Assembly: GCA_015066205.1 (NCBI GenBank)
Contig: SVOV01000013.1
Location: forward strand, 1 to 56,544
Source of the DNA: Oscillospiraceae bacterium
Lineage (GTDB): Bacteria > Bacillota > Clostridia > Oscillospirales > Acutalibacteraceae
Direction: 5' to 3'
Length of the DNA stretch: 56,544 nt
Positions 1-56,544 of this stretch are shown here, in pieces. The notes under the pieces were generated by a model, which saw only the letters and a program-made list of their open reading frames with translations, ran no database searches and was not told the origin of the DNA. Each line of letters begins with the position of its first letter. Positions within the stretch are counted from its first letter, which is position 1. The position numbers were made by a program, and so were the translations under genes.

Positions 1-30
1 TAGCGTTCTAACCAACTGAACTACCGGGCC
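1..30 (-). tRNA. tRNA-Asp, 5' part only (cut by window edge)
   Basis: The reverse complement begins GGCCCGGTAGTTCAGTTGG, an acceptor 5' arm followed by a D-arm (GTTC paired with GAAC). This start is typical of clostridial tRNA-Asp. The anticodon lies outside the window, so the identity is inferred from the acceptor and D-arm sequence alone. It follows tRNA-Val on the same strand two bases after the encoded CCA, so the two are probably co-transcribed. Confidence 0.65.
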
Positions 31-32
31 AT

Positions 33-108
33 TGGTGGGAACAACAGGGCTCGAACCTGTGACCCCCTGCTTGTAAGGCAGGTGCTCTCCCAGCTGAGCT
101 ATACTCCC
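33..108 (-). tRNA. tRNA-Val (anticodon UAC)
   Basis: A complete 76-nt cloverleaf can be folded: acceptor GGGAGTA/TGTTCCC, D-stem GCTC/GAGC, anticodon stem CCTGC/GCAGG with loop CTTACAA, T-stem ACAGG/CCTGT with loop TTCGAGC, discriminator A, and an encoded CCA. The anticodon TAC reads valine codons. It is the first gene of a tRNA unit transcribed leftward from the promoter at 163-191. Confidence 0.95.
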
Positions 109-162
109 ACTTTTACTCATCCGATTTACTTTCGGATGACTCGTTTCCCTTACGGCTTAACT

Positions 163-191
163 AATATACAACAAATAAATTCAAATGTCAA
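163..191 (-). promoter_or_regulatory. Sigma-A promoter for the tRNA-Val/tRNA-Asp unit
   Basis: On the minus strand a perfect -35 TTGACA (186-191) is separated by 17 bp from -10 TATATT (163-168). Transcription should start near 155. The leader between start and tRNA contains a 7-bp hairpin (CATCCGA/TCGGATG, 118-138). Confidence 0.8.
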
Positions 192-248
192 TACCTTTTT
201 TTCTTTTTTTTGAAAAATTTTTAAGATGTTTTTTTGACTTAAAAGGTG

Positions 249-1121
249 TCACATTTTATCAACAAGAGATTTAATATCTTCGCTGTTAACCTTATAAACA
301 GCAGGACAAAAATGACACTTAACCTCAGTACCGTTATCTTTCATCATATCGGTAAGTTCTTCCTTACCGACACTTATAAGTGCCTTTTCTACTCTTTCTC
401 TTGAGCAATTACATCTGTATTCGCATTCAGATGTATCAAGAACTTCTACATTAAATTCAGGCAGAACCTTTTTGCAGATATCTTCAGGAGTAAGACCTTC
501 TGCCAGCATTGTAGTTACAGACGGAAGCCCGTTCAGGCCCTTTTCAACTCTTTCAATAATCGTATCATCTGCAGTAGGAAGAAGCTGAATAAGAAATCCG
601 CCTGCGACTGCGACAGTAAGATCAGGATTTACAAGAACACCGAGAGCACACACAGATGGAATCTGCTCACTGACGGCATAATAAGATGTGATATCTTCGG
701 CAATCTCGCCAGATACAAGAGGAATTTGTCCGATAGCGGGCTCTTTCATTCCGATATCCTTAACAACACTAAGAAAACCATCTGTTCCGACAGCACCGCC
801 CACATCGAGCTTTCCTTTTTTATTAAGAGGTAGATTAACATCGGGATTCATAACATAGCCTCTTACATTGCCGTCGCTGTCAGACACAGCAATAACAGAG
901 CCGGCAGGCCCTCCGCCGTTAAATCTGAGAGTTACGGAGCTGTCTTCTCCTTTAAGCATTGCCCCCATAAATGATGCTCCGGTAAGAGCTCTTCCGAGTG
1001 CAGCTGTGCATACCTTTGATGTGTTATGATACTGTCTTGCAGTTTCAACAATATCAGTAGTATCCGAAGTAACAACAAGCACACAGCCGTCATCACTTAT
1101 ACTTCTAACAAGATGAGCCAT
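249..1121 (-). CDS. hslO: Hsp33 redox-regulated chaperonin
   Basis: This 290-residue protein matches Hsp33, a cytosolic holdase switched on by oxidation. The C-terminal redox switch is visible as CNC (Cys237, Cys239) and CHFC (Cys269, Cys272), the four zinc-binding cysteines that form disulfides under oxidative stress. The N-terminal substrate-binding fold carries the family pattern around FNGGGPAGS. Length is normal (about 290). It is the last gene of a minus-strand unit behind a methyltransferase (15-bp gap) and a YerC-like regulator. No strong terminator is visible after it, only A/T-rich sequence. Confidence 0.95.
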   Translation of the reverse strand: MAHLVRSISDDGCVLVVTSDTTDIVETARQYHNTSKVCTAALGRALTGASFMGAMLKGEDSSVTLRFNGGGPAGSVIAVSDSDGNVRGYVMNPDVNLPLNKKGKLDVGGAVGTDGFLSVVKDIGMKEPAIGQIPLVSGEIAEDITSYYAVSEQIPSVCALGVLVNPDLTVAVAGGFLIQLLPTADDTIIERVEKGLNGLPSVTTMLAEGLTPEDICKKVLPEFNVEVLDTSECEYRCNCSRERVEKALISVGKEELTDMMKDNGTEVKCHFCPAVYKVNSEDIKSLVDKM

Positions 1122-1136
1122 TATTTCACCATATAT

Positions 1137-1886
1137 TTATTTCTTTTTTGCAACGAAATAAATCCTTTCTTCATTTTCTTCAGGAGGTAAAGTTTTCATA
1201 TCTCCAAAAACATTTAGAATTTCAAAACCGTTCCGACAAAGTAATTCGGAAATAGTTTCAACAGAATAAGCTCGTTCAATTATATAATCAGTCTGTCTGT
1301 CATAAGTTCCGTCTTCATTTTTTGTAAAAACATCTATAAACATCTGAACAACATCATCCAAATCACATTCCGAATTCTGCCAAGACAGAAACACATCATC
1401 TTCATCTTCATAGATAAAGGTTCTGTCTGACAGTACATCCCTGTGCTTATAAAGAGTGTTCACATCAAAAATAAAAATCCCGCCGGGCTCAATAAAAGTT
1501 CCGATGCTTTTGAAAGCATCAGACAGCTCTTCGATTTCAATAAGATGATTCAACGAATCAAGACAACAGACAGCGGCATTGACTGTTCCGAACAAATCAA
1601 GCTCACACATATCCTGACACACAAGAACAGCTCTGTCTCCGAATGTAATTAGCTTTTCTCTTGCAATATTCAGCATTGCTACCGAAATATCATTAGCAAC
1701 TACATCATATCCCTTTTCAAGAAGCCGACAGCTGATGGATCCTGTTCCGCATGCAGCATCAAGAATTATACCTGATTCAATTCCGTTATTTTTTAGTATT
1801 GAGCAAATATAATCGGCCCTCGCCGAATAATCAACTCCATCGGTAAAAACATCATATACAGATGCAAAAAATGAATTATAAGCCAT
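1137..1886 (-). CDS. Class I SAM-dependent methyltransferase
   Basis: The protein has 249 residues. The SAM-binding motif I is LDAACGTGS, followed by the motif II-like segment VVANDIS with the acidic residue that contacts the ribose. The overall pattern resembles small-molecule methyltransferases of the Methyltransf_25 type. The substrate cannot be read from sequence. It starts 2 bp after the YerC-like gene stops and is followed by hslO, so the three are very likely one operon. Confidence 0.85.
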   Translation of the reverse strand: MAYNSFFASVYDVFTDGVDYSARADYICSILKNNGIESGIILDAACGTGSISCRLLEKGYDVVANDISVAMLNIAREKLITFGDRAVLVCQDMCELDLFGTVNAAVCCLDSLNHLIEIEELSDAFKSIGTFIEPGGIFIFDVNTLYKHRDVLSDRTFIYEDEDDVFLSWQNSECDLDDVVQMFIDVFTKNEDGTYDRQTDYIIERAYSVETISELLCRNGFEILNVFGDMKTLPPEENEERIYFVAKKK

Positions 1887-1888
1887 AA

Positions 1889-2167
1889 TTATTTATTAAA
1901 CACAAGATCATACCCACCGGCACCATAAGCAAGTGAACGGTTAACTCTGCTTATAGTAGCAGTTGAGGCGCCGGTTTTGGCAACAATATCATTATAAACA
2001 GTTTTATCATACAACAGCTTCGCAACCACAGCCCGCTGAGCCATAGCTTTAATTTCAGGTACAGTACAAAGATCTTCAAAAAAAGCATAGCAATCGTCAA
2101 CTGATTTAAGATTCAATATGCATTGGAATAAAAAATCTGTATTCTCATCCTTAATTCTGCTTGACAT
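1889..2167 (-). CDS. YerC/YecD-family TrpR-like DNA-binding protein
   Basis: The protein has 92 residues. It matches the TrpR-related YerC/YecD family: an N-terminal helical dimerisation part with the pattern LCTVPEIKAMAQR, then a helix-turn-helix around IVAKTGASTATISRVNRSL. The tail YGAGGYDLV is typical of the family. It is the first gene of the leftward unit. A TATAAT element lies at 2206-2211 on the minus strand, but I could not assign a convincing -35. The regulated target is unknown. Confidence 0.88.
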   Translation of the reverse strand: MSSRIKDENTDFLFQCILNLKSVDDCYAFFEDLCTVPEIKAMAQRAVVAKLLYDKTVYNDIVAKTGASTATISRVNRSLAYGAGGYDLVFNK

Positions 2168-2286
2168 AACTTTCTCACTTTCTGTATTTGATTCACAAAT
2201 TATTTATTATATTAACACATTAAAGGATAAAAGTAAAGTAGTAAACATACTATTTTGTTTTTGTTACTGTATATAATGTTTAATAC

Positions 2287-2314
2287 TTGAAAAAAATTTA
2301 ATAATGAGTATAAT
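2287..2314 (+). promoter_or_regulatory. Promoter of metG-tatD unit
   Basis: TTGAAA (2287-2292), a 16-bp spacer and TATAAT (2309-2314). The predicted leader to the metG ATG is only about 27 nt and carries GGAGG at 2337-2341. There is no room for a T-box or SAM riboswitch. Confidence 0.75.
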
Positions 2315-2347
2315 ATAATAAATATAAACATATTATGGAGGTTAACT

Positions 2348-4282
2348 ATGAACAAAGGCAAATATTATATTACAACAGCCATAGCATATACATCCAAGAA
2401 ACCGCATATAGGAAATTCATATGAAATAGTTCTTACAGATGCAATTGCAAGATTCAAGCGTTTACAGGGTTATGATGTTTTCTTCTGCACGGGCACAGAT
2501 GAGCACGGTCAGAAGATAGAAGAACAGGCAAAGGCTGACGGTATCACACCTAAACAGCATGTAGATAAAATTGCTGGTGAAATCAAGGATATCTGCGATA
2601 ATCTCAACACAACCTATGACCATTTCATCAGAACAACTGATGATTATCATGAAAAAACCGTTCAGAAGATTTTCAAAAAGCTCTATGACCAGGGGGATAT
2701 CTATAAGAGCTCATATGAAGGACATTACTGTGTTCCCTGTGAAAGCTTCTTTACAGAATCTCAGTTAAAGGATGGAAAATGTCCTGACTGCGGACGAGAA
2801 GTTAAGCTTGCGAAGGAAGAAGCCTATTTCCTTAAGCTTTCAAAATACCAGAAACAGCTTGAAGAGCATATTGAGAATAACCCTGATTTCATTTACCCCG
2901 AAAGCAGAAAAAAGGAAATGCTCAACAACTTTATCAAGCCCGGTCTTCAGGATCTCTGTGTATCCCGTACCTCTTTTAAATGGGGAATCCCCGTGACCTT
3001 TGATGACAACCATGTTATCTATGTCTGGATCGATGCGCTCTCAAACTACATTACAGCTCTTGGCTATGATCCTGACGGAAGCTCGGAAAAGTATAACAAA
3101 TACTGGCCTGCAGATGTTCATATTGTCGGTAAGGATATCATAAGATTCCATACTATTTATTGGCCCATTATGCTTATGGCTCTCGGTGAGCCTCTTCCCA
3201 AGCAGGTATACGGCCACCCCTGGCTTCTCTTCGGAACAGACAAGATGTCAAAATCAAAGGGCAATGTTATTTATGCAGATGAGCTTACTGCCCGCTTTGG
3301 CGTGGATGCAGTAAGATATTATCTTCTTTCAGAAATGCCTCACGCAACAGACGGTTCAATTTCTTACGAAACTATCATAGAAAGATTCAATTCCGATCTT
3401 GCTAACACTCTCGGAAACCTTGTGAACAGAACTGTTGCCATGATAAACAAGTATTTTGACGGCACACTTATCTGCAACTGCAAGGAAGAAGAGCTTGATA
3501 GATCCTTCAAGGATGACATTCTCTCCGCTTTACCTGTTATGGAAAAGGCTTTTGATGATTTCAGAATTGCCGATGCCGTTGAAGCAGTAATAAACTCTGC
3601 AAAAAGAAGCAATAAATATATTGACGAAACAGCTCCCTGGGCACTTGCAAAGGATGAAGCAAACAAGGAAAGACTTTCAACCGTATTATATAACCTCAGA
3701 GAGGCTATAAGAATTATAGCTGTTGAATTATCATCCTTTATGCCTGATACCTCAAAAGCAATACTCGAACAGATTAATTGCTCCGAAAACACCTATGAAA
3801 GCATTCTTACATTCGGCGTATCTGATGTAAACACCAAAGTTGGCACTGCCACTCCCCTTTTCAACCGTATTGACGCTGCTGTTATGATGGCTGAAATTGA
3901 AAAGGAAATGAAAGAAAAAGCAGCTGCAGCAAAGAATGCCGAAGAAATTGCAGGAATTGCCAAAATTGATATCACCGACTTTGCCAAGGTTGATTTAAGA
4001 GTAGCAGTAATTACTGCTTGTGAGCCTGTAAAAAAAGCAAAGAAATTATTGAAGCTTACCGTATTTGACGGTAATTCTTCGAGAACTGTAGCATCCGGTA
4101 TCGCAAAATGGTACAAAGCAGAGGATCTTATCGGCAAGAAGATCATCCTCGTTTCAAACCTTAAGCCCGCTACATTATGCGGAATTGAGAGTCAGGGAAT
4201 GATTCTTGCAGCTGACTGCAGTGAAGATGATGTTAAGGTAATTTTTGTTGACGGAATCCCCGCAGGAGCAAAGGTAAGATGA
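2348..4282 (+). CDS. metG: Methionyl-tRNA synthetase with C-terminal tRNA-binding domain
   Basis: This 644-residue class I aminoacyl-tRNA synthetase charges tRNA-Met. The HIGH-type motif is HIGN (residues 20-23), and the KMSKS loop is present exactly (about 299-303). A zinc knuckle with two CxxC pairs (CVPC and CPDC) lies between. Residues from about 540 to the end form the OB-fold tRNA-binding domain (DLRVAVITACEPV, then SNLKPATLCGIESQGMIL). GGAGG lies six bases upstream of the ATG. Its stop overlaps the start of tatD. Confidence 0.97.
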   Translation: MNKGKYYITTAIAYTSKKPHIGNSYEIVLTDAIARFKRLQGYDVFFCTGTDEHGQKIEEQAKADGITPKQHVDKIAGEIKDICDNLNTTYDHFIRTTDDYHEKTVQKIFKKLYDQGDIYKSSYEGHYCVPCESFFTESQLKDGKCPDCGREVKLAKEEAYFLKLSKYQKQLEEHIENNPDFIYPESRKKEMLNNFIKPGLQDLCVSRTSFKWGIPVTFDDNHVIYVWIDALSNYITALGYDPDGSSEKYNKYWPADVHIVGKDIIRFHTIYWPIMLMALGEPLPKQVYGHPWLLFGTDKMSKSKGNVIYADELTARFGVDAVRYYLLSEMPHATDGSISYETIIERFNSDLANTLGNLVNRTVAMINKYFDGTLICNCKEEELDRSFKDDILSALPVMEKAFDDFRIADAVEAVINSAKRSNKYIDETAPWALAKDEANKERLSTVLYNLREAIRIIAVELSSFMPDTSKAILEQINCSENTYESILTFGVSDVNTKVGTATPLFNRIDAAVMMAEIEKEMKEKAAAAKNAEEIAGIAKIDITDFAKVDLRVAVITACEPVKKAKKLLKLTVFDGNSSRTVASGIAKWYKAEDLIGKKIILVSNLKPATLCGIESQGMILAADCSEDDVKVIFVDGIPAGAKVR

Positions 4283-5052
4283 CTTTCCGAAATATATTTG
4301 ACACCCACGCTCACTATGATGACGAAAGATTTTCAGAGGATGTAAAAAATCTTTTTTCTGAATTTCCGTCTAAAGGTGTATCATATATTGTAAATTGTGC
4401 AACTGACATCAGTTCTTGCGCAAAATCAAAAGCTTTTGCCGAAGAATTTGATTACATTTATTTTGCAGCAGGAATTCATCCTCACGAAAGTGAAAATGTC
4501 GGGAGATCATATCTTGATGAGCTAAAAAGCTTTGCAGATCATAAAAAATGTGTTGCAATAGGTGAAATCGGTCTTGATTATCATTATGATTTTTCTGACC
4601 GTTCCTTTCAGCTGAAGGTTTTTGAAGAACAGCTGATTCTTTCAAAAGAACTCAGCTTACCTGTAATTATTCACGACCGAGAAGCCCACGCAGATACTTT
4701 GGCTCTTCTGAAAAAATACAGACCTGAAGGAATTCTTCACTGTTTTTCCGGCAGCGTAGAGTCAGCAAAAGAAATACTTAACCTCGGAATGTATATCGGT
4801 CTCGGAGGAGCGGTAACCTTTAAGAACGCAAAAAAGCCTGTCGAGGTCGCAAAATATGTACCCGATGACAGACTTCTTCTGGAAACAGATTGTCCGTATA
4901 TGACACCTGTTCCTTTCAGAGGCCAGAGAAATGATTCGACATATATTTCACACACTGCACAGTTTATCGCATCACTCAGAAACACTGACACTCAGACACT
5001 TCTTGACCTGACGGCTGAAAACGCAAAAAGAATTTTCAGAATCTCTGAATAA
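4279..5052 (+). CDS. tatD: TatD-family metal-dependent DNase
   Basis: This 257-residue TIM-barrel amidohydrolase-type nuclease shows the family metal ligands in order: FDTHAHYD near the N-terminus, GIHPHE, GEIGLDYHYD, IIHDREAH, HCFSGS and LETDCPY. Length is normal. Its ATG overlaps the metG TGA by four bases (ATGA), so translation is coupled. The metG-tatD order is widespread in Firmicutes. Family roles are 3'-5' DNase activity and DNA repair; the exact role here is not shown by sequence. Confidence 0.93.
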   Translation: MTFRNIFDTHAHYDDERFSEDVKNLFSEFPSKGVSYIVNCATDISSCAKSKAFAEEFDYIYFAAGIHPHESENVGRSYLDELKSFADHKKCVAIGEIGLDYHYDFSDRSFQLKVFEEQLILSKELSLPVIIHDREAHADTLALLKKYRPEGILHCFSGSVESAKEILNLGMYIGLGGAVTFKNAKKPVEVAKYVPDDRLLLETDCPYMTPVPFRGQRNDSTYISHTAQFIASLRNTDTQTLLDLTAENAKRIFRISE

Positions 5053-5090
5053 TTTTTCATATTTACACACATAATTTATATGGTGATGAT

Positions 5091-5279
5091 ATGAAAAACA
5101 AAAGAAAATTCAGAGAAGTCAGCAACAAAACGGATAAAGATCTTGCAGCTTCATACCCTACTGCAAACAGCCATGAATTTGTCCCGAAGCCAACAGATGA
5201 CATTAAAGTCAACTCCCCTGTTTCTTCGGACGAAATCTTCGATTTTATCCCTCAGCCAAAGAATCTGAAATACAAGTAA
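5091..5279 (+). CDS. Small hydrophilic protein, unknown function
   Basis: The protein has 62 residues, is highly charged and lacks any membrane segment or cysteine. It is rich in Lys/Asp/Pro/Ser, including two FxPxP-like patches (FVPKP and FIPQP), and is probably disordered. It lies 38 bp after tatD and ends just before the terminator at 5282, which supports it as the last gene of the metG unit. The start has only a weak ribosome site (GGTGAT). I do not recognise the family. Confidence 0.55.
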   Translation: MKNKRKFREVSNKTDKDLAASYPTANSHEFVPKPTDDIKVNSPVSSDEIFDFIPQPKNLKYK

Positions 5280-5281
5280 TT

Positions 5282-5320
5282 AACCCGTTACCGTAAAGGT
5301 AGCGGGTTTACATTTTTATT
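5282..5320 (+). terminator. Intrinsic terminator after the metG-tatD unit
   Basis: An 11-bp stem (AACCCGTTACC, 5282-5292, with GGTAGCGGGTT, 5298-5308; one G-T pair) with loop GTAAA, followed by TACATTTTTATTT. It sits between convergent genes and could also stop the leftward DUF896 unit. Confidence 0.8.
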
Positions 5321-5531
5321 TATTCTTCTTTTTATCCGATAATTTTTCTCGACTTCCGTCAGGACGGACTATGACAGTATTATCTATCTGGCTGACAAGA
5401 GAAGCCTTAAAAGCATCAACATATTCTCTTCTCAATATCTTCTGTTCTTCCTTTTCGTTTTCTGTAAGACCTACGCTTTTAGATTTTCTTGCGAGTTCAT
5501 TAATTCTGTCTATTTTTTCCTGAGTTATCAT
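5316..5531 (-). CDS. DUF896 (YnzC-family) protein
   Basis: This 71-residue helical protein matches the DUF896/YnzC family, whose known structure is a helical hairpin: EKIDRINELARKSK, then TENEKEEQKILRREYVDAF and the tail RPDG. YnzC lies in the B. subtilis yneA SOS operon, but its biochemical role is unclear. Its start lies 2 bp after the stop of the phosphatase, so the two form a leftward pair. Confidence 0.88.
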   Translation of the reverse strand: MITQEKIDRINELARKSKSVGLTENEKEEQKILRREYVDAFKASLVSQIDNTVIVRPDGSREKLSDKKKNK

Positions 5532-5533
5532 TT

Positions 5534-6241
5534 TCAGTCCTCCTGTGGCGTGTAAAATCCTTTAAATTCTGACGGATCAAATTCCGAGTCCCAGTCATAA
5601 TCATCCTCAACAGGATCATTTTCATAGTATTTAACGGGCAATTTCGAAAAGGCCTCGAGCTTCATAAAGTTATCCCATATTTTTCTGTCTACATTAAGTG
5701 TATAGCCATAGCCGTTGTCCATTATCCATTCGTGCATCGGAGCTTCCGGTAATGCAAAATACTGCATAATAGTCATAATTACACCACCATGAGTAATTAT
5801 AGAGACCGATCTGTTTTCAGTTTTAAGTATACCGTCTACAGTACTTTTAAAGCATTTGCAGACACGCTCCCTGAATTCCCCGTTTGTCTCACCAAATGGA
5901 GCGCCTGCTTCCTCGCCGCCCATAAGCCATTCCTTAAAGTCAGGATCATCTTTAAGTTCCTCGGCAGTTTTCCCTTCAAATTCACCAAAATTATACTCTG
6001 TCAGCCCGTCAAGAATGACAGGTGTCTTATCGGGATAAATAATTTTTGCAGTTTCAAGGCATCTGTTCATCGGACTTGAAATTACTATATCAGCCTGAGG
6101 ATATTCACACTCCCGTAATATATCTTTAAGCTGCTTTTTTCCGTAATTTGAGAGAGAAACATCAGTAGAACCTATATACTGACCTTCATCACTTCCTTGA
6201 GCTTCACCATGTCTTATCAGATGTATTTTATATGCAAGCAT
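5534..6241 (-). CDS. Histidine phosphatase superfamily protein
   Basis: The protein has 235 residues. The catalytic RHGE motif is at the N-terminus (Arg10-His11 as IRHGE), with SSPMNRCLETA giving the second arginine region and ITHGG the second catalytic histidine. The fold is that of phosphoglycerate mutase-like phosphatases (PhoE/CobC/GpmB type). The acidic tail beyond about residue 205 is unusual and may be disordered. Substrate is unknown. It is transcribed divergently from the XRE regulator at 6334. Confidence 0.85.
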   Translation of the reverse strand: MLAYKIHLIRHGEAQGSDEGQYIGSTDVSLSNYGKKQLKDILRECEYPQADIVISSPMNRCLETAKIIYPDKTPVILDGLTEYNFGEFEGKTAEELKDDPDFKEWLMGGEEAGAPFGETNGEFRERVCKCFKSTVDGILKTENRSVSIITHGGVIMTIMQYFALPEAPMHEWIMDNGYGYTLNVDRKIWDNFMKLEAFSKLPVKYYENDPVEDDYDWDSEFDPSEFKGFYTPQED

Positions 6242-6262
6242 ATGTTTTACCTTTCTTTTGTA

Positions 6263-6292
6263 TTTACAAAATTTCCTGAAGTATGTTATAAT
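6263..6292 (+). promoter_or_regulatory. Promoter of the XRE regulator
   Basis: TTTACA (6263-6268), an 18-bp spacer and TATAAT (6287-6292). The region also serves the divergent phosphatase, where TTGAAA and TATAAC elements with a 16-bp spacer overlap it on the minus strand. A DNA-binding product of the XRE gene could control both. Confidence 0.6.
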
Positions 6293-6333
6293 ATTATATA
6301 ATAATTTTTCAAAACATTCAAGGGGTAACTGCT

Positions 6334-6891
6334 ATGAGTATTTCTTTTGCAACAAAAATTTCAACACTCAGGCGTGAACGGAATATAACACAAAAAGCTG
6401 CAGCCGATGATCTCGGGATTTCTCAGGCTCTCCTGTCACATTACGAAAAAGGTATACGGGAATGTAATCTTGATTTTGTTGTAAAAGCTGCAATATATTA
6501 TAATGTTTCAACGGACTATTTACTTGGTTTAAGTGATACTAAACACGGTTTGGAGGAATTATCAGATGATTCCGAGCTTCCCTCTGATTCACAGCTTAAT
6601 TCAAAAACAATACTCCGTTCTGTTATGTTTTTGCAAAATCTTGCCGAAACAGATAATGAAGCGGCAGAGATGTTTTTCAATGACTTTTTTGCACTATCAG
6701 TAAAAAAATACTTATCAGTAATAACTGTCAAAAAAAAGCTTATTTCTGATTTGTGTGACACTGCAATGCATTCACTGATTCCCGCTAACACCGAATCAAC
6801 AGATCCTGATGCCATATCATCAAAAGCATTTATTAAAACTATTGATTCTTATACCAACGATCTGATCAGAAATACCTTAAAAAATATATAA
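6334..6891 (+). CDS. XRE/Cro-family transcriptional regulator
   Basis: The protein has 185 residues. Residues about 8-62 form the HTH: LRRERNITQKAAADDLGIS, then QALLSHYEKG, with the usual tail STDYLLGLSD. The rest is helical with no sensor domain I recognise. An AGGGG site precedes the ATG. The gene stands alone between its own promoter and the terminator at 6896. Targets are not identifiable; the divergent phosphatase is one possibility. Confidence 0.85.
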   Translation: MSISFATKISTLRRERNITQKAAADDLGISQALLSHYEKGIRECNLDFVVKAAIYYNVSTDYLLGLSDTKHGLEELSDDSELPSDSQLNSKTILRSVMFLQNLAETDNEAAEMFFNDFFALSVKKYLSVITVKKKLISDLCDTAMHSLIPANTESTDPDAISSKAFIKTIDSYTNDLIRNTLKNI

Positions 6892-6895
6892 TTTA

Positions 6896-6925
6896 CCGCT
6901 CTCAGTTCGACTGAGAGCGGCTTTT
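6896..6925 (+). terminator. Intrinsic terminator after the XRE gene
   Basis: A perfect 10-bp stem CCGCTCTCAG (6896-6905) / CTGAGAGCGG (6911-6920) with loop TTCGA, followed by CTTTT. It lies between convergent units and may act in both directions. Confidence 0.85.
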
Positions 6926-7082
6926 ACATATGCTTAAATATAGAAAGCATATTAAATCCGAATATAAAAACAGTAATTGATACAGCAAGAAATCTGATAA
7001 CATTAACCGTTTTATTTATGCCTTTTATGAAACAATAAGAATTGAGTGATTTTCTGACTAATGATAAAATATCAGCTTTCAT
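6924..7082 (-). CDS. 52-residue single-pass membrane protein downstream of spoVAD
   Basis: This short ORF reads MKADILSLVRKSL at the N-terminus. It then has a cationic stretch (IKGINKT), a hydrophobic segment of about 20 residues (VIRFLAVSITVFIFGFNML), and ends FKHM. AGGAG lies 7 nt upstream of the chosen ATG and overlaps the spoVAD stop (TAGGAG), implying translational coupling. An alternative in-frame ATG six bases upstream is too close to the SD. It occupies the place where spoVAE genes usually lie but is far too short for SpoVAE. No family recognised. Confidence 0.65.
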   Translation of the reverse strand: MKADILSLVRKSLNSYCFIKGINKTVNVIRFLAVSITVFIFGFNMLSIFKHM

Positions 7083-7092
7083 AGACATTCTC

Positions 7093-8094
7093 CTAAATAT
7101 TCATTTCAACTATATGCGCAATTCCGGGAATGCTTTCCCCCTGAAGCGATATAAGCGGTGACATAAGTGCTCCTGTCCCGATAAAGAGAACCTTTTTCAA
7201 TTCACGGTTATTCATTCTTTTCATAATATGAGAAGCCAATACTGCAGCAGAACAACCGCATCCGGAGCCGCCTGAATCAACCTTCTGACCTTCAAGATCA
7301 TAAATTATGAGTCCGCAGTCATTATGCACAGCACTAATATCATATCCTTTATTGTTAATAAGATAATCCTTCAAAAGAATACTTCCGACCTTACCGAGAT
7401 CTCCTGTTAAAATCATATCGTAATCTTTAGGCTCGGTTTTGGTACACTTCAAAAATTCACTTATGGATTCAGCGGCGGCAGGTGCCATAGCGGCACCCAT
7501 ATTTGACGAGTCCGTCACACCGAGATCAACCACCTTACCTATAAGGATCCTTGGAATGAAAACCTTTTGCTTTTTATTCCTTTCAACCACGAATGCTCCG
7601 GCACCGGTAACCGTTCGCTGTGATGTCGGTGATCTCTGGCTACCGTATTCAACAGGATACCTGAACTGCTTTTCAGCTGAACAAAAATGTGAGGAGGTGG
7701 CAGCGACAGCTGTATCAGCGTAACTACCGTCTACAGTAAGTGTTGCCAAAAGCATTGAATATGCCATTGTAGAACAAGCTCCGAATAATCCGCAAAATGG
7801 CACATTTTTATTTCTGAAGGAATATGAGCTCGGAGTACACTGATTCAACAGATCCCCTGCAAAAGCAATATCAATATCATCAAAACTTTTATTAGCACTT
7901 TTCAATGCAATTTCTACCGCATTTGATAAAAGCTCACATTCAGCTTTTTCCCACGATGACTGATTGATACCGTCATCAGAAAAACACATATCAAAATCTT
8001 GAGAAATCGGACCTTCACTCTCAGTTTTTCCTACGCAAGATCCAAATCCTGTAAGAGATGGTTTAGATTTCAGTTCTATCACACGATTATTCAA
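7093..8094 (-). CDS. spoVAD: Stage V sporulation protein AD
   Basis: The 333-residue product has the thiolase-like fold of SpoVAD, the dipicolinic acid-binding protein needed to load Ca-DPA into the forespore. Visible family segments are SKPSLTGFGSCVGKTESEGPI, CGLFGACSTMAYSML, SSHFCSAEKQFRYPVEYG and GGSGCGCSA. I place the start at TTG 8094, because GGAGG lies six bases upstream and the TTG overlaps the spoVAC stop (TTGA). Reading further upstream gives an unrelated hydrophobic extension. Products act at the forespore inner membrane. Confidence 0.93.
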   Translation of the reverse strand: MNNRVIELKSKPSLTGFGSCVGKTESEGPISQDFDMCFSDDGINQSSWEKAECELLSNAVEIALKSANKSFDDIDIAFAGDLLNQCTPSSYSFRNKNVPFCGLFGACSTMAYSMLLATLTVDGSYADTAVAATSSHFCSAEKQFRYPVEYGSQRSPTSQRTVTGAGAFVVERNKKQKVFIPRILIGKVVDLGVTDSSNMGAAMAPAAAESISEFLKCTKTEPKDYDMILTGDLGKVGSILLKDYLINNKGYDISAVHNDCGLIIYDLEGQKVDSGGSGCGCSAAVLASHIMKRMNNRELKKVLFIGTGALMSPLISLQGESIPGIAHIVEMNI

Positions 8095-8546
8095 GCATTG
8101 CCTCCGAGAAAAAAATAATAGATAAATCCGTATAAAGATGCAAGAGAACAACCATATACGATCACAGCTCCCGCAAGGGAAAACATCTTTTCAGCGGTTC
8201 CGAGAATATGCCCCTCAACAGCATATTCTATAGCAGGAGAACATACAGAATTTGCAAAACCGCTTATCGGAACCGAAAGACCGGCACCGAATATCTTAGC
8301 AATTCTATCATATATTCCTATACCTGTAAGTGCAGCTGTTATTACGATAAACATAATAGAAACAAGAGTTCTTGCAAGCTTTTCATCTCGTAACAATGCT
8401 GTATAAATATTAAAAAATATTTCTCCGAACAAACAAACACATCCGCCTCCGATAAAAGCTAACAGAGAATTCTTTAATATGGCTGTTTTCGGAGAAACGA
8501 GCTCAACTTTTTTAAGATACTCATTATCACTTGTTTTTTTCACCAT
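8091..8546 (-). CDS. spoVAC: Stage V sporulation protein AC
   Basis: This 151-residue membrane protein matches SpoVAC, a mechanosensitive-type channel component for Ca-DPA movement. It has hydrophobic segments around SLLAFIGGGCVCLFGEIFF, TLVSIMFIVITAALTGIG and AGAVIVYGCSLASLYGFIYYF, and the conserved ISGFANSVCSPAIEY region. The ATG at 8546 is chosen because AGAGG precedes it by six bases; an upstream in-frame start has no ribosome site. spoVAC and spoVAD overlap by four bases. Confidence 0.93.
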   Translation of the reverse strand: MVKKTSDNEYLKKVELVSPKTAILKNSLLAFIGGGCVCLFGEIFFNIYTALLRDEKLARTLVSIMFIVITAALTGIGIYDRIAKIFGAGLSVPISGFANSVCSPAIEYAVEGHILGTAEKMFSLAGAVIVYGCSLASLYGFIYYFFLGGNA

Positions 8547-8627
8547 TATCGACCTCTGATTTAAGTTTGTACAGATATTTAACAAATATTCAAATAACAA
8601 AAAATCTTACGATTTGTCAACCCCCTA

Positions 8628-8691
8628 CCCCAAATCTTTGGGGAATGGTGTTTCTTGATATATGCAAATTGCTCACTGTCGTGAGCAATTT
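8628..8691. repeat. Two perfect inverted repeats upstream of spoVAC
   Basis: CCCCAAA-TC-TTTGGGG (8628-8643) and AAATTGCTCAC-TGTC-GTGAGCAATTT (8666-8691, 11-bp stem). Neither has a T-tract on either strand, so they do not look like terminators. They lie between the rpsR terminator and spoVAC and could be operators or leader structures for the spore unit. Confidence 0.6.
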
Positions 8692-8701
8692 CCTATATAT
8701 T

Positions 8702-8734
8702 AAAAAAAAATACCCGTATCCTATCGGATACGGG
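8702..8734 (-). terminator. Intrinsic terminator of the rpsF-ssb-rpsR operon
   Basis: Stem CCCGTATCC / GGATACGGG (8713-8721 with 8726-8734), loop of four, followed on the minus strand by TA and nine T. It lies 19 bp after the rpsR stop. Confidence 0.92.
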
Positions 8735-8752
8735 ATTAGTCAGATGCCGAAA

Positions 8753-9010
8753 TTAATCACTGATATAGGGAAGTAATGCAAGGTGACGAGCACGCTTGAT
8801 AGCAACAGTGAGTTCTCTCTGATGAGCAGCGCAAGTACCTGTTACGCGACGAGGTAAAATCTTTGCTCTTTCAGACATAAAACGGCGAAGCTTCTGGCTG
8901 TCTTTATAGTCGATAAAATCTGACTTTTCAACACAGAAGTTGCAAACCTTTTTACGGCTCTTTCTATTCATGGGGCGACCGCCCTTGTTGTCTTTCTTTT
9001 CAAAAGCCAT
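8753..9010 (-). CDS. rpsR: Ribosomal protein bS18 (zinc-ribbon form)
   Basis: The 85-residue bS18 of the 30S subunit platform pairs with bS6. The conserved core is [12 protein letters not shown] followed by [13 protein letters not shown] CxxC (KVCNFC) and a later C-x2-H (TGTCAAH) indicate the zinc-binding 'C+' version rather than the cysteine-free form of B. subtilis. It is the last gene of the classic rpsF-ssb-rpsR operon and ends before a strong terminator. Confidence 0.97.
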
Positions 9011-9044
9011 TACAGTAATCCTCCTTTAAATCTTTTCAAAGGGA

Positions 9045-9470
9045 TTAAAACGGTAAATCGTCATCATCAACAACAGATGAAAAATCATCAGCACTGCTGT
9101 TATTATAAGAAGAAGCATTGGTTGCTTCGTTGTTATATGTTCCGCTTTCTGATTTAGAACCGCAGAAACTTATCTGATCCGCTACGATTTCATAAGCTAC
9201 ACGCTTATTTCCGTTTTTATCCTCATAATTTCTGGTCTGAAGAGACCCCTGGACAGCAATCATAGATCCTTTACGGAAATACTTGCTTACAAAATCAGCC
9301 TGCTGACGCCAAGCGACAACATTAATAAAATCTGTTTTCTTTTCTTCGCCTGATCTGACATAATTTCTGTCAACAGCAACAGTAAAAGATGAAACAGATA
9401 AGCCTGATGATGTAGAACGAAGTTCAGGATCAGCTGTTAATCTGCCCATAATAATAATTGAATTCAACAT
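9045..9470 (-). CDS. ssb: Single-stranded DNA-binding protein
   Basis: The 141-residue SSB has an N-terminal OB-fold (MLNSIIIMGRLTADPELR, then SSFTVAVDRNY and DFINVVAWRQQA). A short Asn/Ser-rich linker leads to the acidic tip DDDLPF, which docks replication and repair partners. The linker is short compared with many Firmicutes SSBs. It sits between rpsF and rpsR, the conserved arrangement. Confidence 0.97.
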   Translation of the reverse strand: MLNSIIIMGRLTADPELRSTSSGLSVSSFTVAVDRNYVRSGEEKKTDFINVVAWRQQADFVSKYFRKGSMIAVQGSLQTRNYEDKNGNKRVAYEIVADQISFCGSKSESGTYNNEATNASSYNNSSADDFSSVVDDDDLPF

Positions 9471-9483
9471 AAACTCTATCTCC

Positions 9484-9762
9484 TTATCTTGCTACGATGA
9501 GAGAACGAAGAACGCCGTCAGTGATGTTGAAAACACGGTCAAGCTCAGCGGGGAAAGCAACATCAGCTTCATATGTGTAAAGCACATAATAGCCTTCTGT
9601 TTCGTAGTTGATAGGATAAGCAAGCTTACGATTACCCCATTCATCTACAGCCTCCATTGTTCCGTTAGCTTCGATGAGAGCCTTGAACTTCTCAACGAGT
9701 TCTTTGGCCTTTTCTTCACCGTTCTTAAGTGAGAATACTGCTACGGTTTCATACTTTGACAT
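9484..9762 (-). CDS. rpsF: Ribosomal protein bS6
   Basis: The 92-residue bS6 has the expected core KYETVAVFSL, then MEAVDEWGNRKLAYPI and the aromatic strand EGYYVLYTYEAD. It binds bS18 on the 30S platform. AAAGGAGG lies upstream of the ATG. First gene of the operon driven by the promoter at 9835-9863. Confidence 0.97.
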   Translation of the reverse strand: MSKYETVAVFSLKNGEEKAKELVEKFKALIEANGTMEAVDEWGNRKLAYPINYETEGYYVLYTYEADVAFPAELDRVFNITDGVLRSLIVAR

Positions 9763-9769
9763 TCAGATG

Positions 9770-9834
9770 CACCTCCTTTTGGACTTTGGCCCTTCTTCAG
9801 GGCAAGGATCGTTGTATGGAATACAACCTAAAGA
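9770..9834 (-). promoter_or_regulatory. Structured leader of the rpsF operon
   Basis: Between the predicted start (about 9828) and the ribosome site there are two hairpins: GTTGTA/TACAAC and GCCCT/AGGGC, followed by CCAAAGTCC. bS6:bS18 are known to repress their own operon in many bacteria by binding the leader. I cannot confirm the canonical CCG-bulge motif by eye, so the autoregulatory role rests on position. Confidence 0.4.
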
Positions 9835-9863
9835 ATTATAACAAAAGAAAAACCGTTTGTCAA
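9835..9863 (-). promoter_or_regulatory. Consensus promoter of rpsF-ssb-rpsR
   Basis: TTGACA (9858-9863), 17 bp, TATAAT (9835-9840) on the minus strand: a perfect sigma-A match. The -35 box lies at the edge of the 3' arm of the terminator hairpin of the upstream gene. Confidence 0.93.
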
Positions 9864-9896
9864 CAGTTTTTTTATAAACAAGCTGTCAAACGGTTT
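9842..9896 (-). terminator. Terminator of the hydrolase-phosphoesterase operon
   Basis: Stem AAACCGTTTG (minus-strand 5' arm, 9887-9896) / CAAACGGTTT (9850-9859), with an inner ACAG/CTGT pairing and a long loop. It is followed on the minus strand by TTCTTTTG. It overlaps the rpsF promoter. Confidence 0.65.
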
Positions 9897-9903
9897 AAAT
9901 AAA

Positions 9904-10893
9904 TCAGAATTCAATTGTAAAGTTGTGCTCAGTAATATACTTACCTAAATTGAAATCTCTTGCAATGAATTCAACTCTGTCATCATAAACTTCCATAATG
10001 TATCCTGTACCGGATTCATTATACTCACCGTCAGCATTCTTAGGTCCGATGCCGGGAAGGTTTACGCCCCAGAAATTGCCGATCTTATGAATTGACCATT
10101 CCTTGCTGAAGCCCATATGAAGATGACCTGTGATAAGGATAGCATTGCTGTGATCATTCATAATTTCATAGATCGCATCACTCTGCTTACCTACTGTACC
10201 GGCATTATTATCAGGAGAATTCCAAGCCTGCCATACCTGATGAGTTTCTTTAAGAGGCTGATGAAGAATTACAAATACAGGCTTACCTGTAGCAGCTGCC
10301 TTATCAAGTTCTGCATCAAACCAAGCAAGACATTCATCTGAAAAATAAGATTCTTCAAAAACAGACTTATCTGTTCCGAGAACTATAAAAGTATAGCCGT
10401 TTACTTCATAAGTATAGGAAAGCTTTCCATCCTTATAAGCGAGCTCATCAAGATTAAGCTTGTTATCTGCAGCATAGCAAAATTCTGAGAAAGTATCATA
10501 AACCTGAGAATAAGCTCTGAGTCTTACATCGTGATTACCAACTGTAAATATATGATTATCGATCTTATCCTTACAAACGCTGAGATAATCAAGAACAAGC
10601 TGATATTCCGCACCCTTGCCGTTTTCAGCAATATCGCCTGCAAGAACGAGAGCATCAAAAGTTCCTTCTGCATTTGCAAGATCAAGAGCTGCATTCTTTG
10701 TAAACTGATGTCTGTCAGCCATATAGTCAGATACCTGAGGATCACCCCAAAGAACTGCAGTCATATTAGCGTCTTCATTAACTTTAATAACCGTATCTGT
10801 TGAAGGAGCATCAAGAACTCCGCCGAACAGAGAAGCGAAAGATATAAACAGCAGAAGCAGTTTATACATAAAACCAGTGAAAATTGAACTCAT
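9904..10893 (-). CDS. Exported calcineurin-like metallophosphoesterase
   Basis: The protein has 329 residues. A hydrophobic N-terminus (residues about 9-26, YKLLLLFISFASLFGG) suggests export or membrane anchoring. The metal ligands follow the family order: GDPQ (Asp51; Gln53 where many members have His), GD (Asp87), GNHD (Asn120-His121), His211 in ILHQP, and GHLH (His257, His259). Substrate could be a phospholipid head group, a nucleotide or a phosphodiester. It starts 31 bp after the secreted hydrolase gene stops and shares its promoter and terminator. Confidence 0.85.
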   Translation of the reverse strand: MSSIFTGFMYKLLLLFISFASLFGGVLDAPSTDTVIKVNEDANMTAVLWGDPQVSDYMADRHQFTKNAALDLANAEGTFDALVLAGDIAENGKGAEYQLVLDYLSVCKDKIDNHIFTVGNHDVRLRAYSQVYDTFSEFCYAADNKLNLDELAYKDGKLSYTYEVNGYTFIVLGTDKSVFEESYFSDECLAWFDAELDKAAATGKPVFVILHQPLKETHQVWQAWNSPDNNAGTVGKQSDAIYEIMNDHSNAILITGHLHMGFSKEWSIHKIGNFWGVNLPGIGPKNADGEYNESGTGYIMEVYDDRVEFIARDFNLGKYITEHNFTIEF

Positions 10894-10924
10894 TGTAATC
10901 GTGTCTCCTTTATACTAAAAATTT

Positions 10925-12754
10925 TCACCTGAATAAAATAATGTCCGAAAAGCCTTTTCCGCCGAAGAACTTGAGCATAAACTCACTCCAGAACTTGAAT
11001 ATCTTTGTGATAAGTTCAATGAAAAAGTCGGGCTTTTCTTCAACTCTTTCGGTTCCGTTTACAATTTTATATGTAATAGATTCAAATCTGTCCTTGACAG
11101 CGTTGAATTCTTCAGTGGGCATATAAGTGCTGTTAACTGCCTTTTCGAGCTCTGCTAAAGCTTCATTGAATTCCTTAGCATCTGCTTCATTGAGATTTGC
11201 TGTATTATAATTCTTCCAGCTGTTATAATTGTTAATAGCACCGTGGGAATCACGGGCAAAATTAAACTGCGGATATGCGGGATCAGAATATACATTTTCA
11301 AATGATTCGTCAGTGAGGATTCTTATTGCAAGACGCATAATAACATCATTTCTTGCTGTCTTTTCGTGATCCTGTCCCTTAAAATAGAAGGTCGTTTCAC
11401 AAAGTATTCCCGTTGAAGCATCAACAAGTCTTGCTTCGTCAATATGATTATGGGAGGGATCAGTGCAATAAGTATTAGCCTGAACATAATCGTCGGGAAG
11501 AGAAACATCAACGCCTACGGTCGTTGCACCAAAGGATTCTGAATCAGTGTGAATAATTCCGTCAGAATTTACCTTGTTCCAGGAGTCGCATATCTGATAC
11601 ATTGTGTAATTATAATCCACAATATCAAAAAATTCAACACCTTTTTCTTTTAATTCAAGAATATATTTTCTTGAATTTACCTGAGCATTATAATACCAGT
11701 CTGTCTGCTCACGGACATAAATATCTTCAGGATCAGAAAGATACATTTCCCTGCATTCGGGATAGTCCTTTGAGGGTACAAGAGCCCAGAGCATCGTTGA
11801 ATATTCAAGATAATCCTCAACGAGGACATGAACTGCGGTATCAATTATATTATTTACATCTGCATTGGGAAGAATTCTTAAAATCAGATTAATAAGGTAA
11901 GCAAGATAAGCCTGATCCTCATCAAGAAGAGAGGGGAACATATAGCCGTAAAGAGCATCATCGTCATCAAGAAGACCGTAGTGATAAATATCACCGAGAA
12001 CAGCAGCACCGTCAGCGGCGGGTACTACATAACATACCCTGTTGATATCATCCGAAAAATCAAGGCCTTTGTCAATATAAAGCTGCATAAGAGCATTTTC
12101 AACAGAGCCGCCCTGGCTTATAGGAACAAGATTAACCTTGTCATGTCCTGTTTCAGCCTTTGCTATCTGAATAAGCTCATAAAGCTCATTGACATTATCA
12201 AGCATATTGCCTGTTGAATGATAAGAGAAGAAATAAAGATGGTCAAGACCTGCAATATCAACATACTTCTGCAGGGGAATCTGATCAAGAGCATAAGCTC
12301 TCTGCTCTGCCGTAAGGTTTGCAAGGCTTGTTGTATATCTGTCAGCCTGAATATTCTTGATTACCCTTCCGTGTTCATCAAGAGCAATGTTGCTGAGAAG
12401 TGCATCACCGAGAACCTCGGCTACAGCATTTGCACATCTTTTATCAATATCTGTCTGAGTAAGAAGAAGTCCGCCGAGAGGAATAAGAGCCTCTTCAAGT
12501 GCCTTTTTTACTATTTCATCAGTAGATTTCATAAAGAAAGGCGCAGAATAAGTCTCTCCTGCTTCATTGAGCATTTCATTTCCGTTTTCATCGAGATATC
12601 TTACTTTTGACTGGAAAATACCCGGTATAACAATAGAAGGACAATGCTCACAATTACAATCACCTGTCACAGCAAAAGCTGTAACCGAAACAGCAGAAAA
12701 AGCTATAAGAGCAACTAAAATAATTGATAACAATCTGTTTAATCTAAATTTCAT
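10925..12754 (-). CDS. Secreted lipase-like alpha/beta hydrolase
   Basis: The protein has 609 residues from the ATG at 12754, which has GGAGG nine bases upstream; the longer reading lacks a ribosome site. Residues about 6-28 form a signal peptide (LLSIILVALIAFSAVSVTAFA). The mature part begins with IVIPGIFQSKV, resembling the oxyanion-hole strand of lipases, and VNLVPISQGGS looks like a nucleophile elbow, although the first Gly of GxSxG is Pro. A Cys pair (CNCEHC) follows the signal. The C-terminus (FFIELITKIFKFWSEFMLKFFGG) is amphipathic and may contact membrane. Family assignment is by pattern only; it is the first gene of an operon with the phosphoesterase. Confidence 0.65.
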   Translation of the reverse strand: MKFRLNRLLSIILVALIAFSAVSVTAFAVTGDCNCEHCPSIVIPGIFQSKVRYLDENGNEMLNEAGETYSAPFFMKSTDEIVKKALEEALIPLGGLLLTQTDIDKRCANAVAEVLGDALLSNIALDEHGRVIKNIQADRYTTSLANLTAEQRAYALDQIPLQKYVDIAGLDHLYFFSYHSTGNMLDNVNELYELIQIAKAETGHDKVNLVPISQGGSVENALMQLYIDKGLDFSDDINRVCYVVPAADGAAVLGDIYHYGLLDDDDALYGYMFPSLLDEDQAYLAYLINLILRILPNADVNNIIDTAVHVLVEDYLEYSTMLWALVPSKDYPECREMYLSDPEDIYVREQTDWYYNAQVNSRKYILELKEKGVEFFDIVDYNYTMYQICDSWNKVNSDGIIHTDSESFGATTVGVDVSLPDDYVQANTYCTDPSHNHIDEARLVDASTGILCETTFYFKGQDHEKTARNDVIMRLAIRILTDESFENVYSDPAYPQFNFARDSHGAINNYNSWKNYNTANLNEADAKEFNEALAELEKAVNSTYMPTEEFNAVKDRFESITYKIVNGTERVEEKPDFFIELITKIFKFWSEFMLKFFGGKGFSDIILFR

Positions 12755-12781
12755 TTGACTCTTCCTCCTGAATTTTTTATT

Positions 12782-12810
12782 ATTATAACACTTAATTTTT
12801 TCATTTTCAA
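12782..12810 (-). promoter_or_regulatory. Promoter of the secreted hydrolase operon
   Basis: TTGAAA (12805-12810), 17 bp, TATAAT (12782-12787) on the minus strand. It lies back-to-back with the sialidase promoter at 12853. Confidence 0.85.
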
Positions 12811-12852
12811 TTATTTTTACAAAAATAATGCTGAACAAAATCATTATTTCTG

Positions 12853-12881
12853 TTGAATTTTGGCAGTTTTTCTGATAAATT
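12853..12881 (+). promoter_or_regulatory. Promoter of the first sialidase-fold gene
   Basis: TTGAAT (12853-12858), 17 bp, TAAATT (12876-12881). The predicted transcript starts near 12888, which rules out the upstream in-frame ATG at 12853. Confidence 0.7.
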
Positions 12882-12912
12882 ATTATTTAGAAAAGACAGG
12901 AGGTCTGCAAGT

Positions 12913-13887
12913 ATGATAAAACGAGCTGAAAAAGAATTTATTTTCCGTAAGAATGAAAAAGCACCGAGCTGTCACGCTTCAACCGTTCTGCCGTTAGATA
13001 ACGGTCATGTGCTCGCCGCTTGGTTCGGCGGTGCAAGAGAAGGCGACAAAGGTGTTGAGATATGGATATCCGAAAGAGATGAAAACAACAACTGGAGTGC
13101 CCCGCGCTCTATCAGCGAGGGCGACAATGTTGCACACTGGAATCCTGTGTTATACAAACAGGAAAACGGAAATATAATCCTTTATTACAAACACGGAGAA
13201 AAAATACCCGATTGGATCACTAAATACATTGTCAGCTGTGACAACGGAAAAACCTGGAGCAAACCCGAAATTCTTGTCCCCGGTGACAAGAGCGGCGGAA
13301 GAGGACCTGTAAAAAACAAATGTCTGAAACTAAAAAACGGAACGCTTCTCGCGCCTGCATCAACAGAACAGAACAAAAAATGGATTCCTTTTATTGATAT
13401 ATCCTATGATGACGGTATTACATGGACTGCCTCACCCTATATGGCTCGTCCAAAGTATAAAGGTGCTTATGTAGGTCTTATTCAGCCAACCTTATGGGAG
13501 TCAGACAACGGCGAAGTTCATTGTCTGCTGCGCTCAAATAAAGGAGCTGTATACAGGTCTGATTCGACTGATAACGGTCTTACCTGGAAAAAACCGTATC
13601 GTACAAGAATTCCAAACAACAATTCAGGAATTGACTGTGTAAAAGACAGTTCGGGCAGAATATGGCTCATTTATAATCCCGTTGATGTTAACTGGGGAAT
13701 AAGACATCCGCTTTCACTGGCATATTCTAAGGATGACGGCAAGCATTTTACCGAGGTTCTGATTCCCGAACCCGGTAACGGCGAATTCTCATACCCTGCC
13801 ATAACAGAAAAAGATAATACATTATATATAACTTACACATACAAAAGAAAACAGATAGTTTTCTGGAAAATTGAACTTGAGGACTGA
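12913..13887 (+). CDS. Sialidase-fold (BNR repeat, BNR_2 type) protein
   Basis: The 324-residue beta-propeller protein is read from ATG 12913, with AGGAGG nine bases upstream. Four Asp-box motifs are visible: SCDNGKTW, SYDDGITW, STDNGLTW and SKDDGKHF. The N-terminal block HASTVLPLDNG, followed by AAWFGGAREGDKGVEIW, is characteristic of the BNR_2 sialidase-like group. There is no signal peptide, so the enzyme is predicted to be cytosolic. Sialic acid is the family substrate, but other acidic or deoxy sugars are possible in this subgroup. It is monocistronic, between its own promoter and the terminator at 13895. Confidence 0.82.
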   Translation: MIKRAEKEFIFRKNEKAPSCHASTVLPLDNGHVLAAWFGGAREGDKGVEIWISERDENNNWSAPRSISEGDNVAHWNPVLYKQENGNIILYYKHGEKIPDWITKYIVSCDNGKTWSKPEILVPGDKSGGRGPVKNKCLKLKNGTLLAPASTEQNKKWIPFIDISYDDGITWTASPYMARPKYKGAYVGLIQPTLWESDNGEVHCLLRSNKGAVYRSDSTDNGLTWKKPYRTRIPNNNSGIDCVKDSSGRIWLIYNPVDVNWGIRHPLSLAYSKDDGKHFTEVLIPEPGNGEFSYPAITEKDNTLYITYTYKRKQIVFWKIELED

Positions 13888-13894
13888 TAAAAGG

Positions 13895-13925
13895 GACGGC
13901 AATCAAAGATGATTGCCGTCTTAAG
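13895..13925. terminator. Terminator between the two convergent sialidase genes
   Basis: A perfect 11-bp stem GACGGCAATCA (13895-13905) / TGATTGCCGTC (13910-13920) with loop AAGA. TTAAGTTTTT follows on the plus strand and CCTTTT on the minus strand, so it can serve both genes. Confidence 0.88.
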
Positions 13926-13928
13926 TTT

Positions 13929-15518
13929 TTACAGAGTAAATTTAGTAAAAGTAATATATCCCGAGGGGTATGCTTCATATAGAAGCCCAATACTATTGTT
14001 ATCAAGAACCGTTAAACAGGAATATGCATAAAAATCAGAATACTTTTCAAAAGATGAATATTTAATCTTATCTGTTATATCATATTCCTTTATCCAGCTG
14101 ACTTTTTCACCATCAATACGCCCGAGAAAAACCTTACCGTCAGATCTTGTAAAATCTTTTCCGCCGTGTCCTGTCGGTGTTGAAAGAAGAATAAATCTTC
14201 CGTCGTTTTCCAATCCGTCAGGAAGCCTGAAATCTACCGGAAGAGAAATTACCGATTTCTGACACTGAGGAACCTTCGGTTCAACGGCTTCAAGCATACG
14301 GAAGGTTTCACCTCCGTCATCGGACACACTCAAAGGTATTTTTCCGCCGCCCTTAGGTCTTCCGAAACAGAAAACCTTTCCGTCAGGCATTTCAACAAGC
14401 TGACATTCATCAATATTTTCACAGAATTCAGCCTTATTTCTGCGCCAGCTGATTCCGTTATCATCACTTATAAGAACAAGAGCCTTACCGAGTATATAGC
14501 AAGGCGCAAGAATACGGCCTTTGAACCTGTTATTGTTCAGTGTAAGTCCCACACCGGGTCCGACACCGAGAAATATTCCGTCAGACTCTTTTTTGTAATA
14601 TGGTGTAATGTCAACAGGCTGCGAAAAGTTCTTGCCTCCGTCTGTGCTTTCAAATTTATATATGTAAGAAATCAACGGGGCTCTTAAAGGTGCTGCCGAG
14701 GTTTCGACACATACAAAATTACCTTCATTATCGAATACCTTTTTCTTCTGAACAAATTCAATACTATTTTTATTAAATCTTTGTTTTGACTTGCTGACAA
14801 AAATATTACCGACATATATATCTTCACCAAGATTACATTCCGGAATCAAAGGAGGACAAACATCAAGATACATAGGCTTATCACCGCTGCAATAATACAT
14901 ATCTCCCCAAGTGGCAAAACCGTTTTCCTGAGAATGTTTTCGCGGTATATAAAACTTTGTCTTTTCCCCGGAAGGCGAATACACAAAGCCGTCAGAATGT
15001 AAAGTATATTCCTTGCCACGCAATGCAAAATGACCGTCAAGCTTTGATTTGCCGGAAAACAGCTTGAGGCAGTATTCTTGATCTGTCAAGGTATATCCGT
15101 TACCTTTTTCGAGAAGACCCGGAGCGTGCAGGCCCTTTGATTCAGGATAATAATCGACAAGCATAATTACTTTACCGTCGTCTGCTTCCATAAGCAAAGG
15201 ATCTATGGCAAACGACGAAGAAAAGTCTTGCCACTTATACGGATATTTTCTGACCGGCGGTGAAAATACTGTTTTTATATCGGAAAAGCAGTCCCCGTTA
15301 TCATTGCTTGTTCTCACGGCTATTTCAATAAATCCCCAATCGGCACCGCAGGAGGCCTTGTCAGCAGCTGCAATGACCGTGCCCTTATTTTGACCGTTTT
15401 TTAGCATCAGAAGTGATGGTATTCTTCCGTCAGCCATATTACCGAATTGCTTATCACTGTCATAAAACTCTTTGAATGCTTCACAGTTTTTTCCGACAAA
15501 CAGAGGATAATCTTTCAT
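13929..15518 (-). CDS. Exo-alpha-sialidase (GH33-like)
   Basis: The protein has 529 residues. The first arginine of the triad sits in GRIP (Arg32, in place of F/YRIP), followed by the AAD and ADWG acidic sites (Asp53, Asp60). ECQLVEMPDG (Glu371) with Arg387, and TRSDG (Arg458), fit the other triad positions. YSCLTVLDNNSIGLLYE (Tyr499, Glu515) matches the Tyr/Glu end of clostridial sialidases. Asp boxes SNDNGDCF, STDGGKNF, SDDNGISW and SDDGGETF are present. Residues about 150-270 hold an insertion as in NanI-type enzymes. No signal peptide is seen, which is unusual for a GH33 sialidase. Equivalences to NanI are by eye. Confidence 0.85.
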   Translation of the reverse strand: MKDYPLFVGKNCEAFKEFYDSDKQFGNMADGRIPSLLMLKNGQNKGTVIAAADKASCGADWGFIEIAVRTSNDNGDCFSDIKTVFSPPVRKYPYKWQDFSSSFAIDPLLMEADDGKVIMLVDYYPESKGLHAPGLLEKGNGYTLTDQEYCLKLFSGKSKLDGHFALRGKEYTLHSDGFVYSPSGEKTKFYIPRKHSQENGFATWGDMYYCSGDKPMYLDVCPPLIPECNLGEDIYVGNIFVSKSKQRFNKNSIEFVQKKKVFDNEGNFVCVETSAAPLRAPLISYIYKFESTDGGKNFSQPVDITPYYKKESDGIFLGVGPGVGLTLNNNRFKGRILAPCYILGKALVLISDDNGISWRRNKAEFCENIDECQLVEMPDGKVFCFGRPKGGGKIPLSVSDDGGETFRMLEAVEPKVPQCQKSVISLPVDFRLPDGLENDGRFILLSTPTGHGGKDFTRSDGKVFLGRIDGEKVSWIKEYDITDKIKYSSFEKYSDFYAYSCLTVLDNNSIGLLYEAYPSGYITFTKFTL

Positions 15519-15545
15519 TTCCTTACACCTTCTGACTTTTTTGTT

Positions 15546-15574
15546 ATAATATCACAAAATTTACTTTTTCGCAA
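15546..15574 (-). promoter_or_regulatory. Promoter of the GH33-like sialidase gene
   Basis: TTGCGA (15569-15574), 17 bp, TATTAT (15546-15551) on the minus strand. It is arranged divergently with the gtrA-like promoter. Confidence 0.7.
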
Positions 15575-15585
15575 CAACCTTTCTA

Positions 15586-15614
15586 TTGCAAATTCATTAT
15601 AATTATGTTAAAAT
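15586..15614 (+). promoter_or_regulatory. Promoter of the gtrA-like/ceramidase-fold operon
   Basis: TTGCAA (15586-15591), 17 bp, TAAAAT (15609-15614). The predicted start near 15621 lies downstream of the first in-frame ATG (15605), supporting the GTG start at 15644. Confidence 0.65.
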
Positions 15615-15643
15615 TATTAAAATTAAAGAAAGAAGTTGATTTT

Positions 15644-16126
15644 GTGAGTGAAAAGGCTGCAAATAAAAGTATTTTTCAATTTGTCAAATTTGCATTATTC
15701 TCTTGCTCTGCCGGTATAATACAAATCGGTAGCTTCACATTGATGAATGAAGTTCTTCTGAATACTGAATTTATGCAGAATTTGATAGCATCAAATGAAA
15801 CATTTGCAAAAATAATGACAAATGAATATGGACCATTCTATCTTATTGCCTTGATTCTTTCTGTTTTATGGAATTTCACTTTTAACAGAAAATTCACCTT
15901 TAAGTCAGCCGCAAATATTCCCGTTGCGATGCTGAAAGTTTTTGGTTTCTATCTGATTTTCACTCCTGTATCAACTGTTCTCGGCAACTATTTCACATCG
16001 CATTATGCTGATATTCCTGCTGTTGAATACATAGTTTTAGGTGTTACAATGGCTTGCAATATGATCACAGAGTATCTTTTCTGTAAGTTTGTAGTGTACA
16101 AAAATCAGGAAAATACTGCTGAATGA
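15644..16126 (+). CDS. GtrA-like membrane protein
   Basis: The protein has 160 residues from GTG 15644 (AGAAG eight bases upstream, within the predicted transcript). It has four hydrophobic segments and the GtrA hallmark WNFTFNRKFTFKS between TM2 and TM3, with a second helix pair ending CNMITEYLFCKFVVY. GtrA-family proteins are thought to move polyprenyl-linked sugars or modify surface glycans. It starts the operon with the three ceramidase-fold genes (21-bp gap), an unusual partner set. Confidence 0.8.
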   Translation: MSEKAANKSIFQFVKFALFSCSAGIIQIGSFTLMNEVLLNTEFMQNLIASNETFAKIMTNEYGPFYLIALILSVLWNFTFNRKFTFKSAANIPVAMLKVFGFYLIFTPVSTVLGNYFTSHYADIPAVEYIVLGVTMACNMITEYLFCKFVVYKNQENTAE

Positions 16127-16147
16127 ATATAAGGGAGGGGAAAATAA

Positions 16148-17839
16148 ATGTCTGACTTTTTTTCATCCGAAAGGTTTGTCCGTTTTACGGAAAAAACGAT
16201 ATACAAACTTCTCGGCGGTTTTGCAGACAGCCTTAATGACGGTCCGTCGTTTATTAATGCTTCCGAATATGATAACAGGTTCTTCTTTGAAGGAAGCAAA
16301 AAATTCAGAAAATCTCCGGCGAAAAATGCTAAATGGAAGCTTGGTTATGCCATAGTAGATCTTACACCATACGATTTTTCTGATAAAGATTATTATCTCG
16401 GAGGCTATCTGACACCTGATAACGGATTTAATAACCGTATTCAGAAAATAATTGATAAAATGCAGTGCCGCATTATAGCACTTGATGATAATTCAGGAAA
16501 CGGCACATCATTTTTCGGAACAATTGACTGCATCGGAACCGGAAATGCTGATATCAAGGTAATAAGAAGACGCTTTCTTGATCTGATGAAATATAAGCAT
16601 CCGGATGCTAAGATCTCAACTGTAAATATTTTCTCAACTCACGCCCATTCCTGTGTTGACACACAAGGCTTATGGACAGACACTTTATCAAAGGTTCTTC
16701 ACAACAAAAAGAAGAACAAAAAAGGTAAAGGAACATATTTATCCGGCGCGGACAGCGAATTTATGTATGCACTATCTTCTAAAATTGCTGAAGGCCTAGT
16801 AAAAGCATATGAAAATATGACACCGGGTATTATGACTCTCGCCTCAAAAGATATCGGAAATGATTATTTTAATAACAAAAACAGAAAATCAGCAACAAGT
16901 CTTGTTACAAAGATTACAAGACTTATGTTTACTCCCGATGACAGAGATGCTGTTCCTACCATAATTGCAACAATGGGTGCCCATCCCGATGTAGCAGGTC
17001 TCCCCACATCTGACGGTCACGGCACCGGACGGGATCTTTGCGGAGAATACATTTACTATATGGGAGAAACGATCAATAAAGCAGGATATAATTTCATGTT
17101 CTTTAACGGTGCCATCTGCGCTATATATATGTCCTGCGGTGCATCTGATGACGGTGTTGATCTTGCTCAAAGATATGAAAAATCCATCCGTTTCGGCCGC
17201 GAGCTCGGTAGGATCACCCTTTCTCTTACTAAAACTGAAGAAGAAATCAGAAATGATCCTATTCTTTACAATGAAGACGAAATAGAAAATGACAAAAGAA
17301 ACGCCGAAAAGAACAGTGCTCATTATTCTCTCTGGTGTGAGAATTGGAAACCGGTAAAAGAAAAAACAGTAAAACCAATTCTCAACATAAGAATCAAAGA
17401 GGTTAAATTATCTGTAACCAATCCCCTAATTCAGATCGTCGGTAAGCTTAATCTGGTATCTTATAAGGTGTTAAGAGAAAAAGACGGCACATATTCAATA
17501 ATTACCGAAATCGGCTTTATTGAATTCGGAAAGGAATTATCTGTTGTGATGGTTCCCGGTGAATTCTGTGCAGATCTTCTTACAGGCGGCGACTCACTTA
17601 AGGCTGAAGGCTCCTTCAATAAATTTGCCTTCCCCTATCCCCCGCTTACAGAAATTTTTGAAAGAGATCTCATTGCATTCGGACTTGCAAACGATGCTAT
17701 AGGCTACATAGTCCCTGACAACGACTATGTTCTCGGTGAATTCGGTAATCACTATCATGAGCTTATCGGTCTTGGCATCAACGGCGGCTCGACCATAATT
17801 AAAGCTTTTATAGAAATGAAAAATGAATTGGAGGTTTAA
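16148..17839 (+). CDS. Neutral-ceramidase-fold protein A
   Basis: The protein has 563 residues. It resembles neutral/alkaline non-lysosomal ceramidases: STHAHS (His165, His167), GAHP (His279), VPGE (Glu472) and ANDAIGY (Tyr520) sit where the zinc ligands H, H, E and Y are found. The usual GD[V]SPN nucleophile motif is replaced by NGAICAIYMSC (about 320-330). The N-terminus (residues 1-28) is amphipathic and no signal peptide is visible. A Lys-rich insert (about 185-196) breaks the core. It is 3 bp upstream of paralogue B. Amide hydrolysis of a lipid is the family activity; the substrate here is unknown. Confidence 0.72.
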   Translation: MSDFFSSERFVRFTEKTIYKLLGGFADSLNDGPSFINASEYDNRFFFEGSKKFRKSPAKNAKWKLGYAIVDLTPYDFSDKDYYLGGYLTPDNGFNNRIQKIIDKMQCRIIALDDNSGNGTSFFGTIDCIGTGNADIKVIRRRFLDLMKYKHPDAKISTVNIFSTHAHSCVDTQGLWTDTLSKVLHNKKKNKKGKGTYLSGADSEFMYALSSKIAEGLVKAYENMTPGIMTLASKDIGNDYFNNKNRKSATSLVTKITRLMFTPDDRDAVPTIIATMGAHPDVAGLPTSDGHGTGRDLCGEYIYYMGETINKAGYNFMFFNGAICAIYMSCGASDDGVDLAQRYEKSIRFGRELGRITLSLTKTEEEIRNDPILYNEDEIENDKRNAEKNSAHYSLWCENWKPVKEKTVKPILNIRIKEVKLSVTNPLIQIVGKLNLVSYKVLREKDGTYSIITEIGFIEFGKELSVVMVPGEFCADLLTGGDSLKAEGSFNKFAFPYPPLTEIFERDLIAFGLANDAIGYIVPDNDYVLGEFGNHYHELIGLGINGGSTIIKAFIEMKNELEV

Positions 17840-17842
17840 TAT

Positions 17843-19297
17843 ATGGATTTTTCAAAGCTTGCATCATCAGCCCTGAAAAGCATAACTAAAATCGGGAAAT
17901 ATACATATACCGAACCTCTTCCTGACGGCGAGTTTTTCTATCAAAAAGAAGCACAGGCAGAGTATTTTACTGCAGGCTTCGGAAAAGCAGTAATGCTGCC
18001 AGATGATATCAAAACAAAAAAATACTATATTGCAGGCTACGGTGAAAACAATCCCGCAAAAGGTGTAATCGATCCTCAGTATGCTCACGCCTTATGGCTT
18101 GATGACAATGCAGGAAACGGAGGACATCTTTTTGTTTCACTTGACATAGTCGGACTCCTGAATAAGGATGTAAATTCCCTCAAAAACGCACTCGGAGAGT
18201 TTTCCGAAAAAACAAACTGCCGTTCAATAACTATTATGAGTACTCATAATCACGCAGGTATTGACACAATGGGAATTTGGGGGAAATTGCCCCACACGGG
18301 AAAAAGCAGAAAGTTTATGACAATTCTTTTCAACGCAGTAATAACTGCTGCCGGTGCCGCCTATCGTGACAGAAGAGAAGGTAAGCTTTATCACGGCACT
18401 ATAGAGGTTCCCGATATGCAGGAGGACATAAGAACTCCTGTCGTTTATTCCAAGACACTTACAAGACTTCGCTTCGTTCCTAATGACGGTTCAAGAGAGA
18501 TATATTTTCTAAATTTTGCTTCTCATTCCGAATCTCTACAGGGATGCAATTCCTTGGTAAGTGCTGATTTTCCCTGTTATCTCCGCGAAAAGATAAGAAA
18601 TGAAACTGGAGCTGAAACCATATACGGAGTTGGTGCTATCGGCGGAATGATAAGTATGGAAATTGATGATGAGGATAAACTCAGAAAAGAAAACAGACTG
18701 CTCGAATCAACAAGAAACATCGGTTACAAGCTTGCTGATTATGCATTGAGCATTGATAATGAAAAAGTACTTAATCCGAGAATCAGTTTTATAAAGCAGG
18801 AATTCTATGTTCCCGTTGAGAATCCCGTTCTCACCATTGCCTGTCAGATAGGTCTTCTCAATGCTGATGCCTATACTGTACCTTATTCAGATGAAAGAGT
18901 TCTTAAATCTGAACTGAACTATTACGAAATAGATGATCTCGGAATTCTTATGATACCTTGCGAATTGTTCCCTGAGCTTGCATACGGCGGTTATCTTTCA
19001 GAAGAAGAGTCTGCAGAAGGACTTTCACCTGACATTAACCCCACTCCCCTTGTTGAGATTGCTGATAATAAAGAGCTTCTTATTTTCGGCCTTGCAAATG
19101 ATGAGCTCGGATATGTTTTACCGCCAAATGACTTTATGCTGAATACTGATACACCTTATCTTGACAGAGCTATTGACAGATTCGGCAGAAGACATTACGA
19201 GGAAACAAATTCAATGGGTCCCGAAACTGCAGCAATTATTGCTGACAATTTCACAAAGATCATAAACACGGTTAATACTGCTAAGTCAGTTAAATAA
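17843..19297 (+). CDS. Neutral-ceramidase-fold protein B
   Basis: This 484-residue paralogue is the shortest of the three. The metal-site pattern is STHNH (His135, His137), ASHS (His228), IPCE (Glu374) and ANDELGY (Tyr424). The nucleophile-motif region reads GVGAIGGMISM, again without GD[V]SPN. No signal peptide; the first 20 residues are amphipathic. GGAGG lies ten bases upstream of the ATG. The tight packing with A suggests the two act together in the cytosol or at the inner membrane face. Confidence 0.72.
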   Translation: MDFSKLASSALKSITKIGKYTYTEPLPDGEFFYQKEAQAEYFTAGFGKAVMLPDDIKTKKYYIAGYGENNPAKGVIDPQYAHALWLDDNAGNGGHLFVSLDIVGLLNKDVNSLKNALGEFSEKTNCRSITIMSTHNHAGIDTMGIWGKLPHTGKSRKFMTILFNAVITAAGAAYRDRREGKLYHGTIEVPDMQEDIRTPVVYSKTLTRLRFVPNDGSREIYFLNFASHSESLQGCNSLVSADFPCYLREKIRNETGAETIYGVGAIGGMISMEIDDEDKLRKENRLLESTRNIGYKLADYALSIDNEKVLNPRISFIKQEFYVPVENPVLTIACQIGLLNADAYTVPYSDERVLKSELNYYEIDDLGILMIPCELFPELAYGGYLSEEESAEGLSPDINPTPLVEIADNKELLIFGLANDELGYVLPPNDFMLNTDTPYLDRAIDRFGRRHYEETNSMGPETAAIIADNFTKIINTVNTAKSVK

Positions 19298-19319
19298 CAA
19301 AAATACGGAGGAAAATTAA

Positions 19320-20945
19320 ATGAAACATGCAAAAAAGTTTATTGCTCTTATGCTTACAGTTCTGTTAGTTGTTTTAACTATGGCTGTTCCCGCATCTGCT
19401 GCATCAAAGGTTGATCCCAGCGAAAGCGTTGGTGCAAAAATTGAAGCAACATTCTATCAGTTGCTTGATAAGGTTGTTTCTGCTCTTGTTAAGGTTCTTA
19501 ATCTTTTAATTCCCGGTCTTAACTGGGGAGATAAATGGTCTGATTTTGATGACTATGTAGCTCCCGACACCTTCTACGGCGGTGAAAATGAGTTTGATAC
19601 CGAAGTTAAAGAGGGTGCACAGTGGAGTGCAGGTTACGCTTATGCATCCCTTCTTGAGGGACTTGAGATCTTTGACGGAACATATTATATGGCAGGCACT
19701 CTTGAACCCATGGAAGGCAGAGTTCCCACAAAGGTTATTGACGATCAGGGTGTAAGTGTATATGCTCTTTCTGACGGCACAAGCGGAATCGTAATTCAGG
19801 CAGTTGTAGACGGTTACGGTATAGCAAGAGGCGATGTTCTTGCTATCAGAGAAAAGCTTGCTGATTTTGCCGCTGAAAACAATATCATCAGCATCAATGT
19901 TTCTGCTCTTCATCAGCATTCCTGCATTGATATTCTCGGTATGGGTGCTCCCCTCGTTCCCGCTATTCTTAAGAACCCCGCATTAAGCCTTATCGGCGGC
20001 AATATTGAAGATTATGTCGGCGGTAAGTCTGTTAGATTTATGAACAATATGTATAATGTTGTTGCTGATGCTGTTATGACTGCTGTTAATTCTATGGAAG
20101 CAGGTACACTTTATTACGGCAGTGTTGATGCAAGTGAACTCATTTATGATAAGCGTGAGCCTATCACATTTGACGGCGAGCTTCACAGATTCCGTTTTGA
20201 TCCCGATGACGAAAATGCAAATGAGATATGGCTTTGCGAAGCAGGTATTCACTGCGTAGGCTTCGGCGCAGGTGCTGATGTTATTTCTGCTGACTTCCCC
20301 TATTATTTCAAGGAATATGTAAAGGAAACAACAGGTGCTGATGTAGTTTATGTTCAGGGTGCAGAGCTTGCTCTTACAACTGAATATGATAATATTCAGA
20401 CAGAAGAAACATCTGATGAAGCAAGAGTCAAGGCTTACGGTACTGAACTTGCAAAGAAAGCTCTCACCATCGAAAATGATGTTGAACTCGATCCCGTACT
20501 TAATGTTAAATTCACAGAGGTTGCAATTGATACAGACAATCAGATTCTTACCCTTGTTGTAAGAGAAGGACTTATCAACAGCGTAATCACAAAGGACGGC
20601 CTCGGCTTTAATATCATCACTGAAGTCGGTTATATGGAACTCGGCAACAAAGTAGGCGTAGTATTCCTTCCCGGTGAAATTGCCCCCGAAATCATCTGGG
20701 GCGGAGTTGTAGGTGCAGACAAGAGTTGGACAAATGAAACTTGGGATTATGCACCTATGTCCGAAACAGCAAAAGTTGAAAAGCTTCTTTGCTTCGGTCT
20801 TAATAATGACCAGATAGGTTATGTTCTTGCCGATAACGATATTCATTCAATGTTTACCGAAAATGAAGAGATCAACGCATCTTCAACTACATCAGGTTCT
20901 GCATTAACCAAGGCATTTGAACAGCTTATTTCTACTGTAAAATAA
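19320..20945 (+). CDS. Exported neutral-ceramidase-fold protein C
   Basis: The protein has 541 residues. Unlike A and B it begins with a clear signal peptide (residues 1-28, FIALMLTVLLVVLTMAVPASA, with a probable cleavage after ASA). A hydrophobic amphipathic helix (about 43-66, TFYQLLDKVVSALVKVLNLL) follows. Zinc-site pattern: LHQH (His198, His200), GIH (His311), PGE (Glu453) and NNDQIGY (Tyr501). The nucleophile region reads VQGAELALTTE. It is the last gene before the terminator at 20961. It could be the extracellular member of a set whose cytosolic partners are A and B. Confidence 0.75.
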   Translation: MKHAKKFIALMLTVLLVVLTMAVPASAASKVDPSESVGAKIEATFYQLLDKVVSALVKVLNLLIPGLNWGDKWSDFDDYVAPDTFYGGENEFDTEVKEGAQWSAGYAYASLLEGLEIFDGTYYMAGTLEPMEGRVPTKVIDDQGVSVYALSDGTSGIVIQAVVDGYGIARGDVLAIREKLADFAAENNIISINVSALHQHSCIDILGMGAPLVPAILKNPALSLIGGNIEDYVGGKSVRFMNNMYNVVADAVMTAVNSMEAGTLYYGSVDASELIYDKREPITFDGELHRFRFDPDDENANEIWLCEAGIHCVGFGAGADVISADFPYYFKEYVKETTGADVVYVQGAELALTTEYDNIQTEETSDEARVKAYGTELAKKALTIENDVELDPVLNVKFTEVAIDTDNQILTLVVREGLINSVITKDGLGFNIITEVGYMELGNKVGVVFLPGEIAPEIIWGGVVGADKSWTNETWDYAPMSETAKVEKLLCFGLNNDQIGYVLADNDIHSMFTENEEINASSTTSGSALTKAFEQLISTVK

Positions 20946-20960
20946 GAAGCTTGAATATTT

Positions 20961-20995
20961 ACAACCCTTCCTTGATCGGAAGGGTTGTTTTTATT
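20961..20995 (+). terminator. Terminator of the ceramidase-fold operon
   Basis: A perfect 11-bp stem ACAACCCTTCC (20961-20971) / GGAAGGGTTGT (20978-20988), loop TTGATC, followed by TTTTATTTAT. Confidence 0.92.
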
Positions 20996-20998
20996 TAT

Positions 20999-21757
20999 CT
21001 ATTTTAATGATAGAGTTGCGAAGTATTGAGGGGCGTATTTTCTTATTTCATTTCCGCTTTCTCTGTCACGGTCTTCATATATATCCAATAAAGTAAAACA
21101 GGCTTTAAGCTGACCGCCTATTTGCTCTTCTAGTGTATGACTGAATTGAATTCCGTCACCATTTCGTATCATTTTATCAAGCTTTTCTCTCGGCATATTC
21201 AGCGGATTATAAGGCAACCGGTTTACGACCCTTAATGGGTCATCTTCTTCAAACATAAACGATATACCGTTATCAAGCCCTGATAATAATCTGCCGCCTC
21301 CTTTTAGTATTCTGAAGCATTCTTTCCATATATGAAAAACATCTTCAACATAAACATTAGATACAGGATGAAAAATTATATCAAAATATTCGTCAACAAA
21401 TGGTAAAGGCTTTGACATATCACCTTTTATTATTTCAATACCATAGCCTTCTCTTTCAGAAACCATTTTTTCTGCTTCAAGCTGTTTATCTGAATAGTCG
21501 AATACTGTACAATGTGCTCCGAGCTTCGAGAAAACCGGCATCTGCTGTCCGCCGCCGCTGGCAAGTCCGAGAACTCTCTTTCCCTGAAGCTCCCCAACCC
21601 AATTATGCGGAACGGCAATACAAGGTGTGAGATATACCTTATAGTTTTCATCAGTTACCTTTTCATATTCATTATGTGATATTGGCAAACACCATTCGCA
21701 ACCGTCTTCGGCCCACGAATCCCAGGTTTTTGAATTGATTTTAGTATAATCCAGCAT
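20999..21757 (-). CDS. Class I SAM-dependent methyltransferase
   Basis: The protein has 252 residues. Motif I is VLGLASGGGQQ, with the acidic motif II FDYSDKQLEAE and a UbiE/Methyltransf_11-like LKGGGRLLSGLDNG segment. The N-terminus (INSKTWDSWAEDG) matches small-molecule methyltransferases common in Clostridia. It starts 4 bp after the P-loop gene and is last of the GNAT / P-loop / methyltransferase unit. Confidence 0.85.
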   Translation of the reverse strand: MLDYTKINSKTWDSWAEDGCEWCLPISHNEYEKVTDENYKVYLTPCIAVPHNWVGELQGKRVLGLASGGGQQMPVFSKLGAHCTVFDYSDKQLEAEKMVSEREGYGIEIIKGDMSKPLPFVDEYFDIIFHPVSNVYVEDVFHIWKECFRILKGGGRLLSGLDNGISFMFEEDDPLRVVNRLPYNPLNMPREKLDKMIRNGDGIQFSHTLEEQIGGQLKACFTLLDIYEDRDRESGNEIRKYAPQYFATLSLK

Positions 21758-21761
21758 TATT

Positions 21762-22250
21762 TTACCTCATATTTTCAAGAAACGAGTCAGCTTCACTTCT
21801 TTTTTTAAAAATAATAATATTTTTATTACAATACTTATCTAATAAATCTAAGACCCTCGGACGCACCTGTGTATTATAATTTCTGACAAAATCAAGAAAT
21901 TCTTCATCATCCTCCGTTTCGATCCAAGGCATATCAGGTCTTGACTTACCTTTTCGTTCCGATATCCCGGAAAGACAAACGGATGTTTCATAATCAAGAA
22001 TGAAAACGGTGTCACAGTATTTTAATCTAAGCTCCATCGTAGATAAATAGTTTCCGTCGATTATCCATAATTCCTTCGATAAAACACTCTCAAGCCGAGA
22101 CATAAACACATTTTTGGAAACAGTTGTTTTATCTGAATTCCATTTCAGCATATCAAGATAGTACAGCGGTAAATCGGTCTTTTCTGCCAATTTCCGAGCG
22201 AATGTGCTTTTACCTGAACCGGGACAGCCGATAATTATTACTCTTTTCAT
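21762..22250 (-). CDS. P-loop NTPase, adenylate-kinase-like (FlaR/topology-modulation type)
   Basis: The protein has 162 residues. The Walker A loop GCPGSGKST is at residues about 8-16, and WIIDGNYLST follows where these proteins bind the acceptor. The family is annotated as 'DNA topology modulation protein FlaR', but the fold is that of a nucleotide or small-molecule kinase; true substrate unknown. It is coupled to the upstream GNAT (3-bp gap). Confidence 0.8.
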   Translation of the reverse strand: MKRVIIIGCPGSGKSTFARKLAEKTDLPLYYLDMLKWNSDKTTVSKNVFMSRLESVLSKELWIIDGNYLSTMELRLKYCDTVFILDYETSVCLSGISERKGKSRPDMPWIETEDDEEFLDFVRNYNTQVRPRVLDLLDKYCNKNIIIFKKRSEADSFLENMR

Positions 22251-22253
22251 AAC

Positions 22254-22751
22254 TTATAAATATTTCTCCATTATCACGCTGTCTTCATAGTCTTCAATAA
22301 CAACAAACCCACATTTTTCATACATATTATAAGATACAGTATTATATTTGAAGGCATTAAGCACCATTTTAGAAAAGCCCTTCTGCTTTGCGTCCTCCTG
22401 CAATTTTAACAATGCACTTTTACCGTAGCCTTTACCTCTGAATTCTTCTTTAATAACATTCTCAATAACAAAAGCAGCGTTATCTTCAAAAGGACTATTC
22501 TGATAACCTATAACACCGATTTTTTCATTATTATTGTTTTTAACAACATATAGATAGTTATTTGATGTTTTTGCCCCCTCAGGAAAAACATCACTGAATT
22601 CTGATCTTGATGCAAAATAAGCTTTGATATAACTTTTTTGTGCACCTGATTTTATAAGATGCTTCGCATAGCTTCTGACGGACCACTTGGAAAATTTTCT
22701 GAACTCTTCATCAGTCATTCTTATAAATTCAACATATACAGATTCTTTCAT
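22254..22751 (-). CDS. GNAT-family N-acetyltransferase
   Basis: The protein has 165 residues from ATG 22751, with GGAG upstream. The acetyl-CoA loop is EEFRGKGYGKSALLKL (R/QxxGxG/A type), and VSYNMYEKCGFVVIEDYED is the usual C-terminal core. An in-frame reading extends 37 residues further upstream (to 22862), but it runs through a strong hairpin and has no ribosome site, so I do not count it. It heads the three-gene unit. Confidence 0.82.
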   Translation of the reverse strand: MKESVYVEFIRMTDEEFRKFSKWSVRSYAKHLIKSGAQKSYIKAYFASRSEFSDVFPEGAKTSNNYLYVVKNNNNEKIGVIGYQNSPFEDNAAFVIENVIKEEFRGKGYGKSALLKLQEDAKQKGFSKMVLNAFKYNTVSYNMYEKCGFVVIEDYEDSVIMEKYL

Positions 22752-22774
22752 ATTGATCTCCTCACATAAAACAA

Positions 22775-22810
22775 AACACAGGCATCTCTTAAAACGGAGA
22801 TGTCTGTGTT
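22775..22810 (-). promoter_or_regulatory. Terminator-like hairpin in the leader of the GNAT unit (possible attenuator)
   Basis: On the minus strand, a 14-bp stem AACACAGACATCTC / GAGATGCCTGTGTT (one G-T pair), loop of eight, followed by TTGTTTTATG. It lies about 75 nt downstream of the predicted start of the promoter at 22892-22920 and about 23 nt before the GNAT ATG. Confidence 0.55.
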
Positions 22811-22891
22811 TCAAATTAACATATTTTCTGCGCAAAGGAACAAAAACACAAAGCTCCGACATAATGAAGTCAATCTATGTTCGTTTGCTTA

Positions 22892-22920
22892 AATATAACA
22901 GAGAATTATTCTCTTCTCAA
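22892..22920 (-). promoter_or_regulatory. Promoter of the GNAT / P-loop / methyltransferase unit
   Basis: TTGAGA (22915-22920), 17 bp, TATATT (22892-22897) on the minus strand. The spacer holds the inverted repeat AGAGAATAATTCTCT. The leader to the GNAT ATG is about 134 nt. Confidence 0.75.
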
Positions 22921-22959
22921 CAGATTCTTCAAAAGTGCTGAAATTAAATACACTTTTGA

Positions 22960-24336
22960 TTATTTTTCTGCTGATTCGACAGCATATCCCTTTTTTGCAA
23001 GGAAAATAAGAGGAATTATTGTACAGGCTGTAACAATAGCCGCATAAGCGAACATAGATGAAGCAGGAACAACCTGAGTTACTCCGTATTCATTCACATA
23101 TTCAACTGCTGAATTAAGACAGGCTCTTTCACCGAGAGCAGGTCCGATAATCATAGGAAGAAGAACAACAAATATCATTCTTACCCCCTGGAACATACCT
23201 GCTTTTCCTTCAGGCGTGAAATCTCGGATGGATGCACTCATATGAACCGTAAAGATAAACATAGCAGGAAGAAGAGGAAGTGCGAATATTACTACTGATA
23301 CTATATCATGAGCAAAGCTGAGTGCTGCAAGAGTTACGGCAAAAACAGCTACACAGATAAACATTGTAATTCCCTTATTCTTGTTTACAAGCTTCAGAAG
23401 ACCGAAAAACTCGACGACGGTTACAGCAAGAGAAATTAAAACAGGTACAATTACTCCTACAGAAAGATACTGTACATCGGCACTTGCAGGTAAAATAACA
23501 TACTGGAGATATGTCAGAAGATACGGGAAAAATACCTGTGTTGCAACACTTGAACAGCAAAGAGCAACAAGAGCTAAATAGAACTTGGAGTTTTTCTTGA
23601 TAACGGAAGGATTAAAGCCGTAAACAAGACTCTTGAAATAATTAACATTCTCTTCAGATGAAACTCTGTGCTTTGGTTCTTCGAGCAAAAAGAAGCCTGC
23701 AACACCGCAAAGCATAACGAATGCACCGAGACCTATGAAGAATACAGAATATGAAATAGCACCGGTCTGAGCGAAGGTACCGATACCCATAACAATACCC
23801 ATTGCAAGAACAGGAAGAATAGAGAAAGCAACCTCGACTTTAGGTCTGACCGCAGGCGTTGTAACATCAGTAACCCAAGCATTAAAAGCGGAGTCATTAC
23901 TGGTTGAACCCATAAATGTCATTACACAGTCCATAAGAATTACAGCCCAGACAGTAAAAGTGAGTATTTTGATTTCATCGGTAAGTCCGAAAAGACCTGC
24001 AATATTATCTCTTGTAATGAAACCGAAAAGTGCTGTTACAAAGCCCCATGCAACATAACCGCCTGAAATAAATAACTTTCTGTTCTTAAGCTTATCACTT
24101 AATGTTCCCATAATGAAGGTTGTTATAACAGCAGTAACGGCTGAAAGAGCAACCATACGGCTTATAGCTGTAACAACAGGCATTGTACCGTCCATGGCAA
24201 CCTGCGAAGCGCCTGCATAAACAGAATTATAAAGGAAAGTATTGAAATACATATTTTCAACATTCCAGGCAACCTGTCCCATCAAACTGAAAAGCAAAAT
24301 ATTAAACCAAAGCTTTTTTGACATCTTTTTTTCCAT
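22960..24336 (-). CDS. MFS transporter (12 TM)
   Basis: The protein has 458 residues with about 12 hydrophobic segments. After TM2 it has the loop-2 signature form MGTLSDKLKNRKLFI (GxLSDRxGRR type), and the central loop has EEPKHRVSSEENVNYFKSL. The pattern resembles the glycoside-pentoside-hexuronide/SLC45-like branch of MFS, but the substrate cannot be read. It follows the GH3-like gene by 37 bp on the same strand and is probably co-transcribed with it. AGAGGG precedes the ATG. Confidence 0.85.
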   Translation of the reverse strand: MEKKMSKKLWFNILLFSLMGQVAWNVENMYFNTFLYNSVYAGASQVAMDGTMPVVTAISRMVALSAVTAVITTFIMGTLSDKLKNRKLFISGGYVAWGFVTALFGFITRDNIAGLFGLTDEIKILTFTVWAVILMDCVMTFMGSTSNDSAFNAWVTDVTTPAVRPKVEVAFSILPVLAMGIVMGIGTFAQTGAISYSVFFIGLGAFVMLCGVAGFFLLEEPKHRVSSEENVNYFKSLVYGFNPSVIKKNSKFYLALVALCCSSVATQVFFPYLLTYLQYVILPASADVQYLSVGVIVPVLISLAVTVVEFFGLLKLVNKNKGITMFICVAVFAVTLAALSFAHDIVSVVIFALPLLPAMFIFTVHMSASIRDFTPEGKAGMFQGVRMIFVVLLPMIIGPALGERACLNSAVEYVNEYGVTQVVPASSMFAYAAIVTACTIIPLIFLAKKGYAVESAEK

Positions 24337-24373
24337 AAATATCCCTCTTATTTATCCTGATAATACGAAACAA

Positions 24374-26062
24374 TTATTTATTGATAATTCTTGAAAAGAA
24401 AAATTCTTTTCTTTCAGGTGTATTGATAACCACAACAGGCTTAATCTGATTAAGAACTCTGCCCTGAGCTACAAGAGAAGCCTTATATGCATCATAAGAA
24501 CCGTTTTCAAGCTTATAAACAACGGGTTCACGAAGCATACCCCATCTTCTGTACTTGTCATACTTTTCATTACAGTCCCTGAAAAGTCTGTCCATAGCAG
24601 CTTCAAAATTCTCCTTATCAGTCAAAGGCAGCTCACTCGAAGTATCGCAAAGCATTACATAACGGGGAACTTCGCCGTCTGTATCAGAATAGAAGCTATA
24701 GCCCTTAAAATCTATGCCGAATTCCCTCTCAAGGTTTTCTGCAACAAAATCAAGCATCTGCGTAGTAGTTTTTTCATTTGCCGCATTCAGTCCCATATTT
24801 GATCTGTAAAGGAATTCGATCTTAGGAGTTTTATTATGCATACCGGTTACATGGACTATATCAAGGATTCTGTATCTGTAAAGTCCCGAGAAATTAGTTA
24901 CAATAATCTCATAATCCTTTCCGACCTCAATTTCATTCATAAGAAGAGGACGGGTTCCCTCAGGTGCATCCACAGGTAAGAATTCATAAATGATGCTTCT
25001 CGGAAGAAGAACATAATCATTTACATTAAGAGAAACCGGCATTGCCATAAAACCTTCAGATGCAGCATAACCCATATTATGCATAGGAAGATCACCGATA
25101 TATCTTTGAAGCTTTTCGACATAAACAGAAAGAGTTGAGCTTATCATCCCGTAGCCCCAGCAAAGCTTGGGCCAGATTCTCTTTGCAATAGGCACATCTG
25201 TTTCAAAGCCCTTTTGGAATTCAGCACGAAGTTCTGCAGCTCTTTTCGGATCAGGCTTTAATTTCTTTTCATACTTTTCACGAAGAGATGCGGGGCATTT
25301 TACTGAAGGATCGATAGTACCCTTTTCAATATCGTTACATATCATCTCCCAATTTCCCTCAAGATACTCAAACATCGTTGAAAGAAGAGTAATAACAAGA
25401 GAACCGAGATATGTGACATTCTTATTTACAAGAGAGAATCTCAGCTGAAAATACTGAATATTTGTATTCTCCTCATCCTCAGGATAAAGAATGTCAATGG
25501 GAGTTGTTGTAAAGAAAGGAAGAAGAGGCTTAAGATAAGTAAAAGGAATCTGACCTGCGCCGTTACATCTCATTCCGTTTTTAAGAGGATGCCCGTTGAG
25601 AGATATAAGAAGGGGGCCCATCTGAGCAGGAAGACTTTTGTATATCCCCTTTTCCTTAAAGTAATTTGCGGCACAGGCAGGTGTAGCCGCAAAACCCATA
25701 GATTGCATATTAAAAAGATCTCTTGCAGTTTTAGGCTGGAGCTTGGGCTTTCCGACACTGCCTGATGAAGAACAGTATCTTATAATCTTACTGCCTGTGA
25801 TTATATTTTCTTCATTGTTTTCAACCATACGGTCAATCAACGGAAGATAATCTTCAAATGTTGAAAGAGGAACCTTATCCTGAAAATCTCTGAGGGTACG
25901 GATACTTGCAAAATCATATTTCTTTCCGAGTTCGCAATCCTTGTTTCGAGCAATAATCTTTTCAAGAGTTTTCTGCTGCGTTTCCATCGGAACTGAAGTA
26001 AAATGATTAAAACCTTTAAACACAATATTGCCAAGGAAAACGCCAATATTAGAAATTGCCAT
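24374..26062 (-). CDS. GH3-family (auxin-responsive GH3-like) acyl-adenylating enzyme
   Basis: The protein has 562 residues from ATG 26062, chosen because AGGAG lies just upstream; a longer TTG reading overlaps the ribosome site. GH3 features: LSTFEDYLPLIDRM, the P-loop-like YCSSSGSVGKPK, a late YRYRILDIVHVTG segment, and the C-terminal domain with KYDKYRRWG. Plant GH3 enzymes adenylate a carboxylic acid and join it to an amino acid; bacterial members are mostly uncharacterised. Paired with an MFS gene, which could import the acid or export the conjugate. Confidence 0.88.
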   Translation of the reverse strand: MAISNIGVFLGNIVFKGFNHFTSVPMETQQKTLEKIIARNKDCELGKKYDFASIRTLRDFQDKVPLSTFEDYLPLIDRMVENNEENIITGSKIIRYCSSSGSVGKPKLQPKTARDLFNMQSMGFAATPACAANYFKEKGIYKSLPAQMGPLLISLNGHPLKNGMRCNGAGQIPFTYLKPLLPFFTTTPIDILYPEDEENTNIQYFQLRFSLVNKNVTYLGSLVITLLSTMFEYLEGNWEMICNDIEKGTIDPSVKCPASLREKYEKKLKPDPKRAAELRAEFQKGFETDVPIAKRIWPKLCWGYGMISSTLSVYVEKLQRYIGDLPMHNMGYAASEGFMAMPVSLNVNDYVLLPRSIIYEFLPVDAPEGTRPLLMNEIEVGKDYEIIVTNFSGLYRYRILDIVHVTGMHNKTPKIEFLYRSNMGLNAANEKTTTQMLDFVAENLEREFGIDFKGYSFYSDTDGEVPRYVMLCDTSSELPLTDKENFEAAMDRLFRDCNEKYDKYRRWGMLREPVVYKLENGSYDAYKASLVAQGRVLNQIKPVVVINTPERKEFFFSRIINK

Positions 26063-26091
26063 ATATACTCTCCTGTTCAATAATATAACAA

Positions 26092-26120
26092 ATTATACCA
26101 TAGAAATGTTAATCTTTCAA
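26092..26120 (-). promoter_or_regulatory. Promoter of the GH3-MFS unit
   Basis: TTGAAA (26115-26120), 17 bp, TATAAT (26092-26097) on the minus strand. Confidence 0.85.
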
Positions 26121-26156
26121 CACCAATATTTTAAGGAATTGTTCACTATCCTGCAC

Positions 26157-26693
26157 TTAATCTTTTTTACAGTGCTCACCGATATGCTTTTCCATCCATA
26201 TCATATCATACCACCTGTCAAATTTATAAGCACACTTAATGAATCTTCCAACGAATCTGTACCCCATATGCCCATGAAACTGCATGCTGTTGTTACTTAG
26301 ATACTCATCTTCATTTTCAGTATAAGCTATACAGGCATTTGCATTGGTGTAGCCCATAGCATTAAGCTCCTTCTCAAGAGCCTCAATAAGTGCTCTCCCG
26401 TACCCCTTTTTCTGAACACCGTGTTTCAGATATATGGTAATCTCAACAGAATACTTGTATGCTTCCCGAGTCTTGAAGGGCGCAGCATAAGCATACCCAG
26501 CAATGCCATCAGAACTCTCTATAACAATATACGGATACTTTTTAAGAATAGTTTCGATTCTGCTTCTGAACTCCTGAAGAGAAGGAACATCATATTCAAA
26601 GGATATTGCTGTATTAAGCACATAATATGAATAAATATCAAGAAGAGCTGCGGCATCACAAGGCTCAGCGTATCTGATATAATAATTGTCCAT
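26157..26693 (-). CDS. GNAT acetyltransferase, phosphinothricin-acetyltransferase type
   Basis: The protein has 178 residues. The N-terminus IRYAEPCDAAALLDIYSYYV, then ISFEYDVPSLQEF, is typical of the Pat/MnaT subgroup. The acetyl-CoA loop is KKGYGRALIEALE, and HGHMGYRFVGRFIKCAYKF closes the core. Known members acetylate phosphinothricin-like compounds or methionine sulfone; the native substrate is unknown. AGGAG lies seven bases from the ATG. A TATTAT element is upstream but its -35 is weak. Confidence 0.85.
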   Translation of the reverse strand: MDNYYIRYAEPCDAAALLDIYSYYVLNTAISFEYDVPSLQEFRSRIETILKKYPYIVIESSDGIAGYAYAAPFKTREAYKYSVEITIYLKHGVQKKGYGRALIEALEKELNAMGYTNANACIAYTENEDEYLSNNSMQFHGHMGYRFVGRFIKCAYKFDRWYDMIWMEKHIGEHCKKD

Positions 26694-26762
26694 AACATCA
26701 CTCCTGAAGTAATAATATCACAATTATAGAATTTTGAAAAGACTTTTTGTTTAATACATATT

Positions 26763-26791
26763 TTGACTGTGAAATTTATTAATGATATCAT
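26763..26791 (+). promoter_or_regulatory. Promoter of an orphan short transcript
   Basis: TTGACT (26763-26768), 17 bp, TATCAT (26786-26791), directed away from the GNAT gene and toward the terminator at 26897. Confidence 0.6.
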
Positions 26792-26816
26792 ATTGAAATG
26801 TCGGAGTGATAATAAT

Positions 26817-26864
26817 ATGGAATTAGTAAACTACGAGTATAAGGAATCAATAGCTTCCGTTTAA
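26817..26864 (+). CDS. 15-codon ORF with its own promoter and ribosome site
   Basis: ATG at 26817 follows GGAG (26803-26806) by ten bases and encodes MELVNYEYKESIASV. The ORF sits in a unit of about 130 nt with a good promoter and an intrinsic terminator. It may be a short peptide, a leader or small RNA, or the 5' stub of a deleted gene. No family recognised. Confidence 0.35.
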   Translation: MELVNYEYKESIASV

Positions 26865-26896
26865 TAACGCAAAACAACAGCTAACAACAAAGGATA

Positions 26897-26932
26897 AAAA
26901 CAAGGCTTCCTAAACAGGAAACCTTGTTTTTT
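26897..26932. terminator. Bidirectional terminator at the end of the polysaccharide locus
   Basis: A 15-bp stem (26897-26911 with 26916-26930; one C-A mismatch) with loop AAAC. Six T follow on the plus strand, and five T on the minus strand directly after the LCP gene. Confidence 0.88.
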
Positions 26933-26933
26933 A

Positions 26934-27917
26934 TCAGAACGGTAAAAATTCTTCAAATAAATCCTTTTTTACCTCATACAAATCAGGCACCAATACTGCC
27001 ATACCTCTTATCATTGCATCCTTATATGTACCGTCGGCGGGAACATGATGAGTTGATACCTCAAGAGTAGCAAGCTTCGGTGCATATTTCATTGCAATAG
27101 AAGCTATCTGAATATTTGACATATCAGTTGAAAGATACGGCAAAACAGTGTCGACTAAATCAAGAAGCTCCCTGACGCTGCAATTCTTAACTTTCTTGAA
27201 TACGGCATTAACAATATTTCTCTGACGCTCGGTTCTTCCGAAATCACTGTCAAGCTTTCTGATTCTTGCATACATAAGAGCGTGATCCCCGTCAAGATGA
27301 CTGATACCCTCATGAGCACCGTCACCGATTATCTTGGCTTCAGCTGCCGTAAGCTTGATATCAACACCGCCGAGAATATCTATTACATCCTCAAAGCCGT
27401 TAAAATCAATTCTGAAGCATCCGTCAATATTAATTCCGAAATTCTCCTTAAATGTTCTTTTCATCAGAGTAAAACCTCCGAAAACATAAGCAGAATTCAG
27501 TCTGTTATCTGAATGTGCGGGTATCTGCACATAAAGATCACGCAGAAATGAAATCATTGAAGCCTTATTTGTTTCAGGATTAAAAGACAAAAGAATCATA
27601 GTATCTGTACGCTGTCTTCCGTTTGATTCTCTGCCGTCCTGACCAACAACAAGAATATTAACAAGGTCACTGTCATCATATAACTGCTGATTATCCCATT
27701 CAACATCTTCAGGTGAAATTTCTTCTAAATCCTCATTATAAATATCCGTTTCAAAGTATTCATCCTGAGCTTCAACATCAGTTTCTCTGTTGATCTTACC
27801 GAGAAAGAAATTGATAACTCCTATTACAGAAAATAAAAAAGCCAATAACAGCAACAAAATTACAAGCAGTGCTGTTCTTTTTTTGTTTTTCTTAAAGAAT
27901 TCCTTTATCCCTTGCAT
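26934..27917 (-). CDS. LytR-CpsA-Psr (LCP) family glycopolymer ligase
   Basis: The protein has 327 residues. A short cytosolic Lys-rich N-terminus and one membrane helix (about 15-38) are followed by an acidic linker. The LCP domain starts at NILVVGQDGRESNGRQRTD, with conserved R/D sites and SFLRDLYVQIP, and continues through LMYARIRKLDSDFGRTERQR. LCP enzymes transfer polyprenyl-linked glycopolymers to peptidoglycan. As the last gene of the surface-polysaccharide locus it most likely attaches that polymer to the wall. Confidence 0.92.
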   Translation of the reverse strand: MQGIKEFFKKNKKRTALLVILLLLLAFLFSVIGVINFFLGKINRETDVEAQDEYFETDIYNEDLEEISPEDVEWDNQQLYDDSDLVNILVVGQDGRESNGRQRTDTMILLSFNPETNKASMISFLRDLYVQIPAHSDNRLNSAYVFGGFTLMKRTFKENFGINIDGCFRIDFNGFEDVIDILGGVDIKLTAAEAKIIGDGAHEGISHLDGDHALMYARIRKLDSDFGRTERQRNIVNAVFKKVKNCSVRELLDLVDTVLPYLSTDMSNIQIASIAMKYAPKLATLEVSTHHVPADGTYKDAMIRGMAVLVPDLYEVKKDLFEEFLPF

Positions 27918-27940
27918 TACAGTTACTCCTTCAGATGAGA

Positions 27941-29170
27941 TTATTCTTCATCAATATCAAAAATTATTAATCTGTTATAAAATTCTATTCTGCTATGAGC
28001 TTCATTCAAAACGCTTTTCAGATGGATAGATGGCCTTTTGCCCATCAACGAGCGCGAAACATATCTCACTCCGAAAAACAACCATCCGACAGGAAGAAAA
28101 ACCTTGAATTTTCTAACAAAAGGCCAGTTTCTGTAAACAATTTCATTAACAGCTCTGAATGCCTGTAAAACCATAGTTGTATAATTTTCGCTATTACTTT
28201 TTGAAGGTGAAGATATCAGTAGACTTTCATGGCTTCTGTCTTCATTTTTCTGACCAAAATTGCCGGATGAAAAAATATCTTCAATAAACTTGTCAGAAAG
28301 CTCGGAAATTTCTTCAGTAACAGGCAAAATTACAGGGCAACCGAGATAACGCACACATACATCTGACAAAACAAGCGTGAACTGCCATAAACCGACAGAT
28401 TTAAGTAAATTTTTAAATATAGAGCAGAAATCATCTTTATTAAATGAATTCTGAAAAACAGCCCAGTCACAAAGATGCCGCAGTCCCAAGCCGTCACCGG
28501 TAAGATGATGAACCGTGTGAAGAAGCAGGATAAGACCATGATGAAGTCTTGACGGAACAAAAACATTTCCTATTTCAGTTTTGATCTCTACCCTTTTTTC
28601 TATAATATCAGAAAATATATCTTCAATTCTTTCGCCGGCAACGCCATCAGGAATACCGGGAGGGCAAAAATGCAATTCATATCTTGCATCAGTACCATCA
28701 TATGTTATATGATGGTCATTTTCTTTTTTAGCAGATTTATACCCGATTGACAAAAACAACTTATCAACTCTCTCAATATCTTCGGGCTTTACAAGAAAAT
28801 CAACATCACCCATTGCTCTCAGCATCGGATCCGGATAATAATCTGCAGCCGCAATACCCTTAAGAATAACATAAGGTATATTTTCACGCTGCAGCAGATT
28901 ATGAAGTCTTATATGAGCATTATTTATGCTTATATTTCTGATAAAGCGCGAGTTGATCTTATGTTTGAGAGGCAAAGAAACAACAGGCTCAAATGAATCC
29001 AATGATATATTGCTAAAAGCAATAAGCTCAACTGTCTGAATATAAGCCTCCGAATATACTTTTGCGATACTTTCATTATTCAAATCACTGTCGTTTTTTT
29101 GGTTAAAAAGAGAAGCAGAAAGCATCTTTAACAAAAGATATTGATATTCAGTAATTTTATCCGATTTCAT
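27941..29170 (-). CDS. Nucleotidyltransferase-fold protein (NTP_transf_5 type)
   Basis: The protein has 409 residues. The nucleotidyltransferase core appears at PYVILKGIAAADYYPDP followed by MGDVDFLV: the GDVD acidic pair that binds metal. H-rich and acidic segments (LLLHTVHHLTGDGLG, DWAVF) follow, as in PF14907. Members occur in peptide-modification and surface-glycan loci with no proven reaction. Its start abuts the capF stop and its stop is 23 bp before the LCP gene, so it belongs to the operon. Confidence 0.8.
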   Translation of the reverse strand: MKSDKITEYQYLLLKMLSASLFNQKNDSDLNNESIAKVYSEAYIQTVELIAFSNISLDSFEPVVSLPLKHKINSRFIRNISINNAHIRLHNLLQRENIPYVILKGIAAADYYPDPMLRAMGDVDFLVKPEDIERVDKLFLSIGYKSAKKENDHHITYDGTDARYELHFCPPGIPDGVAGERIEDIFSDIIEKRVEIKTEIGNVFVPSRLHHGLILLLHTVHHLTGDGLGLRHLCDWAVFQNSFNKDDFCSIFKNLLKSVGLWQFTLVLSDVCVRYLGCPVILPVTEEISELSDKFIEDIFSSGNFGQKNEDRSHESLLISSPSKSNSENYTTMVLQAFRAVNEIVYRNWPFVRKFKVFLPVGWLFFGVRYVSRSLMGKRPSIHLKSVLNEAHSRIEFYNRLIIFDIDEE

Positions 29171-30370
29171 TTATACCGGCTCTCCGTAAGTGTCAGGTTT
29201 AGCAGGGTCAAAGCTTTCATTTGCCCACATAAATGTAACAAGATCATCCGTGTCCGATAGATTTATAATATTATGTGTATAGCCGGGAAGCATATACACA
29301 GCTTCTATTTTTTCACCGCTGACCTCAAATTCAATTATCTCATCAGAGCCTATTTTTCTCAACTGAATAAGGCCGTGACCCGATACTACAACAAAAATTT
29401 CCCATTTTGAATTGTGCCAATGCTGTCCTTTGGTGATACCGGGTTTACTTATATTTACAGAAAACTGACCGCATTTCTCGGTTTTAATAAGCTCCGTAAA
29501 GCTGCCCCTGCTATCAACATTCATTTTAAGCGGAACCGAAACAGCATTTTCGGGTAGATATGAGAGATATGTTGAATATAGCTTTTTAGCAAACGAATTA
29601 TCGGGAATCTCGGGAATAAGCAGAGAAGAGGGCTGATTTTTAAATTTATAAAGAAGCTCCGTTATTTCTCCGAGAGTAACCTTATGAGTCACAGGAGCAT
29701 ATGAGTATTTTCCTTTATCTGTCGGAACAACATCAACACCGTTATATTCACATCTGTGTTCTTTATTCAATAAGCAGTTTATCATTTCTGAAACAAGATC
29801 ATCTATATAAAGCAGCTCAAGCTGAACAGCCGGATCTGAAACAGTTATCGGAAGACCGTTTGCAATGTTATTACAAAATGTCGCCACTGCAGAGTTATAA
29901 TTCGGTCTGCACCACTTACCGAAAAGATTAGGAAATCTGTAAACAAATACAGGCACAGTATTCTCTTCCGAATAAGAGAACAGAAGCTCTTCGCCTTTAA
30001 GCTTGCTTTCGCCGTAGGGAGAATCCTTATATCTTCCCACTCCGCTTGCCTGAATAGACGAGGAAAGCATAATGGGTGCTTTGTTGCCGAAAAATTTAAG
30101 AAAACCAAGAACCTTTTCAAGAGCATTAACATTACCCAAAGTGAATTCATCATTATTCTGCGGTCTGTTTACTCCAGCAAGATGAAATACAAAGTCACAG
30201 CCTTTACAATAATTCTCAAGAATATCGTCAGCTGTATCCACATCTGCTTCATAGATTTCACCTATTTTAAGTTCAGGATAACATCTGTTTTTTCCGTCTT
30301 TAATATTTTTCAGGTTTTCGCAAAGATTCTTTCCAACAAATCCTTTGGCGCCTGTTACAAGAATTTTCAT
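29171..30370 (-). CDS. capF: CapF/WbjC-like reductase-epimerase (UDP-L-FucNAc pathway)
   Basis: The protein has 399 residues from ATG 30370 (GGAGA six bases upstream). The N-terminal Rossmann domain has GAKGFVGKNL and the YGESK active-site pair. From about residue 275 a cupin-like epimerase domain follows (ITKGQHWHNSKWEIFVVV). This fusion is diagnostic of CapF, which epimerises C3 and reduces C4 in UDP-L-FucNAc synthesis. CapE and CapG lie immediately upstream. Confidence 0.9.
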   Translation of the reverse strand: MKILVTGAKGFVGKNLCENLKNIKDGKNRCYPELKIGEIYEADVDTADDILENYCKGCDFVFHLAGVNRPQNNDEFTLGNVNALEKVLGFLKFFGNKAPIMLSSSIQASGVGRYKDSPYGESKLKGEELLFSYSEENTVPVFVYRFPNLFGKWCRPNYNSAVATFCNNIANGLPITVSDPAVQLELLYIDDLVSEMINCLLNKEHRCEYNGVDVVPTDKGKYSYAPVTHKVTLGEITELLYKFKNQPSSLLIPEIPDNSFAKKLYSTYLSYLPENAVSVPLKMNVDSRGSFTELIKTEKCGQFSVNISKPGITKGQHWHNSKWEIFVVVSGHGLIQLRKIGSDEIIEFEVSGEKIEAVYMLPGYTHNIINLSDTDDLVTFMWANESFDPAKPDTYGEPV

Positions 30371-30383
30371 AATTTTTCTCCGA

Positions 30384-31553
30384 TTAATATTTTCTCCAGA
30401 CCATTCTGTCAACAATACCTGTATAGCTTTGAATAAGCTTTACGATTTTATCAGATACATTCTTATCAGTGTAATCAGGTACAGTAGTACTGTTTTCGGT
30501 AACATTATTCATAGAAACAGCTAATTCAACTGACTGAAGTAAGCTCTTTTCATCAATACCCGCAAGCACAAAGCATGCCTTATCAAGAGCCTCAGGGCGT
30601 TCAGTTGATGTTCTGATGCAAACAGCCGCAATGGGCTCACCAATACTGAGATAGAAGCTGCTTTCCTCGGGAAGAGTTCCGCTATCGGAAACTACAGCAA
30701 AAGAATTCATCTGAAGACAGTTATAATCAACGAAGCCCATAGGCTCGTGCATAATAATTCTGCTGTCTAACGGGAATTTTGATTTTGCAAGCTTGATTCT
30801 TGATCTCGGATGGCAGGAATAGATTATAGGCATATCATATTTTTCAGCCAATTTATTAAGTGCTGAGAAAAGCATATTGAAATTCTTATCGGTATCAATA
30901 TTCTCTTCTCTGTGACATGAAAGAAGTATATATTTCTTTTTCTCAAGTCCCATTCTTTCAAGAATATCACTGTTTCTTATGGCATCTATTTTGCTGTCAA
31001 GCACCTCAGCCATAGGAGAGCCCGAAACATAGGTTCGCTCTTTAGGAAGACCGCAGTCAGAAAGATATCTTCTTGCGTGCTCGGAATAAGCAATATTGAC
31101 ATCGGATATAATATCAACAATTCTTCTGTTGGTCTCCTCAGGAAGACACTCATCCTTACATCTGTTACCTGCTTCCATATGAAAAATGGGAATATGTAAT
31201 CTTTTTGCAGAAATTGCAGAAAGACAGCTGTTCGTGTCACCGAGGATAAGAAGAGCATCAGGCTTGATCTCACTCATAAGCTCATATGACGAAGCAATAA
31301 TATTTCCTACCGTTCTGCCAAGATTATCTCCCACGCAGTCAAGATAAATTTCAGGAACATCAAGATCTAAATCCTTGAAAAATATTCCGTTAAGATTATA
31401 ATCATAATTCTGCCCTGTGTGAGCAAGTATTGTATCAAAGCACTTACGGCATTTTTTTATAGTTGCGGAAAGTCTGATAATTTCAGGACGGGTTCCCACA
31501 ATTATAAGTAGTTTAAGCTTACCGTTATTCTTAAAAGAAACATTATCTTTCAT
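30384..31553 (-). CDS. capG: CapG/FnlC-like UDP-HexNAc 2-epimerase
   Basis: The 389-residue non-hydrolysing 2-epimerase has the N-terminal GTRPEIIRLSATIK, then AHTGQNYDYNL and HMEAGNRCKDECLPEETNRRI. It fits CapG, which converts the CapF product to UDP-L-FucNAc. A role as UDP-GlcNAc 2-epimerase (WecB) is the alternative, but placement between capE and capF favours CapG. Confidence 0.88.
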   Translation of the reverse strand: MKDNVSFKNNGKLKLLIIVGTRPEIIRLSATIKKCRKCFDTILAHTGQNYDYNLNGIFFKDLDLDVPEIYLDCVGDNLGRTVGNIIASSYELMSEIKPDALLILGDTNSCLSAISAKRLHIPIFHMEAGNRCKDECLPEETNRRIVDIISDVNIAYSEHARRYLSDCGLPKERTYVSGSPMAEVLDSKIDAIRNSDILERMGLEKKKYILLSCHREENIDTDKNFNMLFSALNKLAEKYDMPIIYSCHPRSRIKLAKSKFPLDSRIIMHEPMGFVDYNCLQMNSFAVVSDSGTLPEESSFYLSIGEPIAAVCIRTSTERPEALDKACFVLAGIDEKSLLQSVELAVSMNNVTENSTTVPDYTDKNVSDKIVKLIQSYTGIVDRMVWRKY

Positions 31554-31568
31554 AAAAATACCTCAAAT

Positions 31569-32606
31569 TTACATAGATTCGAGTTCATCTCTTATGTACT
31601 GTAATTCAAGAAGCTTTTCCTTTACCTCTTCAACAGTAAGAAGCTTTGTGTTGTTGCTGTTGAACTCGGTAATTTCACTTCTCTTTATATTACCATCAGA
31701 AAAATACTTATCATAATTAAGGCTTCTGTTATCAGCATATACCTTAAAGAAATCGCCCATATCTTCGGATTTAGAGCACTCTTCATTAGTAAGAAGAGTC
31801 TCATAAAGCTTTTCACCGTGGCGGATGCCGATAATTTTGATATTATCCTTATCACCGCCGAATAATTCACAAACAGCTTCAGCAAGCACCTGAATTGTAC
31901 AAGCAGGTGCTTTTTTAACAAAAAGATCACCGCTGGTGCCGTTTTCAAATGCGAAGAGAACAAGATCCACTGCCTCTTCAAGGGACATTATAAATCTTGT
32001 CATTGAGGGCTCTGTAATTGTAATATTCTGTCCGTTTCTTATCTGATCTATCCATAAGGGCACAACAGAACCGCGGCTGCAAAGAACATTACCGTAACGG
32101 GTACAGCAGATTCTCGTCCCGCCCTCAGCCACATTTCTTGATTTTGCAATAGCCGTTCTCTCGGCAAGAGCCTTTGTGATACCCATTACATTAATGGGAT
32201 ACGCTGCCTTATCGGTGGAAAGACATATTACTGACTTTACACCGGCTTCAACAGCTGCTGAAAGCACATTGTCCGTACCGAGCACATTGGTCTTTACTGC
32301 CTCAATGGGGAAAAACTCACAGGAAGGAACCTGCTTCAATGCAGCTGCGTGAAAAACATAGTCAACACCGTGCATAGCGTTTCTTACTGAATTTATATCT
32401 CTTACATCACCTATGTAGAACTTAATTTTTTCAGCCACATCAGGCATCTTTGCCTGAAATTCGTGACGCATATCATCCTGCTTTTTCTCGTCGCGGGAAA
32501 AAACTCTGATCTCCTTTATATCAGTTTTAAGAAATCTGTTGAGAACAGCATTACCGAATGAACCTGTTCCGCCTGTTATAAGAAGCGTACTGCCGCTGAA
32601 ATCCAT
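31569..32606 (-). CDS. capE: CapE/FnlA-like UDP-GlcNAc 4,6-dehydratase/5-epimerase (inverting)
   Basis: The 345-residue soluble SDR enzyme is read from ATG 32606. TGGTGSFGNAVL binds NADP, STDKAAYPINVMGITK carries the MxxxK catalytic pair of this subgroup, and CTRYGNVLCSRGSVVP is conserved. It starts the UDP-L-FucNAc pathway from UDP-GlcNAc. The locus also has a second, membrane-bound dehydratase (54325), so two different deoxy sugars are likely. Confidence 0.9.
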   Translation of the reverse strand: MDFSGSTLLITGGTGSFGNAVLNRFLKTDIKEIRVFSRDEKKQDDMRHEFQAKMPDVAEKIKFYIGDVRDINSVRNAMHGVDYVFHAAALKQVPSCEFFPIEAVKTNVLGTDNVLSAAVEAGVKSVICLSTDKAAYPINVMGITKALAERTAIAKSRNVAEGGTRICCTRYGNVLCSRGSVVPLWIDQIRNGQNITITEPSMTRFIMSLEEAVDLVLFAFENGTSGDLFVKKAPACTIQVLAEAVCELFGGDKDNIKIIGIRHGEKLYETLLTNEECSKSEDMGDFFKVYADNRSLNYDKYFSDGNIKRSEITEFNSNNTKLLTVEEVKEKLLELQYIRDELESM

Positions 32607-32611
32607 AAAAA

Positions 32612-33880
32612 TCAATCCTCCGATATTTTAGTAACACAGGGCAAAACAGCATTACCCCAATCCTTGAACCAGTGCTTGAGATGTACCGATTCATCACTTT
32701 GTTCAACAGTAAAACGAAGAGCATTTACTCTGTCATAGAACATAACATTTCCTGCGGTATCCTCATCATAAAGAATAACATCAACCGTATATTTTGCCGG
32801 AACAAGATAAGATGTGTCAAATATAAAGTCTGCTGTGTTTTCACCGGTCTTATGTAAAAGGTCACCGCAGAATATTACTCCGACGGGAGTGGCATCAATT
32901 CCGTTTATTATCATCTTCATACGAAGTCTTTCATCAGAATTCTCACTGTTCCATCTGATTCTGAAAGGTATCTTCTTTGAATACTCGAATATATTAGCTT
33001 CAGTACCCATAAGCTCAAGACTTTGAAGCAGATGGCGCTTATTACATTTGGGATGTCTTTTAGTTTTTGAAGTATCAAAGCAAGTAGCATTATCAAACTC
33101 ATCATTCTTCATATAAATTGATATTGCTTCTTCCGTATTTCCCTCAAATATCTTTTTTCCGCCGGATAATACAATGCAACGGTTACAAAGACTTTTTACG
33201 GTTGCCATATTATGACTTACATACAGAATAGTCCGTCCTTCCTTTTCTGCTACGGTCTTCATTCTCTGAATACATTTATTCTGAAAGTTTACATCACCGA
33301 CCGCAAGAACTTCGTCCATTATCATAATTTCACTGTCAAGATGAGAAGCAACAGAAAAGGCAAGCTTTACCTTCATACCGCTTGAATAACGCTTAACGGG
33401 AGTATCAATAAACTGTCCTACCTCGGAAAATTCAACGATTTCATTAAATTTTTTATCTATTTCAGCCTTTGTCATACCGAGAATCGCACCGTTAAGATAG
33501 ACATTTTCTCTGCCTGTAAGCTCAGGATGAAAGCCTGTTCCGACCTCAAGCATTGATGTAATTCTGCCGTTCATATAAATATTGCCGCTTGACGGTGCAG
33601 TTACTCGGCAGATAAGCTTCAGAATTGTAGATTTTCCTGCACCGTTATGTCCGATAATTCCTATTGTTTCTCCCTTTTCTACCTCAAAAGAAAGATCATT
33701 CAGAGCTAAAAACCGTTCATTTTTATCGTGAGCCTTTTCACCAATTTTTAAATTGGGGTCTTCCCTTTTCATAAGCTTTGCAAGCTTCGACTGTATCTCT
33801 CCCTTAAGAGTAGCACCGCCGATAGCCCCGAGGCGGTATTCTTTGGATACATTTTCAACTTTAATTGCTAATTCCTTCAT
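32612..33880 (-). CDS. Polysaccharide ABC exporter ATPase with C-terminal Wzt-like domain
   Basis: The protein has 422 residues from ATG 33880. Walker A GHNGAGKST, the signature YSSGMKVKLAF and Walker B MIMDEVLAVGD lie in the first 260 residues. The remainder (about 265-422) matches the extra beta-sandwich of Wzt-type ATPases, which in O9a-type systems binds the finished glycan. It pairs with the permease just upstream; the ATG lies 9 bp past the permease stop. Confidence 0.92.
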   Translation of the reverse strand: MKELAIKVENVSKEYRLGAIGGATLKGEIQSKLAKLMKREDPNLKIGEKAHDKNERFLALNDLSFEVEKGETIGIIGHNGAGKSTILKLICRVTAPSSGNIYMNGRITSMLEVGTGFHPELTGRENVYLNGAILGMTKAEIDKKFNEIVEFSEVGQFIDTPVKRYSSGMKVKLAFSVASHLDSEIMIMDEVLAVGDVNFQNKCIQRMKTVAEKEGRTILYVSHNMATVKSLCNRCIVLSGGKKIFEGNTEEAISIYMKNDEFDNATCFDTSKTKRHPKCNKRHLLQSLELMGTEANIFEYSKKIPFRIRWNSENSDERLRMKMIINGIDATPVGVIFCGDLLHKTGENTADFIFDTSYLVPAKYTVDVILYDEDTAGNVMFYDRVNALRFTVEQSDESVHLKHWFKDWGNAVLPCVTKISED

Positions 33881-33888
33881 AAGCCACC

Positions 33889-34749
33889 TCACACTGTATC
33901 CATAAAGGTCTTTTCAGACTTTGAGAACATTAATGCACCTATAAGCGCTACCACAACAGTCGTAATCCAACTGATACCGTAGAATAACCAATCTATTTCC
34001 CCTGTTCCGAGAAAAGCGAATCTGAATACATTAATTGCAGGAGTAACAGGATTTAACATATAAATGTTATAAAGAAGTGTTCCGTGTGCAAGCTGTGAAC
34101 GACTGAACATATCGTATGCGACAGGAGAACAGTAAGACCAAAGCGATACACCGAATGATACTACCATTGCAAGGTCACGGTACTTTGTTGTAAGTGAAGA
34201 AATTATCATACCAAAGCCCATTCCGAGTACGGCAAGCTGAATGAGAATCACAGGAGTAAGAAGTATATAGAAACTCGGAACAACACCTGCATCAGTTATC
34301 AGATAATATACAAGGAAGCACAGCATAAATGCAAATTGAATGAAAAATGAAATAAACTGTGAGATCGCAGTAGAAATCGGCATAACAAGACGGGGGAAAT
34401 ATACCTTACCCAAAATACCGGCATTTCCCGTGAATGTATGCGATGTTTCCGTGAGGCAGTTCGCAAACAAAGTCCATACAATAGTACCCGAAAGATAGAA
34501 TATAAAGTTCGGAACACCTGATGCACCAAGCCCCGCGATATTACCGAAGAATACAGAATATACTACAGTTGTAAAAAACGGCTGAATAACCGCCCAGGCA
34601 GGACCTAACACCGTCTGTTTATACTTTGCAACAAATGTCCTTCTTACAAGAAGCAAAATAAGGTCTTTACACTTTGATAAGCCTTTAATATCCATATCAA
34701 AGGCACTCTTATTTGATTTTACAATAGTTGTCCAGTTTTGTTGTGACAT
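33889..34749 (-). CDS. Polysaccharide ABC exporter permease (Wzm/TagG type)
   Basis: The 286-residue ABC-2 type permease has six hydrophobic helices: LVRRTFVAKYKQTVLGPAWA leads into TM1, and VSFGVSLWSYCSPVAY is the conserved late segment. The N-terminal amphipathic helix is as in TagG/Wzm. With the ATPase it forms an exporter for a lipid-linked polysaccharide across the cytoplasmic membrane. Confidence 0.92.
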   Translation of the reverse strand: MSQQNWTTIVKSNKSAFDMDIKGLSKCKDLILLLVRRTFVAKYKQTVLGPAWAVIQPFFTTVVYSVFFGNIAGLGASGVPNFIFYLSGTIVWTLFANCLTETSHTFTGNAGILGKVYFPRLVMPISTAISQFISFFIQFAFMLCFLVYYLITDAGVVPSFYILLTPVILIQLAVLGMGFGMIISSLTTKYRDLAMVVSFGVSLWSYCSPVAYDMFSRSQLAHGTLLYNIYMLNPVTPAINVFRFAFLGTGEIDWLFYGISWITTVVVALIGALMFSKSEKTFMDTV

Positions 34750-34765
34750 AATAACCTCTAAACAA

Positions 34766-35674
34766 TTAAATTTTTAATGGCAATCCAAGTTTCAAATTCC
34801 ATTCTTCAGGAGAATAAGTTTCAAATCCCCCCAAATCATAAAAAGTTAATTCGCCAAAACAAACCTTCTCGTTCCAAACATTAAAATCCACACGAAGAAA
34901 GGGTATGTCAGCAGACAAAATTTTCGCCAATTCACATATTTCTGAAAAATTGTCAGGTTTTTCAAAAATATCTCCGGCTTGAGAATGATTTCCCCTTGTT
35001 ATATCTAAATGATTCCATTCGATATCATACATATCCATAGCAACAGAACTCGAATTTAGTCTATCAGAAACAACCAACACATACATCGGAACACCTGAAT
35101 AACAAAATATTTTATATTCCATCGCATTGTTTTTTTTCATTGCTTTCATAAATTTCTCGCAAATTATTTTTCTCTTAACATTTTTGTATGGCCATTCACG
35201 GAGTTTCCTGTAATAATCACGCTTCAGACGCCATTCAAGATTCTTTTTTGCACCATCTATATCAAAAGAGGCTTTATCACGGCAGATAATAACACCATTA
35301 TCGTGATTACATTTTAATACAAATTCATTCGGAAGAGATTCAAAATCTATTTCATCCGGGGAATCCCAAACACCAAGCAAAGGAACAAGATACTTTTCGC
35401 CAATTTTTTCCGCGATATATTCTCTGACCTTATACTTATCAACCATCATAGTATATTCGGGTCGCCTGTCATAAAGCTTAAGCCAGTTTTGTTTTTCATT
35501 AAAAGTCTGAGGATTCTTAAGGTTTAATTCTTTTCCTGTTCTTGCTTTATATAACTTTTTAATATATATCTTATCGGGAAGAATGCAATCATAAAGACCT
35601 TTTACTGTAAAATATTTTTCATAAAATGCAATAATTTTCTTTTTGATTCGATAAATTAATTCAAAAATCTTCAT
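34766..35674 (-). CDS. TupA-like ATP-grasp protein
   Basis: The protein has 302 residues from ATG 35674 (GAGGAG upstream, overlapping the end of the DUF1919 gene). TFNEKQNWLKLYDRRPEYT and VDKYKVREYIAEKIGEKYLVPLLG are hallmark blocks of the TupA-like ATP-grasp family, with FVLKCNHDNG and RVDFNVW continuing the fold. TupA of an alkaliphilic Bacillus takes part in teichuronopeptide synthesis, so ATP-driven coupling of an amino acid to the glycan is possible. Many members are annotated as glycosyltransferases without proof. Confidence 0.82.
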   Translation of the reverse strand: MKIFELIYRIKKKIIAFYEKYFTVKGLYDCILPDKIYIKKLYKARTGKELNLKNPQTFNEKQNWLKLYDRRPEYTMMVDKYKVREYIAEKIGEKYLVPLLGVWDSPDEIDFESLPNEFVLKCNHDNGVIICRDKASFDIDGAKKNLEWRLKRDYYRKLREWPYKNVKRKIICEKFMKAMKKNNAMEYKIFCYSGVPMYVLVVSDRLNSSSVAMDMYDIEWNHLDITRGNHSQAGDIFEKPDNFSEICELAKILSADIPFLRVDFNVWNEKVCFGELTFYDLGGFETYSPEEWNLKLGLPLKI

Positions 35675-35675
35675 T

Positions 35676-36383
35676 CTATAACTCCTCGAAATAACCATTA
35701 TAAGAATATGGAACAATACTGTTATTTAATAGTTTAACAAGAGATATATTACCAGGAAAAGGATTAGTATCACGACATATCCCCTCCGGCCTCCATTCTT
35801 CATTCCAGTAAACTTCAGATTTATACATTAAGGGCTTCCTATTATTAAGCAGAAATTTATTACTGAAAGGAAGAGAGTCAAATTCTTCCATTTCTTTACA
35901 AGTGCATAAATCCATTCTTGAAAACTTAATAATGATATGATCGAAATTAACTCTTACTTTTCTTCTGTTCCATTTCTCTTCAGCTTCTTCTTTTGTCGCG
36001 TAATGAAGAAAAACTATTTCAATATCCAAAATTTTACCGATAGGTTTATCAAGCTGATTTCTTGATTTTAATTCATCATAATATTTAGACTGTTCAGGCT
36101 CAATAAATTTCAGAGGTGCCTCAAGATACTTTTTCAAGTTATATACAAACTTGATATAATCAGGTGCAAAAAAGTATAAACCTGCAGTAGGTGAAAGATA
36201 AGGCATATCAAGATACTGATAGACTCGTCCGGCCCAGCAATTATTTGATATAATCGAAAAATCCTTATTGCGAACAAAAAGCTTTACAAAATGCCTTCTT
36301 ATTTCATAAGGCAACTTACTCAATTTATTAATGACATTATTGAATTTACGCTTTATAAATTCACCTTTCATATATACACCCAT
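35676..36383 (-). CDS. DUF1919 family protein
   Basis: The protein has 235 residues. FSIISNNCWAGRVYQYLDMPYLSPT followed by FFAPDYIKFV is the signature of DUF1919, found in polysaccharide loci. Its reaction is not established. No clear SD precedes the chosen ATG; it overlaps the upstream GT4 stop by one base (TGATG), so coupled translation is likely. An internal ATG 12 bases later is an alternative. Confidence 0.78.
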   Translation of the reverse strand: MGVYMKGEFIKRKFNNVINKLSKLPYEIRRHFVKLFVRNKDFSIISNNCWAGRVYQYLDMPYLSPTAGLYFFAPDYIKFVYNLKKYLEAPLKFIEPEQSKYYDELKSRNQLDKPIGKILDIEIVFLHYATKEEAEEKWNRRKVRVNFDHIIIKFSRMDLCTCKEMEEFDSLPFSNKFLLNNRKPLMYKSEVYWNEEWRPEGICRDTNPFPGNISLVKLLNNSIVPYSYNGYFEEL

Positions 36384-37594
36384 CAAGTCACAGAATCAAT
36401 AAAATCTAACCATTTCTGTGATATTCTTTCAACAGTCAACTGATCTCTTATTTTATATGCATTCAGTGAGCATTTCTCACGAAGCGAGTTATCTGTAATC
36501 ATTCTTTTCATAGCCAAATACAGTTGTTCGACATCATTCATCGGCACCAACAAACCGTTTTCTCCATCTGTTATCATCTCTCTTGCACCGCCGCCAAGAC
36601 AATCCGTGCAAACACAAGGAAGACCTATAGCCATGGCTTCAATCATTGAATTTGACAGTCCTTCAAAATCAGAAGATGAAACAAACATCATAGCATCCTT
36701 AATTGCATTATGAACATCAGCTCGAGGGGGTAAAAAGCTGATAAAAGCTTCCGCACCTTTTTCTATTACATAATTTATATATTCAGATTTTAACGCTTCT
36801 TCATTATCCGCTACCGTATTTCCGTATATTTCAAGTCTGAAATCTGGAAAATCCTTATGTAAAAGCATAAAAGCATCGATCATAAGAGGAATGTTTTTCT
36901 GCTTTGCAATTCTGCAGAAATTTACAACAACATTTCTTCTGTAACCGGTAAATCTTTCAGGTAAATCGGCTTTGACAGGATTATTTATGACGGTATACTG
37001 TTTTAGACTATCACCGAAAAACTTAAGTTCATCATTAGTCTGCAAAACTGCTCCTGCAGCCTCAGATACCATTGAAATAAGGTAGTTCTTTCGTTTTGTA
37101 TCAGTAGGATATTCTAATTCCGGTGCATTTCTTTCAGCATAAATTGTTTTACAACCGAAATTCTTCGCAGCAAGAAAAACCTTTTCAAAATAAGAAATGC
37201 CAAAAGCTATATAAATACTATACTTATGTTCTGCCATAAAAACAGAAATATCACTGCTCTTTCTCAATTCCCTGATACGCAAATCCAATGAGCCGTCAAT
37301 ACTCTTAATCGATTTAGTAAAATTTCTAAAAAATTTGAAAAATCTGATCTTCGAATCATTCTTTTGAAGCAACCGTTTTACTGCAGATGAATTCTTGTGT
37401 TCTGAAATATAATCATTCAAACTGACGATCTGAACATTCTGATGCTTATTAAAGAATACATTTTCAGCAATTTCCTTTGTCACAAGAATTGTACAATGAT
37501 AACCCTTTTCAGCAAACGCATTGGCAAGATTGGTAGAACGCATCGGGACTCCGCCGTTTTTATAATTTCCTATAACAAAAACTATATCTTTCAA
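36383..37594 (-). CDS. Glycosyltransferase, GT4 family (paralogue 1)
   Basis: The protein has 403 residues of GT-B fold. NYKNGGVPMRSTNLANAF is the acceptor-side glycine loop, NFCRIAKQKNIPLMIDAF begins the donor domain, and SSDFEGLSNSMIEAMAIGLPCVCTD holds the E-x7-E site. It is closely similar by eye to the GT4 genes at 38725 and 42182. Sugar and linkage cannot be predicted. Confidence 0.88.
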   Translation of the reverse strand: MKDIVFVIGNYKNGGVPMRSTNLANAFAEKGYHCTILVTKEIAENVFFNKHQNVQIVSLNDYISEHKNSSAVKRLLQKNDSKIRFFKFFRNFTKSIKSIDGSLDLRIRELRKSSDISVFMAEHKYSIYIAFGISYFEKVFLAAKNFGCKTIYAERNAPELEYPTDTKRKNYLISMVSEAAGAVLQTNDELKFFGDSLKQYTVINNPVKADLPERFTGYRRNVVVNFCRIAKQKNIPLMIDAFMLLHKDFPDFRLEIYGNTVADNEEALKSEYINYVIEKGAEAFISFLPPRADVHNAIKDAMMFVSSSDFEGLSNSMIEAMAIGLPCVCTDCLGGGAREMITDGENGLLVPMNDVEQLYLAMKRMITDNSLREKCSLNAYKIRDQLTVERISQKWLDFIDSVT

Positions 37595-37606
37595 AAACAG
37601 TACCTC

Positions 37607-38728
37607 TCAGCGATTTCTAATTAATTTATAAATTCTACCTATTACCGCACTCTCCGTCAAAAAATATAAAACTTTTCGTTTGATACTTTGTTTTTTGGTG
37701 TGCGCTTCTAATTTTTTCTTATATTCATCTGTAAAGTCAATAAAATCCTCGGCTTTACCGTCAAATATCAATTCATAATATTTCTTATAAAGGTCATTGA
37801 GTTTATCAGTTTCAATATGACCTTTGAAGCGCTGACAAATCGGGTGATTTATTATTTCATTGATGAGTTCAATTTTTCTCTCACGAGAATTAGTACAAAG
37901 GGGCTTGAACTCATTTTCAATGCAATCAGTCACAAAGAAAAATGCTCTGAGATGCATTTGCTTCATAAGATCAATTTCCTTAAACTCTTCTGTATCCTTA
38001 TAAAGCCTTTCAATCAACGGAACATATAAAGGCCACATATTATTTGTGTATCCGCGGGATAAAGAATCTCCGACAACTCGGTTATGATAAAGGTAATCAT
38101 TTCCGAGATAATAATAGTTTTGAGCTACAAGAGTAGCTTCGTAGGTCAGTTGCAAATCCTGACTTCTTCTGAATCCTCTTCCGAAACGAATATTATGCTC
38201 CCTGAGATGAGAAAGCTTATAAATTCTAAGACAATTCGACCAACGAATAGATCTTTTCCCGCCGTCTTTACTAATATACGCTAAAGATTTCGGTATAACA
38301 GTATCAAGAATACGGCTTCTGTCATATGCTCCGCATTCTAATTCAGGAGTGAAATAGTAATCATTTTCATTCTGCACACAGTTACAGAATACAATATCAG
38401 AATCATTAGTCTTTGCTGCCCAATACATTTTTTCATACATATCAGGCTCTATCCAGTCATCAGAATCGACAAAACCTATGTATTCGCCTTTTGCATTCTG
38501 CATTCCGTCGTCACGGGCAGCGGCAAGACCTTCGTTTTCTTTATAATAATAAGAAACTCTATTGTCTGAAAGATATGTCTCACAAATCTTAGCACTGCCG
38601 TCAGTTGAGCCGTCATTAATTAAGATTATTTCTATATCTTTTAAGGTCTGATTAACAATGCTGTCAAGACACTCTTTAAGATATTTTTCCGCATTATATA
38701 TCGGAACAATAACACTAACCTTAATCAT
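37607..38728 (-). CDS. Glycosyltransferase, GT2 family (paralogue 1)
   Basis: The protein has 373 residues. The GT-A N-terminus SVIVPIYNAEKYLKECLDSI is followed by INDGSTDGS and VDSDDW (the DxD-type metal site). The C-terminal part is helical and basic and may lie along the membrane. It overlaps the next upstream GT4 by four bases. Confidence 0.88.
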   Translation of the reverse strand: MIKVSVIVPIYNAEKYLKECLDSIVNQTLKDIEIILINDGSTDGSAKICETYLSDNRVSYYYKENEGLAAARDDGMQNAKGEYIGFVDSDDWIEPDMYEKMYWAAKTNDSDIVFCNCVQNENDYYFTPELECGAYDRSRILDTVIPKSLAYISKDGGKRSIRWSNCLRIYKLSHLREHNIRFGRGFRRSQDLQLTYEATLVAQNYYYLGNDYLYHNRVVGDSLSRGYTNNMWPLYVPLIERLYKDTEEFKEIDLMKQMHLRAFFFVTDCIENEFKPLCTNSRERKIELINEIINHPICQRFKGHIETDKLNDLYKKYYELIFDGKAEDFIDFTDEYKKKLEAHTKKQSIKRKVLYFLTESAVIGRIYKLIRNR

Positions 38729-39927
38729 TCAATAATCTCCATCCATTTTTCAATTATCTTTTCTAAAGACTGCTCGTCTCGAATTTTAACGGCATTTTCA
38801 GAAAGCTTTTCCGAAAGACCTTTTTCACTGATAATTCTTTTCATCGCCTCAGACAACGAAACAGCATCATTAACAGGCACTAACAGTCCGTTTTCTCCGT
38901 CCTTTATAACCGCTCTTGCACCGCCCGCGGGACAGTCTGTGCATACACAAGGAAGACCTAATGCTAAAGCTTCAAGCATTGAGTTTGACATTCCTTCAAA
39001 ATCTGATGATGAAACAAACATAGAATAATCACGAATCAAACGATGAATATCTCTGCTTGCCGGGAAAAAGAAAACCCTGTCTTTAGATTTAAGGCTCTCT
39101 CTTTTTTCTTTTACCGTTTCAAAATACTGAATATCAGCTTCTGTTGATGCATCACCGTAAATATGTAATTCATATTCGGGAAAACTCTCTGCAAACAGCT
39201 CAAAAGCGTCAAGAAGAAGCGGAAGATTCTTCTGAGGATTAATTCTGCAAAAATTGACAATACTCTTTCTTCGCTCCCCGAAATATGGCTCAGGTAAGCC
39301 GTTTTTTATCGGATTAAAAATAACAGTACCTCTCACCTTTGTGTTATCTTTATACCAATGTTGGACATCGGGTGACTGAAAAACAAAGCCATCAGCCTTC
39401 TGAAATTCATTTTTAAGAAATGCCATAGTCGTTTTACTTGCGAGTGACTGACAGGGATCTCCTCTTTCAGAAATGATAAGCTTATTACTTTTAGTCACAG
39501 AAAGAAGCGAATAAAAAATTGAATCATACAAAAAAGCTACAACTGTAGAATTCTTATGCTTTCGAAAAATCTTTCTCATTAACTCAATTTTCGAGTAATT
39601 ATATGCTAAATACTTAATTGTTAAAGAATACTGAAATAATTTAGTCGAAAACATTTTTCCTATTTTTCCGAGGACGCGTGAACAAAACAAATATATATAA
39701 GAAAATAGTTTCATTTTAGTTCCGTCCAGATCATGGTCAACCAAAGAAATAATCTGCACAGATGAATCTATATTATCCAAAATAGCATCTTTTTCACTTT
39801 GATGAGTTAAAAGCAGAATCACGGAGTAACCTTTATCAACCATAGAAGAAGATAACAAAGAAACAACCCTTTCAGCACCGCCACCACTCATTACTTTTAT
39901 TGCAAAAATAATCTCTTTTTTCTCCAT
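38725..39927 (-). CDS. Glycosyltransferase, GT4 family (paralogue 2)
   Basis: The protein has 400 residues from ATG 39927. SGGGAERVVSLLSSS, ISERGDPCQS, NFCRINPQKNLPLLLDAF and SSDFEGMSNSMLEAL are the diagnostic blocks. The ISERGDP and E-x7-E segments match the GT4 at 42182 nearly word for word, showing recent duplication. It starts just after the GT2 at 39939. Confidence 0.88.
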   Translation of the reverse strand: MEKKEIIFAIKVMSGGGAERVVSLLSSSMVDKGYSVILLLTHQSEKDAILDNIDSSVQIISLVDHDLDGTKMKLFSYIYLFCSRVLGKIGKMFSTKLFQYSLTIKYLAYNYSKIELMRKIFRKHKNSTVVAFLYDSIFYSLLSVTKSNKLIISERGDPCQSLASKTTMAFLKNEFQKADGFVFQSPDVQHWYKDNTKVRGTVIFNPIKNGLPEPYFGERRKSIVNFCRINPQKNLPLLLDAFELFAESFPEYELHIYGDASTEADIQYFETVKEKRESLKSKDRVFFFPASRDIHRLIRDYSMFVSSSDFEGMSNSMLEALALGLPCVCTDCPAGGARAVIKDGENGLLVPVNDAVSLSEAMKRIISEKGLSEKLSENAVKIRDEQSLEKIIEKWMEIIE

Positions 39928-39938
39928 AATTTTTCTCT

Positions 39939-41006
39939 TCAATAAGATTTAAGTTTTGAAATAAATTTGCTTTTCATTAATCTGATTTTCTTTATAAAGC
40001 CATTAAACTTAAATCTAATAAATATCTTAATAAATCTTTTATTGATATAATCACTATATAATTCTATATAAAATGGATTAACATATTTTTGGAAATGAGC
40101 AATACTCACATTAGGTAACATAATGTTCCAATTTGTATTAAAAATTTCACGCCATGTCTTCAGATTATTTGCATGCTGACAAGACTTGTTAAAAATATAT
40201 AATACATCAGAAAACCATCGAGCATAGACTTTCTTTTTAGTTTCATCATTATCAAGAGACAATAATGATGAAGCTTTAAGAATTTCCTTAAAAACATGTG
40301 ATGAATCCTTTTTTAATATTGAAGCTGAACTATAATTATGAGAAATACTGTTTTCGTTGTATCTATAATTATACAAAGGCGTTGCAATATAGATAATTCT
40401 ATCGGCATAAATTATAGGGTATATTGACTGAAGAACATCTTCCGACATATTTTTACCATAGTAATCAGCATAATCAATTGGATCATTTCTTAACAAATCA
40501 GTTCTGATAGCTTTTATAAATATAGCATCAATTGCATCACTTACAATTAATTTATTAAACAATTCGTTTTTTGCTTCTCCATACCAAATAAATGCATCTT
40601 CAGCAACTCTATATGACTCTTTAAACACTTTATTCTGAGAATAATAATTATAAGTATAAATTGCAACATCTATATTATCCGACTTATTTAAATAAGTGTC
40701 AATTGTTTCCAATAATACATTTTCAACAAAATCATCGGAATCCACAAAAACACAAAATTCACCATTTGCCCGATCAATTGCATCTCTTCGAGCTGCAATT
40801 AATCCTTGGTTGGCTTTATGAATAACACTTATTCTATCAGGAAAACGAGCTTGATAATCATCACATATAAACGAACTGTTATCAGTAGACCCGTCATCTA
40901 TTACAATAATTTCATACTCATCAAAAGACTGGTTAACAACGGAATCTAAACATTGAGATAAATACTTTTCAACATTATACACCGGAATCAGAATACTGAA
41001 TCTCAA
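39939..41006 (-). CDS. Glycosyltransferase, GT2 family (AT-rich)
   Basis: The protein has 355 residues. It begins FSILIPVYNVEKYLSQCLDS, then DDGSTDNSSFICDDY and VDSDDFVENVLLETID. The gene is visibly richer in A and T, with Lys/Asn/Ile-rich coding, than the flanking biosynthesis genes. This suggests it (and the next GT4) was acquired separately. Specificity unknown. Confidence 0.87.
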   Translation of the reverse strand: MRFSILIPVYNVEKYLSQCLDSVVNQSFDEYEIIVIDDGSTDNSSFICDDYQARFPDRISVIHKANQGLIAARRDAIDRANGEFCVFVDSDDFVENVLLETIDTYLNKSDNIDVAIYTYNYYSQNKVFKESYRVAEDAFIWYGEAKNELFNKLIVSDAIDAIFIKAIRTDLLRNDPIDYADYYGKNMSEDVLQSIYPIIYADRIIYIATPLYNYRYNENSISHNYSSASILKKDSSHVFKEILKASSLLSLDNDETKKKVYARWFSDVLYIFNKSCQHANNLKTWREIFNTNWNIMLPNVSIAHFQKYVNPFYIELYSDYINKRFIKIFIRFKFNGFIKKIRLMKSKFISKLKSY

Positions 41007-41008
41007 AA

Positions 41009-42172
41009 CTATACCTCCAACAAATTACACCAATCCGAAAAATAACGGTCCTTTTCTTTTGAATAGTCAACACTCATCAGGTAATTCTTTATTCGAAGTC
41101 TTAAAGAATTATTAATTATTAGTTTTTCAATTGTATTCGCTAATGATTCAGAATCAATATCAGATAAGAAACCGTTAATCCCATCTTCTATCATAGCAAT
41201 TCCTCCTGTTGTTTTTGTTGAAACAACGGGAATGGTTAATAGTTGAGCCTCAAGCATAGCAATAGATAATGCTTCTTCATAAGATGGCTGAACAAAAATA
41301 TCACTCTGACCAATATAAGGATACGGGTTTTTCTGCATTCCTGTAAGAACAACAAAAGACTCAAGATTATACTCTTTAATCAAATTCTCAATTTCAAAAC
41401 GCATTGGACCATCACCTACAAAATACCATATAAAATCAAAACCCTTATCTTTAAGTATTTTTGCAGAAGATATAGCTAAATCTATTCCTTTTACTTTAGA
41501 AAAACGAGCACATGTACAAATTATAGTTTTATTATGTTTATCAATCTGACATTCAATGCTCATTTTCTTCAGCAATGCTTGATCTGTATAATTATCGACA
41601 ACAATAACTTTACCATCAATGCCATTGTACCAAGAATACAAAGCATTTTGTATATCTTGGTGTTCTGCTACGATCAAATCATAATGAGGCATAGTTTGCT
41701 GATGTATATTATGAAGCTCATCGGTTGACACCTGATAAAACATAATTTTCTTCTTTGCTTTTATGTATTTATCAACAAATAAAGTATTATAACCTTGCCA
41801 GTAAGAAACAGCAATATCATAAGATTTATCCTTAAAATACTTATCTGCTTCATATTGGAATTTCAAATCAGCAATATACTCTGTAAGAATTAATGAAAAT
41901 TCTTTTGATTTTTTATCTAATCTGAAAAAATTACAAATTAAGATCAATAATTGTAAAAAAATAGATTTAGGTTTTCTGTAATAATGATTCTTGTTATCAT
42001 TAACAACAACAGATACATTTTTGTTAATATACGACAAAAGATCAAGGCGATTATTTCTTACATACAAAGTAACATGATTTTTGGTATGATCAATTGAGTT
42101 CAATGCTGAAATCAGCGACTTTTGTACACCGCCAACAGTTAAATGAGTGGCAACAAATAAAACTTCTTTCAT
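41009..42172 (-). CDS. Glycosyltransferase, GT4 family (AT-rich)
   Basis: The protein has 387 residues. ATHLTVGGVQKSLISAL is the N-domain loop, TCARFSKVKGIDLAISSA opens the donor domain, and PSYEEALSIAMLEAQLLTIPVVST is the E-x7-E region. It is not a close copy of the other GT4 genes here. Base composition is as AT-rich as its neighbour at 39939. It lies 2 bp upstream of that gene. Confidence 0.87.
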   Translation of the reverse strand: MKEVLFVATHLTVGGVQKSLISALNSIDHTKNHVTLYVRNNRLDLLSYINKNVSVVVNDNKNHYYRKPKSIFLQLLILICNFFRLDKKSKEFSLILTEYIADLKFQYEADKYFKDKSYDIAVSYWQGYNTLFVDKYIKAKKKIMFYQVSTDELHNIHQQTMPHYDLIVAEHQDIQNALYSWYNGIDGKVIVVDNYTDQALLKKMSIECQIDKHNKTIICTCARFSKVKGIDLAISSAKILKDKGFDFIWYFVGDGPMRFEIENLIKEYNLESFVVLTGMQKNPYPYIGQSDIFVQPSYEEALSIAMLEAQLLTIPVVSTKTTGGIAMIEDGINGFLSDIDSESLANTIEKLIINNSLRLRIKNYLMSVDYSKEKDRYFSDWCNLLEV

Positions 42173-42181
42173 AAAAACCTC

Positions 42182-43390
42182 TTATAATAAAGCTTCCCAT
42201 TGTATAGTAATATTTGAAATTGACAATTGCGTTTTAATTTCAACTGCATTAGCAGAAAGCATTCTGCTCAATTCTTTATCATTTAATACCGAAATGATTT
42301 TTTCGGCAAAATCCTGACAGTCACCGACTTTAGTCAGCATCCCGTTTACGCCGTGATTAATAACAGCTCTTGCACCGCCGATAGGACAGTCAGTGCAGAC
42401 AACAGGCATACCTATTGCCATTGCCTCTAACATTGCATTAGACATTCCCTCATAATCAGATGAATTGACATACATTGCATCTTTAATAATGTCTTCGTGT
42501 ACTGATGTACTGAATGGCAGGAATTCAACAAAATCGTTCAGATGATATTTATCGATAAGAACATTCGTATCGTTTAATGCTATCATGTCATCATCATTGT
42601 TCGGTTTACCAATAATTCGAAGCTTATAGTCAGGAAATGCTTTATGAACCTCATTAAATGCCTCAATAAGCATCGGCAGATTCTTTTGTTTTGAAATTCG
42701 GCAAAAAGTAGTTATATTTTTATTTCGTTCACCGAAATAGGCTTTCGGTAAATTCTCATTAATCGGGTTAAATATAACATAACCTTTTTTTGCAATATTA
42801 GGAGGATATGTATATTTTGCATCCTCGGTCTGAAAAACAGCAGAATCTGCTCTCATATAGTATTTTTCTATAAACTTATATCCATATCTGCTTTTTACAA
42901 GTCTTTTAGGATCTCCTCTTTCAGAGATTATAACTCTATTCGGAAGCCCACAGGCAGCAAGGAGAACGATCGGGATAGCAGGCTGAAGAAAAGCTATAAC
43001 TGTTGTGTCGGGCTCTGTCTTTAACTTATTTCTAAATGCTTTTATCTCTTTTCTGTATTCAGAAATAAATGATAAATATGAAAAACAGACAGGAACAGAA
43101 ATTTTTAAGCTTTCAAAAACCTTACATATAAGAGATGAAAAAAACCGAAGAAGCTTATAAAAGATTCGCACAAAAACACTCTCAGTAACAAAACTCTTTC
43201 TTAAAACTGTGACCGGTATATCATTATCAAGATCACGGTTTATAATTTCATCTTCATCTGAATTTGTTAATAAATATTCAGTTTCAAATCCCTTATTCTT
43301 AAAAGAATTGAGAAGCACAGACGAAACTCTCTCAGCTCCTCCGCCTTTAAGAACAGGAATAACCATCATAATCTTTTTATTAACAGACAT
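42182..43390 (-). CDS. Glycosyltransferase, GT4 family (paralogue 3)
   Basis: The protein has 402 residues. KGGGAERVSSVLLNSF, ISERGDPKRLVKSR, TFCRISKQKNLPMLIEAF and SSDYEGMSNAMLEAMAIGMPVVCTD align by eye with the GT4 genes at 36383 and 38725. With the GT2 at 43401 it repeats the GT4-GT2 pair order seen twice downstream. Confidence 0.88.
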   Translation of the reverse strand: MSVNKKIMMVIPVLKGGGAERVSSVLLNSFKNKGFETEYLLTNSDEDEIINRDLDNDIPVTVLRKSFVTESVFVRIFYKLLRFFSSLICKVFESLKISVPVCFSYLSFISEYRKEIKAFRNKLKTEPDTTVIAFLQPAIPIVLLAACGLPNRVIISERGDPKRLVKSRYGYKFIEKYYMRADSAVFQTEDAKYTYPPNIAKKGYVIFNPINENLPKAYFGERNKNITTFCRISKQKNLPMLIEAFNEVHKAFPDYKLRIIGKPNNDDDMIALNDTNVLIDKYHLNDFVEFLPFSTSVHEDIIKDAMYVNSSDYEGMSNAMLEAMAIGMPVVCTDCPIGGARAVINHGVNGMLTKVGDCQDFAEKIISVLNDKELSRMLSANAVEIKTQLSISNITIQWEALL

Positions 43391-43400
43391 TACAACCTCT

Positions 43401-44378
43401 TTATCTTCCGATTAATTTACAAAATACCTTATAAAAAAACCACAAAAGCTTACTATAACACTTTAACTTTAATGCAGTGTCATCAAAAGCATTGTTTTGC
43501 AGAATATTCTTTTTTATTTCAATAAATTTGACTCTTTCGTTCAATTTATCAGCCTTATCAAGCTTTTCAAAGTTATTAATTACATTATTAGCAATACGGG
43601 ATAAATACTTTTTGACAGCCTTATTATCAATTAATTTATGCGTATCGGAAAAATCAAAAACGTATCTATATACAGAAATCATACTGTTAAAGTATTTAGA
43701 TGACTTTTTTGAGGTCATTATTGAATCCCCACGGTACCTTCTGAAATATAAGGCCTCAGAGCACTGAGAAACAATCTCAGCAAGACAAAAAACAGAAAAA
43801 GTATATGCCATATCCTCATAAAATACTCCGGGAATAAATCCGATTTCAGATTTATCAATAAAGCTTTTTTTCAAAAACAGCAAAGGCACAGCAGAATGAA
43901 ATTCACCGAACTCCTGCATTTTTTCAAAAACATCAATTCCTTTTGCAGGACTATACTTATAATGCCTTTTATAATTCTGTTTGACAGGTTCATCACTTTT
44001 ATCTATAAAAGAATGAGCATCAAAAAATACAACATCAGATGAATCCGCTTCAGCTATCATACAAAGCTTTTCAAAGGTATCAGGAGCAATGTAATCATCG
44101 CTGTCAAGAAAATAAATATATTTACCGTTTGCATTAAGAAAACCAACCGTACGGGCCTCCGATAATCCGGCATTTGTCTGATGGATAACAGAAACATTAC
44201 TGAATCCCAATTGAAACCTGTCACATATATCGCCGGACGAATCCGTTGACCCGTCATCAACAAGCATAATTTCAACATTTGAATATGTCTGATTCAGAAC
44301 GCTGTTAACACATTCCTCGAGATATTCTTCTACATTATAAACCGGTATGACTACACTAATAAGAGGCAAATCCTTCAT
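43401..44378 (-). CDS. Glycosyltransferase, GT2 family
   Basis: The protein has 325 residues. SVVIPVYNVEEYLEECVNSVLNQ is the GT-A start, LVDDGSTDSSGD and LDSDDYIAPDTFEKL the nucleotide and metal sites. The C-terminal third is helical. It sits 3 bp after the GT-A gene upstream. Confidence 0.88.
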   Translation of the reverse strand: MKDLPLISVVIPVYNVEEYLEECVNSVLNQTYSNVEIMLVDDGSTDSSGDICDRFQLGFSNVSVIHQTNAGLSEARTVGFLNANGKYIYFLDSDDYIAPDTFEKLCMIAEADSSDVVFFDAHSFIDKSDEPVKQNYKRHYKYSPAKGIDVFEKMQEFGEFHSAVPLLFLKKSFIDKSEIGFIPGVFYEDMAYTFSVFCLAEIVSQCSEALYFRRYRGDSIMTSKKSSKYFNSMISVYRYVFDFSDTHKLIDNKAVKKYLSRIANNVINNFEKLDKADKLNERVKFIEIKKNILQNNAFDDTALKLKCYSKLLWFFYKVFCKLIGR

Positions 44379-44381
44379 AAA

Positions 44382-45314
44382 TCAACCTTTTAATCTTTCT
44401 TTTATTACGATAAAACAAGTATACAGAAATTTTTTTACATCAGAAACAAAGCCATACGAATAATGCTTTTTTAATAATTTCTGAATATCATTATCAATAA
44501 AAACATCAACCATTTTTGGAGAAGATATAGCGTTATTCAAATCAACATACATTCTTTTTGCGTCATCTGTTGTACTGTGAACACCACTTTCATCACAACC
44601 GATATTCATCACATAAGAATACTTAGGATAAACAGTCAGATAATCATTTTTAACAAGATGAGCACCAAAGCGAACAGACCAGGAGCTTCCGTTACCTTTT
44701 GTCTGTCTGTATAGTCGGATAAACCTGTCACTGCCATTCAGATTAAGCTTTTGAATTAATGCAGGGGATTTATAGAAATCTGATATTTCATTAAGCTCCC
44801 AATCAATACTCTGCCATCTGTCCTGCCATGTAGCCCACGCTGAACTACAGGAGCGATAAGAGAAAAACACATCATAATTATAATCAGGACTGAAATCCAG
44901 AACCGGAGTATATCCTGCAACACTGCCGACTCTATTTTCATCTTTATAGTAATCAAGACATAAATTCATAAAAGACAAGAATGACTTATCTGTAACACTG
45001 TCATCTTCAACAACAATAACCTTACCGAATCTATTAATAATCTCTGTAACGCCGTCAATAACAGATTTTGCAAGACCTTTATTAACGGGACTTTCAAAAA
45101 CGGTAATATTGTGAAAGAGATTTTGCTTCTGCAGCTCTTTGATCTCATTTCTTACCGCCTGAACCTTTGACTCATTTTCGGAATTTTTAGCACCGTCCGA
45201 AAAAATAAATAACTCTGAATCCTTTGCTTCATTACATTTAGATAATGCTTCAACTGTTTTTTTGAAATGATCTGCTCTGTTATAAACAAACATAACAATG
45301 GGGGCAAGGCTCAT
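44382..45314 (-). CDS. GT-A family glycosyltransferase (HlpA/WfgS-like)
   Basis: The protein has 310 residues. VMFVYNRADHFKKTVEAL opens the fold, VNKGLAKSVIDGVT follows, and VVEDDSV gives the metal-binding acidic triplet. SAWATWQDRWQSIDW is typical of sugar transferases annotated as HlpA-like. It is related to the GNT-I-like GT-A group rather than to the GT2 genes beside it. Start and stop share one base with the neighbouring GT4. Confidence 0.8.
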   Translation of the reverse strand: MSLAPIVMFVYNRADHFKKTVEALSKCNEAKDSELFIFSDGAKNSENESKVQAVRNEIKELQKQNLFHNITVFESPVNKGLAKSVIDGVTEIINRFGKVIVVEDDSVTDKSFLSFMNLCLDYYKDENRVGSVAGYTPVLDFSPDYNYDVFFSYRSCSSAWATWQDRWQSIDWELNEISDFYKSPALIQKLNLNGSDRFIRLYRQTKGNGSSWSVRFGAHLVKNDYLTVYPKYSYVMNIGCDESGVHSTTDDAKRMYVDLNNAISSPKMVDVFIDNDIQKLLKKHYSYGFVSDVKKFLYTCFIVIKERLKG

Positions 45315-46582
45315 CAGTCTATCTTCCCTTTCATAATGTCCTTATATGCAAAAACTAATTTATCAGCATTTTCCTTTGCATCGTGAGTAATCCGTGCTCT
45401 TTTCTTTGCATTTTCTGACAAGAATAAAGCAAGCTCATCATTATCAAAGATCTGCTTGATTCTCCACGCAAGAAGCTTCGGATCGTCATTTCTGTAAAAA
45501 AGAGCCTCTTCGCCGTCAACAGCCATATCTGGTGCACCGCCGACATATGAAGATATACAAGGTGTTCCTATCATCATAGCTTCTCCAAGAGTATTTGGGC
45601 TGTTCTCAATAGCGGAACACAAAACATAAGCATTAACCAGAGAAAGCCTATCCGCAACCTCATCTGCTTTAAGTGGTCCTGTAAATACAATATGTTTCTC
45701 AACACCGAGATCATCAATAAGCTTCTTAAGATACGCGCCATATCCTTTTTTTATAAAGGAGCGCTTATCATTATCGGAATATGGCTTATATCCTGCGATA
45801 TAAAGCTTGATATCGGGATACTCACAAATTAGTTGCGGCAACGCCATTATTACAAAATGAACTCCTTTGAGAGCGTAATAACCGTTTCCTACATAAAGAG
45901 AGTGTTTTTCTATATTATTAATATTCCAGTTTTTTTCATAAAAAGGTCTTCTGAGAACTCTGTTACAGGAATAATATTTTGCTTTGGGATTTATCGCATA
46001 GGAATGAGCTCTGTCCCAGGTTGTTCTGCCGAGAATAAAATCTGCTTTTTCCAGAACTTCTCTTTCCGGTTTCATTCTCGGTTTATACCATAAAACCTTT
46101 CTGAGATGAAGAATCCATGCAGAAAATATCTCTGTTACAGACTTCGATAACATCATATCATCTATCTGCAGCTGACCGCACTGATAATTATACTGACCGT
46201 TCAAAATCCCCTGAAGGGAAACAAGCACGTGAATATTCTTATCCTTACAATAATAAAGCATGGCCTTGGCATGTAAAAATTCAGTACCTTCAACCTGAAC
46301 GATATCGGGTGAAAAATCAGATACAATTTCAGCACAGCGATTCTGAATCTCCTCGATACTATCACTGTCCGAGTATCCGAGACTGTAATATGTAATGCCG
46401 TTAAGAGAGAAATTAAAGCTTATATCAGAAGAACACTTACAAGCAACAGCAAGCTCAATATCATCATATGTTCTGAGCTGAGAAGCCATTGATTCAACCC
46501 AGCCGCCGAGTACCTCTGAATTGATACCAAGCTTACACGCCGCTTCTTCCGGTATTAAGTTTACTGTCCACAGTATCTTCAT
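45314..46582 (-). CDS. Glycosyltransferase, GT4 family
   Basis: The protein has 422 residues. VLGGWVESMASQL marks the N-domain, QVEGTEFLHAKA the mid segment, YVGNGYYALKGVHFVIMALP the donor start, and SAIENSPNTLGEAMMIGTPCISSYVGG the nucleotide site. Its first 50 bases overlap the end of the polymerase-like gene in another frame, a long overlap for this locus. The start has only a weak SD. Confidence 0.85.
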   Translation of the reverse strand: MKILWTVNLIPEEAACKLGINSEVLGGWVESMASQLRTYDDIELAVACKCSSDISFNFSLNGITYYSLGYSDSDSIEEIQNRCAEIVSDFSPDIVQVEGTEFLHAKAMLYYCKDKNIHVLVSLQGILNGQYNYQCGQLQIDDMMLSKSVTEIFSAWILHLRKVLWYKPRMKPEREVLEKADFILGRTTWDRAHSYAINPKAKYYSCNRVLRRPFYEKNWNINNIEKHSLYVGNGYYALKGVHFVIMALPQLICEYPDIKLYIAGYKPYSDNDKRSFIKKGYGAYLKKLIDDLGVEKHIVFTGPLKADEVADRLSLVNAYVLCSAIENSPNTLGEAMMIGTPCISSYVGGAPDMAVDGEEALFYRNDDPKLLAWRIKQIFDNDELALFLSENAKKRARITHDAKENADKLVFAYKDIMKGKID

Positions 46583-47519
46583 TTTTATTATCCGTCCATT
46601 TAATTATATCTTCATAAAGCAGAGGCAATACAATAAGGATCATTCCCATAAAGGCATAGGTAAAGGAGTCAAGGAAAGAAACAATCAATAAACTGACCAG
46701 TGTTGCATTAGCTGCTCGTCTAACCAGACTATTAGTGTTTCCGAATTTTGCTTTATAATAATTCGGAACATAATATATCATATAGCAATATACAACCACA
46801 CCAAACAAGCCGTATCTTGCAAGCGTATCAAGAACAGCAGAGTGGCCTCCGCCGCCATCACGCCATAAAGCACCGATAACAGGGTATTTGAATATTACTT
46901 TAACGCTACCGAGATAACGAACCATTCTGACCTGAATAGAACCCTCGGCAGCACCGCTTTCAGAGGTTGCAATAAGATCATTGATCTTTTTGTGTATGGC
47001 ATTATTCTGGAACATATCAAGAATCCAATTTCTGAAATCCTCAACATATAAAAGTGCTAACATCAGTCCAACAAAAACCAAAAACGCAACAAGAAAAGCT
47101 TTGAGTCCGCTCTTTCCTCTGTAAAACAGCAAAAGTAAGGTTCCTGCGCCCGTTGCAAAAATTGCAATAGAATATCCGGCGTTAAATATAACAGCCAGAT
47201 ATGAGACTATACAAACAGTACCGAGAACAAAGAAAAGCTTATTCTTGCGAAAAGCCGAAATTGTCCATTGTAAAAGAGCCGGAAAAACGCAAACCTGAGG
47301 ATATATAAGACTGTATCCGCCTATTCCTTGTCGGAGATAGACATATATTGATTCATCATCACGCACAAGTCTGCGGGCAATGGTAGGGTCTTCAATCAAC
47401 GCACCGGCAGTTCTTATATTAAAAAATATAAGAAGAATCAAGACTACGGGAATAATTACTGAAAGTTCCTTCCAATGATCCTTATAATAATGCGAAATAA
47501 TAAAACATATTACGACCAT
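46533..47519 (-). CDS. Wzy/O-antigen-ligase-like polymerase, C-terminal part of a split gene
   Basis: The protein has 328 residues with about eight hydrophobic segments. IYVYLRQGIGGYSLIYPQVC and the periplasmic-type loop with RMVRYLGSVKVIF, PVIGALWRDGGGGHS and DTLARYGLFG are typical of Wzy and O-antigen ligase proteins. It lacks the first three TM helices, which are encoded in another frame by 47510-47797. The ATG at 47519 overlaps the stop of that ORF by ten bases. This is either one gene broken by a frameshift or a coupled split pair. Confidence 0.75.
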   Translation of the reverse strand: MVVICFIISHYYKDHWKELSVIIPVVLILLIFFNIRTAGALIEDPTIARRLVRDDESIYVYLRQGIGGYSLIYPQVCVFPALLQWTISAFRKNKLFFVLGTVCIVSYLAVIFNAGYSIAIFATGAGTLLLLFYRGKSGLKAFLVAFLVFVGLMLALLYVEDFRNWILDMFQNNAIHKKINDLIATSESGAAEGSIQVRMVRYLGSVKVIFKYPVIGALWRDGGGGHSAVLDTLARYGLFGVVVYCYMIYYVPNYYKAKFGNTNSLVRRAANATLVSLLIVSFLDSFTYAFMGMILIVLPLLYEDIIKWTDNKNEDTVDSKLNTGRSGV

Positions 47520-47797
47520 AAATATGATATCTGCTTTATGATTCCGCTGACCTTTCCCGTATCAATATATGTGACAGTAACCACCATTACAAGAAAGCAA
47601 GCAGCGAAAAACTGTTCATAATTGATCTTAAGAGGTTTTTGTCTGAAAACAAGAATTACACACCAAAGCCCGGCAAAAGCAACGGCAAGCAGTCTGTAGA
47701 TCGTATCAATTTCCATAAAAGGAGATATAGTCCAGACGACGATATACAAAACAGATATCATCTGAATAAAACCAAGGCTGATACCTTTTTTCAGCAT
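47510..47797 (-). CDS. Wzy-like polymerase, N-terminal part of a split gene
   Basis: The protein has 95 residues and three hydrophobic segments (FIQMISVLYIVVWTISPFM, LLAVAFAGLWCVILVF, FFAACFLVMVVTVTYI), ending GIIKQISYLWS. AGGAG lies eight bases from the ATG. Joined to 46533-47519 it would give about 423 residues, normal for a Wzy protein. The junction lies near 47520-47540. Confidence 0.7.
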   Translation of the reverse strand: MLKKGISLGFIQMISVLYIVVWTISPFMEIDTIYRLLAVAFAGLWCVILVFRQKPLKINYEQFFAACFLVMVVTVTYIDTGKVSGIIKQISYLWS

Positions 47798-47816
47798 CTG
47801 TTGATCTCCTTTCTTT

Positions 47817-48938
47817 TTAGTTAATAAAACACTTGAACTCTTCTAAATAGCTATGATAATCAAATCTGTCTGAAAGCCTTCCGTCTTTAGATATCTTTCC
47901 TTTTTCAAGCTGCCTTTTCATAGCAGCTGATATTTTTTCAACGGAAATACCATCAAGAAGCTCCCCGCATTCATTGTTTTCAAAATATGACGGAAGATCA
48001 CTGATAGCTGTTGTGATAACAGGACGGCACAAGGTGTAAGCCTCAGCAAATTTTGTCGGAAAACCGGCGTTATTTCTTGAATCTGACACTCTTATGAAAA
48101 TATAACAGTCACAATTTATAATAAACTGCACAGCGTCCTTGTGCGGTACTCTGCCCTCAAAAACTATTCTTTTGTCTTGCGCAAAAGAAGCAAAATCAGG
48201 ATAATTAGATATATAATCATTTTTAGTCATACCGACGATACGAAGCCTTATTTTGTCATCAGATATAAGGGAAAAGGCTTCTAATATCTTATCGGGACTT
48301 TCTTTATTGCCGTCAGGAATACCTGCAAAACAGAATTCAAAAATATCGCTATCCTCAAAAGGCTTCTGATTCCATACTGTATCTGTTATATCAACAAGAG
48401 GAGGTATCTTGATAAGCTTCCTGCATCTTCGGTATTTTTTCATCATTATATCACTGATGGCAATAATTCCGTCACAAAACATAGGTAAGGTGTTTCGCAC
48501 AAACCATTCATCTATATACTTAAAAAGTCTTTTTAAATAAGAGCCTTCAGTAAACTTGGTCCACTCTGTACAGTCATAATACACCTTAATTCCCGAAAAT
48601 ATAAAAGCTAATCTGACACATATAAGAGTAAGCACAGGTGTATTATAAAGAATTACCGTCCCTGCATTATATTTACTTGCAAAACTTTTCAGATTCTTTA
48701 CACTGAAGATATGTTTGATCCATTGCAGAGAAGATGAAGGATGAGAAACCTCAAACATATCCTTGAAACCTGAAACTTCTCTGACTCCGCAAAAACTGTC
48801 ATTGCTGCCTGATGAACCGAGGAACACAGTTTTATATCCGAGTTCAGCAAATGCCTTTGAATTAGCAACTACTCTGTTTGCTGCTGCAGATCTGTCAGGA
48901 AGAACGAACTCTCCCGAATAAATAATTGTTTTATTCAT
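47817..48938 (-). CDS. Glycosyltransferase, GT4-like
   Basis: The protein has 373 residues. YSGEFVLPDRSAAANRVV and AFAELGYKTVFLGSSGS form the N-domain; CFAGIPDGNKESPDKILEAF starts the donor half. RVSDSRNNAGFPTKFAEAYTLCRPVITT carries the acidic nucleotide site. Its ATG overlaps the stop of the 4-epimerase (TAATG). Confidence 0.83.
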   Translation of the reverse strand: MNKTIIYSGEFVLPDRSAAANRVVANSKAFAELGYKTVFLGSSGSNDSFCGVREVSGFKDMFEVSHPSSSLQWIKHIFSVKNLKSFASKYNAGTVILYNTPVLTLICVRLAFIFSGIKVYYDCTEWTKFTEGSYLKRLFKYIDEWFVRNTLPMFCDGIIAISDIMMKKYRRCRKLIKIPPLVDITDTVWNQKPFEDSDIFEFCFAGIPDGNKESPDKILEAFSLISDDKIRLRIVGMTKNDYISNYPDFASFAQDKRIVFEGRVPHKDAVQFIINCDCYIFIRVSDSRNNAGFPTKFAEAYTLCRPVITTAISDLPSYFENNECGELLDGISVEKISAAMKRQLEKGKISKDGRLSDRFDYHSYLEEFKCFIN

Positions 48939-49912
48939 TAAAGGTTCACCTTATACCATTCAATGGCTTCAGCAATTCCTTTTTCGAAACTCCAATCAGG
49001 AGAATAACCGAGTTTTTCCTTTGCTTTAGAAATATCAGCATTACTGTGCTTGATATCTCCTGCTCTGTCGGGACCAAATACAGGCTCAACATCAACACCG
49101 AGTGACTTTGTAAGTCCGTAGTATATATCAATAAGATATTCTCTGCCGCCGTAGGCGATATTATATGCTTCACCTGCAGCAGAATGATCTGCCAGACAGG
49201 CCTTAAGATTGGCTTCAATTACATTTTCAATATAGGTGAAATCTCTGCTCTGCTTACCGTCTCCGTTAATAGTCGGCACCGTACCGTTAAGAAGCTGCTT
49301 AATAAACTTCGGAATTACAGCGGCATATGCCCCATCGGGCTCCTGTCTTCTGCCGAATACATTAAAATATCTGAGACCGTATGTATCAAGACCGTAATGC
49401 CTTGTATACTGCTTTGCCCATTCTTCATCACACATTTTTGTAAGAGCATAAGGAGATAAAAGATTTCCTTCTCTTCCTTCTAGTTTCGGAAGATTAGGTT
49501 CATCACCGTAAACTGATGAGCTTGATGCATAAACAAATTTCTTGACATTTTTCTGTCTTGCAGCTTCAAGCATATTAAGAGTTCCCGTAATATTATTGGC
49601 ACAGTAAAATAAAGGTATTTCTATACTTCTCGGAACACTGCCCCATGCTGCCTGATTCAGCACATAATCCACACCGTCACAAGCCTTAAGACAAGTATCA
49701 AGATCCTTGATATCACCCTTTATAAACTCATAATTCGGGTTATCGGAAAACATATCCACATTCTTCTGCTTTCCTGTTGATAAATCATCAAGACAACGGA
49801 CTTTATAACCGAGCTTCAGAATTGCTTCACAAAGATTTGAACCGATAAAGCCGGCACCGCCCGTTACAAGAAATAACGATCCTTCAGGAAAAACAATGTT
49901 ATCATATCCCAT
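48938..49912 (-). CDS. UDP-HexNAc 4-epimerase (WbpP/TviC-like)
   Basis: The protein has 324 residues from ATG 49912 (GGAGA upstream). Extended SDR features: TGGAGFIGSNLCEAIL, DDLSTGKQKN, QAAWGSVPRSIEIP (the WbpP-type loop), SSSSVYG and YALTK (YxxxK). The pattern fits enzymes that interconvert UDP-GlcNAc and UDP-GalNAc or their uronic acids rather than UDP-Glc 4-epimerase. It directly follows the UDP-HexNAc dehydrogenase, as tviB-tviC and wbpO-wbpP do. Confidence 0.85.
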   Translation of the reverse strand: MGYDNIVFPEGSLFLVTGGAGFIGSNLCEAILKLGYKVRCLDDLSTGKQKNVDMFSDNPNYEFIKGDIKDLDTCLKACDGVDYVLNQAAWGSVPRSIEIPLFYCANNITGTLNMLEAARQKNVKKFVYASSSSVYGDEPNLPKLEGREGNLLSPYALTKMCDEEWAKQYTRHYGLDTYGLRYFNVFGRRQEPDGAYAAVIPKFIKQLLNGTVPTINGDGKQSRDFTYIENVIEANLKACLADHSAAGEAYNIAYGGREYLIDIYYGLTKSLGVDVEPVFGPDRAGDIKHSNADISKAKEKLGYSPDWSFEKGIAEAIEWYKVNL

Positions 49913-49914
49913 AA

Positions 49915-51234
49915 TTACAGTCTCCAATAAATATAACCTGCATTCTCAAATGCTTTTCTGTCACATATGCCCTTAATATCAATCATAACCTTTGTTCCGG
50001 CACCATAGAATTCAGCAGCCTTTTCGGGTGTGATCTCTTTGAATTCATCATGAGCTACAGCAAGAATTACGGCATCCATATTCTTTATGTCATCTATTTC
50101 AGCAAACTTGATACCGTATGCTTTTTCAGCATCCTCCTTATCAGCCTGAGGATCTGCAACAACAGGACAAATACCGTATTCCTTAAGCTCATTAATAATA
50201 TCGATCACACGGGTATTTCTTACATCAGGACAGTTTTCCTTAAATGTAAAGCCGAGAATTGCAACCTTAGCATCCTTTACGGGTCTTTCAGACGCAATAA
50301 GCTTTTTGACAACCATTTCAGCAACATATTTACCCATATCGTCATTAATTCTTCTGCCTGAAAGAATTACCTGACTGTGATAACCTGTCTTTTCTGCTTT
50401 ATATGTAAGATAATAGGGGTCAACACCTATACAGTGACCGCCGACAAGCCCCGGAAAGAATTTAAGGAAATTCCATTTTGTGCCCGCAGCCTTAAGAACA
50501 GCCTGTGTATCTATTCCTAATCTGTTAAATATAATTGAAAGCTCATTCATAAAGGCAATATTAATGTCACGCTGACTATTTTCAATAACCTTAGCGGCCT
50601 CTGCAACCTTTATGCTTTCAGCTCTGTAAACACCTGCTTCAACAACAAGCTCATAAACCTTAGCAATAACATCAAGTGTTTCATCATCCATACCCGAAAC
50701 AATCTTAACAATCGTTTCAAGTCTGTGCACCTTGTCACCGGGATTAATTCTTTCAGGTGAATACCCTATCTTAAAATCAACTCCGCACTTAAGACCTGAT
50801 TCCTTTTCAAGGATAGGAATACAGACCTCTTCGGTTACACCGGGATAAACAGTTGATTCAAAAACAACAACAGAGCCTTTAGTAAGATTCTGACCGAGAA
50901 TTCTGCTGGCGCCTTCAACAGGAGTAAGATCAGGAGTATGATCCTCATTAACGGGAGTAGGCACTGCGACAATATGAAACTTCGCTTCTCTGAGCTTTGA
51001 GGCATCGCTTGTAAATTCAACTGCAGTTTCCTTAATAGCTGCATCTCCAACTTCCTTTGTCGGGTCAATGCCCTGTTTATAAAGCCCTATCTTTTTTTCA
51101 TTAAGATCATATCCAATTACCTTGATCTTTTTAGCAAAAGCGACGGCGATAGGCATTCCTACATAACCTAAGCCTACAAGAGAAAGCTTTTCCGTACCGT
51201 TTAATAATTTTTCATAAAGTGCTGAATAACTCAT
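49915..51234 (-). CDS. UDP-HexNAc 6-dehydrogenase (WbpO/TviB-like)
   Basis: The protein has 439 residues. [16 protein letters not shown] binds [16 protein letters not shown] and [11 protein letters not shown] are family blocks, and [15 protein letters not shown] holds the catalytic cysteine. [14 protein letters not shown] closes the third domain. The sequence type oxidises UDP-GlcNAc or UDP-GalNAc to the uronic acid, supplying an acidic sugar. Its stop is 2 bp before the 4-epimerase start. Confidence 0.9.
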
Positions 51235-51240
51235 TACTGT

Positions 51241-52368
51241 TTATCCTTTCAAATACAAATTGATTTTATCCAAATAAGCCTTGATTACTATATCTCTTGA
51301 AAAATTTTCTTTGATATATTCTCTGCCTTTGATACCCATTTCGCGTCTTTTTTCATTCGGCATATTGATGAATTCTTCGACCTTATTGCATAAGGCATCA
51401 ACATCACCGCCGTGATATAAAAGTCCCGTTTCATTATCTATAAAGGTCTCGCGGCAACCGGGATTATCGGTTGATATGACCGGCCGTCCGCTTGAAGCAC
51501 TTTCAAGAAGAACATTGCTCATCCCCTCACCATATGTTGAGGGATGAATTGTTGCATGAGAAGAGGCTATAAAAGGTCTAACATCATTCTGGCTGCCTAA
51601 ATAATACACGACTCCGTTCTCTTCAAGACTTTCAAGCTCTTTTTTATAGTGCATTTCTGTGGGCTCAATGAATCCGAGCATATTAAATCTTACATAAGGA
51701 TATTTTGCAGTGATCCTCTTTGCACATTCAATATAATCATCCACACCCTTGTCGTGAAGAATTCTTCCGATGTAATTAAAAACTATGCCGTCACTGTCAT
51801 CAGGATAATCAATAAGAGGGTATCTGTCAGTATTGACACCTGAACCGGGAATAAGCTTACTGTCCCCTTTTACCATTCCGTTATCTTGAGCGAGCTTCAT
51901 ATTCGTAGAGTTCTGAAACATAATACAAGAAGCTCTTCTGTATGAAAACTTAAACAGCTTCATTATAAATTGCTGTAAGATCCCCCGTTTTTCAAGCACA
52001 CTGCCAAAACCCGTAACATTGGCTATTACGGGAATCCCCTGTAGAAATGCGGCAAGAGTGCAATAAACATTAGGCTTTGCTGTATAGGTAAGAACAATAT
52101 CGGGCTTTTCTTTTCTGAGTAAAGTAAAATAATGAAAAAAGAGCTTTATGTCAGATATAATATCCGTACCGCGTCTGTCAATAAAAGGATCATCATATGT
52201 ATATTCAATATCCTTCATCAATTCAAATTTTTCACCGTAAGGACAAGAAATCAATACATCAAAGCCATTATCTATGAAAGCCTCAATCAATTCCTTTCGA
52301 AAACAATATATATCGTCATCGTTATTTGTAAAAATGCCTATCTTTTTGTTTAATTTCTCGCTTTTCAT
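51241..52368 (-). CDS. Glycosyltransferase, GT4 family (CapM/PglA-like)
   Basis: The protein has 375 residues. YTAKPNVYCTLAAFLQGIPVIANVTGFGS is the PglA/CapM-type acceptor region, IPGSGVNTDRYPLI and FNYIGRILHDKGVDDYI open the donor half, and PSTYGEGMSNVLLESASSGRPVIST is the E-x7-E site. Lying next to the initiating transferase, it probably adds the second sugar of the repeat unit. Confidence 0.88.
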   Translation of the reverse strand: MKSEKLNKKIGIFTNNDDDIYCFRKELIEAFIDNGFDVLISCPYGEKFELMKDIEYTYDDPFIDRRGTDIISDIKLFFHYFTLLRKEKPDIVLTYTAKPNVYCTLAAFLQGIPVIANVTGFGSVLEKRGILQQFIMKLFKFSYRRASCIMFQNSTNMKLAQDNGMVKGDSKLIPGSGVNTDRYPLIDYPDDSDGIVFNYIGRILHDKGVDDYIECAKRITAKYPYVRFNMLGFIEPTEMHYKKELESLEENGVVYYLGSQNDVRPFIASSHATIHPSTYGEGMSNVLLESASSGRPVISTDNPGCRETFIDNETGLLYHGGDVDALCNKVEEFINMPNEKRREMGIKGREYIKENFSRDIVIKAYLDKINLYLKG

Positions 52369-52384
52369 TATATATCAACTCAAT

Positions 52385-53092
52385 TCATACTGCCGTTTTT
52401 TCTTCTGAGTTCTTTCCGACAAATACAGCTGATACAGTTTTTATCATAATGATGATCTCATTGAAAAAACTGAAATTTTTAATGGCATTAAGATTGTACT
52501 GCATTTTATCAGGAAGAATTCTGTTAACATAGACTTCCTCGGGATTTTCAGAATCATCAAGTAATTCATTTTCATCTTTATAATAAACGCTCGCTTCAGA
52601 GGTTATTCCCGCGGGCAATAAAAGAGTGGCCATCATTTCCGGAGTGTATTTTTCTACATATTTCGGCACCTCCGGTCGAGTACCTACAAAGCTCATTGTA
52701 CCTCTGAACACATCAATCAACTGACTTAATTCGTCTATCTTATATTTACGAAGAATTCGTCCGACTCTTGTAACTCGCGAATCCTTTGCAACTGTCAACA
52801 AAGAACCTTTATCCGCACCGGTCACCATTGTTCTGAACTTAAAAATTCTGAAGTTCTTTCCGTATCTCGTGACTCTCACCTGTCGATAAAATACAGGTCC
52901 CGGTGAATCAAGCTTAATAGCTACAGCTATTATAAGGAACAAGGGAGCTAAAAGGATAAGTAAAACAGCTGAAACAAAAACATCAAAAAATCTTTTCAGA
53001 AAAAGACTTATACATTTTTTCTGAAGCAGATCGTAATAAACCTTTACTTCTCTACTTTTCATTGTCTCAGGAAGGCAATCCCATTTACGCAT
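52385..53092 (-). CDS. Initiating phosphoglycosyl transferase (PglC-like)
   Basis: The protein has 235 residues. A re-entrant membrane helix (about 34-60) with KRFFDVFVSAVLLILLAP is followed by DSPGPVFYRQVRVTRYGKNF, FKFRTM and the catalytic Asp-Glu pair in KIDELSQL (Asp120-Glu121). It transfers a sugar phosphate from UDP-sugar to undecaprenyl phosphate, starting the repeat unit. Its first 8 bases overlap the aminotransferase gene. Confidence 0.92.
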   Translation of the reverse strand: MRKWDCLPETMKSREVKVYYDLLQKKCISLFLKRFFDVFVSAVLLILLAPLFLIIAVAIKLDSPGPVFYRQVRVTRYGKNFRIFKFRTMVTGADKGSLLTVAKDSRVTRVGRILRKYKIDELSQLIDVFRGTMSFVGTRPEVPKYVEKYTPEMMATLLLPAGITSEASVYYKDENELLDDSENPEEVYVNRILPDKMQYNLNAIKNFSFFNEIIIMIKTVSAVFVGKNSEEKTAV

Positions 53093-54314
53093 TAAAATCC
53101 TCTTTTCTGATACGGTTCACACATTCTTTGAAGCATTCAATAACATATTCAACATCATCATCAGACAATCTTGTATGAAGAGGTAAAGTCACCTCATTTT
53201 CAAAAAAACCAAAAGCATTCGGATAATCTGATATATCAAATCCGATATCTTTATAAGCAGTCATCATAGGTAAAGGCTTATAATGAACATTACAGGCCAC
53301 TCCAAGCTCTGCCATTGATTCAATAATTCTATTTCTCTGCTCGGCGGAAAAACCGGGTATTCTCGTAATATAAAGATGACCTGAACTGCGAAAATCTTTT
53401 CCACTGTGCTCAAGGTGCTTAACATTTATTGAATCGCACAAAGAATCATACTTATTTATTATCTCTCTTCTTCTTTCAAGCAAGGACTCATATCTGTCAA
53501 GCTGTTTAAGTCCCAGTGCAGCTGCAATATCTGTCATATTACATTTATACCAGGCTCCGACAATATCGTATTCCCAAGCACCTGCTTTGGTTTTTGCTAA
53601 TGCATCCTTTGACTGACCGTGAAGACTGTACAGCTGAAACATTTTGTATATTTCATTATTATCAATTCCCTGAATACTGCGCCACACTGCAGCACCGCCT
53701 TCAGCAGTTGTGAAATTTTTTACTGCATGGAATGAAAAAGAAGAAAAATCAGCAATATTTCCCGCATAAACTCCATTTTTATGAGCACCGAGAGAATGAG
53801 CACAATCAGCTATTACGGCAAAACGACCAAGCGCACTCTGTATTCTGTTAGAAGGAACAAATATGTTTTTATACTTTTCTGCAAGATAAAAAGCCTTATT
53901 ATAGTCAGCAATAATACCTGCAAGATCAACAAGGATAACCGCTTTAGTTTTTGAACTTATTTTTCTTTCAAGAGCTGAAAAATCAACATCAGTTGAATCC
54001 GGTAAAGAGTCAACCATAACAGGCGTAGCACCTACATGAATCACTGGCGAGCAGGTTGCGGTGTATGTATAAGCGGGGACAATGACCTCATCTCCGGGGC
54101 CGATTCCGAGGATTCTGAGATTAAGCTCGAGAGCTGCAGTAGCAGAATTAAGGCATACTGCCATATCCGTACCGCAGTACTGAGCAAGTTTCTTTTCGAG
54201 CTCTTTTGTTCTGGGACCTGTTGTTATCCATCCTGAACGAAGAGCCTCACAAACCTCATTAATATCCTCATCTCTTATATCGGGAGGACTGAAAGGAATA
54301 TTTCTGATTGACAT
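53085..54314 (-). CDS. DegT/DnrJ/EryC1-family sugar aminotransferase (PglE/WcfR-like)
   Basis: The protein has 409 residues from ATG 54314. SGWITTGPRTKELEKKLA, NSATAALEL, VIVPAYTYTATCSPV, ADCAHSLGAH and SFHAVKNFTTAEGG (the PLP lysine) match PLP-dependent nucleotide-sugar aminotransferases. It should aminate C4 of the 4-keto sugar made by the dehydratase upstream. No PglD-type acetyltransferase is seen in the window, so the amine may stay free. Confidence 0.9.
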   Translation of the reverse strand: MSIRNIPFSPPDIRDEDINEVCEALRSGWITTGPRTKELEKKLAQYCGTDMAVCLNSATAALELNLRILGIGPGDEVIVPAYTYTATCSPVIHVGATPVMVDSLPDSTDVDFSALERKISSKTKAVILVDLAGIIADYNKAFYLAEKYKNIFVPSNRIQSALGRFAVIADCAHSLGAHKNGVYAGNIADFSSFSFHAVKNFTTAEGGAAVWRSIQGIDNNEIYKMFQLYSLHGQSKDALAKTKAGAWEYDIVGAWYKCNMTDIAAALGLKQLDRYESLLERRREIINKYDSLCDSINVKHLEHSGKDFRSSGHLYITRIPGFSAEQRNRIIESMAELGVACNVHYKPLPMMTAYKDIGFDISDYPNAFGFFENEVTLPLHTRLSDDDVEYVIECFKECVNRIRKEDFNA

Positions 54315-54324
54315 ATCTTTACCT

Positions 54325-56310
54325 TCACTTATTATTATTTGGTTTATAGGTCGGAACCATTTCACAGACCATATCAATTATATTATCACTGTTTTCATAA
54401 GCAGCAAGCATCAATTCTTTTAATTGCTTTTGGAAAGAAACAGGTTCAAAAGGAATAGGCTTTCCGATAAAAATCAGTTCATTAGGTGTTTTTTTAAGAC
54501 CTTCTTCTGCCTTAAGCATTTCTTCATAAAGCTTTTCACCGGGACGAAGCCCCGTATATTCAATTTTAATATCAATATCAGGCTTGAAACCCGAAAGTCT
54601 GATAAGATTTCTTGCCAATGTATCGATCTTAACCGGTGAGCCCATATCGAGAACAAATATTTCACCGCCGTTAGCATATGCTCCTGCAGTAAGAACAAGG
54701 GACACTGCCTCGGGAATTGTCATAAAGTATCGAATGATCTCGGGATGAGTTACTTTAACCGGACCGCCGTTTTTGATCTGCTCCATAAAAATGGGAACAA
54801 CAGAGCCGTTTGATCCGAGGACATTCCCGAATCTGACAGCAACAAATTCAGTTACAGGCATTTCGGTCAATTTAGCAGAATACTGAGAATCAAGCTCTTT
54901 TTCGTAATGGGTAAATATCTTAGGCAGATCATTATATTTACCTTCCTTGATACAATTATGAAATACTGTCATAACCATTTCACAAAGATGCTTACTTGCT
55001 CCCATAATATTTGTAGGATTAACAGCCTTATCTGTGCTTATAAGAACGAATCTCTTACATTTATATACCATTGCGGCATATGCAGTTTTATATGTACCGA
55101 TAACATTATTTTTAATAGCTTCACAAGGACTGTCCTCCATTAGAGGAACATGCTTATGAGCAGCTGCATGATACACGATATCAGGATGATATTTACTGAA
55201 AACATGGTCAAGTCGTCTTGAATCACGAACAGAACCGATTAAAACAGTAAGGTCAAGCTCGGGATAAGCATTTTTCAGTTCCTGCTCAATTGCATATGCA
55301 TTATTTTCATAAATATCGAAGATAATGAGTCTTGCAGGACTTTGCTTTGCTACCTGACGGCATAATTCACTTCCGATAGATCCTCCGCCGCCTGTTACAA
55401 GAATAGTTTTTCCCTGAAGCATTTCAAACACTTCAGTCATATCAGATCTTATCGGATCTCTGCCTAAAAGGTCTTCAACCGATATATCTGCCATATTACC
55501 TACCGTAATATTTGTATTAATTGCCTGGAAAAGACTGGGAAGATTCTTTAATTCACAATCAGTTTCACTGCAGATGTTTATAATATCTCTGATATCCTCT
55601 TTAGGAGCACTGGGTATTGCAATAAGAATTTTACTTATGTTAAGCTTTTCAACATTAAGCAGAATATCATTTCGACCGCCGACGACAGGAATTCCGTCAA
55701 TATATCTGCCGTGAACAAGTGTGTTATCGTCAATAAAACAAACGACCTTATCAGAATTATGTACATCCTTTTCGATGCTTCTCGCTATCTGTTGACCTGC
55801 ATTTCCTGCACCGATTACCATTACACGGCCTGTAATTTTGTTTTCATAAATATCCTTGATCTTGTTTACCTCAAGGAGCAATAATCTATAAGAAAAGCGA
55901 ACAGTAACCAGCATCAGAAGCTGAAGACAGGCTCCCCAGATATAATAAGAAATCGGCATTCTGCAGAAGAAAACAGTAATTGCAGCAGCATGCAGCGCAG
56001 ATGAAATCACACTTCCTACAGCAGTTCTTATAAGCTCATTAAAGCTGGCAAAACGCCAAACACTGTGATACATTCTGAACGCCCAAAAGGTAACAATACA
56101 AATTAAAGTATAAAACGGTGCAAAGGAAGCATAAGCCTCAAAATAATTGTCGGGAATTCCTGAAAAAACTCCGTCAAAGCGTACCCATAATGCTATCAGA
56201 TACGCAAGATTAACGGCAATGCAGTCAAATACTATCAAAAAAGCTGCAATAAGATGCCATTTTTCCATTCTGATCCTTATTTTAGTTTTGCTTTTTTTAA
56301 TTTTATTCAT
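54325..56310 (-). CDS. Membrane-bound UDP-GlcNAc 4,6-dehydratase (PglF/CapD/WbpM type)
   Basis: The protein has 661 residues. Four N-terminal membrane helices (to about 150) precede a first Rossmann region (VMVIGAGNAGQQIA) and a catalytic SDR domain (TGGGGSIGSELCRQ, STDKAVNPTNIMGASK, VRFGNVLGSNGSVVP). It is a retaining 4,6-dehydratase giving UDP-2-acetamido-4-keto-2,4,6-trideoxyglucose. GAGG lies six bases upstream of the ATG, next to the stop of the ABC gene. Confidence 0.92.
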   Translation of the reverse strand: MNKIKKSKTKIRIRMEKWHLIAAFLIVFDCIAVNLAYLIALWVRFDGVFSGIPDNYFEAYASFAPFYTLICIVTFWAFRMYHSVWRFASFNELIRTAVGSVISSALHAAAITVFFCRMPISYYIWGACLQLLMLVTVRFSYRLLLLEVNKIKDIYENKITGRVMVIGAGNAGQQIARSIEKDVHNSDKVVCFIDDNTLVHGRYIDGIPVVGGRNDILLNVEKLNISKILIAIPSAPKEDIRDIINICSETDCELKNLPSLFQAINTNITVGNMADISVEDLLGRDPIRSDMTEVFEMLQGKTILVTGGGGSIGSELCRQVAKQSPARLIIFDIYENNAYAIEQELKNAYPELDLTVLIGSVRDSRRLDHVFSKYHPDIVYHAAAHKHVPLMEDSPCEAIKNNVIGTYKTAYAAMVYKCKRFVLISTDKAVNPTNIMGASKHLCEMVMTVFHNCIKEGKYNDLPKIFTHYEKELDSQYSAKLTEMPVTEFVAVRFGNVLGSNGSVVPIFMEQIKNGGPVKVTHPEIIRYFMTIPEAVSLVLTAGAYANGGEIFVLDMGSPVKIDTLARNLIRLSGFKPDIDIKIEYTGLRPGEKLYEEMLKAEEGLKKTPNELIFIGKPIPFEPVSFQKQLKELMLAAYENSDNIIDMVCEMVPTYKPNNNK

Positions 56311-56318
56311 AAACTACC

Positions 56319-56544
56319 TCATTGACATTGTGTCATTTCGCCGTTATTGCTGATTTTGTACACTCTGTCACAATACTTAAGCATACTTTCTCTATGCGTT
56401 GTAATAATACAGATTTTTGCAGGATTTTTAACCATAATATTATTAAGGACCGCAGTTTCCGTTTCTACATCAAGAGCAGATGTTGCTTCATCCATAAGAA
56501 TAATGCGTGATTCTCTTAAAAGTGCTCTTGCAATCGAAATTCTT
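56319..56544 (-). CDS. ABC transporter ATPase, C-terminal 74 residues (cut by window edge)
   Basis: The reverse complement encodes RISIARALLRESRIILMDEATSALDVETE, running from the end of the signature region through Walker B and the D-loop, then the switch histidine in IITTHRESMLKYCDRVYKI. This is an exporter-type (MsbA/flippase-like) ATPase. Its stop is 9 bp before the dehydratase gene, so it belongs to the locus or ends the gene block upstream of it. Confidence 0.88.
   Translation of the reverse strand, partial: RISIARALLRESRIILMDEATSALDVETETAVLNNIMVKNPAKICIITTHRESMLKYCDRVYKISNNGEMTQCQ

Follow-up and report, generated by a model that had tools for sequence, protein, structure and literature searches.

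The window, that is, the whole stretch of 56,544 nucleotides analysed, carries between positions 9904 and 20945 the eight genes singled out in the earlier note, and all eight were found as intact open reading frames (ORFs). At the left end, two leftward genes (minus strand) are spaced by 31 bp. Mpe (9904..10893) encodes a predicted exported calcineurin-like phosphoesterase (Pfam Metallophos, 1.7e-9) that is syntenic in five genomes including its own, and Lip (10925..12754) encodes a candidate exported lipase-like alpha/beta-hydrolase with the motif PISQGG; its start was placed at 12754 within an ORF that opens at 12844. No significant Pfam match was found for Lip itself. A profile of four aligned sequences matched the lipase 6nkc in the PDB (E 0.0025), one of these four members matched Abhydrolase_1 (2.2e-4), and the AlphaFold model of Lip was poor (mean pLDDT 48.6). 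Next lie BNR (12913..13887, plus strand), a sialidase-fold BNR_2 protein whose start was set at about 12913 after the ATG of a relative (L051), its ORF opening at 12853, and a GH33-type sialidase (13929..15518, minus strand). Four rightward genes (plus strand) follow, encoding a GtrA-like membrane protein (15605..16126; PF04138, GtrA_DPMS_TM, 7.7e-8) and the ceramidase-fold paralogues A (16148..17839), B (17843..19297) and C (19320..20945). Given the gaps of 21, 3, and 22 bp, GtrA, A, B and C have the look of a single operon, with GtrA as its presumed first gene. A hydropathy scan detected strongly hydrophobic N-termini in Mpe, Lip and C, that of C being signal-peptide-like (Kyte-Doolittle 2.87), and none in BNR, GH33, A and B. 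This agrees with the signal peptides that the earlier note had read in the phosphoesterase and the lipase-like protein, and with its caution that four of the hydrolases have none.

Elsewhere in the window, SpoVAD (PF07451, 3e-133) and SpoVAC/SpoVAEB (PF03862, 2.4e-32) genes at 7093-8600 suggest that the organism is a spore former. A homologue of the plant-auxin-type GH3 acyl-amido synthetases is encoded at 24374-26080 (PF03321, 1.5e-68), and 3 of 80 loci (the best 80 of at least 562 stretches) likewise have such a homologue in the vicinity of ceramidase-fold genes. Positions 26934-51234, where part of the genes were scanned, hold a surface polysaccharide cluster with LytR-CpsA-Psr, glycosyltransferases, an ABC-2 transporter and a UDP-sugar dehydrogenase.

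Among the three paralogues, B matched Pfam Ceramidase_alk (PF04734; 3.7e-8) with 32.9 bits, narrowly over the gathering cut-off of 32.1, and A (563 residues) and C (541 residues) had no Pfam match at 0.1. A and C were 26% and 29% identical to B, respectively, had the metal-site positions of B in common, and also aligned with five further copies from their own genome; judged from these alignments, A, B and C are one family despite the missing Pfam matches of A and C. The family was then examined in an alignment of 65 of 74 representatives (80% identity cut), drawn from 113 complete members in the window and the loci L077-L156. H135/H137, H228, E374 and Y424 were invariant in 65 of 65 sequences. 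We take the zinc ligands of neutral ceramidase to be His, His, Glu and Tyr, and we infer from this correspondence that the conserved site would hold zinc. The column of S274 of the Pseudomonas aeruginosa ceramidase, presumably its nucleophile serine, contained I in 45 sequences, Y in 5, T in 4, S in 4, V in 3, D in 3 and G in 1, and the following column S in 27, T in 10, M in 9, R in 7 and other residues in the remainder. Among the 65 aligned members, the serine motif that carries the nucleophile in neutral ceramidase is thus not conserved. In B, a serine one position further on could serve instead; in a family without a conserved nucleophile serine, the attacking group would perhaps be a metal-bound water.

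B has the predicted catalytic-domain fold of neutral ceramidase, with which it shares the metal-site set at 14-18% identity (P. aeruginosa 2zws/2zxc, human 4wgk). Its alignment to 2zws covers residues 1-491 and then stops at the start of the C-terminal domain, so that B consists of the catalytic domain alone. Because the serine motif is not kept in the family and B lacks the C-terminal domain, we regard A, B and C as ceramidase relatives whose membership among the neutral ceramidases is unproven; by sequence, ceramide may be compatible as their substrate. They further differ from neutral ceramidase in reaching up to 11 copies per genome and in having amino-sugar genes as neighbours in relatives. 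The same genome encodes a twelfth PF04734 protein (L009:9344-10636), which is very divergent and has GDVGP at the nucleophile motif; its gene adjoins a DegT-type aminotransferase gene (named by eye).

The GH33 protein matched BNR_2 (2.9e-12) and, in the PDB, sialidases, the best being 5tsp (E 5.1e-31). In the 5tsp alignment six catalytic positions are kept, at RIP, GAD, ECQ, MRN/GRP, SRSNG/TRSDG and YAYSCLT, which we take to supply the RIP arginine, the loop aspartate, the ECQ glutamate, two further arginines and the YSCLT tyrosine. GH33 thereby resembles the sialidase type of 2vk5 and 5tsp, presumably NanI of Clostridium perfringens. Unlike that type, it lacks a hydrophobic N-terminus, and NanE was detected in 0 of the 26 genomes of the genus (E 1e-10; NanE family alone searched), so there is no clear sign of a classical pathway for sialic acid. 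BNR differs in kind from GH33. It matched BNR_2 at 2.8e-71, we assume it to be COG4692, and its R227, R284 and Y314 were invariant in 26 aligned sequences including its own copy; its N-terminal Arg region did not align to solved sialidases. BNR is a putative sialidase.

The distribution of the ceramidase-fold family was determined in 59 genomes (E 1e-6), and 33 of them carried it. It occurred in all 26 genomes of the same genus, with 2-11 copies each and 171 matches tallied, in 3 of 10 genomes from other genera of the same bacterial family, and in 4 of 23 genomes from the remaining order, two of these weakly. In a class-wide sample, where up to three candidates per genome were scored, 2 of 390 other genomes had it, both from one genus (E 1e-40). 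The ceramidase-fold family is therefore a mark of its own genus. Close GH33 homologues were present in 6 of the 26 genus genomes, with two more distant matches at 36% identity, and BNR in 18 of the 26, one being a fragment of 147 residues (G008) with no listed ceramidase-fold gene nearby.

Adjacency was scored with 141 of the 171 family matches, and the counts are therefore lower bounds. A listed ceramidase-fold gene lay no more than 6 kb from BNR in at least 13 of 17 cases (the 17 best rows, without six distant paralogues and without the G008 fragment), or at least 13 of 18 with that fragment, and no more than 6 kb from GH33 in at least 5 of 6, the two distant matches being left out. The complete order Mpe-Lip-BNR-GH33-GtrA-A-B-C was repeated in G006, G014, G017 and G019 at 70-88% identity, so that 5 of the 26 genus genomes have the full set. 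This recurrence is more than chance. G017 and G019 have an extra gene between BNR and GH33, of 556 and 578 aa, respectively (L049:4383-6053, L052:4200-5936).

These data bear on the pathway proposed in the earlier note, in which sialidase and ceramidases would stepwise open sialylated glycosphingolipids of the host, assisted by the lipase and the phosphoesterase. Its components held up: the three ceramidase-fold paralogues belong together by alignment, metal-site positions and the predicted fold of B; GH33 keeps the catalytic positions of a sialidase; and the co-occurrence that it had suggested looking for in related genomes was found, both for BNR with the ceramidase fold and for the full set in five species. 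Predicted export of Lip and Mpe also suits such a pathway, as do the many relatives that are ruminant gut genomes; the relatives named by title include gut genomes from goat, sheep, deer, buffalo and horse. The pathway itself did not gain support. All 26 genus genomes carry the family but 6 of them a close GH33, which makes the sialidase look like an add-on, and NanE was detected in none of the 26 (E 1e-10). The ceramidase step is opposed by the nucleophile serine motif that is not kept and by the C-terminal domain that B lacks; a hydrophobic N-terminus is missing from GH33, A and B; and some relatives apparently come from digesters and termite guts, as we take their sample codes to mean. Digestion of host glycosphingolipids is thus rather unlikely.

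The neighbourhoods of the family in relatives were then compared in 80 loci, the best 80 of at least 562 confirmed stretches, which share ancestry and are not independent. Marker genes were counted by tblastn, because long antisense ORFs from the ORF caller sometimes hid genes (GH84 in L090), and the identity of the marker families was checked on example members. In these best 80 of at least 562 stretches, an O-GlcNAcase-type acetyltransferase was found near the family in 24 loci, the membrane protein memX in 21, BNR in 16, a BadF/NagK-like kinase in 16, GH84 in 13, KdsB in 12, a SIS protein in 10, MurQ in 5 and NamZ in 4. The arrangements included BadF-SIS-GH84-cB-cC-memX2, cB-cC-memX2-GNAT2-BadF-SIS, cB-cA-BadF-SIS-GH84, GNAT2-cD-cE-BadF-SIS-GH84 and BadF-MurQ-GNAT2-GH84-cG-cF, the last with four examples that carry NamZ. 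The separate amino-sugar arrangements used differing paralogue pairs. In a quick tree of the 74 representatives and nine own-genome copies, the amino-sugar loci were spread over clades cA, cB, cC, cD/F, cE and cG, including kin of A, B and C of the window. The locus in the window itself showed no recognisable kinase, GH84 or MurQ. Three memX members scanned (L007:3173-4615, L082:7820-9166, L112:15827-17293) had no Pfam match; memX may be a transporter.

Of the 80 loci (best 80 of at least 562), 49 lacked GH84, BadF, SIS, MurQ, NamZ, NagB, BNR and GH33 altogether, and many B-type copies were single genes among apparent housekeeping genes. In seven loci (L091, L092, L093, L095, L098, L099 and L112), a B-type gene had a fixed place, preceded by apparent pth and tRNA methyltransferase genes and followed by a small lipoprotein-like gene, all named by eye. 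The family might accordingly serve the turnover of the cell's own membrane lipids or envelope, perhaps in spores, with the glycan genes as incidental neighbours, and its presence in 26 of 26 genus genomes and the SpoVAC/SpoVAD genes in the window would suit such a role. The conserved pairing with BNR (at least 13 of 17), the amino-sugar genes beside several clades and the high copy number per genome speak against it, and we consider a housekeeping role unlikely.

The loci L132, L137, L138 and L140, in which MurQ, NamZ, GH84 and a NagK-like kinase adjoin cG-cF, led to peptidoglycan. In L140:1935-11650 and L138:2421-10560 the genes form a MurNAc salvage cluster, composed of a NagK-like kinase, MurQ, an acetyltransferase, a ceramidase-fold pair and NamZ, with GH84 in the place expected for NagZ. 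A beta-lactamase-fold hydrolase (PF00144) adjoins NamZ in L140 and L162; AmiE, we assume, has this fold, and with such a hydrolase already beside NamZ there is no evident need for another MurNAc amidase. The precedent is the murQ-murR-murP-amiE-nagZ-ybbC cluster for MurNAc recycling in Bacillus subtilis, as given in the available part of PMC5061867. Compared with the cluster as described there, the four relatives likewise hold MurQ, NamZ and a hexosaminidase together, but have GH84 for NagZ and a ceramidase-fold pair and an acetyltransferase in addition, and the set is seen in these relatives, not in the window's locus. Were peptidoglycan the sole target, the pairs would be muropeptide amidases, esterases or lactamases in a B. 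subtilis-like MurNAc salvage. That would leave the GH33 and BNR of the window unexplained, the AmiE-like gene beside NamZ would already fill such a place, and within the genus NamZ was near a ceramidase-fold gene in 0 of 7 cases among the matches listed; peptidoglycan alone therefore appears quite improbable.

A further cluster, at about 72-98% identity, combined cD-cE with one or two BNR, KdsB, an enzyme, GNAT2 and one or two memX. Its example in the genome of the window (contig C19, L007:3173-9342) encodes a membrane protein, two BNR, a KdsB over the TIGR00466 cut-off, an acetyltransferase and an enzyme weakly similar to the nickel-pincer family TIGR00300 (E 0.0014). KdsB was found in 3 of the 26 genus genomes, the same that show the cD-cE cluster, and KdsA (Kdo-8-phosphate synthase) was over its cut-off in 0 of 26, with weak matches below the cut-off in 5 of 26. 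One conceivable role is the breakdown of lipid A and lipopolysaccharide from Gram-negative bacteria, in which Lip would remove O-acyl chains, Mpe phosphate and the ceramidase-fold proteins the N-acyl chains of glucosamine; GNAT2 would then re-acetylate the amine so that GH84 could cut the disaccharide, and the sialidase-fold proteins would remove Kdo. Such a scheme accommodates lipase, phosphoesterase, amidase, acetyltransferase, GH84 and kinase at once, KdsB in the cD-cE cluster of genomes with no KdsA over the cut-off is in keeping with it, and a Lip relative follows GH84 in L126. It is, however, purely an assembly of parts, with no lipid A-specific gene among them; KdsB is normally synthetic and is absent from the window's locus; the MurQ/NamZ variants are better fitted by peptidoglycan; and the weak KdsA matches in five genomes weaken the argument from its absence. 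We hold this breakdown to be rather improbable.

From homology, the predicted fold, the conserved residues of the metal site, and the spacing and synteny of the genes, we tentatively favor another reading, which seems quite possible though short of probable: the eight genes would form a salvage locus conserved in a gut Clostridia genus, in which A, B and C most likely cleave amide or N-acyl bonds of amino-sugar conjugates, and not specifically ceramide. GH84, the kinase, SIS, MurQ or NamZ beside other copies point to amino sugars and peptidoglycan, and bonds of this class would fit the recurring neighbourhoods best; candidate substrates include muropeptides, N-acylated glycans and amino-sugar lipids. 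Altogether, what surrounds the family in relatives suits the recovery of amino sugars from cell walls or sugar-lipids better than digestion of host gangliosides. In the salvage locus, C would work outside the membrane with the exported Mpe and Lip, A, B and the sialidases would act on imported fragments, and GH33 would open sialylated fragments in some species; the amide chemistry, the cellular location, the class of substrate and the sequence of steps are inferred. Against amino-sugar salvage count the 49 marker-free loci of the best 80, the many B-type singletons, the window's locus without a recognised kinase, GH84 or MurQ, and the hydrolase of presumed AmiE fold already beside NamZ in the MurNAc variant. 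Within the genus, moreover, a listed ceramidase-fold gene lay no more than 6 kb from GH84 in at least 3 of 21 cases, and from NamZ in none of the 7 listed.

The GH84 mechanism uses the 2-acetamido group of the substrate. A bolder extension, which we rate as rather doubtful, is that a genus-specific ceramidase-fold expansion exchanged ceramide for N-acylated amino sugars as its substrate. Together with the acetyltransferase and GH84 it would constitute an acyl-exchange route, in which acyl chains are removed from amino-sugar lipids, lipid A among them, and the sugar is then acetylated again so that it can be cleaved; gut Clostridia would then digest endotoxin or envelope lipids.

By the name "ceramidases" alone, a reader would infer that bacteria of the herbivore gut digest host sphingolipids. 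The evidence suggests instead a variant lacking a conserved nucleophile serine, present in up to 11 copies and tied to amino-sugar and cell-wall genes in relatives. For Oceanicola granulosus, the available part of PMC3814719 (2013) describes GH84 paired with OgpAT and calls the function unknown; the relatives likewise have GH84 beside an O-GlcNAcase-type acetyltransferase and, unlike the pair as described there, add ceramidase-fold pairs, a kinase, and SIS or MurQ. If the salvage reading is true, these proteins would represent a new type of amidohydrolase in the salvage of peptidoglycan or amino-sugar lipids and would offer a context for the joint occurrence, in bacteria, of GH84 and an O-GlcNAcase-type acetyltransferase.
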